A program made the position numbers and the translations under genes. Positions 1 through 36,322 of a stretch of DNA of 36,322 nt are shown piece by piece. Every line of letters starts with the position of its first letter. Position 1 is the stretch's first letter. Under the pieces are notes generated by a model. It was given only the letters and a program-made list of their open reading frames with translations, was not told the DNA's origin and searched no databases. The DNA comes from a virus: positions 1-36,322 of IMG/VR virus record IMGVR_UViG_3300008120_000245, one strand, 5' to 3'.

Positions 1-955
1 TTGTGCACCTGTGGGGCCTACTTCGCCTTGAATACCTTGTACGCCCTGTGAACCTGTAGGACCTACAATACCTTGAATACCTTGAGCACCTGCTGGACCT
101 GTAACACCTTGAATACCTTGAATACCTTGTATGCCTTGGTCACCTGTAGGGCCTGTAACACCTTGAATACCTTGTATTCCTTGCGCACCTGTAGGACCTG
201 TAACGCCCTGAATACCTTGTGCACCTGTTGGGCCGGTATCACCTTGCGTACCTTGAATACCTTGAGCACCTGTAGGGCCTACTTCACCTTGAATACCTTG
301 TGCACCTGTTGGACCTGTAACGCCTTGAACGCCTTGCGCACCTGTAGGACCTGTAACGCCCTGAATACCTTGTATACCCTGAATACCTTGATCGCCAGTA
401 GGGCCTGTAACGCCTTGAATACCTTGAGCACCTGTAGGTCCTGTAACGCCTTGTATGCCCTGAATACCTGTTGGGCCTACTTCACCTTGAATACCTTGTA
501 TACCCTGAATACCTTGAATACCCTGAGAACCTGTTGGTCCTACTTCGCCTTGAATACCTTGAGCACCTGTGGGTCCTGTAACGCCTTGTATGCCTTGTAT
601 GCCTTGAGCACCTGTAGGACCTGTAACACCTTGTATACCTTGTATACCTTGATCACCTGTTGGGCCTACAATACCTTGTATGCCTTGTACGCCTTGAATA
701 CCTTGTACGCCTTGTGGACCTGTTGGCCCTACTTCGCCTTGTGGTCCTGTAGCACCTGTAGGACCTGTAACGCCTTGAATTCCTGTGGGTCCTGTTGGAC
801 CAATTTCACCTTGTGGACCTTGTGGTCCGTCTAATCCGTCTGTACCATTAACACCTGGCTCGCCTTGAGGACCTGGGCCACCTTGAACCCCAGCAGGTCC
901 TTCTACAGATGCTCCTGCTGGGCCTGCTGGACCTGTTGGGCCTGTTGCTCCGTAG
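1..955. repeat. Degenerate tandem repeat encoding collagen-like Gly-X-Y
   Basis: Short units of 9 and 15 bases (on the plus strand, variants of CCTTGAATA and ACCTGTAGG) recur for over 900 bases. They encode GIQG, GPTG and GAQG tripeptide combinations in the fibre gene. The repeat also produces long meaningless open frames on the other strand. Tandem sequence of this type can expand or contract by recombination and change the shaft length. Confidence 0.85.
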
Positions 956-1662
956 CCAATACTTTGACCATCAACAACCAAGAATCCGCCTTGAGCTGAA
1001 ATGGGTGTTCCGCCTAGGTCAATTGTATTAGCAGCAAAGTAACCAGTTTTCCAACGTTTTGTTGGTGAACCAATATCATAAACTTGATCTAATGCAGGAA
1101 TTAAACTACCAGTAATAGCTGCAGGATTAATACCAGGATCGCCTGGATCACCTTTGGGACCTTGAAGTCCTGTACCAACCAAGTGACCTGTTAATTCTTT
1201 GATAACGATCTTTAGACCAACAGGTGGCGCGCTAGAAAAAGTAATATATCCGCTGACTACTGTAAAATCAGTATTGGCATCTTGTGAAATACCGCCGACG
1301 AATACTAAGAAACTTTCAGCAGTTATACCTGGTGTAACTATATATGTAGTGGTGTTGCCGTTACCAGTATAATATCTAGTATTGGCGTTAAAAGCAGTAC
1401 CGCCTGGATTACCATTAACCCAGTTACTGCCGTTATATAATAGTGCCTGTCCGTTGACAGGGCTTGAAACTGTTACATCTGATAAATTATCTAAGCTAAT
1501 ACCAGCTAAGTCTTTAAAAAACTTTACTGAATTATCAGATGCTTTAAAATAAATTCTGCCATCAGCATAATTAATGGCTAACTCGCCATACTCGAGATCA
1601 CTTGTAGCAGGAACTTTACCTACTACCGATGATTTCTTAAGAATAATCTTATTTGTTGCCAT
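1..1662 (-). CDS. Collagen-like phage tail fibre protein (C-terminus beyond the left edge)
   Basis: The frame opens at ATG 1660-1662 and stays open for 554 codons to the window edge, so the C-terminus is missing. The first ~75 residues ([15 protein letters not shown]..., then [15 protein letters not shown]) are a typical fibre N-terminus of the kind that attaches to the virion. A beta-rich stretch follows. From about residue 240 the chain becomes almost unbroken collagen-like Gly-X-Y, dominated by [10 protein letters not shown]-type units. Such regions form trimeric triple-helical shafts in phage fibres, so the receptor-binding tip is probably in the missing part. It is the last gene of the minus-strand tail block in view. 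A hairpin at 1683-1706 separates it from the previous gene, and no strong ribosome binding site is visible. Family role is well supported; the receptor is unknown. Confidence 0.85.
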
Positions 1663-1682
1663 AGTTAGCCCTAAAAAGGAAT

Positions 1683-1706
1683 AGGGAAACTTATAGAAGT
1701 TTCCCT
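1683..1706 (-). terminator. Hairpin between two fibre genes (possible intrinsic terminator)
   Basis: A perfect 10-bp inverted repeat (AGGGAAACTT / AAGTTTCCCT) with a 4-base ATAG loop lies between the 1727-3106 gene and the collagen fibre gene. On the minus strand it is followed a few bases later by CCTTTTT. The T tract is not directly adjacent, so it may be a partial terminator or an mRNA processing or stability element. Confidence 0.5.
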
Positions 1707-1726
1707 TTTATTAATACGCTCCGCCG

Positions 1727-3106
1727 TCAACTTGCATTAGTATTAACTGTTGCTAGGGTAAGTGCACCGCTAACGTTTGCGCTACCATCAACACTAGCAA
1801 GTGTTCCAGATGCATCGCCAGTTAAATTCAAATTACGGGCAGTTGCCCATTTTGTAGCAGTTGCAGCATTACCAACTAACTCTGCATAGACATTAGCAAC
1901 ATTTAAATCTTTGTTTAAATTCCAACGATTGTCAAGTGCAGAATATGTTATTGTTGCAGCAGTAAATCCACTTAAAGTAGTACCAACTGTTAAACCACCA
2001 CCGTCACTTAAAATAGCTGTGTTAGCACCAGGAGCAAGTTGTAAGTTTCGGTCTGCAATTGTAACTGTTGTAGAACTTACAGTAGTAGTTGTACCCTGAA
2101 CTGTTAAATCACCAGTAATAACTGCGTTACCATTAACACTGATGTTTGCTGTGGTTGTATCACCTGCAGTAACTGTACCTGTAACTGTTAACGCACCTGC
2201 ATTAACTGTAGCAGTTGTTAAAGCAGATAGGTTAATAGAACCTGTTAAACCAACTGTAACTTTATTATTAGTAACTGAAGTTACTACTCCGTTAGTACCT
2301 TCAAAAGTCACTGTATCCGTTAACAAGTTAACTTCATCTGTACCAGTATCGCCTGCAATACGTAAGGTAGTTGCAATATTAGCAGTTGTAACACCAGTTA
2401 CTAAACCTTTGGCATTAACTACTATAACAGGAATTGCTGTTGCAGATCCGTATGTAGCTGCAGTTACTCCTGAATTTGCAAGTGTAATTGCTGCTGATAT
2501 ATTTGCAGATCCGTCAAAATTTGATAATGTAGCCGTTGCATCACCAGTTAAACTTAAACTGCGCGGATTTAAAAGTCGTGTGGCAGTAGCTGAATTGCCG
2601 ACTACGTTACCAGTTACGTTACCAGTTAAATCACCAGTTACGTTACCAGTTACGTTTCCAGTAACAGCACCAGTATGAGTACCGGTAGTATTACCGGTTA
2701 CGTTACCTGTCAAGTCGCCTGTGACGTTACCTGTTACATTACCAGTGACGTTACCTGTTACGTTACCAGTTACAGGTCCTGTAAAATTACCACTAACATC
2801 ACCAGTTACATTACCCAGTAAGTTACCTACAATATCCAAGTAGGCTGCACCTTGTGCATTACGCTTAACTAAAGCGCCTGCTGTTTTTAGCGCAGTTGCT
2901 GCATCGATTGTATCAGTAAAGTATTTACCACCGATTACAACGTGATTTACAGCATTACCAGCACTTTCAGTGCCTGTACCAATGTATAAACGATCACCAC
3001 CGTTTGAGCCATTATTTGCTAGTGATGAATAAGCTAACTCACCAGCACCCAGTACCGCAGGATTACCACTTAGTTCACTGCGTTTAATTCTTAAAATAGA
3101 AGCCAT
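1727..3106 (-). CDS. Phage tail fibre protein with TGNV repeats
   Basis: A 459-residue protein. The N-terminus (MASILRIKRSELSG, then GELAYSSL and GDRLYIGTG) is a common fibre head in environmental phages. Residues ~97-170 are a long run of TGNVTGN/TGDLTGN units, which probably form a beta-helical or triple-stranded shaft. The rest is low-complexity Thr/Ala/Val beta sequence with LTGDA and DGSANVS motifs appearing twice (about residues 185 and 430). The frame ends in LATVNTNAS at the TGA of 1727-1729. The overlapping +1 frame reads MQVDGGAY and then stops at 1711-1713, which looks like a fibre C-terminus, so the natural end may have been lost by a small indel. Probably a host-recognition fibre; the structural role is inferred. 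Confidence 0.8.
   Translation of the reverse strand: MASILRIKRSELSGNPAVLGAGELAYSSLANNGSNGGDRLYIGTGTESAGNAVNHVVIGGKYFTDTIDAATALKTAGALVKRNAQGAAYLDIVGNLLGNVTGDVSGNFTGPVTGNVTGNVTGNVTGNVTGDLTGNVTGNTTGTHTGAVTGNVTGNVTGDLTGNVTGNVVGNSATATRLLNPRSLSLTGDATATLSNFDGSANISAAITLANSGVTAATYGSATAIPVIVVNAKGLVTGVTTANIATTLRIAGDTGTDEVNLLTDTVTFEGTNGVVTSVTNNKVTVGLTGSINLSALTTATVNAGALTVTGTVTAGDTTTANISVNGNAVITGDLTVQGTTTTVSSTTVTIADRNLQLAPGANTAILSDGGGLTVGTTLSGFTAATITYSALDNRWNLNKDLNVANVYAELVGNAATATKWATARNLNLTGDASGTLASVDGSANVSGALTLATVNTNAS
2605..2815. repeat. Tandem 12-base repeat encoding TGNV/TGDL
   Basis: About 17 imperfect copies of a 12-base unit (plus-strand form close to GTTACCAGTTAC) encode the TGNV shaft of the 1727-3106 fibre. 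Copies differ mainly at third codon positions, so the amino acid repeat is kept while the DNA diverges. Confidence 0.75.
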
Positions 3107-3117
3107 GTTTGTATCCT

Positions 3118-3381
3118 TTAAAATTGACCGGACTCAAAAACTTGTTGATCCAACAGGTTTGTAGCAGTCCATTTTTGATTTCCGGCATTATAAACTAATA
3201 AGCTTCCTGCCGCTAGTTGGGTTAAGTCTAAATCTTGTAACCCTTTTAACGTTGTAGCTGTGGGGCCAATCATGCCGCCTACAACTACTTTGGTTTGCGA
3301 TTGCGAAGAAACAACAACAGGTTCCTTCTTTTCTATAATAACTGCATTATTAATTTCGGTTACGATTACTTGAGTTGTCAT
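3118..3381 (-). CDS. Small fibre-associated structural protein, unknown
   Basis: An 87-residue protein. The N-terminal half is Val/Ile-rich (MTTQVIVTEINNAVIIEKKEPVVV). The second half holds GLQDLDLTQLAAGSLLVYNAGNQKW, a short motif often found at the base of phage fibres, where it is thought to link fibre segments. A closely similar motif ([26 protein letters not shown]) occurs near residue 70 of the collagen-like fibre, so the two genes share this module. The start codon overlaps the stop of the upstream gene (ATGA at 3378-3381), which suggests coupled translation. The function is inferred from context only. Confidence 0.65.
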   Translation of the reverse strand: MTTQVIVTEINNAVIIEKKEPVVVSSQSQTKVVVGGMIGPTATTLKGLQDLDLTQLAAGSLLVYNAGNQKWTATNLLDQQVFESGQF

Positions 3382-3974
3382 CTTGTAACCTCTTTAACTA
3401 AACTAATATTTCCACTAAGAAAGGGAATTACGTTACCTTGATTATCTGTTAATTCACAAGAATATACTGCTGCATCAAAGTTAAATGTGCGTGTTATAGT
3501 TGAACTAATTTTTAATGTAATTGTGTAGTTAATTGGATCTATAACAATTCCGCCATTAGCACTTGTTAATTCATGAAGCACTGTAGTAGACTCTAGTGTT
3601 TCACGAATCTGCATTTGTGCAGTGTAGCCAGTAATAGGAATTGGTGTATTGTACTCTAGAGTTCCACCTGATGTATAAGCACCGTAACCTGCTGAATTAA
3701 CTTGGTTTAGGGTTACTGTAGTAGATGTTTTGCCAGTAACCAAATAGTATGCATCTTCACTAATAGTGTTAATGTCTTTCATGCCATTAACACCAGTTAC
3801 TCGTACTCTCCAATTTAAGGGGACGCCATGTGCACTACTAGTAGTAATTACACAAGGCGCTGCTTGAGTAATAGCAGAAATTGGTGCATATTGTTTTGTT
3901 TCTGACTCCCAGCGAAGAGTCTCTGCAAAAGTACTGCCTTGGTAAATTTTATAACTAATCTTTGCTGGTTCCAT
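3378..3974 (-). CDS. Tail/baseplate structural protein with an FCCH-like beta domain
   Basis: A 198-residue protein. Residues ~1-20 and 115-198 resemble the split beta-sandwich of small baseplate/fibre adaptor proteins (YKIYQGSTFAETLRW; later TGYTAQMQIRETLES and AAVYSCELTDNQGNVIPFLSGNISL). Inserted at ~30-110 is a domain with SAHGVPLNWRVRVTGVNGM and AYYLVTGKTSTTVTL, which matches the small beta-barrel that phage annotation often labels E1-FCCH-like. It lies in the fibre cluster and overlaps the next gene by four bases. Probably an adaptor between the tail tip and a fibre. The family match is by eye. Confidence 0.65.
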   Translation of the reverse strand: MEPAKISYKIYQGSTFAETLRWESETKQYAPISAITQAAPCVITTSSAHGVPLNWRVRVTGVNGMKDINTISEDAYYLVTGKTSTTVTLNQVNSAGYGAYTSGGTLEYNTPIPITGYTAQMQIRETLESTTVLHELTSANGGIVIDPINYTITLKISSTITRTFNFDAAVYSCELTDNQGNVIPFLSGNISLVKEVTR

Positions 3975-3978
3975 TATT

Positions 3979-4329
3979 TTACCTTACTTTCTTTGCTGCT
4001 GCAAGTGTAGCCGACACTCTAAATTTATTTACTTCTTCTGTTAGAGCTACAACTTCGGTTTGTAGTTGCTGATTCTCAAGGCATAACTGTGCTAGTTGTG
4101 AATTTAATAAAATCATTTCTTGCTGCAAGCGATTTAATTCAGTTGCTAGTAAGCCATTCTGTTCGCTCATACGTTCTAGTTCCGTGTGCATTAAACTAAT
4201 AATGCTAGTTTCCGCACCAGTACTTTTCCAGTCTTTTAGAAGTTTCTGTATTCCAACTGAGAAAGCAACAACTGCTAACGCAACTAGTGAAACTGTCTGA
4301 ATGACGCTGTGGTTATCAATCTCCACCAT
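3979..4329 (-). CDS. Small membrane-anchored coiled-coil protein
   Basis: A 116-residue protein with one clear transmembrane segment at ~11-28 (VSLVALAVVAFSVGIQ) followed by a coiled coil at ~48-105 with regular Leu heptads and many Glu/Gln. The layout (short N-terminus, membrane anchor, long helical C-terminus) resembles inner-membrane spanins and some holin-associated proteins, but no lysin is visible here, so a lysis role is only a possibility. It is the first gene after the terminator at 4485-4519 and has its own consensus promoter (4453-4481) and a strong ribosome binding site (AAGGAG at 4338-4343, 8 bases before ATG). Confidence 0.6.
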   Translation of the reverse strand: MVEIDNHSVIQTVSLVALAVVAFSVGIQKLLKDWKSTGAETSIISLMHTELERMSEQNGLLATELNRLQQEMILLNSQLAQLCLENQQLQTEVVALTEEVNKFRVSATLAAAKKVR

Positions 4330-4452
4330 AATCAGATCTCCTTATTAGCAGTGGTTATATATTTAATTATAATCCAAACGGCGAGTCCGCCTTTTAAATT
4401 GGGGTAAAAGCTTGTCAAGAAAAAATATTGAAATGTTCTGACATTTTGGTAT

Positions 4453-4481
4453 ATTATACCACAAGGGCGCAGACTTGTCAA
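4453..4481 (-). promoter_or_regulatory. Perfect-consensus sigma70 promoter upstream of the 3979-4329 gene
   Basis: On the minus strand TTGACA (4476-4481) is followed by a 17-base spacer and TATAAT (4453-4458), an exact match to the consensus in both boxes. It lies directly after a strong terminator, so it restarts transcription for the membrane protein and the fibre genes below it. A second TTGACA at 4413-4418 lacks a good -10 box. Confidence 0.85.
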
Positions 4482-4484
4482 TGC

Positions 4485-4519
4485 AAAAAAATACCCTGCC
4501 CAAAGATTGGACAGGGTAT
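4485..4519 (-). terminator. Intrinsic terminator after the 4544-4837 gene
   Basis: An 8-bp stem (4491-4498 with 4512-4519), one C/A mismatch, four further pairs (CCAA/TTGG) and a 3-base loop are followed on the minus strand by seven T residues (4485-4491). On the plus strand the same stem is followed by TAGTTTTT, so it may work in both directions. It ends the long tail operon. Confidence 0.85.
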
Positions 4520-4543
4520 AGTTTTTGCGAAAGTTTAGGGATT

Positions 4544-4837
4544 TTACTGTGGTGCAAGCACTGACGGACTAGAAGGTATATTTTCTAAAACCACCGGTTG
4601 TGGTAGATAAGTGAGAATTTCATCCCCACCAGTTAAGTTTTGGACTAGCGCTAGTCGCTGTTCGTAAGGTAGTGTTTGTGGGTATAATACTTGTATGTAA
4701 TCATGTAAGGCTGTTCCAGTTAAGTACTTTCCATCTATAAATGGAGCCATATAATTATATGCTTCTTGTCCTTCAAACTGTATGCCCAAAGTACCCTGTT
4801 GAGGGTCGAAACTAACTATTTTATAAATATAAGCCAT
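4544..4837 (-). CDS. Unknown small protein downstream of the large adhesin
   Basis: A 97-residue soluble protein (MAYIYKIVSFDPQQGTLGIQF... ending PSSPSVLAPQ). It begins a few bases after the 1128-residue adhesin gene and is the last gene before a terminator, a position where phages often encode a fibre assembly chaperone or a small tail accessory protein. No domain is recognised. The N-terminal half looks like a small beta domain (KIVSFDPQQGTLGIQFEG) and the middle is helical. Confidence 0.6.
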   Translation of the reverse strand: MAYIYKIVSFDPQQGTLGIQFEGQEAYNYMAPFIDGKYLTGTALHDYIQVLYPQTLPYEQRLALVQNLTGGDEILTYLPQPVVLENIPSSPSVLAPQ

Positions 4838-4841
4838 TGTA

Positions 4842-7800
4842 TTATCCTAACCACATTACAATTCCGCGGAAACCTGCTCCGCCGCCACCACCGTTAACAC
4901 CTCCGCCACCGCCACTTCCGTAGAAAGTAGCTGCTCCGCCAGCAGCCTGTGTAACAGTATTACTAGAAGCTCCACTTCCACCTCCACTTCCTGCAGCAGG
5001 TGCTCCAGGCGTAGCATTGCGGCTTGCTCCGCCACCACCACCGGCTACGTAATATGTGGCATTGGTTGTAACTGAGGTTCCATATCCACCATCTCCACCT
5101 TCTCCACCTCCACCAGGAAATCCAGTAGAAGAAGATCCACCACCACCACCTCCACCTTCATTATTACCACTACCGCCACTAAAACCAGCTCCTGAGGCTC
5201 CGCCGCTAAAACCTGATCCTGGGTTACCGCCTGCAGCAGATTGAGTGCCACCAGTGTCGCCACTAATTGAACTAGTTCCTCCTGCTGTTGGTGAAGAACC
5301 TCCGGAACCTGCTGCTCCAGCCGTAATTGTTAACACTTGTCCTGGAGATACGCTATAAGTAATATCGCGCAGTCTGCCTGCACCGCCTCCGCCTTTAGCA
5401 GGAGTAGTTCCTGCAGAACCACCACCTCCACCTCCACCTCCACCAACTAGTACTACTCGTATACTAGTTCTACCTGCTGGTACTGTCCATAATAATGACG
5501 TTGCAGTATTGTCATAACTATACCAAATAGGATCTGTTATAGTGACTGCAGGTATTGTAAAACTAAAACTACCTCCAGGAGAGCAAGTAACTGTTACTGT
5601 TTCTTGCGCAACGCTTGAAGTAGGGCTAGTAGTTGTTATTGTAATTGAAGTATCTGTTTGCTGGTTACTACCAACAACAAAAGAAGTTGGAGAAACACTT
5701 GCTCGTGCTGAGTTGTCTGATACTGTTACAGTAACACCACTAGCATTGTTTGACCTAAGCGTGAATACATGACTACTTCCATTGGCAATGGAAGTAGGAG
5801 CATTTAATATTTGATAAGATGCTGCAGCTCTGGAAGTATCGCTAATTGTTACACTTGTAGAGGCTAGCCCATTGTTTAGTGCAATACTAAATGTTTCTGT
5901 GCCTTCATCCGTGGACAAATCATTACTAACTGTGTAAGAAAGTACGGAGCCGTTTGATACTGTTCCTGTTAGACTTGCTGAGTTAATATCTGCTGAACTT
6001 ACTCCACTAATAGTATACCCAAAGCTACCGCTTTGATTAGTAGCAAAAGTTATAGTAAAACTTTGTCCTTCATTAACACTTGCAACACTACGAGTTAATG
6101 TATAAGAAGGTGTTGCTGCTACAGAAGTATCATTAATAGTAATGTTGTTACTTTGTGCAACCATTGAACCACTTACACTAGCTTGTATTCTAAAATACTC
6201 TTTGCCTTCATTAGTAGAAAGATCATTTCCTACTGAGTAAGTTACACTAACATTTCCTGAACTATTAGTATTTCCTACAGTATAAGATGTTGTATTAAGA
6301 GTTACGTCGGAAACACCACTTGTTCCACTAGAAGGTGCTATTACTGAAAATGTTACTGCGGCATTAGCAGCATAACTAAAGTTAAACTGTACAGAGCTAG
6401 TTGTGCCTTCATTCATATCAGACACAGCTCCAAAACTATATGATGGCGTAACGTTTGTTAGTATAATATCTTTAAAAGCTTGAATTGTTCCTGTGGCACT
6501 ACCAGTTCGTAAATGTAGTCGCACAGTTGTATTTGCAGTTACAATTCCTGCTGAATAGTTTATATTAGTACTAAATGTGTCTGAATTTACTATAACAGTA
6601 CTTGAACTTGGTACCACTAACGCGTTATCTGTTGTTAGATACAATGTAGTGCCATTTACATTGGTTGCACTAACAGTTACCGCATAAGTGTTAGACTCAT
6701 TCCAATTATCTGCTGCTGCTATTGAGTATCCAATTGTCTTACTAGTATCGTTTACTGTAATGTCATTACTTGTATAAGTAACGCCGTCTACTGTTGCTGT
6801 TAATCTAAAACCTTCTGGACCTTCCGTAGTTTGATCTGGTGCTGCTGAATACTGAACATTTATTGAAGTGGCTGCATTGCCAATAACTGTCCAACTACTT
6901 GTTAATAAAGTTCCGTCACTTGATCCAGAAATACTTGTACCAGTACTAGGTGCTACTACTGAAAATGTTACAACTTTGCCATCAGCATTTGTAGCATTAA
7001 AAGTTGTGAATCCTGTTGAGCCTTCATTTACGTTTCCAGGTGTACTCCAACTGTAACTTGGTGGTGTAAATGTGCTGGTATCATTAACAGTAACGCTAAC
7101 ACTTGGTGCTAAATTATCTAAACTTAGTATAAACGTCTCTGTACCTTCGTTGGTAGATACATCATTTGCAAATGTAAAACTAGCGGTAGCAGTATTGTTG
7201 TAAACTACAAAACTACCTGTCATTGCACCAGAACTTAAATCAGCTGCGGTAATTCCTGTAACTGTATACGGAAAATTACTGCCATCTGCAACTAGTGTAG
7301 TTGTTAGAGTAACTGTTACACTAGTACCTTCATTTCTTGTTGAAAAATTTGATGATAGTGTGTAAGTAGGGTTACTACCTCCACCTCCACCTCCGGGCGA
7401 TACGGCTTGATAAAAATCAGCGTTTGCAACAATAACAGATAACTGATTATTATTACCACTAGTAAAAGTTGTTTGTGTTAGTGGCCAGGCATAGTCTTCG
7501 TTATAGTATTCTACAATATATAATCTGGTATATAGTGTACTACCTATTCTTTTAAATGCTGTTTGATACAAATATTCTTCGTGAGCAATACTATTTTGAG
7601 GACCTTTGTTAATTCTTAAGGCATGAAAATCCGGTAACATAAATATCGGATTAGTGGGCACAGATAAAGCAATAGAAACTGGGGTAGTTCCATAGTTATT
7701 TGCATTTGCTCCTGATATAGAAAATGCAAATGTATCTGTAATACTATAAGGCACTAATTGTATTAAATTACTGTCAAAAGTTTTTCTTTGTGGGTTAGCA

Positions 7801-8228
7801 CTATTATACATTCTTAATGCTGGGCCTGTAGAAGCAATATTTTCTAAACCTACAGCATCTACTGCAAATATATACGCTGTAGGTAAGGTATACGTTAAGG
7901 CACTGCCAGTAGAATTAGCATAAACATAACAAATAAGGTTACTTTGTGAATATGCAATAGATGTTTCAAAGTTATAGTATACATCATTAGTGCCATTATC
8001 AGGCAGAGTCCACATTACTATATAACTACTTCCAACTCCTATAAAAGGTACTGCAGTCGAACTTACATATTCTCGTTTTATATACCCAGGGTGTATAAAA
8101 CCTGTGGCAGCTTCTGTAAAAGTAGGTGTTGTATTAAACTCTATTTTTTGTACAAATGTAGGGTTAAAGTACTCGCTATCAACCAACAGCTCTGAATCAT
8201 CATTTATTATTCTTAGACCATAGGTCAT
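4842..8228 (-). CDS. Large tail adhesin: Calx-beta-like repeats plus glycine-rich tip
   Basis: A 1128-residue protein. Residues 1-~285 form a virion-proximal domain (MTYGLRIINDDSELLVDSEYF). From ~290 to ~890 there are six ~100-residue beta-sandwich repeats. Repeats 1, 2, 4 and 5 carry the Calx-beta signature VNEGxS...T(N/D)EGxExF...(V/I)NDTS; repeat 3 is degenerate and repeat 6 is more Ig-like. From ~910 the protein is extremely glycine-rich (runs of 6-9 Gly, GGGGAGRLRD, GGAGFRGIVMWLG end), matching the Gly-rich domain at the tip of many phage fibres, where packed polyglycine helices can carry receptor-binding loops. Calx-beta repeats usually bind calcium, and Asp/Glu are present at the expected positions. 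Most likely a receptor-binding adhesin projecting from the tail tip. Confidence 0.8.
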   Translation of the reverse strand: MTYGLRIINDDSELLVDSEYFNPTFVQKIEFNTTPTFTEAATGFIHPGYIKREYVSSTAVPFIGVGSSYIVMWTLPDNGTNDVYYNFETSIAYSQSNLICYVYANSTGSALTYTLPTAYIFAVDAVGLENIASTGPALRMYNSANPQRKTFDSNLIQLVPYSITDTFAFSISGANANNYGTTPVSIALSVPTNPIFMLPDFHALRINKGPQNSIAHEEYLYQTAFKRIGSTLYTRLYIVEYYNEDYAWPLTQTTFTSGNNNQLSVIVANADFYQAVSPGGGGGGSNPTYTLSSNFSTRNEGTSVTVTLTTTLVADGSNFPYTVTGITAADLSSGAMTGSFVVYNNTATASFTFANDVSTNEGTETFILSLDNLAPSVSVTVNDTSTFTPPSYSWSTPGNVNEGSTGFTTFNATNADGKVVTFSVVAPSTGTSISGSSDGTLLTSSWTVIGNAATSINVQYSAAPDQTTEGPEGFRLTATVDGVTYTSNDITVNDTSKTIGYSIAAADNWNESNTYAVTVSATNVNGTTLYLTTDNALVVPSSSTVIVNSDTFSTNINYSAGIVTANTTVRLHLRTGSATGTIQAFKDIILTNVTPSYSFGAVSDMNEGTTSSVQFNFSYAANAAVTFSVIAPSSGTSGVSDVTLNTTSYTVGNTNSSGNVSVTYSVGNDLSTNEGKEYFRIQASVSGSMVAQSNNITINDTSVAATPSYTLTRSVASVNEGQSFTITFATNQSGSFGYTISGVSSADINSASLTGTVSNGSVLSYTVSNDLSTDEGTETFSIALNNGLASTSVTISDTSRAAASYQILNAPTSIANGSSHVFTLRSNNASGVTVTVSDNSARASVSPTSFVVGSNQQTDTSITITTTSPTSSVAQETVTVTCSPGGSFSFTIPAVTITDPIWYSYDNTATSLLWTVPAGRTSIRVVLVGGGGGGGGGSAGTTPAKGGGGAGRLRDITYSVSPGQVLTITAGAAGSGGSSPTAGGTSSISGDTGGTQSAAGGNPGSGFSGGASGAGFSGGSGNNEGGGGGGGSSSTGFPGGGGEGGDGGYGTSVTTNATYYVAGGGGGASRNATPGAPAAGSGGGSGASSNTVTQAAGGAATFYGSGGGGGVNGGGGGAGFRGIVMWLG

Positions 8229-8236
8229 AGGTATCC

Positions 8237-8554
8237 TTACTTAACAAAAATATACAAAACTGTGTCGTCATAATAAAAACTAGCACTAGTAACACCAATT
8301 GCTGAATTTTCTGTAAAAGTTATTCTTGGAATATTGTTGACTACTCCAACAAACCATATATGTCCACCTGGCCTAAGTTGCATAGGCCTAATACTTCTGC
8401 CTGTATATTGTGGGAATTCTACAACTGTTTGTAGTCCTGCAGTCCCACTTTTGGATATAGTATATGCTTGTCCAAAAACTCCACTTTTGGTGGAGTTTTG
8501 TAACACAACAGTAGTTCCGTCACTTTTATAGGTTTTTAATCCATAAGTTGCCAT
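8237..8554 (-). CDS. Small tail-tip associated protein, unknown
   Basis: A 105-residue beta-rich protein. Its N-terminus (MATYGLKTYKSDGTTVVLQ) resembles the start of the next, larger adhesin (MTYGLRIINDDSELLV), so both may use a shared attachment fold. Its ATG overlaps the stop codon of the gene before it (TAATG at 8552-8556), indicating coupled translation. No catalytic motif is seen. Probably a minor virion component or small adhesin. Confidence 0.6.
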   Translation of the reverse strand: MATYGLKTYKSDGTTVVLQNSTKSGVFGQAYTISKSGTAGLQTVVEFPQYTGRSIRPMQLRPGGHIWFVGVVNNIPRITFTENSAIGVTSASFYYDDTVLYIFVK

Positions 8555-9213
8555 TAAATACTTCCTAGTCTAACGCGTAGTTTACTGTCATTGTAAATAG
8601 ATATTCCACTGCCATCAATTAGTATACCGCTGGTAGTATTGCCAAATACTGTGATAGTACCTGTAACAGTTAAATTACCCGTGTTTGCGGAAATTGCTTG
8701 TAAGTTACCCACTTTAAGAGAACTTAAATAAGGAATACCAATCCAATTAGTAGTATTAGTTGCAGGATTGTATAGCCCGTCTACTTGATACAAAAATTGA
8801 CCTTCTGATAATGAAGCAGGAGAATTAGTTTGCCAAGTAACTCCTGCAAACCAAGATCCTGTTGCAGGTACTGTATCTCCTGTTTCTGTTTTATTAGCTG
8901 GAGTTCCTGCAGGAGTTGTTGTTGTAACGGCATAAGCTACGCGTGCACTAATACCTTGACTGCCTGTACCTGAAGACCCAGCAGCTCCTTGAGGTCCTTG
9001 AGGTCCTGTAGCTCCTGTAGCTCCTGTAGCTCCTGTAGCTCCTGTAGCTCCTGTAGCCCCGTTAGTACCATTAGTAGCATAATAGCTTTGAGCTATTACA
9101 GATGATGTAGTCCAGTTAACGTTAGTAGTGGTACTAGTAGCTGCGTCTGTTAAACTAACTGTTGCGGCCCATAAAGTTTGACCCTGTAGCCCGCTAGTTG
9201 AAGCTGGTGGGTA
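8554..9213 (-). pseudogene. C-terminal part of the tail-tip fibre, displaced by a frameshift
   Basis: This frame is open from just after a TAG at 9214-9216 to a TAA at 8554-8556 (219 codons) and has no convincing start of its own; a TTG at 8791-8793 would give only 79 residues. It reads YPPASTSGLQGQTLWAATV..., a collagen-like GATGATG run (9007-9060), VDGLYNPATNTTNWIGIPYL, and ends SGISIYNDSKLRVRLGSI, a typical ending of lambda J-type tail-tip proteins. Its first ~50 residues repeat a domain in the upstream ORF (LWTATKPISALASATTTTIDWTSG against LWAATVSLTDAATSTTTNVNWTTS). The two ORFs are therefore one gene split by a -1 (or +2) shift near 9213-9225. Confidence 0.75.
9007..9057. repeat. 9-base tandem repeat encoding GAT tripeptides
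   Basis: Nearly identical 9-base units (plus strand TGTAGCTCC) repeat about six times and encode Gly-Ala-Thr, a short collagen-like linker within the tail-tip fibre. Confidence 0.85.
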
Positions 9214-10178
9214 CTAGATCCTGTTGGAGGACTAGGAATAGTTATTGCTGGTTTATACACCCTAACAGTTACTGCGTTAACACCTGCGACTCCAGTAGAT
9301 CCTGTAGCGCCAAAAGCTCCATTTTGACTAATAGATCCGACAACTGCACCTGAGGTCCAATCTATTGTTGTAGTAGTAGCGCTAGCTAATGCACTAATAG
9401 GTTTTGTAGCTGTCCACAGTTTAAGTAGTGCTGTGCCAGGATTTGTTGGCACAGTTGTTGACCAACCATCAGATCCAGTGTATCCAGAGTTAGCTCCAGT
9501 TGTCCATGTATAGGTACTAGATCCAGTTGGAGTATTGGCTGTTGTAGCCCATTGATATAAATACGCGGTAGCATATTTAGGAGGACTAGCTGCTTCATTA
9601 ACAATAGCCATTACTATTGTTTTAACAATGGGTGTGATTATACCTACGCCAGTAACACTTAATGTTACTGATACTGAGGTAGCACTTAGTGCTGGTGTTA
9701 CAGTTGTAGATGCAGTATTGCTAGAAGAAAGTGTTCCTCCAGTAATTGTCCAAGCATAAACAGGTGTAGTAATACCATTTAATACTGCTGCTAGTCCAGC
9801 TGTTGCTGGCGTAAATGCAGTACCTGCACTATTTTTTACAAAAGCACTATATCCAGAAATGTCCACAGTTTGAGCAGAGGCTACAATAGGTACACCACTT
9901 AATTCACTAGAATATGTAATCTGTGCTTCATCAATTTCGCTGATAAATGCATATCTTACATAATAAGTAGTACCAGGGGTTAAGTTTGGTATAATAATAG
10001 ACAGACTTAATCCGTCAAATACTTTGTTGGCATCTGACGGAGTAAATCCTGCTGTTGTGGAAGACCAGACTTTTACTTTGATCAAATCATCGCGAATATC
10101 TGATGTTCTAATAGTGTCGTAAGGTGTGTCTAGTTTTAATATTAAGGAATTAACGCCTGCGGATAAAGTTCCTGCCAT
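9150..10178 (-). CDS. Tail-tip/fibre protein, N-terminal part (frameshifted)
   Basis: A 342-residue ORF. Residues ~1-95 form a fibronectin-III-like domain (LTPGTTYYVRYAFISE), as in the C-terminal region of lambda J. Residues ~100-195 are an Ig-like beta domain (AWTITGGTLSSSNTASTTVTP). Residues ~200-310 carry a repeat unit (TPTGSSTYTWTTGANSGYTGSDGW...LWTATKP...TTIDWTSG). At ~320 the next copy of this unit begins (SPPTGSST) but switches frame, so the last ~20 residues (HQLQLAGYRVKLYGPQQLV) are out-of-frame sequence. The intact product, with 8554-9213, would be about 540 residues. It lies 9 bases after the tail hub gene. Confidence 0.75.
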   Translation of the reverse strand: MAGTLSAGVNSLILKLDTPYDTIRTSDIRDDLIKVKVWSSTTAGFTPSDANKVFDGLSLSIIIPNLTPGTTYYVRYAFISEIDEAQITYSSELSGVPIVASAQTVDISGYSAFVKNSAGTAFTPATAGLAAVLNGITTPVYAWTITGGTLSSSNTASTTVTPALSATSVSVTLSVTGVGIITPIVKTIVMAIVNEAASPPKYATAYLYQWATTANTPTGSSTYTWTTGANSGYTGSDGWSTTVPTNPGTALLKLWTATKPISALASATTTTIDWTSGAVVGSISQNGAFGATGSTGVAGVNAVTVRVYKPAITIPSPPTGSSTHQLQLAGYRVKLYGPQQLV

Positions 10179-10187
10179 AATTATCCT

Positions 10188-13100
10188 TTAAACAATTGTT
10201 TTGATTAATATAGACGCCAATGCACTAGTGTCGCCATAGCTGTCGTGAATATCTACAGTTCTGCAAGCTACTCTGTAGTTTATTCCTGCTTCTGATAGTC
10301 GTGGACTTGTAAACTCTAACAAGTTTTGTCGGGTTGCACCTGTTGACTTTACAACTTTAATGTTGTTGGTAGAGTCTGGTGTCAAGTTCCAGAAATCGCC
10401 AATACCAGTATCACGATAAATTCTATACTCATAGTGTTTAAATAGTGCTGGATTAACTGGAGTGTTAGAAACAGCTTTCATATCTAAAAAGTGAGTATTT
10501 AAATCTATTTCAAGACTATCTACAGTTGCGTAAGCCTTAAACTGCCCTACAGTATGTGTAGTTTCACTAGTCCAAGGACCTGTTCTACCATCTGTTGCTA
10601 CATATCTTAATTTTATTTTATATACTTGGCCTTTTTCTACTCCACTAATATAAATAGAGCCTGCGCTGTAATCTTCTGTAAACGTACGAGCATTAATAAG
10701 TGTACTTGATGTTGTAATACCGCTAGTTGTAGTAGAGCTAGTTTGTAAATAATAACTACACTCAATTCTTTGAGTAGCTCGGGGTAACTCTTGTGGGTTA
10801 GTATAGCTTATTTTTATGCGTTGTTCATAATTACCAGTAGACAATAATCTTGCAGCAGACTCATCGCTTATAACTAGGCTAATGGTTGGTACATCTGCAT
10901 TAGTAAAACTGTTTCGTAAATCTTGTCCAGGCAGTGTAATTTGAGACTCAAATGTTAGCAATTCACTTAATGTTTCGTAATCAGTAAATATATTGTATGT
11001 ATCTGTTACGCCATAGTCTACCATCGTTAAAGTAGCAGATTTATTTGATGACGGCTCAATACTAAGTACAAGTAAATCTTGCGCTTCTTGATGATACTCA
11101 CCAAACATATACAAGTCACCGGCATTTACTTCAGTGATTGTTGCACTAGTAGCTAACTTGACTGTAGTATGGTATCCAGTACTCATACCTGTTTTATCAA
11201 GTGTGCGTTCTACTGTAGCACCTAATGCAGATCTAAAACGAATAGTATAATTTTTGGTAACGTCAATATATACTTGTTCGTCTAGCACAAATTCCGTGCT
11301 GCTAACACGTTGATTAACGCGTCCGCTGCCTGTGCCCCACATAGGTACATCATGCATTACTTTTACACGATCGCCTCGATTACAGACTAGATATTCAATA
11401 TCTGAATTTAGTCTGTAAACTTCTGGTCGCAGCTTTGCTTGCGCAAAATGCCAACGAGCATGATCTATCACAGAAGATTTTTTAGTAACTCCAGGCAACT
11501 GTATACTTTCAAAAAGTTCTGCATTACCTGAATCTTTTCCACTATTGTAAATAATTACTTCTGCTTCTTGATAGTCTTGATCTTCGTCTATGTACGTAAC
11601 TCGTAAACCATCTGGCATTTTTGCTAAAGCTTTTGTAGATTCAAAACCCCAACTATTGTGTGGAGTAAAGTGTTGCACAATATTTGACTTTGGTTCGTCA
11701 ATTACCACAGACCATTTGCCGTCTATCATTGCAGGACTTGCTCGCCCAGCGGCACAAATATCTCGCAATACTTCTAGTATACTACGCTGTGATCCAACTA
11801 TGCTATTAAATTCGAATCCATTTGTAACACAATAATTATGCCAATATTGAATTTGAGTTAAGTTTATCTTACTGGCAACGTCTGCTTCTTTTACTCGTTG
11901 TGGGTTAGCTGGATGCTTTAACACATGCAAAAATAAATCTGCAGGATTATTGGTTGCCATTGTGGTCCAGGTTGTACCGTTCCATGAAGGTGCCCATGTT
12001 TGAACAATAGCATTAATTCCTTCAATCTGACCATTTAATTGTTCATTGGCTTTGATCTTTAGTGCTGTGCCTGCAAGTGTGCAGTTAATAGGCTCTTTGA
12101 TTGGCGAACTGTTACGTAAGAAAACAGTTTGTAACAACACTACTTGTCCATATATCTGTGCTTTAGCATATCCATTAGCTTCTTTTGTCCACTCAAGGTC
12201 AGCACCAGTTTTTCTACGAACTCGTACCTGAACTTGGTTTAAAGAGTTCAAATTATAGTAAGTTTTATTAACAGTAAAGGCATCTTTTTTAACAGTGCCA
12301 TCACCTAATGCAAAATCTTGCCAGGTTGTCCAAGGACCAGTTCCGTCTTTGACTTGAATTTCAATGCGTACCCATACAGATTCTTCTTTACCAGCCTCCT
12401 TGCCTTCGGAAAAAATTCTGCGTAAACCTTGTGGCAGGTGTAATGAAACTGTAAATTGACTAATAGGAACAATGGCTCCGCTGGAATCATATACAGGCGC
12501 ACCACTAGATGCGGCTACAAACGGGCCAAAAGTAGCTTCTGTTAACTCAGCGTTATATTGTCCAGGACAAGTTAGTGTACTATTACTAGGAACTACGTCT
12601 ACATCTTTTCCATAAATAGCAGTAAAGTCAAGTAACTGTTGTGCTGTTGGTGCAATTTTACGATCTAAAGTAACTGGAGGGACTGGTAAAGTGTATTCAC
12701 TTATGGAAATATTACCAATTTTAAGTGTACTAGCATCAATGTTTAGCGGGCCGTATCCCCACAATAAAAGCATTGACAGATAGCTTTCAGTATCATTCTC
12801 ATAGGTAAGATAGTTAACGGCGCCAAGCGGAGGAGTTATCTTTACTTTTCCTAAGATTACAGGAATGGCTTCGTAAGGACGCAATTGGTTTGCACCACCG
12901 TTAACCATATACTGCTGAATGTTTGTTCCAGGTGTATTAATATCTGGCGGACGGATTGGTGAAATTGCATTAATAAGTGCTCCGCCAACCATCATAACAC
13001 CAGTTGAAATAGCAGTATAAGCAAGAGGACTGGCTGCAGCAAAAGCAGCTGCAGTTGTTCCTGCAGTTGTAGCTCCCATAGCAATACCTACCTGGGTAGT

Positions 13101-13787
13101 AAGCCAGGGCGCAGCAGCCACTAACGCTAGTGTAAGTACTAAACGAAGTGTGTTGCCTTTGCCAGGAACAGCACGATATTCAACACGATCTGTGTCTTTT
13201 AGTGCGGTTGTAGACCACTTGCTAGAATCTACAACAATGCCATTTACCATGATAGTAATTTTACTGACTAACTCTTCGGCGATCTTATACTCAAACTTAA
13301 TCCAATTAGCCAGCTTATCAAGAGTTGTACCTGGTAAAATAGGTACAGTAAATCGTTCAGTACGTAGTGGATGTGGTACTACATTTAAAATTGCACTTTT
13401 ATTTTCACTGTACTTGTAAAACCCTGTGATGCGATTACGCCAACTCACAGAGTCAAAAGATTCGATTGCGCTAGTGTATTTGTCACGCGCATGCAAAAAG
13501 TGGGTGTTACTAACAGCAACACCCATATGTGATTCTACACCAAGAATATTAAATAATACAATGCAACCTTCTGTAGGTTCTTCAATCTGTTCCCAGCCTT
13601 CTTTGTACTGAGCAAACAGATCTCTCATACGTTCACTATCATCAGCTTCATAATCAGTGCTAAAACTAGGTAGATCAATATTGTACTCTTGTTTGTAAAC
13701 AAGACGCACTAATCCCCAGCAATCAATGCCGTTTGTATCCCTACCTTTATCTAGGAAAGGTATGCCTATGTATTTATTTTGCCACAT
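10188..13787 (-). CDS. Tail-tip hub: NlpC/P60 peptidase, beta-grasp (gpI-like) and J-like fusion
   Basis: A 1199-residue protein joining what lambda encodes as K, I and J. Residues 1-~130 are an NlpC/P60 domain with DCWG (Cys23), SHMGVAV (His87) and a second histidine at 99, the expected catalytic triad for cutting cell-wall peptides during DNA injection. Residues ~130-215 are a beta-grasp domain like lambda gpI (RTERFTVPILPGTTLDKLANWI, VNGIVVD). Next come a hydrophobic stretch (~215-275, LVLTLALVAAAPWL and a second segment) and the J-like hub with a putative tail domain around 620-900 (VASKINLTQIQYWHNYCVTNGFEFN; CAAGRASPAMIDGKWSVVIDEPKS). The C-terminus carries fibronectin-like domains. Its ATG overlaps the upstream stop (TAATG). 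Confidence 0.88.
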   Translation of the reverse strand: MWQNKYIGIPFLDKGRDTNGIDCWGLVRLVYKQEYNIDLPSFSTDYEADDSERMRDLFAQYKEGWEQIEEPTEGCIVLFNILGVESHMGVAVSNTHFLHARDKYTSAIESFDSVSWRNRITGFYKYSENKSAILNVVPHPLRTERFTVPILPGTTLDKLANWIKFEYKIAEELVSKITIMVNGIVVDSSKWSTTALKDTDRVEYRAVPGKGNTLRLVLTLALVAAAPWLTTQVGIAMGATTAGTTAAAFAAASPLAYTAISTGVMMVGGALINAISPIRPPDINTPGTNIQQYMVNGGANQLRPYEAIPVILGKVKITPPLGAVNYLTYENDTESYLSMLLLWGYGPLNIDASTLKIGNISISEYTLPVPPVTLDRKIAPTAQQLLDFTAIYGKDVDVVPSNSTLTCPGQYNAELTEATFGPFVAASSGAPVYDSSGAIVPISQFTVSLHLPQGLRRIFSEGKEAGKEESVWVRIEIQVKDGTGPWTTWQDFALGDGTVKKDAFTVNKTYYNLNSLNQVQVRVRRKTGADLEWTKEANGYAKAQIYGQVVLLQTVFLRNSSPIKEPINCTLAGTALKIKANEQLNGQIEGINAIVQTWAPSWNGTTWTTMATNNPADLFLHVLKHPANPQRVKEADVASKINLTQIQYWHNYCVTNGFEFNSIVGSQRSILEVLRDICAAGRASPAMIDGKWSVVIDEPKSNIVQHFTPHNSWGFESTKALAKMPDGLRVTYIDEDQDYQEAEVIIYNSGKDSGNAELFESIQLPGVTKKSSVIDHARWHFAQAKLRPEVYRLNSDIEYLVCNRGDRVKVMHDVPMWGTGSGRVNQRVSSTEFVLDEQVYIDVTKNYTIRFRSALGATVERTLDKTGMSTGYHTTVKLATSATITEVNAGDLYMFGEYHQEAQDLLVLSIEPSSNKSATLTMVDYGVTDTYNIFTDYETLSELLTFESQITLPGQDLRNSFTNADVPTISLVISDESAARLLSTGNYEQRIKISYTNPQELPRATQRIECSYYLQTSSTTTSGITTSSTLINARTFTEDYSAGSIYISGVEKGQVYKIKLRYVATDGRTGPWTSETTHTVGQFKAYATVDSLEIDLNTHFLDMKAVSNTPVNPALFKHYEYRIYRDTGIGDFWNLTPDSTNNIKVVKSTGATRQNLLEFTSPRLSEAGINYRVACRTVDIHDSYGDTSALASILIKTIV

Positions 13788-14308
13788 TAGAACATTCCTG
13801 GAAAATATGCTGGTGTAAACGAGTGCATTGGGAACGGTTCACGTTCGTAATCTATCATTGATAGGTCTGCAGTTACTGAGTCAGCATTGTAAGAAAAATT
13901 ACTGATATAGAAACCAGCAAAACTAGCTTCTACTGTATCTGGAGTTTTGGATAGTACCAGTTCCATTTTTACACTAGGCGGACCTACAATAGTTCGTACG
14001 ATAGGTATTACATAACGTGTAACATCACGTAGGATAATTGAACAACGAGGAGCTTGTGCTTCTTCTTCAGTTGGAAGTGAAATTTCCATAGGCAAGAAAA
14101 TAAAATCTTGGCTACGGCTAGTTACACCATAAACAACTTCGTCTGCAGTTTCACTGATACGTTTTGTAAATCCATCCGACAATCGTGCAACTACTGTGCT
14201 TGGATTAATTGGATCATAAATTGTTAACAAGAAAAGCAAGTCGCTGTCTGCTTCTGGCGAAAAAATCGCACGAATTGCATCTGGCGACATTGTAGTTAGT
14301 CTGCTCAT
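13787..14308 (-). CDS. Minor tail protein, DUF1833-type (lambda L position)
   Basis: The frame is open from an ATG at 14341, but the ATG at 14306-14308 overlaps the upstream stop as ATGA and begins MSRLTTMSPDAIRAIFSPEAD, so 173 residues is the likelier product. The sequence (LLFLLTIYDPINPSTVVARLSDGF..., FLPMEISLPTEEEAQAPRCSIILRDVTR) fits the DUF1833 family, found in siphovirus tail modules just before the NlpC/hub gene. By position it corresponds to lambda L. No cysteine cluster for an iron-sulphur centre, as in lambda L, is visible. Confidence 0.7.
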   Translation of the reverse strand: MSRLTTMSPDAIRAIFSPEADSDLLFLLTIYDPINPSTVVARLSDGFTKRISETADEVVYGVTSRSQDFIFLPMEISLPTEEEAQAPRCSIILRDVTRYVIPIVRTIVGPPSVKMELVLSKTPDTVEASFAGFYISNFSYNADSVTADLSMIDYEREPFPMHSFTPAYFPGMF

Positions 14309-14670
14309 GGTAGTATCTCTAGTTTTAAGGATATGTTCCAATATCCAGGAGCTAAATATGCTGTTTTAAATAGTTCGCCATCGCCTTGTGGCACTATGCG
14401 TGTTTCTACTGTGGTAGCTTTTCTGGGATGTAAGAAGCCAAATCTAGCAGTGCCACGAAGTGTATTTACAATCCATGTTTCTAAGGTACTTACTTGTGCA
14501 GTTGTCATAACAAACGAAACTTGCAGTTCGTCGGGCCTGCGTCCACGATACCGTTCTTTGGCAGGACCTGCATCCATAGGAGTCCTTATAATTAAGGCTC
14601 CTATAGATTCAGTAAATCCTTTTTGTGGGCTTTGTGGAAGTGTTGCTGGCCATGTGTACGTATATGCCAT
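14305..14670 (-). CDS. Minor tail protein (lambda M position)
   Basis: A 121-residue protein (MAYTYTWPATLPQSPQKGFTESIG... GTARFGFLHPRKATTVETRIVPQGDG...YWNISLKLEILP). The pattern is a beta-barrel tail protein that follows the tape measure gene, like lambda M and related distal-tail adaptors. It starts two bases after the tape measure stop and overlaps the next gene by four bases. Probably part of the ring joining the tail tube to the tip; the assignment relies mostly on gene order. Confidence 0.65.
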   Translation of the reverse strand: MAYTYTWPATLPQSPQKGFTESIGALIIRTPMDAGPAKERYRGRRPDELQVSFVMTTAQVSTLETWIVNTLRGTARFGFLHPRKATTVETRIVPQGDGELFKTAYLAPGYWNISLKLEILP

Positions 14671-14672
14671 AA

Positions 14673-17600
14673 TTATCTCCTAATTAACTGAGGCTGTAGT
14701 CCAAAAGTTCCACGAATAGCTTTTTGTGAAGCACTACCGTTGCGGGCAATTTCACCAGCTGTCATGTCACCGATCATAACCTCAATCTTACGATTACCAC
14801 GGCTATCAACAGTTTCACGAGTCTCTGCTTGTGCAGTAGAATAGTTATTAACAACTACATCAACGTTTCCACCGCCACCGCCTGCACGAACTCCCAAGTT
14901 ACCATTGCTATCACGCTTTAGTGGCATAATAGCTTCAGGACCTGCTTCGCCCATTAGTCCAGTACCTTTAGCAAACTTGAATAGTGTTGGAGAACTTACA
15001 ATTGAATTAGTAAACATTCCACCTTTGCCAAACTGTGTTAAGCCAGCATCATAAACTCCACCTTTAGCTTGTACTAAAAGATTGTTTCCTACGTTAATGC
15101 CGTCAGGACTTGCACCTATCCCAGTAGGATTAGCAAAGATACTAGCAACAAAATTCATTAAACCAGGCCTAGCGGCTGAATATAGTGTCATAGCTTGTTG
15201 TTGCATTTCGTAACGAATTAGGCCTTCGATCATGGAATCAATCATGCCTTTGAAATTTAGTTTACCAGTTTTAGTAAACTCAATAACGGCGTCGGCCATG
15301 CCTTCAAAGCTTTTCTTAAATATTTCGCCATAAGCAACTTGACGATTTGTTAAACTTTCTGTTAAGGCTTTAGATTTTTCTTGGGCTTCAAATACTTTAT
15401 TAACACCATCAACTTCAGCTAAATAAGCTTTAGAAGCTGCTTCCGCCTTAGCATTAATAGAAGCAATATCACCTGCGTTCTTAGGGTCAAGTAATTGTTT
15501 GGCTAAATCTAGTCGTGTTGCAATCAAATTATTTTGCAATTGCTCAAGTTTAATATCGCGTTGTTTAACACGATTCATTTGCTCAATGGTTATAAGCTGA
15601 TCTCGATAGTTTTCTGCAGTAATTATACCAAGCTCAGCTTGAGTTTGCAAGATTTCTTTTTGTATACCAACTAAGGCACTATCAGTTTCATTTAAAATTC
15701 TATTTAAATTTACTTGAGTTTCTAAGCTTTGACTCATTTGACCCATTGTTTGCAGATTAACTGCTAATAAGTCTTTTCTGGCACGCTCTTGATCTGCCGT
15801 GTTTTTTGCTGCATCAAATTGTTGGTTAGATGCGGTGACTTGTTCGTTGGCTGTTTGAACTGCTTTAACTGCTAAATCTGCAACATCTTTGTATTTAACT
15901 TTTTGTGCTTCTAGTACTATTAAATTAGAGGTAGCGCTTTGCTTAACACTGTCTAAGCTATTAAGTGCGCGTTTAATTGCGTCTTCTTGTTCAATATATT
16001 TATTGATAACTGCTTGTTGATCTTCCAGTGTTTTTGCACTAAACTCAGCTCCACGCAGCTCAGCCTCTTTATTATTAATAATCTCTTTTAAATCATTATC
16101 TAATTTCTTTTTAGCTGCTTCAAACCCGCTTTGTAATCCTTTAACTTCAGCCCCAATAGTATTCATAACTTGTTGCTGTCGTAGCTGTGTTGTCTGAGAT
16201 ATAGTGCCTTGTTGTTGTTGCATAGCTCTTAAAGTTTCAGGGCTACGCTCTAGCTTGCCTTCCCTAATATCTCGACTAATATTAGTACTTTGTAAAACTT
16301 TAGTCCTGTCTTCAATTTCTTTTAAACGAGGGGCTGCCGCAGTTGTAAGCGCTGCAGCATTACCACGAGATTCACGAATAGCTTCATCTCGTCTAGCTTC
16401 TAAAAATTGTTTTTCACTTTGCAGCCTGCCTAGTTCCATCTCTTTAATTAATCTTTGTGTTTCAGTAATTTGCTGAATTTGCAGATCAATTTTTTGATTT
16501 TCTAGTTTAGCACCAAGCTTAGCTGTTTCTGCTGTTTGAGGCAGCATATCTAACAAAGCTTTTTGTGAGCCTATAACTGCTTGAGCAATAGAGCGTGTAA
16601 ATCCGCCTTCAATTAAAGCAAAACCTCTTACAATAGAACTTTCAGCTACACCACCAAACTGTTTGCTAATATCGGACATTTCTTTACGAATACCGCTTAG
16701 CCCCGTTTCTGCAGCAGATACTTTTTCTTGTTCTGCACTTATTTTTGCATTTATAGGAGCTTTATTAAGTCGGCTAGCTGCTTGTTCTTTTAGCTTAACA
16801 ATATTAGCTTCTGAAGATTTTATTTGTGCTTCATACTCTTTTGCTTTATTGATAAGATCTACGTATTGTGCTTTGTTTTGTTCTAATAGTGCTTGAGATT
16901 CAGGACTTAGCAATTTCATTTTGCTAATATCACTTAATACATCTTGTAAAGTCGCTAATGTTGCAATAGGGTCTTCAAATGCTTTTTGTAAATTAAAACC
17001 TTGAGTAGCTAAATCTTTTCCAAAATTAGATAATGTATCTTTTTGTATTAAACTATTAGAGAGTTCTGTATAGCTGGCTTCTAATCCTTTAAATCCGTCT
17101 TTTACGGAAATTAGTGAGCCTGCAGTTTTTGCACCTGCTTTAGCTGCAACGTCAAAAGTACTTGCAATATCTTCGCCTGCTTTAATAACTTTTTTCGAAC
17201 TTAGACTACTTAAACTTTTGTTTATACTTTCGTCAGTTAGATCTGTTACATCTAATATTGTGCGTAACTTATCTTCTGTTTCTTTCTTAAGCTTGGGATC
17301 TGCTATTCCTTTTAGTCCTCCTGCAATTTGCAAAGAAATATTTTTTGCAAATTGAGATTGAAGATCTTGACCAAATATACCTTTTAAGCTATCTACAAAT
17401 CTATCCCAGCCATTTGCAGCCTTATCTGCAGCATCTAACGCTTTAACAGTACTGTTAATACCGTCGGACAAATTTGTAAATGATGTTGAAAGCGCTATTA
17501 AAGCATCAGGGCTTAAACTAGCACGATATCTACTATAAGTATTTGTTAAAGACTTAACATTCTCTGAATTATACTCTAAATTTTGGCTAAACTTTTCTAG

Positions 17601-19301
17601 TTCTTTACTGTTTGTGCTAAACGCTGCATTTAATCCTTGAAAAATTCCAACGAATACTCCGATTACCATACCGGCAGTACCTAATGCGCTTGCAAAACCC
17701 ATAAGGCGTGTAGCAGCAGCGGTAGCAGTAGCAGTTACTCCAGTAAATATAGTTCTAACAGTGCCTAATTTTTCAGTTTTTAGACTATCTACCATTTCTA
17801 CAAAAGCAGATCGAAAGCCTACTAAACTAGCTGTATCAGCAGCTTGGCTTACAATTTTGCTAGTAGAAGCACGGGCGCTTTGAGTATTTGCTGCAGCAAC
17901 TAATCGTCCTGGAGCACTGAGCTTGCTTAGTGGAGCATTTTCTTCTGCTTTTAATTTTGCTGCAACTACAAGATATTCTTTTTGTTCTAACTTTGCTGCT
18001 CGTATAGCGCTTGCAAGCTGTGTATATACATTAGTTTCTGTTTTTAAAGCCCTGCCAGCTTTTTCAATTCGCTGTATTTCTTTTTCAGTAATATCCTGAA
18101 TAGACTTTGTAGGAGATAAAATATCGGATATATCTTTACGAATACGTCCGCCACTAAGTGCACGAAGTTTTGCTTCTAGTTTATCAATTTTGTCTGACGA
18201 AGCATCAGCGGCAGCTTCTTGTTTTGCTAATATATCTGCTCTACGCTTTTCTAAAATCTCTCTGGCTTGTCCGATTTTTTCCCCAGTTAATTTGCTGGAC
18301 ATTTCGGCAGTTTTTCGTAATTCTTCTCTGTAATTAACAATATTAGGAATTGCTTGTTTTACAATCATTGCGCCAAGAGCAGCTATACCAGCAGTTAAAG
18401 CTGCAGGACTAGCACTTAGTATAGATACCAAAGGCCCTAGAGCTTTGTTTAGTACTTCTAGGACAGTTTGTGCTATATTTTTTAACGAAGCTAAAAGTTT
18501 GTCATAAGGATTAGTAGGTATATCTATTTCATTGAATTTGTCAATACCTTCTTTTAATACTGCATTAGCAAATGCTTGACGTTTTTCAAAGTCTGTTAAG
18601 CTATCTACACTTTTACCTACACTACGTGCGTAGTCTTCACTGGCCTTACCTACTTTTGTAAATAATCCCAATTCGTCTAATAATTCAGGTTCTAGTTTTG
18701 TAATACCGCGAGTTAAACGACTAACAGCGTCTGACATATTAACACCAAGAGCTTGTGAAGCTTTTTTGGCTACATCACCTAATTGTAAAAACTGCTTCTG
18801 AGTCATGCCGCTACTAATCGCTTTAGCAGTAGCTTCCATTGATTCGCGTAAACTAATTGCTCCACCACTGGCTTCTGTAAATCGCTTTGCTAATCCGCCC
18901 ATTGCAACACCACTTGCTGCACCTAACTGGTCTAATCCTTTGACCATGTTAGTGGTATCCATAGCATTACTTAAAGCACTAAAAGCCGCACTTACAGCAA
19001 ATACATTGGCTGCATAAGTAGCGTATAGACGAACTAATCCACCAAGACCTTGTGCTTGGTTTGCAAAGTCACGTCCGCTTGCTCCAGTAGATCCCATAGA
19101 TCCACGAGCACGACCATACTCTATGTTCTCAGTTGCACTAAAACTAGCCTTGAGAGCTTTTGCACCAGTTTTAGTGGTTTCAGCCATCTTCTGGGCTTTT
19201 TGTAATTCTTTGTTTAAACCTTTGACTTCGTCAGTACGCTGTTTGATACTGTTCGCTTGATCTTGTAGGCTTAAATTAATATTAACTTGATTTGATGCCA
19301 T
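14673..19301 (-). CDS. Tail tape measure protein
   Basis: A 1542-residue, largely alpha-helical protein with long coiled coils (residues ~1-60, 340-480, 790-1330) and a hydrophobic segment at ~525-560 (GFASALGTAGMVIGVFVGIFQ), typical of tape measure proteins that set tail length and enter the membrane during injection. The end is diagnostic: FKGMIDSMIEGLIRYEMQQQAM, KGGVYDAGL, SPTLFKFAKGTGLMGEAGPEA and IMPLKRDSNGNLGV match the lambda-type tape measure C-terminal domain. It has its own consensus promoter (19357-19385). At the roughly 1.5 Angstrom per residue usual for this family, the tail would be a long siphovirus tail. Confidence 0.93.
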   Translation of the reverse strand: MASNQVNINLSLQDQANSIKQRTDEVKGLNKELQKAQKMAETTKTGAKALKASFSATENIEYGRARGSMGSTGASGRDFANQAQGLGGLVRLYATYAANVFAVSAAFSALSNAMDTTNMVKGLDQLGAASGVAMGGLAKRFTEASGGAISLRESMEATAKAISSGMTQKQFLQLGDVAKKASQALGVNMSDAVSRLTRGITKLEPELLDELGLFTKVGKASEDYARSVGKSVDSLTDFEKRQAFANAVLKEGIDKFNEIDIPTNPYDKLLASLKNIAQTVLEVLNKALGPLVSILSASPAALTAGIAALGAMIVKQAIPNIVNYREELRKTAEMSSKLTGEKIGQAREILEKRRADILAKQEAAADASSDKIDKLEAKLRALSGGRIRKDISDILSPTKSIQDITEKEIQRIEKAGRALKTETNVYTQLASAIRAAKLEQKEYLVVAAKLKAEENAPLSKLSAPGRLVAAANTQSARASTSKIVSQAADTASLVGFRSAFVEMVDSLKTEKLGTVRTIFTGVTATATAAATRLMGFASALGTAGMVIGVFVGIFQGLNAAFSTNSKELEKFSQNLEYNSENVKSLTNTYSRYRASLSPDALIALSTSFTNLSDGINSTVKALDAADKAANGWDRFVDSLKGIFGQDLQSQFAKNISLQIAGGLKGIADPKLKKETEDKLRTILDVTDLTDESINKSLSSLSSKKVIKAGEDIASTFDVAAKAGAKTAGSLISVKDGFKGLEASYTELSNSLIQKDTLSNFGKDLATQGFNLQKAFEDPIATLATLQDVLSDISKMKLLSPESQALLEQNKAQYVDLINKAKEYEAQIKSSEANIVKLKEQAASRLNKAPINAKISAEQEKVSAAETGLSGIRKEMSDISKQFGGVAESSIVRGFALIEGGFTRSIAQAVIGSQKALLDMLPQTAETAKLGAKLENQKIDLQIQQITETQRLIKEMELGRLQSEKQFLEARRDEAIRESRGNAAALTTAAAPRLKEIEDRTKVLQSTNISRDIREGKLERSPETLRAMQQQQGTISQTTQLRQQQVMNTIGAEVKGLQSGFEAAKKKLDNDLKEIINNKEAELRGAEFSAKTLEDQQAVINKYIEQEDAIKRALNSLDSVKQSATSNLIVLEAQKVKYKDVADLAVKAVQTANEQVTASNQQFDAAKNTADQERARKDLLAVNLQTMGQMSQSLETQVNLNRILNETDSALVGIQKEILQTQAELGIITAENYRDQLITIEQMNRVKQRDIKLEQLQNNLIATRLDLAKQLLDPKNAGDIASINAKAEAASKAYLAEVDGVNKVFEAQEKSKALTESLTNRQVAYGEIFKKSFEGMADAVIEFTKTGKLNFKGMIDSMIEGLIRYEMQQQAMTLYSAARPGLMNFVASIFANPTGIGASPDGINVGNNLLVQAKGGVYDAGLTQFGKGGMFTNSIVSSPTLFKFAKGTGLMGEAGPEAIMPLKRDSNGNLGVRAGGGGGNVDVVVNNYSTAQAETRETVDSRGNRKIEVMIGDMTAGEIARNGSASQKAIRGTFGLQPQLIRR

Positions 19302-19356
19302 CTGTACTCCTCTTTAGGGTTGGTGGCTAAAACTTTTAATAGCTTGACTAGTGTAC

Positions 19357-19385
19357 ATTATAACATGCAACCACACTTTTGTCAA
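19357..19385 (-). promoter_or_regulatory. Perfect-consensus sigma70 promoter upstream of the tape measure
   Basis: On the minus strand TTGACA (19380-19385), a 17-base spacer and TATAAT (19357-19362) match consensus exactly. It sits between the chaperone terminator (19407-19435) and the tape measure start, so the tape measure and downstream tail genes can be transcribed independently of the head genes. Confidence 0.85.
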
Positions 19386-19404
19386 ACCAAAAAATTTTTA
19401 ACGT

Positions 19405-19435
19405 AAAAAAGCCCGCCAATTTTTAGTTAGCGGGC
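19405..19435 (-). terminator. Intrinsic terminator overlapping the end of the chaperone gene
   Basis: GCCCGC (19411-19416) pairs with GCGGGC (19430-19435), extended by flanking A/T pairs, with a 13-base loop. On the minus strand it is followed by six T residues (19405-19410). The loop contains the TAA stop (19423-19425) of the frameshift ORF, so translation to the end of that ORF could disturb hairpin formation. Confidence 0.85.
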
Positions 19436-19809
19436 TTTTCCATCTTTTTCTTATTATTGATTTCGTCTGATCTTACGTTATCAATCATACGTATTAGCAT
19501 GACAATAAACTTCTGTTCGAACGGTTCAATCTCTGTAGCTTCAAAAACATCTTTTACACCTATCAAAGACTTACCCAAGTAGTTACCATTCATAGTATCC
19601 CACTCGTCTCGTAACATTCGATAAGCATTAAATGCTTGTTGTACTTCTAATGGAAAGTCTTCAAATTCCACTGGGATCTCAGACTCTACAGGCTCTGAGC
19701 CCATCATTTCGCACATTTCAAAATATCCGTCTTTGGTCATGCCAACGCTCATATTTTGAATATAACTGACCAACTGCTGGTTTACTTGCTGGAGTTGGTC
19801 GTCGAAAAG
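19423..19809 (-). CDS. Tail assembly chaperone, frameshift extension (gpT-like part of GT)
   Basis: This frame is open from 19845 to the TAA at 19423-19425 and overlaps the end of the 19782-20201 gene. It has no credible ATG at its beginning; a TTG at 19771-19773 would give 116 residues. A -1 slip at GGGAAAC (19809-19815) leads directly into it, adding LFDDQLQQVNQQLVSYIQNMSVG... and about 128 residues, for a ~259-residue fusion. This matches the G/GT arrangement of lambda-like siphoviruses, where the long form chaperones the tape measure during tail assembly. The acidic middle and charged C-terminus (NNKKKMEKPAN) fit the family. The tape measure gene follows. Confidence 0.8.
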   Translation of the reverse strand, partial: LFDDQLQQVNQQLVSYIQNMSVGMTKDGYFEMCEMMGSEPVESEIPVEFEDFPLEVQQAFNAYRMLRDEWDTMNGNYLGKSLIGVKDVFEATEIEPFEQKFIVMLIRMIDNVRSDEINNKKKMEKPAN

Positions 19810-20201
19810 TTTCCCAGGTCTGATACCTGTTCGCTGATAAACCCATCAAAGTTACTGGAATTTTTCATTAGATACAACGCATTTTCAGGCGTATACTCTA
19901 GTTCATCATCCATGTTTTGGCCTTTTAAGTCAACTGGAGCTAATTGCTCAAGGTAACTTAATTTAAATCCTTTCCATCCTTTAACAGCATTTTCAACGTA
20001 TAGTTGCAAGAATAAATCTTCATTAAATTCTTCTGCTGCTTGACGGTTTTTGAAGCTTGTTTTAGTAGACTTCTTACGAATCGACAAAAGTGTTTCGCGA
20101 GATAAAAATGCCAAATCAACAACAAAACCAGGCATGCCAGGATATTCTACCTGTACTGATTTAGAAGGAACTAACAGTGTTTTTAAAGAGAGAGTAGTCA
20201 T
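19782..20201 (-). CDS. Tail assembly chaperone (gpG-like)
   Basis: A 139-residue protein (MTTLSLKTLLVPSKSVQVEYPGMPGFVVDLAFLSRE...) in the position between major tail protein and tape measure used by lambda gpG. Residues 129-131 (Leu-Gly-Asn) are encoded by the slippery sequence. Without slippage, translation ends 8 residues later at the TAA 19782-19784; with -1 slippage it continues into the downstream frame. The short form is expected to be the major product. A terminator hairpin just upstream (20216-20247) probably lowers its transcription relative to the major tail protein. Confidence 0.82.
   Translation of the reverse strand: MTTLSLKTLLVPSKSVQVEYPGMPGFVVDLAFLSRETLLSIRKKSTKTSFKNRQAAEEFNEDLFLQLYVENAVKGWKGFKLSYLEQLAPVDLKGQNMDDELEYTPENALYLMKNSSNFDGFISEQVSDLGNFSTTNSSK
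19809..19815 (-). other. Programmed -1 ribosomal frameshift site (G GGA AAC)
   Basis: The minus-strand heptamer GGGAAAC is in the required X XXY YYZ phase relative to the chaperone frame (CTG GGA AAC). Sliding back one base gives GGG AAA CTT and continues in the open downstream frame. Lambda uses the related GGGAAAG at the same place. Confidence 0.85.
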
Positions 20202-20215
20202 TTTATAATAAGTTT

Positions 20216-20247
20216 AAAAAGAGAGACTGGAGATCAACCCAGTCTCT
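20216..20247 (-). terminator. Terminator or attenuator between major tail protein and chaperone
   Basis: AGAGACTGG (20222-20230) and CCAGTCTCT (20239-20247) form a 9-bp stem with an 8-base loop. On the minus strand it is followed by CTTTTT. Placed after the abundant tail tube gene, it would reduce read-through to the chaperone, which is needed in smaller amounts. Confidence 0.8.
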
Positions 20248-20266
20248 ATAAAAATGCAGCAGTTAA

Positions 20267-21451
20267 TTAAACAGCTGCGTAATAAGAAACTTCGAGTTCG
20301 TTCTTAGCTTCAATGTCGTAAGCACCGCCTACAGCTGCACCTTGTGGGTTCAGAGTAATTGAAGTAGAAATAACTTGCTCAGAAGTAATTGTTGGAATTG
20401 TCAACATAGTTGTTGGCATTGCTAAGCTGATACGGTTTGGGTTGCTTGATCCACCTAAATCAACTGTTACAGCAAATTTGTTTTCTGTAGAGGTTGAGCT
20501 AGCAGTTAGCAAGTCGCTTAACAACTGAGCACTTTCATTTGTACCTGTCTTTAAATAAGCAGTTACAGTAGCAGAAATAGCGCGTGAACCAGTAAAGTAA
20601 GTAATAGGCTGATTAACCACACCCAAATTAGCAGGTGTAAGATATGTTAAATTATTATTGATAGTAATGCTACCACCAGTAATAGGCACAGTGTAAGTTT
20701 TAGCAGTCAGTCCGCCGAAAGACAGTGAAGCAAGACTCATTGTAGACAGCTTGTTAGCAATATACTTAGCGTCAGTATCTTTATTTTTAGCTACTCCACT
20801 CAATCCGCCGCTTAAAGCAACAGTACCAGCGCTTGGAGCAGCAATAGTTACAGAAGCTAATTGACGCATTGCGGTACCCTTACCAGCCCAAGTTATAGAA
20901 GCAATTGCATCTAAACCAAAGTCAATAGTAGCAGAATCAACAGCGCAGTTATCGATTGCATAAGCAACTGCTTCAAACACAATAATCAAACCAAAAGCTT
21001 GTAATTGGTGAGCGTTAGATTTATCAAAGTTAACTTTAGAAACAGGGGTAAGACCTGGGGTAGCAATCCATCCAGCACCTGCACCACCAATAAGTGTAGT
21101 TCCGGCCATGGCGTTCCATAACACTGACTCTTCGCAACCAATATAATCGTCAGCATCGGCAGCAACGTTAACTACAGTCCCTTCTTCAAACTTAGGGCGA
21201 ATATAAGTAGCAAAATTCCAATCAACTGGCTCTAAGCTAGTGTTGAAACTGCGTTGACCACGAACTGGTGCAGCACCTGCTTCGTTTAAGGTAACTGTTT
21301 CAGTACCTGTATTTTGTGAGAATGAGAACCCGTCTTGAACTTGAATCTCAAACGTATTTGTAGCGGTAAAACCTGTAGCGGCTACGCGATTACTTGTATC
21401 CAGATTAGTCGTGAAAAATACGCGACTATTGCGAATTAAATTTAATGCCAT
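20267..21451 (-). CDS. Major tail (tube) protein
   Basis: A 394-residue protein (MALNLIRNSRVFFTTNLDTSN..., FEIQVQDGFSFSQNTGTETVTLNEAG, RSFNTSLEPVDWNFATYIRP, ending ELEVSYYAAV) with the beta-rich composition and position expected of the tail tube subunit. The AGAAPVRGQRSFNTSLEP type of motif occurs in tube proteins of several environmental siphoviruses. It sits between the tail terminator gene and the tail chaperones, has an AAGGAAAG ribosome binding site, and is followed by a terminator, consistent with high expression. Confidence 0.82.
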   Translation of the reverse strand: MALNLIRNSRVFFTTNLDTSNRVAATGFTATNTFEIQVQDGFSFSQNTGTETVTLNEAGAAPVRGQRSFNTSLEPVDWNFATYIRPKFEEGTVVNVAADADDYIGCEESVLWNAMAGTTLIGGAGAGWIATPGLTPVSKVNFDKSNAHQLQAFGLIIVFEAVAYAIDNCAVDSATIDFGLDAIASITWAGKGTAMRQLASVTIAAPSAGTVALSGGLSGVAKNKDTDAKYIANKLSTMSLASLSFGGLTAKTYTVPITGGSITINNNLTYLTPANLGVVNQPITYFTGSRAISATVTAYLKTGTNESAQLLSDLLTASSTSTENKFAVTVDLGGSSNPNRISLAMPTTMLTIPTITSEQVISTSITLNPQGAAVGGAYDIEAKNELEVSYYAAV

Positions 21452-21535
21452 ACTCTTTCCTTTATGATTTTTTGGAAATATTTAAGCACTATGACTAGAT
21501 ATTTATCTGTTGTCGTACTTGTATAAATCCGAGAG

Positions 21536-21976
21536 TTATACTAATGCGTAGCGCACTTGTAAATTGAGTTCACCGACACCATAAGGAGCTAACAGCCCTT
21601 CGTCAGTAGTTATTGACTGAATTAATATTTCAGTCGTTGAAAGGTTATTAGTAATATCATATACTAATACACGATTATTGTTGATTACAGTTTCGAGATC
21701 ATTTATTACATCTTCTAACTGCTGCTGGGCTTCATTTTCGCTACGTACGTATACTTTGACACTAATGTTTAAAAAGCACCAAATAAAATCAGCTGGATGG
21801 TATTCGCGTACTTCTGTGCCTGCTGTAAGATATACGCAAGGAAAGTCTTGAACTTCGTCCCAGAATTTAAGTTTAGGATAACTGTTCTCAAATAGATCGG
21901 AACTATAAGGTGGATTACCGTCTATTACTTTAAATTTTTCAGCCAGGGCTGTTACAATACTAATTCTTTTTGTCAT
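21536..21976 (-). CDS. Tail terminator/completion protein (gpU-like)
   Basis: A 146-residue protein (MTKRISIVTALAEKFKVIDGNPPYSSDLF...PCVYLTAGTEVREY..., FLNISVKVYVRSENEAQQQLEDVINDLETVI..., APYGVGELNLQVRYAL). The alpha/beta arrangement with a helical Glu/Gln segment and a closing beta strand is that of tail terminator proteins, which cap the tail tube and bind the head neck. It lies immediately before the major tail protein gene and overlaps the upstream gene by four bases (ATGA at 21973-21976). Confidence 0.72.
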   Translation of the reverse strand: MTKRISIVTALAEKFKVIDGNPPYSSDLFENSYPKLKFWDEVQDFPCVYLTAGTEVREYHPADFIWCFLNISVKVYVRSENEAQQQLEDVINDLETVINNNRVLVYDITNNLSTTEILIQSITTDEGLLAPYGVGELNLQVRYALV

Positions 21977-23355
21977 AATGGCACCGCCCTTAACCTATTA
22001 GTTACTACTTGTTCCGCAATTTGTCTAATGGATTTAGCGATTAGTAGTTTAGGGTCTCTGCTTGCAGGTATTGCTTGACGTCCGCCTGCGCTAAATGTTG
22101 CGTATGGGTTTTTCATGTACGAGTAAAAAGCCGTAATCATTCCTGCTTTGCTCATAGATAGTTGTTCTACTTTAACAGTACTGGCAAATCTACCTGTACG
22201 ATAATTTAAAACGTTACGACTATTACCATCGCCCATGTTTGCACTAATTACATCTTGTAACTGACTATTAATCAGTACAGCTAGATTAATTAGGTTTGCA
22301 CTTGGTGGAGGTTTAGTAATAGCACCAGGCTTAGCTACCTTAGAAACTATCTTAGTAGCAGTTTCAACGCCTTTATTTGCATTTATCTGTTGTTTTTTAG
22401 ATTTGCCTTTATTAGCTGTATGTTTAGCTAATTTAACCTTGCCAGTTTTTAATACGCTTACTAAGGCTTGTTCAATATCTTGGGCAATAGTATTAGAGCC
22501 TTCAATGTTTTGCATTAAAAACCTATCTCTGATTGCCTTATTAGCTAGCAGAGCGATTTTTCTTTTTACATCCGCATATATGCGCTTTTCTTGGTCAGAA
22601 AACTGCTGATTTATGTCAGAGGTATGTAGTGTTACAACAACAAAAAGGTCGCCTAATGTCTTTTCGCCTGCTTCTATTACTTGTGGAGCGTTATTTTTAA
22701 AACTATATTCTATGTCTGCTTGTAAAGCATATAATTTATTTAAAGCATCTGTAGCATATTTAGCTACAGGGCTACCAGTTATCTCACCATATTCAATCAA
22801 ACCATATAGCTTATAGGCTAAGGGAGAAACTGCTACAGGTGCTAATTCGCCTTGAGTTGCTGCATGTCCGATATCTACTTTGGTGATAAGTTTAGTTTTT
22901 ACATCTCCTGTAGGGATGCCTTTTCTATTTAAGACTTCAGTTTCTTCTTTGCGTAATCCAAATATACTGTCCACTAATCGAGGATCTTTAGAAATTTTAT
23001 CAGTTATAAAGGTTCTAATAGGTCCTACTGACTTAGCAATTAAAAACTGTCTTTCTGGTCCACCATTAATATATACTAAATAAGGTTTAGATCCTTGAAA
23101 ATACCCTCTGGGTACTGCTTCTATAGAAGTATAAGATCTAGGAACTTTTTCTTGTATTATCTTTAGCAATGTAGCATGAAATATTTTAAAATCTTCTACA
23201 CTGTCTTTGTTATTAAGCAACAAGCTCTTATAACTTATATCTAATATAGTAGGTCGTTTATCTAGTACTTCACGAGTATCTTCTTCTAGCAAGGCTCTTA
23301 TTTGAGGATCTAGACTATTTATTAAATCATCTAAACTTACTTGCTTTGCTGCCAT
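21973..23355 (-). CDS. Neck/head-tail joining structural protein (putative)
   Basis: A 460-residue protein between the gp6-like connector and the tail terminator, where HK97-like phages encode small neck proteins. It is much longer than a usual gp10-type neck protein (~120 residues). The C-terminal ~120 residues (NLAVLINSQLQDVISANMGD, VLNYRTGRFASTVKVEQLSM, ITAFYSYMKNPYATFSAGG, then IRQIAEQVVTNRL) look like such a domain. The N-terminal ~330 residues are a Lys-rich helical extension with a Lys/Ser-rich linker near 320-350. Its start overlaps the upstream stop (TAATG). The extension's function is unknown. Confidence 0.6.
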   Translation of the reverse strand: MAAKQVSLDDLINSLDPQIRALLEEDTREVLDKRPTILDISYKSLLLNNKDSVEDFKIFHATLLKIIQEKVPRSYTSIEAVPRGYFQGSKPYLVYINGGPERQFLIAKSVGPIRTFITDKISKDPRLVDSIFGLRKEETEVLNRKGIPTGDVKTKLITKVDIGHAATQGELAPVAVSPLAYKLYGLIEYGEITGSPVAKYATDALNKLYALQADIEYSFKNNAPQVIEAGEKTLGDLFVVVTLHTSDINQQFSDQEKRIYADVKRKIALLANKAIRDRFLMQNIEGSNTIAQDIEQALVSVLKTGKVKLAKHTANKGKSKKQQINANKGVETATKIVSKVAKPGAITKPPPSANLINLAVLINSQLQDVISANMGDGNSRNVLNYRTGRFASTVKVEQLSMSKAGMITAFYSYMKNPYATFSAGGRQAIPASRDPKLLIAKSIRQIAEQVVTNRLRAVPL

Positions 23356-23921
23356 TATGTAAAGTCCGCCACGTACTGATCTAAAACACGCTTAATTGTA
23401 GCGGGCAAATTAGTTGACGCAACGTAATTAATTTGCGTAGTGTTAGGGTTTAAGTCACGGCTACTGTGGACAGCACCATTGTTGCGCGAGTAGTATTCAA
23501 TTAAATCTAATACTGCTAGTTTTAAGTCGCCAGGAATAGGATCGTATCCTCCAAAATAACTTACTTTGTATCCGTTAATTACTTCAGGAAATACAGGTGT
23601 ATTAATACTTACAATTGAGTCACCTTTTTGAACCCAATCAATAAATTTTACTAAGTTTGTATATGTTTTGCCATAGTCTGCGCTATAGCCTACTGAACTA
23701 ATACTTACAACAGGAGTTTCTTTTAGCAAGATCTCTTTAAATCCACCATCAAAAACTTCAACCTTAATGTCGCTGATATGATCTACAAAGGTACGACGGC
23801 AATATGATTTTACCAAGTCGCTGGCTTTGGGTATTAAAAAATCAATTTCTGCATCTGAATTTGTGCTGGTAATTCCCATGTAAGTTTTGTATTCAGCTTT
23901 TGTTACTAAATCTGTTGCCAT
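23355..23921 (-). CDS. Head-tail connector protein (HK97 gp6-like)
   Basis: The open frame extends up to 23993, but the ATG at 23919-23921 has GAGG six bases upstream and begins MATDLVTKAEYKTYMGI, the usual beginning of gp6-like connectors; the upstream extension lies in hairpin sequence. The 188-residue product (DAEIDFLIPKASDLVKSYCRRTF..., KLAVLDLIEYYSRN) is helical with an inserted beta domain (VEVFDGG, VVSISSVGYS), as expected for the dodecameric adaptor that docks on the portal. It follows the capsid gene. Confidence 0.83.
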   Translation of the reverse strand: MATDLVTKAEYKTYMGITSTNSDAEIDFLIPKASDLVKSYCRRTFVDHISDIKVEVFDGGFKEILLKETPVVSISSVGYSADYGKTYTNLVKFIDWVQKGDSIVSINTPVFPEVINGYKVSYFGGYDPIPGDLKLAVLDLIEYYSRNNGAVHSSRDLNPNTTQINYVASTNLPATIKRVLDQYVADFT

Positions 23922-23932
23922 AAATACCTCAC

Positions 23933-23969
23933 TTGTTTTATAAAGGCACAGTATACCTTTATAAAACAA
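23933..23969 (-). promoter_or_regulatory. 14-bp inverted repeat in the connector leader
   Basis: TTGTTTTATAAAGG (23933-23946) and CCTTTATAAAACAA (23956-23969) are perfect complements with a 9-base loop. One arm overlaps the adjacent terminator stem by three bases, and the other ends just before the connector's GAGG ribosome binding site. It could be an alternative fold to the terminator or an mRNA end-protecting structure. Confidence 0.6.
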
Positions 23970-23986
23970 GACCCCGAAGGGTCTTG
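23963..23986 (-). terminator. Intrinsic terminator after the capsid gene
   Basis: On the minus strand CAAGACCC and GGGTCTTG form an 8-bp stem capped by a TTCG tetraloop and followed by TTTT, a textbook intrinsic terminator. It lies 20 bases after the capsid stop and probably reduces transcription of the low-copy connector genes. Confidence 0.85.
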
Positions 23987-24006
23987 TTAACAATTACACT
24001 AGCAGA

Positions 24007-25956
24007 TCAGGTTGCTGTGTACTTGTGTGCTGTAACAGCGTTACCTAAGTTAGTGGTAACACGTGTCATACCGGTACGGAGGCTAGCCACCATAACGCGA
24101 CGCTGTGTTTCAACCAATTCTTGGGTATCGATGCGGAGACCGCGCTGGTTACCAACAATAAAGTTGCCTGGGTGCAATGCAATGGCGCCTGCAACACCAG
24201 TACCTGGGGAAGCGAACTCTGCAGAGACCAACACAGGGCTTCCACCGATTTGACCGATTTGACCGGTTAACAATGTAGCTTGTGTACCAACTTGGTTCAT
24301 TGTTTGGAAGGTTGTGTCTTCCAGCAACTGGTAATAAACATCGGTATTAACGATATAGATTACTTCAGATGGGTCGAGACCCCAAGCACCTAAACCTTGA
24401 CGCAATGTGCGCAATTTGGCAACATTCAAACCAGCAGCAACAGTGTTACCGGTAGCAGTGGTGTTAGTAGCCCAGTTTGCCAGTCCTTTAACAGGGTCAG
24501 AACCTGAACCAGCACCTAACAAGAAGGCCTTGTCAACGGCGCGAGCAACACGACGGATCATACCATCACGAATCATTGGCATCAAAGCGATCAAAGAATC
24601 TTCTTCTTCTTCGTATGCTGTATACTCGTTTGTAGCAAGTTTATAAGCATTCAAAGTGATTTCTTTGAAAGCGTGAGTTTGTGTAGCACCAGCAGAGGCA
24701 CCAGCAGCGCCAACGCTAGCAGGAACGGCACCAAAGTCAGCGTTAGTAACCCAAGTTGCTAAACCTGCTTCTGGGTTCACTGGCATGGTCATCACGTTGG
24801 TTTGCATAGCGATGTTGCGGAAAATAGGAGCAACAACTAAGCGACGACGAACTTCATTTTCCATGTTCAATGAAACTTCAAGTTCCCAAGTACCAGTTGT
24901 ACCTGAAGGCTGGTGAGCACCGTACTTTTGTACTAAGTCACGACCAAATTTTGTGCCGTCCAATGACTTACCAGCCATCTTAGCCAACATAACTGCCTTT
25001 TCTTTTTCAGCATAAGACAAACCGTCTTTGGCTTCGGAAAAAGACATTTTTGATTTTGTGATTGCTTCGATTTCAGCAGCTTTTTCTTTCAAAGCAGCTT
25101 CTAAACCAGCGATCACTGTTTTACTAGACTCTTCAGCAGTAGCCAAACGCTTCTCAACTTCGGCCATCAAGCGCTCAGCACCTGTGTCACCAGTAGAGAT
25201 AGAAGCAACAGCGGCTTTAACGCGTGCATCTAATTCGGCTTCGGCTTTTTCAGCAGCGGCTTTTTCGGCCAATGCTTTTGCCTGTGTTTCGGCGATGGCT
25301 TTTGCAGTTTGCTCAGCCGCTTTGCTAGCTGCATCAGCTAACATTTGTTCTAATTGTTTAGGATCCATTTCCCATTCCTTTTTAATTTCGCTGTCTGCTT
25401 CCGTTGAGGATTCTAGCCCTTTAGCTGATTCGCTGTCGGGTGCAAACTGCATTTTGAAAGATTTAAATTCTTCGGCTGTATCAAACGCCTTAGAAAGACT
25501 AAATAGTGTATTTTGATTAGCTGGTACTGACACTACTGAAATTTCATGTAGTTCCAATTCCTTTACCACAAACAGCTCTGCAGCTGAGTTGTACTCCGCA
25601 TCTACGATTCGGAATCCGATACTAAACGCCGTTAACACGCCGTCTTTTACAAGATTGAACACCTCATTGGCTGCTCCAGAGATTCTGGCTTTAATCCATA
25701 ACCCTTTGCCGTCAATTCTATGTTCTACCATCCTACCAACTGGTTCGCTATGGTCATGGTAAGCCAAAATTACTGGATTTTTCAAGTAATTCTGAATACC
25801 TTTTTCCCATACGCTTACAGGAACAACATCACCTTGTCTATCAATATCTGTAGTACTTGCGTACCCTTCAATTGTTATACTGTCTGTTTTTCCGTCGGAG
25901 ATAGTACTCTTGATAAATGAACTGTTTAAAAACAGTACTTTACTTTTGTCTACCAT
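24007..25956 (-). CDS. Prohead protease-scaffold-major capsid protein fusion (HK97 fold)
   Basis: One 649-residue ORF carries three head functions. Residues ~1-165 are an HK97-type prohead serine protease (U35 family): EGYASTTDIDRQGDVV, LAYHDHSEPVG with the catalytic His, LTAFSIGFR with the nucleophile Ser112, and LELHEISVVSVPAN. Residues ~195-315 are an Ala/Glu/Lys coiled coil like the HK97 delta (scaffold) domain. Residues ~330-649 are an HK97-fold capsid protein (VRRRLVVAPIFRNIA, EEEDSLIALMPMIRDGMIRRVARAVD, QLVETQRRVMVASLRTGM). The internal ATG at 25368 (Met197, MDPKQLEQML) has AAGGA about 8 bases upstream, so a separate 453-residue scaffold-capsid product is probable. HK97 itself uses separate genes. 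Confidence 0.9.
   Translation of the reverse strand: MVDKSKVLFLNSSFIKSTISDGKTDSITIEGYASTTDIDRQGDVVPVSVWEKGIQNYLKNPVILAYHDHSEPVGRMVEHRIDGKGLWIKARISGAANEVFNLVKDGVLTAFSIGFRIVDAEYNSAAELFVVKELELHEISVVSVPANQNTLFSLSKAFDTAEEFKSFKMQFAPDSESAKGLESSTEADSEIKKEWEMDPKQLEQMLADAASKAAEQTAKAIAETQAKALAEKAAAEKAEAELDARVKAAVASISTGDTGAERLMAEVEKRLATAEESSKTVIAGLEAALKEKAAEIEAITKSKMSFSEAKDGLSYAEKEKAVMLAKMAGKSLDGTKFGRDLVQKYGAHQPSGTTGTWELEVSLNMENEVRRRLVVAPIFRNIAMQTNVMTMPVNPEAGLATWVTNADFGAVPASVGAAGASAGATQTHAFKEITLNAYKLATNEYTAYEEEEDSLIALMPMIRDGMIRRVARAVDKAFLLGAGSGSDPVKGLANWATNTTATGNTVAAGLNVAKLRTLRQGLGAWGLDPSEVIYIVNTDVYYQLLEDTTFQTMNQVGTQATLLTGQIGQIGGSPVLVSAEFASPGTGVAGAIALHPGNFIVGNQRGLRIDTQELVETQRRVMVASLRTGMTRVTTNLGNAVTAHKYTAT
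25366..25383 (-). promoter_or_regulatory. Internal ribosome binding site and start for scaffold-capsid
   Basis: Within the fusion ORF, AAAAAGGAAT (25374-25383) precedes ATG 25366-25368 in the same frame with normal spacing. The Met begins the scaffold coiled coil exactly at the end of the protease domain linker. This would let the cell make much more capsid than protease from one ORF. Confidence 0.6.
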
Positions 25957-25965
25957 ATTACCCCT

Positions 25966-27141
25966 TTATTGCTGATTATCTGTGGGCCTACCACCTTTCG
26001 ACGGATCAGCAGCCGAACCCGCAATGTTGGCGGGTATTCTTATTTCGTCATTACCAGTAATTGGTTCATAACGTAACTCTTTTCTTGCTTCATTAGCTGT
26101 AATGATGCCTGCATTGACTAAAGTCGAATGGTAAGCAGCAATATCTTTTAATTCTGGTTGTAGTGCTGACACTGAGCTAGTAATTGCCTCAATATCATAT
26201 CCATAGTATCGTTCTAAGCTTGATGTAAACTTACGAACAACTGGCATTACTGTTTCTAAATAGAATAAACGTAAATTAGGTGAAATATTTGCATTATTTC
26301 CACCAGCCAACAAAATAGGTGGAATACCTATACATTGCATAATTAGTTCGTTGTGAGTCTTGATCGACAGATCAAAGTCCATGTCTTTGAAGTTTTGATT
26401 TGATACTTGTGCAGGCTTTAATCCACTATCCAAAATAACTGGACGCTTGCCGCCTTGTTTAGTTGAATATTTTTGTAACCAGTATTGTATTGTTTTTTCT
26501 TTTGCAACTTGTGAAAGTGTGTTTTCTGAAGTTAAGACTAATCCGAATACAGCTCCATTTTCAAAGAAGTTCTCTTGAAACTCTTTCATTGCATAAAGTG
26601 TAGCAATTGAGCGTTGGGCTGCTTCAAGGCGCGAAGCGCCGCGATATATACTTTGACTATTCAAATCACGGAAGTGAAAGACTTCTGACTCTTTAAACTC
26701 AACCATTCCATTATAACGATATCCACGGATAAATGTCTTGGTGTCCGTTAAAATCTCTACATTTCTTGCTGGCAGGTGATACATAAATACACCATCAAAG
26801 TGTATGAATACGTTACCCTCCAAAATCAAATCTGTGAAGATTGATTGGCGAAATTCTTGGGTTGATTGGTATGGGTTAGGTCGAAAGTTTAGTAATGTGT
26901 TTAGCGACTTTTGACGAATTCCGGCTACAACGCCTTCATTGATCTTATCTTTTACGTCATAATCAAGTGAGGCAGCTGCATTAACAAGCATACTTACACT
27001 ACGATTAACTGACTCTAGCTTCTGAAAGGCTTGCAGATACGTAATCTTGCTTTCAGTTGAAATCTGTGTGCCCGCTTCTTGAGCAATGCGAGCTTGTGCT
27101 GGATTAAGTTTTTCAACAATCCAGTCTGTAAATCTTGACAT
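25966..27141 (-). CDS. Portal protein (HK97 family)
   Basis: A 391-residue portal: ITYLQAFQKLESVNRSVSMLVNAAASLDYDV, the wing and stem motifs LLNFRPNPYQSTQEFRQSIFTDLILEGNVFIHFDG, RGASRLEAAQRSIATLYAM, GIPPILLAGGNNANISPNLRLFYLETVMPV and the C-terminal ITANEARKELRYEPITGNDE. These are standard for HK97-type portals, the dodecameric ring at the packaging vertex. Length is normal. It starts with a good AAGGG ribosome binding site, follows the HNH gene and precedes the protease-capsid fusion. Confidence 0.93.
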   Translation of the reverse strand: MSRFTDWIVEKLNPAQARIAQEAGTQISTESKITYLQAFQKLESVNRSVSMLVNAAASLDYDVKDKINEGVVAGIRQKSLNTLLNFRPNPYQSTQEFRQSIFTDLILEGNVFIHFDGVFMYHLPARNVEILTDTKTFIRGYRYNGMVEFKESEVFHFRDLNSQSIYRGASRLEAAQRSIATLYAMKEFQENFFENGAVFGLVLTSENTLSQVAKEKTIQYWLQKYSTKQGGKRPVILDSGLKPAQVSNQNFKDMDFDLSIKTHNELIMQCIGIPPILLAGGNNANISPNLRLFYLETVMPVVRKFTSSLERYYGYDIEAITSSVSALQPELKDIAAYHSTLVNAGIITANEARKELRYEPITGNDEIRIPANIAGSAADPSKGGRPTDNQQ

Positions 27142-27150
27142 AGTTTTCCC

Positions 27151-27591
27151 TTAAGTGAACTCTGAGAAAAAACTACCAAAGCTTCGTTTAGGGATTGGCG
27201 CTGATTCCACCACATCACCAGTATGTTTTGCACGCTGCGTTTCTATCCAGTGAGCCTGTTTGGGTTCACTGCCAGGACGAGGAGCTTTACCATAAACACT
27301 GTGCAGCGCTACATGATGAGGATTACAAAGGGTGTAAACTTGGTCATATAACTCTACTCGGTGCGTATCAATAAATTCATCTCGCACAGCTAAAATACCG
27401 GCATCTGTTGAAATATCGTAACCCTTGGCTTCAGACCATTTATCTAGGAGTATTGTAACTGAGTGTAAGTGATGCAGTTCTAAGTCTTGCTTAGTGCCGC
27501 AAACATAACACACATCTTTCTTTTCATAGGCCGCCTTAGCCCTGTCGCGAACCCATTTAACTGGTATTCGCTTGTTTGTATTTTTGGCCAT
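27151..27591 (-). CDS. HNH endonuclease, packaging-associated
   Basis: A 146-residue HNH nuclease: CYVCGTKQDLELHHLHSV (first Cys pair and HH), then VYTLCNPHHVALHSVYG (second Cys and HNH helix). HNH proteins next to terminase and portal genes, such as HK97 gp74, take part in head morphogenesis and terminase cleavage of DNA concatemers. Here it lies between the large terminase and portal, under its own strong promoter (27615-27643), and ends nine bases before the portal start. It could be a homing endonuclease, but size and position favour the packaging role. Confidence 0.85.
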   Translation of the reverse strand: MAKNTNKRIPVKWVRDRAKAAYEKKDVCYVCGTKQDLELHHLHSVTILLDKWSEAKGYDISTDAGILAVRDEFIDTHRVELYDQVYTLCNPHHVALHSVYGKAPRPGSEPKQAHWIETQRAKHTGDVVESAPIPKRSFGSFFSEFT

Positions 27592-27614
27592 AAAATTATT
27601 CTAAATTTCCACTT

Positions 27615-27643
27615 ATTATAGCAGTAAAGCAACAAAAAGTCAA
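27615..27643 (-). promoter_or_regulatory. Strong sigma70 promoter upstream of HNH/portal/capsid genes
   Basis: On the minus strand TTGACT (27638-27643), a 17-base spacer ending in TGC, and TATAAT (27615-27620) give a near-consensus promoter with an extended -10. Transcription would start about 17 bases before the HNH gene and drive the head genes. Confidence 0.8.
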
Positions 27644-27663
27644 TGCACAAATTTTTTGTACCA

Positions 27664-28950
27664 TTATACCGTATAAGTATACAGTGCATAACGCACGGCA
27701 TCAGCCATGTGACTATAATCATCATGCATAGGACGTTCACGTTGGAGCCCCTCACGTTGATCCCAGCGATACTGGTCAAACATGGCTCGCACATTAGTGC
27801 AATGTGGGGCAACCTTTAATCGACCTTGTTGTAGCAAGGTCTGAACATACGCAATGCCTGGTAAGACATCTTTTTTGGCTTTGGTGGTTGAAATGTTGTA
27901 TAAATAAGCAAGGTCCGATGCAAACTGTGCAGCTGCACTATCAATAAATGTGACTTCAACTCCGTGCCGATTATTTAACTCAGTAAACGCAGCCGCGTGC
28001 TCAGCAGTAGTCTGTTCCGACTTTAGGTATTCGTCGACAATAAAAAAGCAATCGCGGTTCCAATCGTACACGATAGCGCAATAAGCAGTACTATCTCGGT
28101 AGCCAGGGTCACACCCAGCAAATGCTTCACCTTTAAGGTCTTCGGGAATTTCACAAACATCTTCATCTTTTAGTGCATAAATCTGACCCTCAAACACAGT
28201 AAATGAGGCCAGGTATTCTTGTTCAAATTCGGCTTTGCTCATGGATCTGCGAGCTTCCGCAACATCCGATTCAGCCATACGGGTATTTTCAGTGTAATCA
28301 GCTTGTAAGCTAATCCACTCGGGGAAATCTTCACTAAACCCACGATTCCAAAACTGAGAGAACCAGTTATTACGACCACGAGGTGTGGAAATAAAAATAG
28401 CTTTGGCTTGGGGCTTGTCTAGTGTAGGACGCAGTGCAACATTAAAGGCGGCTTCACCGCCTTCACCTAGTGCAGCCTCGTCAAATATTATTAGGTCATA
28501 TGATCGACCAACAGTACTATCAACGGTACCAAGACTGCCCATACGAATGGTAGAACCATTACTAAGCTCGATGATTTTGTCTTTGAGATTGTCGCGAGCC
28601 ACTTCGAGGTCAAAGTGTTTGATGAGTTTGCGTTGGAGTTCAAATGAAATGGAGCTTAGGTTATAGTTAGGTGAAATGATCAGTACATTGCTACCAGGCA
28701 CTAATGTAACCAATTGACCGATGATATTGGCTATGTAGGTTTTACCAAGTCGACGTGCAAGTGCTGCGCAAATAAAACGGTACTTGGGATCATTAACTGC
28801 GTTGATTAGAGCAACTTGTGGGCGATTGATTGTATCCCACACATTAAGCAGTTTTAAATAGTTTGTTATAGGTAACTTAATAAACCGCTGTTGAGGGTCG
28901 AATTCAACAATGGTGTCTACATTTACTTCGGGGCGACTGACAACTAACAT
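27664..28950 (-). CDS. terL: Terminase large subunit
   Basis: The frame is open from 29022, but ATG 28948-28950 overlaps the upstream stop (TAATG) and begins MLVVSRPEVNVDT, giving 428 residues. The ATPase domain has a deviant Walker A (ARRLGKT, ~65-71), Walker B LIIFDEAA (~153-160) and the coupling motif IFISTPRG (~185-192). The RNase H-like nuclease has GCDPGYRDS (Asp281), TFIDSAA (Asp337) and HDDYSHMADAVRYAL (Asp410/411/417). It packages DNA into proheads with the small subunit, whose gene is unusually far away, beyond a four-gene insert. Confidence 0.94.
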   Translation of the reverse strand: MLVVSRPEVNVDTIVEFDPQQRFIKLPITNYLKLLNVWDTINRPQVALINAVNDPKYRFICAALARRLGKTYIANIIGQLVTLVPGSNVLIISPNYNLSSISFELQRKLIKHFDLEVARDNLKDKIIELSNGSTIRMGSLGTVDSTVGRSYDLIIFDEAALGEGGEAAFNVALRPTLDKPQAKAIFISTPRGRNNWFSQFWNRGFSEDFPEWISLQADYTENTRMAESDVAEARRSMSKAEFEQEYLASFTVFEGQIYALKDEDVCEIPEDLKGEAFAGCDPGYRDSTAYCAIVYDWNRDCFFIVDEYLKSEQTTAEHAAAFTELNNRHGVEVTFIDSAAAQFASDLAYLYNISTTKAKKDVLPGIAYVQTLLQQGRLKVAPHCTNVRAMFDQYRWDQREGLQRERPMHDDYSHMADAVRYALYTYTV

Positions 28951-29576
28951 TAATACTTTCCTGATGCAAGTACAATCTTGCAGATATGCTCTAGGCGCTC
29001 TATGTGTTCGTAAGCACGCCAAGGGCTAGTGTCTACAGCAATTACGCCATGTCTGTCCATTCCTATTATGTTGTAAGTAATATCTCCGCTATCTTTATTG
29101 TACCCTAGTCCGCTAATGCAGGCGTCTGCTAGTTCTTGCGAGATAGGAGGTATCAGTGGTACATTAGGCGCTACGCTGGTATATCTGCTGAGTTCTGGAA
29201 ATTCTTTTAGTAACTCAGGTAGTTGAATACCTGCATACATTGCTGCTACAGTATAAGTTGGATGAAAGTGTAAAATTACTCTGACCTCAGTATTAATCTT
29301 TTGCTGAAGTCCAAAGTGCATTGGCAATTCACCACTAGGCTTTAAGTTATGACTAATGTCTGTGTACATTAAGGGAGTTGCGTATAAACCATAACCAGTA
29401 GACCTAATGCCCATCTTTTTAAACTGATCTGGTTGCAGAGTTTGCTTACGAACACCTGTAGGGGTAACATAAAAGTGATCTCGATCTTGATGACGTATTG
29501 AGGCATTACCATCACGCGATGTAATCCAATTACGTTTATAAGCATCTGTCATCACTTCACATATTGTTTCTAACAT
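28950..29576 (-). CDS. Class II aldolase/adducin-family protein
   Basis: A 208-residue protein with the class II aldolase (FucA/AraD) pattern: TSRDGNASIR near 20 (phosphate-binding loop, usually GNxSxR), KPSGELPMH with a likely catalytic Glu83, zinc ligands HFH (His103, His105), and a late DRHGVIAVD (His176) followed by the AYEHIERLEHICKI helix. These enzymes cleave or epimerise sugar phosphates such as fuculose-1-phosphate or ribulose-5-phosphate using zinc. All ligands are present, so it is probably active; the substrate is unknown. It is the last gene of the insert between terS and terL and overlaps both neighbours. Confidence 0.82.
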   Translation of the reverse strand: MLETICEVMTDAYKRNWITSRDGNASIRHQDRDHFYVTPTGVRKQTLQPDQFKKMGIRSTGYGLYATPLMYTDISHNLKPSGELPMHFGLQQKINTEVRVILHFHPTYTVAAMYAGIQLPELLKEFPELSRYTSVAPNVPLIPPISQELADACISGLGYNKDSGDITYNIIGMDRHGVIAVDTSPWRAYEHIERLEHICKIVLASGKY

Positions 29577-30150
29577 CAGTATCCTTTATTAATATAAAAC
29601 CTAAACGATCTCCACACTTACTAGCATAGAATTCGTCTTGCCATACGGGTACAATGGTAGTAGCAGTATGATTTGCAAAGTCGTCGTTGTAGCGGAAATG
29701 TACTTCTATTACACGGTCACCAATTACTTCAACATTAAACCAAGGATACTTGTCTGCTACTGTTTGCAATATTGGTGGTAGTTCGAAAGTTTCTTGAACA
29801 CGGCTCCAGTGTGAAAATCTGTCAAGTCGTTGTTGATTACGAAAACCTTCAACTGCTAGCGTTTGCTTGCCGTAGTTGTAGTCAAAGCTTAAGTGTCTGC
29901 CTGAGAACACCTCACACCAGAAATAACCGTCAGGAATTGAGTCACTGTCCAAGTATTCTACTGCGGCACCAACACCCATCATTTTTAAGTTTGTTATTGG
30001 GCGTACTATATATTTACCTGGCTTAGGAGCTATTCCTGCTGGGCCGCAGTAGTATCCTAGTCGTTTGGCTAAAATTAGTTTATCGGCACACCAAAGATCT
30101 TCGGGGTTGATTTTGTCGTATACATCCGCATCTCCAATTTGTGGTAGCAT
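29557..30150 (-). CDS. Conserved-looking phage protein, possibly ATP-grasp-like
   Basis: A 197-residue soluble protein that I do not recognise with certainty. Notable features are DLWCADKLILAKRLGYYCGPAG, GKYIVRPITNLKMMGVGAAVEYL, GYFWCEVFSGRHLSFDY and, near the end, NVEVIGDRVIEVHFRYNDDF. The last is similar to the metal-binding end of ATP-grasp enzymes (E-x-N-x-R), and the central RPITN segment could be the nucleotide-binding strand, but a key Lys is not obvious. It starts two bases after the glycosyltransferase and overlaps the aldolase by 20 bases, so it belongs to the same surface/sugar cassette. Confidence 0.55.
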   Translation of the reverse strand: MLPQIGDADVYDKINPEDLWCADKLILAKRLGYYCGPAGIAPKPGKYIVRPITNLKMMGVGAAVEYLDSDSIPDGYFWCEVFSGRHLSFDYNYGKQTLAVEGFRNQQRLDRFSHWSRVQETFELPPILQTVADKYPWFNVEVIGDRVIEVHFRYNDDFANHTATTIVPVWQDEFYASKCGDRLGFILIKDTDVRNNM

Positions 30151-30151
30151 C

Positions 30152-30862
30152 TTAACTCCAGTACTTTGAAGAATCTAGGTTATCCCAATAAGCTTTATTG
30201 TTGCGATTCCAGAAATTCTTGATTAAGTACTTTGACATACCAAAATAACCCATCTTGCGAAATCTACGTGAGTCTTGTCCAAAATAGTGGTTTAAGAGTC
30301 TAAACTTCTTGACACTATACTTGCGCGATAAAAAGTAATCTTCTGATGTTGCAAATTGTTCTGGAAAACCACCTAGTTCTATAAACTTGTCACGGCGCGT
30401 TAACATAAATGCACCTACTGCAAATGGGCTAAAGTATTTTAATACGTTGTTGACCACATTAAATGCAGTAAAACCAATTTGTGCTCGTATATCACCATCA
30501 TAGCACCTGGCATTTAATCCTATTAGGTCCAAGTTTGCTGATTCCATAACAGTAACTGCAGCATGTATTACTCCCGACTCAAAAAATCGTACATCTGCGT
30601 CAATAAATAAAATATAAGGTGTGGTAACTAAAGCAGCACCACGGTTCTTTGCTGTTGACACGGGCCCGCCTTCGATAATTTCAATATTTAAGTCTTTGCT
30701 GTTATTGAGGATAACTTGTCTGGTTGAGTCAGTTGAACAGTCAGCAATAATAATCTTAGTATCACCAATGTCTTGCCAACGTAAATGTATTAACAAATGC
30801 TGAATATATTTCTCTTCATTTTTACAAGGTACTACAATGGTAATTTTATTGTGGAGTGTCAT
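30152..30862 (-). CDS. Family 2 glycosyltransferase
   Basis: A 236-residue GT-A glycosyltransferase: ITIVVPCKNEEKYI at the start, nucleotide-binding IIIADCSTDSTRQV (~37-50), AKNRGAAL (~71-78), metal-binding DAD (residues 88-90 in LFIDADVRF), and the acceptor/catalytic GGFPEQFATSEDYFLSRK (~164-181). It transfers a sugar from a nucleotide donor to an acceptor that cannot be told from sequence: a host surface glycan, phage DNA or a virion protein are all possible. It overlaps the LpxH-like gene by 17 bases, indicating one operon. Confidence 0.87.
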   Translation of the reverse strand: MTLHNKITIVVPCKNEEKYIQHLLIHLRWQDIGDTKIIIADCSTDSTRQVILNNSKDLNIEIIEGGPVSTAKNRGAALVTTPYILFIDADVRFFESGVIHAAVTVMESANLDLIGLNARCYDGDIRAQIGFTAFNVVNNVLKYFSPFAVGAFMLTRRDKFIELGGFPEQFATSEDYFLSRKYSVKKFRLLNHYFGQDSRRFRKMGYFGMSKYLIKNFWNRNNKAYWDNLDSSKYWS

Positions 30863-31604
30863 TTGATTTTGTCCATGTTAGTATCTCCCAACGACCGTCT
30901 AAATGTTCTACAAGTGCAGTACACGACTCAACCCAGTCGCCGTCATTCATGTATGTGACACCGTCGATCTGTTTAATTTCTGCATGATGTATATGACCAC
31001 AGATAACACCATCAAAACCACGTTTTTTGCAGTAAGCTACTAAGTTAGTTTCAAACTTGAATACAAAGTCAACAGCCGATTTTACTCGAGACTTTAAATA
31101 CTGTGATAAGCTCCAGTATCCAAAACCAAATTTATGCCGTAACCAATTAAACTTAGTGTTTAAAGATAATACAAAGTCGTAGGCTTTATCGCCTAGGAAG
31201 CTTAGCCAAGGTGCTAGGCTAGTAATTCCGTCAAATAAATCGCCGTGTGTGACTAGGTAGCGGCGACCGTCTATGCCTGTATGAGTAGCTTGATTGGCAA
31301 TTTCAATGTTGCCAAATCCAATGTCATAAGGCATTAGTGGACGTAAAAACTCGTCGTGATTGCCTGCTATGTACACAACACGTGTACCACGTTTAGCATA
31401 CGTTAGTACACGGCGCACTACATTAGTATGTGACTGCTGCCAACGCCAGCGATTTTGCTGAATCTTCCAAATGTCTAAAATATCACCTACTAGGTATAGT
31501 GTTTCACAAGTATTGGATTTTAAGAAGTCACACAGTTTTTCAGCTTGTGAATCGCGCGTGCCCAAGTGTACGTCTGAGATAAAGACTGCACGATAATGTG
31601 CCAT
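30846..31604 (-). CDS. Calcineurin-like phosphoesterase, LpxH-like
   Basis: A 252-residue metallophosphoesterase with every metal motif: SDVHLG (Asp11, His13), VGDILDIW (Asp41), AGNHDEF (Asn82-His83-Asp84), VTHGDLFD (His120) and CGHIHHAEI (His204, His206). Layout and length match the UDP-2,3-diacylglucosamine pyrophosphatase LpxH family, which makes lipid X in lipid A synthesis, including the Arg/Trp-rich helical cap (NRWRWQQSH) and the C-terminal YMNDGDWVES. A phage copy could alter host lipid A, but close relatives act on other nucleotides. It starts on the terS stop (TAATG). Confidence 0.85.
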   Translation of the reverse strand: MAHYRAVFISDVHLGTRDSQAEKLCDFLKSNTCETLYLVGDILDIWKIQQNRWRWQQSHTNVVRRVLTYAKRGTRVVYIAGNHDEFLRPLMPYDIGFGNIEIANQATHTGIDGRRYLVTHGDLFDGITSLAPWLSFLGDKAYDFVLSLNTKFNWLRHKFGFGYWSLSQYLKSRVKSAVDFVFKFETNLVAYCKKRGFDGVICGHIHHAEIKQIDGVTYMNDGDWVESCTALVEHLDGRWEILTWTKSNDTPQ

Positions 31605-32077
31605 TACACACCTTCACCAGTTATTAACTTTTGCACTAGCTGCGAATACTTTGATCCATCAAGTCCTTCGTTAATTTGTACGTTAACTTGCTTTTGCGGT
31701 CCAGTTTGGGTGCGTGCTTTTTCTAGTGCAATCTCGCGATCTAAGAGATCCATTGACATTTTATGTGACATTTGTAACAATTCAGCAATATCCTTGGTGC
31801 TTCCAGTCTGAGACTCTTCCAATTCCGAAAACTTTTGTTTGATTAGTGCATCCATAGCACGTCGCATCAAAAATCTGTTGTTGTAGCCACTATCAAAAAA
31901 CACCGAGTCAATATAGCTTTTAACCTCACGGCGCGCTAGGAGATTTGTTACCACTTCAGGGTCAAGATCTAGTTCTTGGGCTACTGCACGGGCGTCATTA
32001 AGCTGGAGGTAGGCATTTGCTACTTCCAGTGCTTCCGGAGAGATACGTACGGTTTCGGCAGGTAGATGAGTTGTCAT
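31604..32077 (-). CDS. terS: Terminase small subunit (putative)
   Basis: A 157-residue helical protein. Residues ~12-55 form a helix-turn-helix (ALEVANAYLQLNDARAVAQELDLDPEVVTNLLARREVKSYID), the DNA-recognition region of small terminases. Residues ~60-125 are the helical oligomerisation region (RFLMRRAMDALIKQKFSELEE, KDIAELLQMSHKMSMDLLDREI), followed by a flexible tail. It is the first gene of the minus-strand late block, where terS is expected, and has an AAAGGA ribosome binding site. The large subunit is ~2.6 kb further on. Confidence 0.75.
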   Translation of the reverse strand: MTTHLPAETVRISPEALEVANAYLQLNDARAVAQELDLDPEVVTNLLARREVKSYIDSVFFDSGYNNRFLMRRAMDALIKQKFSELEESQTGSTKDIAELLQMSHKMSMDLLDREIALEKARTQTGPQKQVNVQINEGLDGSKYSQLVQKLITGEGV

Positions 32078-32205
32078 GGTTTTATCCTTTAGTGTTGATT
32101 ATAGCAGTTTAGGGCAATTTAGGCAAGTGTAGATTTTGGCACCTTAGGGTGTTTGAGAATTTTCCTGAAATAGGCCGTGTGGGAGGGTCCCGCGGAGTAG
32201 GGTGT

Positions 32206-32236
32206 ATTATAGTCTAATAACCGCCCCCGTAGTCAA
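32206..32236 (-). promoter_or_regulatory. Late promoter for terS and head genes
   Basis: On the minus strand TTGACT (32231-32236), a 19-base spacer and TATAAT (32206-32211). The long spacer suggests weak or activated transcription. The -35 box abuts the dyad operator, and the arrangement parallels the minus-strand promoters of the three intergenic linkers (18-base spacer). Confidence 0.6.
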
Positions 32237-32253
32237 TAGGGATAAACACCTAT
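32236..32253. promoter_or_regulatory. Dyad operator, copy A (ATAGGGATAAACACCTAT)
   Basis: The 18-base element has complementary ends (ATAGG/CCTAT) and is the core of a ~31-base block (32232-32262, GTCAATAGG...GTTGTATTT) repeated at 33324 and 35231. It lies between divergent promoters, consistent with a repressor or activator site acting on both. Confidence 0.65.
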
Positions 32254-32270
32254 GTTGTATTTACACACAC

Positions 32271-32300
32271 TTGATTTATTCTAGGTTATTCGTGTATAAT
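32271..32300 (+). promoter_or_regulatory. Early promoter, plus strand
   Basis: TTGATT (32271-32276), an 18-base spacer and TATAAT (32295-32300). The bases before the -10 box (GTG) are shared with the promoters at 33386 and 35317. Transcription would start near 32307, about 20 bases before the 47-residue gene. Confidence 0.7.
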
Positions 32301-32325
32301 AGAATACATGATGACAAGGAACACT

Positions 32326-32469
32326 ATGACTAACACACAAACTCTCGCCCTAGCATACGCTGAAAAATTGGTTGCTTACTACGAAACTAAAACTCGTGAA
32401 GCATATGCTGAAATGGTTAACGCACAAAATGCTTTGGCTTACTCTGCTGAATGTGAGGCTACAGAATGA
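32326..32469 (+). CDS. Small early protein (47 aa), unknown
   Basis: ATG 32326 follows AAGGA (32316-32320) at normal spacing and opens a 47-residue frame, MTNTQTLALAYAEKLVAYYE... ending ECEATE, probably one or two amphipathic helices rich in Ala/Tyr/Glu. Two in-frame ATGs upstream (32308, 32311) lie at the predicted transcription start and lack a ribosome binding site. It is the first gene after the early promoter and overlaps the next small ORF by ATGA. Small first-transcribed phage proteins often act on host enzymes, but no target is visible. Confidence 0.6.
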   Translation: MTNTQTLALAYAEKLVAYYETKTREAYAEMVNAQNALAYSAECEATE

Positions 32470-32558
32470 AATTCATAACAGAATTTTTACAAGCTAGCTT
32501 GTTTGTTGCAATAACCTTTTCACCATTGTGGATATGGCTTGCAATGATGAAACCCTGA
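32466..32558 (+). CDS. Single-span membrane miniprotein (30 aa)
   Basis: ATG 32466 overlaps the preceding stop as ATGA, suggesting coupled translation. The 30-residue product is MKFITEFLQASLFVAITFSP then LWIWLAMMKP: one hydrophobic helix with a charged start. The frame stops at TGA 32556-32558, just before the next promoter's -10 box. Real expression is plausible from the overlap, but the ORF is short. Confidence 0.45.
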   Translation: MKFITEFLQASLFVAITFSPLWIWLAMMKP

Positions 32559-32567
32559 TGCTATAAT
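32539..32567 (+). promoter_or_regulatory. Promoter for the first DNA-binding paralogue
   Basis: TTGCAA (32539-32544), a 17-base spacer ending TGC, and TATAAT (32562-32567) form an extended -10 promoter. The start would be near 32574, with AAGGAA before the gene. Confidence 0.7.
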
Positions 32568-32588
32568 ATATTTTTTAAGGAAATGAAA

Positions 32589-32906
32589 ATGAAAACAGTA
32601 AACTACACCCCAGAGCAAACTGCTCGCATGGTTGCCGACTATGAAGCTGGCATGACAGTTGACGCTATCGCTGAAGCATTAGGCAAAACTGTTCGTTCAG
32701 TTGTTGCGAAGCTATCACGTGAAAAGGTTTATGTTGCTAAGGCATACAAAACAAAATCAGGCGAGACACCTATTAAAAAAGATGTTCACGCTGATTTTAT
32801 CGGTGAGGCTTTGGGTTTAACTGAGGCTGATACAGAATCACTCACTAAGGCGAATAAAATTGCTTTGATGAAAATTGTTGACTTTATCAAGGCTGAAAAG
32901 ACCTGA
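32589..32906 (+). CDS. Small putative DNA-binding regulator, paralogue 1
   Basis: ATG 32589 is preferred over 32583 because it gives normal spacing to AAGGAA and matches the start of its paralogue at 35927. The 105-residue protein begins MKTVNYTPEQTARMVADYEAG, then MTVDAIAEALGKTVRSVVAKLSRE, a helix-turn-helix (~20-45) with a strongly basic recognition helix, as in small phage regulators and SANT/GcrA-like domains. The KSGETPIKKDVHADFIGEALGLTEADTESLTKANKIAL tail is also shared. No function is proven, but it is a good candidate to bind the repeated operators. An intrinsic terminator follows. Confidence 0.7.
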   Translation: MKTVNYTPEQTARMVADYEAGMTVDAIAEALGKTVRSVVAKLSREKVYVAKAYKTKSGETPIKKDVHADFIGEALGLTEADTESLTKANKIALMKIVDFIKAEKT

Positions 32907-32912
32907 CAACTA

Positions 32913-32932
32913 ATAGGGGCTTTTGCCCCTAT
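32913..32932 (+). terminator. Hairpin after DNA-binding paralogue 1
   Basis: ATAGGGGC (32913-32920) and GCCCCTAT (32925-32932) form a perfect 8-bp stem with a TTTT loop, directly after the stop codon. The following CTTAACTTT is only modestly T-rich. Confidence 0.7.
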
Positions 32933-32944
32933 CTTAACTTTCCC

Positions 32945-32953
32945 TGCTATAAT
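32945..32953 (+). promoter_or_regulatory. Extended -10 promoter (TGCTATAAT) upstream of the 53-aa gene
   Basis: TGCTATAAT is a perfect extended -10 element with no clear -35 box, because the terminator hairpin occupies that position. The predicted start, about seven bases after the -10, coincides with the ATG at 32960. Confidence 0.6.
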
Positions 32954-32959
32954 AGACCT

Positions 32960-33121
32960 ATGACAAAATTTGAAATTGCTGAAAAATATATGGCTAAACG
33001 CTATCCCTCTGTGCCTTATGCTATGCGTGAGGGTAATGGTTGCGTTTGGATATCGATGGGGATTGTTGAAATGTATTTGACAATTCGTAATGAAACTGTT
33101 GTAAATGTAGAAGTTGATTAA
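32960..33121 (+). CDS. Small protein (53 aa), likely leaderless mRNA
   Basis: The frame runs from ATG 32960 to TAA 33119-33121: MTKFEIAEKYMAKRYPSVPY..., GCVWISMGIVEMYLTIRNET, VVNVEVD. It looks like a compact alpha-beta fold: one helix and two or three strands. There is no ribosome binding site and the -10 box ends six bases before the ATG, so the mRNA would be leaderless. The next ORF begins at the base after its stop codon. Function unknown. Confidence 0.6.
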   Translation: MTKFEIAEKYMAKRYPSVPYAMREGNGCVWISMGIVEMYLTIRNETVVNVEVD

Positions 33122-33211
33122 ATGACTGATATAGAATTTTTTAATGTGTGTTTAGGGGTTATTGCATTTATATGCATTAAGGTTGCACTATTGCTTTGGT
33201 TTTCTAAATGA
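33122..33211 (+). CDS. Single-span membrane miniprotein (29 aa)
   Basis: It starts directly after the previous stop (TAAATG) and encodes MTDIEFFNVCLGVIAFICIK then VALLLWFSK, a single hydrophobic helix of about 20 residues with a short acidic start. Its TGA stop (33209-33211) is also the first base triplet of the intergenic linker repeat. Two miniproteins of this type occur within 700 bases. Confidence 0.45.
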   Translation: MTDIEFFNVCLGVIAFICIKVALLLWFSK

Positions 33212-33391
33212 ATACTTTTGTTTGCTAACAGATTTGAATACTCAGGTATTCAGGTCTGCGCCGCAGCGAAGTAAGCGCTAACTTCAGTTTGCGCCAAAAT
33301 TATACCATAATTTTGGAGGCGGTGTCAATAGGTGTAAACACCTATGTTGTATTTTCGCACACATGGTTTTTGGTCGGTTTTTTGTGTATAA
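33209..33391. repeat. Intergenic linker repeat, copy 1 (terminator-promoter-operator module)
   Basis: It starts on the TGA of the 29-aa gene (TGAATACTTTTGTTT). In order it carries a hairpin TTGAATAC/GTATTCA (33234-33252); a GC-rich imperfect palindrome GCGAAGT...ACTTC (33266-33285) absent from the other two linkers but repeated at the right edge of the window; a hairpin CCAAAATTAT/ATAATTTTGG (33294-33316); minus-strand TATAAT (33299-33304) and TTGACA (33323-33328) 18 bases apart; the best dyad operator, ATAGGTGTAAACACCTAT (33328-33345); and the plus-strand -10 box GTGTATAAT (33383-33391). The next gene begins at 33421. Confidence 0.8.
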
Positions 33392-33420
33392 TGGGGACAT
33401 TAACAGAAAAGGTTTACAGA

Positions 33421-33897
33421 ATGGCTAAAATTAAAAAGGTTTCAATTTATGACATGGATGGGACAATCGTTTGTTCTTTGCATAGATATCGCACTATTGT
33501 AGATGAAAATGGTGAGAGAATCGATTTAAATTATTGGAGAGAAAATCAAGATTTAGCCTTGAATGATTCTCTCTTACCATTAGCAGAACAATATAAAAAG
33601 GATTTAAAAGATGAATCGTGTTATGTCATTATTGCTACTGCCCGTGTTCTTAATACCCCTGATTATACATTTATTAATGAGATATTGGGTGAACCTGATT
33701 ATATTATTTCAAGACCTGAGAATTCTAATATCTCAGGTGCTACATTAAAAATTAATGGTTTAGCTAAATTCTTTAATTTGATTACATTTAAAGATGCTGA
33801 ATTTACATTTTATGAAGATAATGTAACATATTTAAAAGCGGTTTGTGATAGATTTAATATAAGGGGTGTATATGTACCAAGTAAACAAGGGCATTAA
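33421..33897 (+). CDS. HAD-superfamily phosphatase
   Basis: ATG 33421 lies after the promoter and an AAAGG site; the open frame upstream of it runs through promoter sequence and is not coding. The 158-residue protein has HAD motifs: I, YDMDGTIV (Asp11, Asp13); II, IIATARV (Thr73); and III/IV, FYEDNVTYL (Glu132, Asp133), with a small helical cap between. It resembles phage 5'-nucleotidase or polynucleotide phosphatase-type HADs. The cap is small, so a large substrate such as a nucleic acid end is possible. It overlaps the next gene by 26 bases. Confidence 0.75.
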   Translation: MAKIKKVSIYDMDGTIVCSLHRYRTIVDENGERIDLNYWRENQDLALNDSLLPLAEQYKKDLKDESCYVIIATARVLNTPDYTFINEILGEPDYIISRPENSNISGATLKINGLAKFFNLITFKDAEFTFYEDNVTYLKAVCDRFNIRGVYVPSKQGH

Positions 33898-34024
33898 TGT
33901 TGATTATGCCGAAACATTAATTAAAGATTTTTTAGCTGAAGGCTATAATCTTTATGATATATCGGAAATAATGCATTTACCAGTAAGACAGATTTTAGAT
34001 ATTTTGATTCGCAAAATAAATTGA
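33872..34024 (+). CDS. Small helix-turn-helix-like protein (50 aa)
   Basis: ATG 33872 follows AGGGG at a good distance and overlaps the end of the HAD gene in another frame. The product (MYQVNKGINVDYAETLIKDF, LAEGYNLYDISEIMHLPVRQ, ILDILIRKIN) looks like a compact three-helix DNA-binding unit: a helix, YDISEIMHLPVRQ as helix-turn-helix, then a basic helix. It may be a small regulator. Its TGA (34022-34024) starts the next linker repeat. Confidence 0.55.
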   Translation: MYQVNKGINVDYAETLIKDFLAEGYNLYDISEIMHLPVRQILDILIRKIN

Positions 34025-34180
34025 ATACTCAGGTTTGCAGAAAAAATTGAATACTCAGGTATTCAATTTTGCGCCAAAATTATATCATATAATTTTGCCC
34101 CGTGTCAAGTTTTTTCGTATAACTTATTTTTTGTGTGTGATTAAAATACCACACCTATTATTTAAAATTTATGGTAAGAT
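34022..34180. repeat. Intergenic linker repeat, copy 2 (operator missing)
   Basis: It begins at the TGA of the 50-aa gene (TGAATACTCAGG). The hairpin TTGAATACTCAGGTATTCAA (34047-34066), the second hairpin CAAAATTATA/TATAATTTTG (34075-34097) and minus-strand TATAAT (34079-34084) and TTGACA (34103-34108) 18 bases apart are all present. Positions 34047-34108 differ from 35174-35235 at only two of 62 bases. After TTGACA the sequence diverges and the dyad operator is absent. An extended -10 (TGG-TAAGAT, 34172-34180) precedes the exonuclease gene. Confidence 0.8.
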
Positions 34181-34205
34181 GCAGGTCTACTAACTGAAAG
34201 CACAC

Positions 34206-34901
34206 ATGGCAAAAAAGCAATACTTTTGTATTCTGGACACAGAAACTACTATGGGCGATACTGTGGCAGATTTTGCCATGATTATCTGTGATCGTGAAGG
34301 TAATATATATAATCAATGCGCTGTTTTAGTTAATGGGCATTATAATACTATGGAATTATTCCATGATAAAAAGGCTAATGATATTTGGGGTTATGAGGGA
34401 TTAATTAAACGCAAAATGGGTTATATTGCCATGTTAGATAATGGCATTAGAATGATTGCATCAGTTAATGCTATTAATAAATGGATTAATCAGGCAATCG
34501 GTAAATATAATCCTACATTAACCGCATATAATCTGCCTTTTGATATTAATAAATGCACTAATACTGGAATTGATTTATCAGGGTTTAATAATAAATTCTG
34601 CTTATGGCAAGCATCGGTAGGTAATATTTGCAAAACTAAAAAATATAAACAATTCTGTTTAGATAATCACGGTTTTAATAATGTTACTAAACATGGCAAT
34701 ATGACTTTCAAAACTAATGCGGAAATGGTTTGTGGTTATATCAATAATAATTTTATTATTGAGCCACATACTGCATTAGAAGATGCAAGGGATTTTGAAT
34801 TACCTATTCTCACGCACATAATCAAAAAACGTAATTGGCAAGATAATATTATTCCATATGATTGGAATAAGTTTCAAGTAAGAGATAATTTTAAGGCATA
34901 A
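34206..34901 (+). CDS. DEDDh 3'-5' exonuclease
   Basis: A 231-residue exonuclease with Exo I ILDTETT (Asp11, Glu13), Exo II AYNLPFDINK (Asp113) and Exo III EPHTALEDARD (His188, Asp193), the DEDDh set of RNase T, DnaQ and many phage exonucleases that trim DNA or RNA 3' ends with two metal ions. All catalytic residues are present. Codon use is markedly AT-ending after the first ~40 codons. GAAAG before ATG 34206 may be the ribosome binding site. Its control region lacks the dyad, so it may be regulated differently from its neighbours. The PQ-loop gene follows one base after the stop. Confidence 0.83.
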   Translation: MAKKQYFCILDTETTMGDTVADFAMIICDREGNIYNQCAVLVNGHYNTMELFHDKKANDIWGYEGLIKRKMGYIAMLDNGIRMIASVNAINKWINQAIGKYNPTLTAYNLPFDINKCTNTGIDLSGFNNKFCLWQASVGNICKTKKYKQFCLDNHGFNNVTKHGNMTFKTNAEMVCGYINNNFIIEPHTALEDARDFELPILTHIIKKRNWQDNIIPYDWNKFQVRDNFKA

Positions 34902-34902
34902 T

Positions 34903-35151
34903 ATGTTAGATAATATTGGTTGGATTGGTTCTATTCTTTTGGCATTTTGTGGATTACCACAGGCAATAGAATCATATAAAACAAAATCCTCTGAGGGATT
35001 AACTTGGGGGTTTATTTCAATGTGGTTTATTGGCGAGATATTCACAATAATATATGTATTCCCTAAAATGGATTTACCATTATTATTTAATTATTCTGCT
35101 AATGTATTATTTTTATCGGTTATTATTTATTATAAAATAAAAAGGAAATGA
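34903..35151 (+). CDS. PQ-loop (SemiSWEET-like) membrane protein
   Basis: An 82-residue protein with three transmembrane helices (~5-22, 33-53, 58-77) and the PQ-loop signature at the end of helix 1, FCGLPQAIESYKTKSSEGLTW (Pro19-Gln20, KSS then GLT). This is the size and pattern of bacterial SemiSWEET transporters, which dimerise to move sugars or related small molecules. It starts one base after the exonuclease stop and shares its promoter. Its stop (35149-35151) opens linker copy 3. Substrate unknown; a phage-encoded transporter of this family is uncommon. Confidence 0.75.
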   Translation: MLDNIGWIGSILLAFCGLPQAIESYKTKSSEGLTWGFISMWFIGEIFTIIYVFPKMDLPLLFNYSANVLFLSVIIYYKIKRK

Positions 35152-35322
35152 ATACTTTTGTTTCCCATAAAAATTGAATACTCAGGTATTCAATTTTGCG
35201 CCAAAATTATAGCATATAATTTTGACCCGTGTCAATAGGGGTAAACACCTATGTTGTATTTTTGCGAATGTGTACTTGTGTATTCAAAAATAGTTTGCAA
35301 AGGTTGGTGAACTGTGTATAAT
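35149..35322. repeat. Intergenic linker repeat, copy 3 (complete)
   Basis: It begins at the TGA of the PQ-loop gene (TGAATACTTTTGTTT). It carries the hairpin TTGAATACTCAGGTATTCAA (35174-35193, flanked by AAAA and TTTT, so terminator-like on both strands), the hairpin CAAAATTATA/TATAATTTTG (35202-35224), minus-strand TATAAT (35206-35211) and TTGACA (35230-35235), the dyad ATAGGGGTAAACACCTAT (35235-35252), and a plus-strand promoter (TTTGCA 35294-35299, 17 bases, TATAAT 35317-35322). Confidence 0.82.
35294..35322 (+). promoter_or_regulatory. Promoter for the SprT-like gene
   Basis: TTTGCA, a 17-base spacer and GTGTATAAT. The -10 ends six bases before ATG 35329, so transcription should begin at the A of the start codon and give a leaderless mRNA. 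Confidence 0.65.
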
Positions 35323-35328
35323 GTGGCT

Positions 35329-35706
35329 ATGGACAGAAAAAAGCTTTTAAATATATTAAATAATCAGACCCTGATTATTTGGGATAATCTGTGCGAGATT
35401 CATCCCCGATTATCTCGCTATAATCCACCGATTATAGAATTAAATGGCAGATTATGGCGTGTTGCTGGATTATGTCATCAAGAATCTAATATTGTCGAAT
35501 TAGGTTATAAATTCTTTGCATATTCTCCCGATTATGCAAATAATATGGCTAAGATTATATTACCTCATGAGATAATCCATCAAGCCGATTATAATCTATT
35601 TGGATTATCAGAAGCAAAATGTGGGCATGGTAATAATTGGAAAATGTTAATGCTACAATATGGATTATCTCCCGATATTCATCATTCAATGGAAATTACA
35701 CGATGA
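35329..35706 (+). CDS. SprT-like zinc metalloprotease
   Basis: ATG 35329 is chosen because the open frame before it overlaps the promoter -10 box. The 125-residue protein has the SprT/Wss1-like core: a helix with HEIIHQADYNLFG (HEIIH at 80-84, zinc ligands and catalytic Glu81) and a following GHGNNWKMLM with the third zinc His (His100). The family cuts DNA-bound or DNA-crosslinked proteins in cellular organisms; the phage role is unknown. The mRNA is probably leaderless. The coding sequence is exceptionally rich in GATTA/TAATC in all codon phases. It overlaps the next ORF as ATGA. Confidence 0.78.
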   Translation: MDRKKLLNILNNQTLIIWDNLCEIHPRLSRYNPPIIELNGRLWRVAGLCHQESNIVELGYKFFAYSPDYANNMAKIILPHEIIHQADYNLFGLSEAKCGHGNNWKMLMLQYGLSPDIHHSMEITR

Positions 35707-35915
35707 TTAATAAAATTTCTTGGGTTGGCACATTATCTAGCATTATCGGTGCATTTATTGTTGCCAGTCAGTTATTCTTTTTGGGATATTGTTTCTTTAT
35801 TATAGGTTCATTATCTTGGTTAATAGTTGGATATTATCGAAAAGATAAATCATTAATTACCCTTAATGGTACATTCTTTTTAGCTAATATTCTTGGTTTA
35901 TATAATTCATTTTGA
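35703..35915 (+). CDS. Small three-helix membrane protein (70 aa)
   Basis: ATG 35703 overlaps the SprT stop (ATGA), so it is probably translated by coupling. MINKISWVGTLSSIIGAFIV begins a hydrophobic helix (~5-22), then LFFLGYCFFIIGSLSWLIVG (~25-44), then a short basic loop YYRKDKS and a last helix (~50-68, ANILGLYNSF). Size and three-span topology resemble the PQ-loop protein 0.6 kb upstream, but no PQ motif is present. It may be a diverged relative or an unrelated small membrane protein. Confidence 0.65.
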   Translation: MINKISWVGTLSSIIGAFIVASQLFFLGYCFFIIGSLSWLIVGYYRKDKSLITLNGTFFLANILGLYNSF

Positions 35916-35926
35916 AAGGAAAATAA

Positions 35927-36247
35927 ATGAAAAGCATTAACTACACCCCTGAGCAAACTCAGAAAATGGTTTCCGATTATCAATCGGGATTATCAGTTGA
36001 GATTATCGCAGATAATCTCGGTAAAACTGTTCGTTCAGTTGTCGCTAAATTATCTCGTGAAAAGGTTTATATTGCAAAAGAATATAAATCTAAAACTGGA
36101 GAAACTCCAGTTAAAAAAGATGTTCACGCAGATGCTATTGGTGCGATTTTGCGATTACCTGAAAATGATATTGAATCATTAACTAAAGCAAATAAAAATG
36201 CTTTAAAAGTGATTTTCGAAGCATTGGCTAATTCAAAGCCTATATAA
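35927..36247 (+). CDS. Small putative DNA-binding regulator, paralogue 2
   Basis: A 106-residue protein with AAAGGAA before ATG 35927. It aligns end to end with the 32589-32906 product: NYTPEQT..MV.DY..G, then GKTVRSVVAKLSREKVY.AK, then K.GETP.KKDVHAD.IG, then SLTKANK.AL. About 60 of ~105 positions are identical. Differences cluster before and after the helix-turn-helix, while the putative recognition helix is unchanged, so both may bind the same site. At the DNA level this copy has shifted to AT-rich synonyms and contains four GATTATC/GATAATC sites, including a perfect inverted pair (35999-36019). A strong terminator follows. Confidence 0.72.
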   Translation: MKSINYTPEQTQKMVSDYQSGLSVEIIADNLGKTVRSVVAKLSREKVYIAKEYKSKTGETPVKKDVHADAIGAILRLPENDIESLTKANKNALKVIFEALANSKPI

Positions 36248-36262
36248 TCAGATAATGATTAT

Positions 36263-36289
36263 AAGCCGATTATTTATAATCGGCTTTTT
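36263..36289 (+). terminator. Intrinsic terminator after paralogue 2
   Basis: AAGCCGATTA (36263-36272) and TAATCGGCTT (36277-36286) form a perfect 10-bp stem with a 4-base loop, followed by a T run (36285-36289). It ends the SprT operon. Confidence 0.88.
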
Positions 36290-36300
36290 ATTATCTCAAA

Positions 36301-36322
36301 GCGAAGTAAGCACTCACTTCGC
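36301..36322. repeat. Hairpin repeat at the right edge, shared with linker 1
   Basis: GCGAAGT and ACTTCGC form a 7-bp stem. The sequence matches the imperfect palindrome at 33266-33285 (GCGAAGTAAGC...ACTTC). It probably opens a further intergenic linker that the window cuts off. Confidence 0.6.

Follow-up and report, generated by a model that had tools for sequence, protein, structure and literature searches.

Repeated linkers with a backward promoter at gene-exchange junctions of distant T5-like phages: possible insulators between accessory genes

In T4-like phages, promoter-early stem-loops (PeSLs), each composed of a promoter and a stem-loop, are repeated between small accessory genes (Arbiol 2010; Comeau 2014; via PMC4503421 and PMC3950731). 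As described in these two citing papers, PeSLs are dense where gene content is shuffled and were proposed to mediate exchange. In E. coli, termination by head-on collision of RNA polymerases (RNAP) is assisted by a hairpin, which lengthens the half-life of the collided complex from ~6 to 150 min (PMC13082048), and collision terminators of convergent E. coli genes were described by Ju 2019 and Wang 2023, as cited in the same paper. Here we analysed a complete virus record of 36,322 bases from IMG/VR (the window), in which a composite linker is repeated between small genes. PeSLs, known here through the citing papers, appear to be the closest known kind, and by this comparison the linkers would be a variant of them and not members.

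The terminase large subunit of the window is 50% identical, and its capsid protein ~36% identical, to those of T5-like Vibrio phages. Judged by protein similarity, the carriers are probably distant T5-like phages, with terminase and capsid closest to T5-like Demerecviridae, and the linker-bearing T5-related group is large and metagenome-only. A DNA similarity search of an annotated phage collection gave no match, and Rfam gave no convincing family. The core pattern of the linker had 0 matches in ~85,000 bacterial and archaeal species genomes, and hence these genomes offered no host or prophage clue. The window linkers sit in a rightward series of small genes, divergent from the gene of the terminase small subunit (terS), and this island adjoins the terminase genes. 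Its linkers and genes are listed below.

33206-33392: linker 1, with direct-repeat families D2-D5
33209-33290, unstranded: left part of linker 1; TGA stop of the small ORF 33123-33211, GAATAC repeats, stem-loop TTTGAATACTCAGGTATTCAGG, second stem-loop GCGAAGT..ACTTC
33291-33328, minus strand: core of linker 1; GCGCC at 33291-33295, -10 TATAAT at 33299-33304, 18-nt spacer in the palindrome, -35 TTGACA at 33323-33328
33328-33392, plus strand: forward module of linker 1; dyad ATAGGTGTAAACACCTAT at 33328-33345, -10 TATAAT ending at 33392, ahead of the gene at 33421
34019-34200: linker 2, with direct-repeat families D2-D5
34022-34070, unstranded: left part of linker 2; TGA stop of F23, direct GAATACTCAGG copy, stem-loop AAAATTGAATAC/GTATTCAATTTT at 34043-34070
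34071-34108, minus strand: core of linker 2; GCGCC, -10 at 34079-34084, N18, -35 at 34103-34108, 12/12 match
34108-34200, plus strand: forward module of linker 2; type AAG-TTTTTT-ATAACTTATTTTTTGTGTGTG, no dyad, weak promoter ahead of the gene at 34206
35146-35328: linker 3, with direct-repeat families D2-D5
35149-35197, unstranded: left part of linker 3; TGA stop of the PQ-loop gene, GAATACTTTTGTTT, stem-loop at 35170-35197
35198-35235, minus strand: core of linker 3; GCGCC, -10 at 35206-35211, N18, -35 at 35230-35235, 12/12 match
35235-35322, plus strand: forward module of linker 3; dyad ATAGGGGTAAACACCTAT at 35235-35252, -10 TATAAT at 35317-35322
36299-36322, unstranded: start of a fourth linker; stem-loop GCGAAGTAAGCACTCACTTCGC, ended by the window end
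32583-32906, plus strand: F0, D5-like DNA-binding protein, copy 1 (PHROG 323, 1.9e-9)
33421-33897, plus strand: F2, HAD/polynucleotide-kinase (PNK)-like protein (PHROG 415, 1.2e-8)
33866-34024, plus strand: F23, 50-52 aa, no assigned function
34206-34901, plus strand: F4, putative DEDDh-type exonuclease, read from the motifs DTET, NLPFD and HTALEDA without a profile match
34903-35151, plus strand: F9, PQ-loop membrane protein (PF04193, 3.3e-12)
35329-35706, plus strand: F5, SprT-like metalloprotease (PF10263, 3.3e-9)
35703-35915, plus strand: F7, DUF6552 protein (PF20189, 6.7e-7)
35927-36247: F0, D5-like DNA-binding protein, copy 2 (D1 repeat, 74% identical)

The core of linker 1 was assigned from its 12/12 promoter match together with pattern and profile matches, and positions 33206-33295 fold with -29.8 kcal/mol. 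The original prediction of linkers at 33209, 34022 and 35149 was well founded, since the pattern GCGCCAAAATTATA-n-TAATTTTG occurs three times against 0 in 100 dinucleotide shuffles, far above chance, and its comparison of positions 34047-34108 with 35174-35235 was exact, at 2 differences in 62 bases. Its count of three is correct for complete copies; the fourth begins at ~36299, and the stem-loop of this fourth linker stands before a full core in the relatives L020, L031, L037, L041 and others. The linker was also thought to open exactly at the upstream stop codon. In the window this is so, with the TGA of TGAATAC at 33209-33211, 34022-34024 and 35149-35151, but only 64 of 362 linkers in relatives overlap the upstream stop in this manner. 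Likewise, the dyad operator described as usual is present in linkers 1 and 3, whereas linker 2 carries another forward module. The divergent terS region also has operator modules (repeat family D2): its positions 32078-32325 hold the linker operator (GTCAATAGGGATAAACACCTATG) and a weaker minus promoter without the GCGCC stem-loop; from its sequence, this region is possibly the ancestral form of the divergent promoter pair of the linker.

TTGACA had been taken as a separate part of the linker in plus-strand order. Instead, it is a minus-strand -35 whose partner -10 lies inside the AT-rich palindrome, so that the two form a single feature, a minus-strand promoter TTGACA-N18-TATAAT with TG ahead of the -10. 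An independent promoter scan of 32.0-36.3 kb found three 12/12 sigma-70 matches, all of them window linkers with -35 starts at 33328, 34108 and 35235 and a spacer of 18, and every other site in this interval scored ≤10. Across linkers the spacer is 18 nt in 391 cases and 17 nt in 66 (457 in total), with one case of 22 nt; spacers of 14-16 and 19-21 nt number zero among the linker promoters counted. GCGCC lies ≤12 nt from the -10 in 384 of the 391 N18 sites, and at N18 the -10 reads TATAAT or TAAAAT in 364 of 386. Moreover, when the -10 stands nearer to GCGCC, the -35 shifts along with it and N18 is held. With sigma-70 hexamers at a spacing within 16-18 nt, the back-facing core is predicted to be a near-consensus sigma-70 promoter, aimed into the stem-loop and the preceding gene. 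This backward promoter is the most constant part of the linker; the forward promoter and the operator are optional and variable.

We collected 409 distinct linkers from 146 IMG/VR sequence stretches of distant T5-like phages. The exact hairpin 20-mer is present in 47 stretches; at least 119 contain the core pattern. Within records as long as 128 kb, the linkers are grouped in a single cluster spanning a few kilobases. From left to right, the order is stem-loop, GCGCC, backward -10, spacer, backward -35 and forward module. A profile search gave 555 forward intergenic matches; at E<1e-3, 507 were in this orientation against 1 in the other, with essentially none within genes, and 256 of 267 linkers lie between co-directional genes. 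The stem-loop is free in sequence and kept in pairing (204 distinct left arms in 339 linkers): its score is ≥8 in 91% of linkers versus 18% of shuffles. It usually ends 0-4 nt from GCGCC, most commonly at 0 nt (172 cases). Selection bias was checked both ways, by picking linkers by hairpin alone or by core alone. The first selection gave a back-facing promoter in 47 of 49 occurrences; the second gave a stem score ≥11 in 65%, compared with 1% of shuffled sequences, 3% of genes and 15% of other intergenic DNA.

The one-for-one tracking of gene ends and orientation also bears on a role of the linkers in replication, as sites of initiation or priming where the backward transcript would serve as R-loop primer. 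A promoter beside an AT-rich palindrome and several copies clustered in one zone would suit such sites, but origins need not follow genes in this manner, and we consider this role extremely improbable.

On the gene side, no U-tract enrichment follows the stem-loop (T-rich tail in 2.4% versus 4.2% of controls), while the minus side shows a slight excess of U-runs (8.8% versus 3.9%); in the clade of the window, the arms of the stem-loop finish with short A/T runs. Compared with the backward promoter, the forward one is weaker and more variable (best score 9.55 versus 8.44 shuffled), and its module is of at least two types, one with a dyad operator. These data bear on the reading of the linkers as a modular promoter-terminator array. 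In its simplest form, upstream transcription would stop at the stem-loop, the following gene would be read from the forward promoter, and the backward promoter would be incidental or else a remnant of a divergent promoter region. The many linkers with a forward promoter and the operator modules shared with the terS region (D2) are in keeping with such a plain cassette. However, the backward promoter, which the original prediction overlooked, is the most conserved part (391 at strict N18) and a relic would decay, and the stem-loop usually has no U-tract. We thus regard the plain cassette as quite unlikely, and the general idea of such arrays in phages is already known from the PeSLs of T4-like phages.

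Like PeSLs as the citing papers describe them, the linkers are intergenically repeated composites of promoter and stem-loop. The likeness extends in part to their setting, a gene-shuffling region with exchange at the element, although other junctions exchange too. In contrast to those descriptions, the linkers occur in distant T5-like and not T4-like phages, their invariant promoter points backwards, their stem-loop has neither the U-tract of an ordinary terminator nor a fixed sequence, and they have a GCGCC start block and, in some forward modules, operators. In the annotation of T5 (AY543070), early-region junctions between small genes of like orientation also combine a terminator with a promoter, but most near-consensus promoters in the T5 stretch scanned are oriented like the genes. 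Neither T5 positions 1-50,000 nor the Vibrio T5-like phage stretches checked contain the linker core. The linkers also differ from mycobacteriophage stoperators, short fixed repressor sites dispersed over a temperate genome: the linker stem-loop varies in sequence and the sites lie in one island.

For the function of the linkers, which we infer from this anatomy, we give about an even chance to an insulator at cassette junctions, in which an opposing RNAP and a stem-loop without U-tract end upstream transcription. Such an element is consistent with a promoter spacing that is strictly kept, an orientation that is essentially fixed and a U-less stem-loop. Each linker would close one gene unit and open the next. 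RNAP loaded at the backward promoter would meet RNAP leaving the upstream gene, and the stem-loop would hold the collided complex and set the RNA 3′ end. The linker would then be a collision-type bidirectional terminator or insulator, and a gene between two linkers would be expressed from its own promoter. The layout of convergent transcription around an RNA hairpin, which is known from the E. coli collision terminators as cited in PMC13082048, is present in the linkers with their predicted promoters. In the E. coli cases both polymerases serve convergent genes, whereas the opposing promoter of the linker serves none, adjoins the hairpin and stands between co-directional genes. Perfect promoters aimed backwards at hundreds of gene junctions, with no gene of their own, are hard to reconcile with ordinary phage regulation. 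The stronger claim, that linkers are purpose-built collision terminators, a portable insulator with a dedicated gene-less backward promoter and a U-tract-less stem-loop, we hold only tentatively, at somewhat below an even chance. If it is true, these linkers make accessory genes plug-and-play throughout a phage lineage. They would be a compact natural test of opposing polymerases as deliberate terminators, and the linker would be a small portable insulator part.

Several features count against the insulator. The stem-loops of the window clade, with their A/T runs, could be weak ordinary terminators, and U-runs are slightly enriched on the minus side. The arms of the AT-rich palindrome covary (8.78 of 10 pairs complementary versus 7.29 when arms are swapped between linkers), and this complementarity exceeds what a promoter alone requires. 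In addition, the insulator leaves the strict GCGCC unaccounted for. The insulator has two main rivals, a short antisense RNA and a nick site of the T5 type.

In the former, the backward promoter would produce a short antisense RNA with a stabilising 5′-terminal stem-loop, which would regulate the upstream gene or act as a small RNA. In most linkers, a few nt at most separate the stem-loop from the predicted start of the minus-strand RNA, and the hairpins of window linkers 2 and 3 are closed by 5-6 U on the minus strand, in line with the mild enrichment of minus-side U-runs. Nevertheless, most stem-loops bear no sequence relation to those of other linkers (204 distinct left arms in 339), which leaves no shared target, most of them have no U-tract, and no Rfam family fits; an antisense RNA is therefore unlikely in our estimation.

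In the latter, a phage nicking endonuclease would cut the minus strand at G/GCGC by the stem-loop, and the nick would drive recombination between linkers. As at the single-chain interruptions of T5, every GCGCC gives PuGCGC on the minus strand, in agreement with the minimal T5 consensus NPu-pGCGCN, and one T5 nick (9748) also stands before a stem-loop. An HNH protein encoded at 27151-27591 on the minus strand, right after the terminase large subunit gene (terL), shares 41% identity with a Vibrio phage 234P1 protein that is annotated as nicking endonuclease and encoded at the same place, and similarity starts cluster at linkers. However, the longer T5 consensus R/GCGCRGG (PMC3517423) is unmet by the base composition upstream of GCGCC, and linkers differ from T5 nick sites in their link to a promoter and their clustering within a single island. 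A nick would also leave the promoter hexamers and their 17-18 nt spacing unexplained, while the GC-rich start region can belong to the promoter. We judge a nick site to be very unlikely. Given the homologue of the 234P1 enzyme, single-strand interruptions may occur in linker phages.

Whatever the linkers do in transcription, genes are gained, lost and exchanged at their junctions. The order terS, F0, F2, F4, F9, F5, F7, F0 is partly kept among relatives, and the content between linkers is highly variable. As originally predicted, the same linker flanks different genes in relatives. The PNK-like F2 has many different families upstream. The slot between F23 and the linker is empty in the window, L014 and L037, and holds F29 in L041, L048, L020 and L015, F38 in L042 and F37 in L039, so that the joint of linker 2 with F23 is an insertion/deletion boundary. 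The joints of this slot coincide with the first linker bases; in the window, L014 and L037, the linker thereby provides the last codon and TGA of F23. Moreover, F7 is almost always directly downstream of F5, and this pair stands before, between or after F2 and F4, depending on the relative.

Breakpoints had been expected at the linkers. Among stretches >90% identical, 50% of the breakpoints where similarity starts lie at a linker, versus 16% for uniform placement, and at intergenic positions linkers account for 62% versus 40%, whereas similarity ends are not above the intergenic baseline. Extra genes were found at a linker junction in 55% of comparisons, and at junctions without a detected linker in 26% (tight) or 40% (wide), where breakpoint and insertion counts are mutually non-independent, genes come from a simple hexamer-based caller and contigs are mostly fragments. 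Insertions without a linker include F16 between F4 and F9 and F13 between promoter and F2. Hence, the idea of interchangeable cassettes stands for content swapped at linkers, but insertion is not confined to them. Homologous recombination between linkers is plausible as a consequence but is not their demonstrated purpose. No integrase-like match for a comparison with integron attC sites was found among the window proteins scanned. With joints resolved to the base, the concept of shuffling cassettes, known from T4-like phages, is extended to T5-like ones.

Several other features of these phages were observed. Many islands have two or more copies of F0 (267 copies over 153 stretches), and this D5-like protein is a candidate binder of the linker dyads. 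In window positions 33900-36322 and the matching 2 kb of L048, L041, L020, L037 and L035, GATTAT/ATAATC is the most frequent 6-mer, in all reading frames; five genes hold 25 of them versus 12.0 in synonymous-codon shuffles (maximum 19 among 500), and two neighbouring genes show no 6-mer excess. Outside the island, positions 1-1662 (minus strand) encode a long protein with collagen-like GPxG/QGIQG repeats, probably a fibre. A single ORF of 649 aa at 24007-25956 (minus strand) matches a head maturation protease in its first half and the major head protein in its second, which are two separate genes in Vibrio phage 234P1. Finally, sigma-54-like sites TGGCACGATTCTTGC, often in tandem, lie past the last linker of the island, just beyond where the window ends (L020 8503, L035 6672, L037 6432, L053 6416 and others), and 29 of the 47 intergenic ones are upstream of gene family F15.
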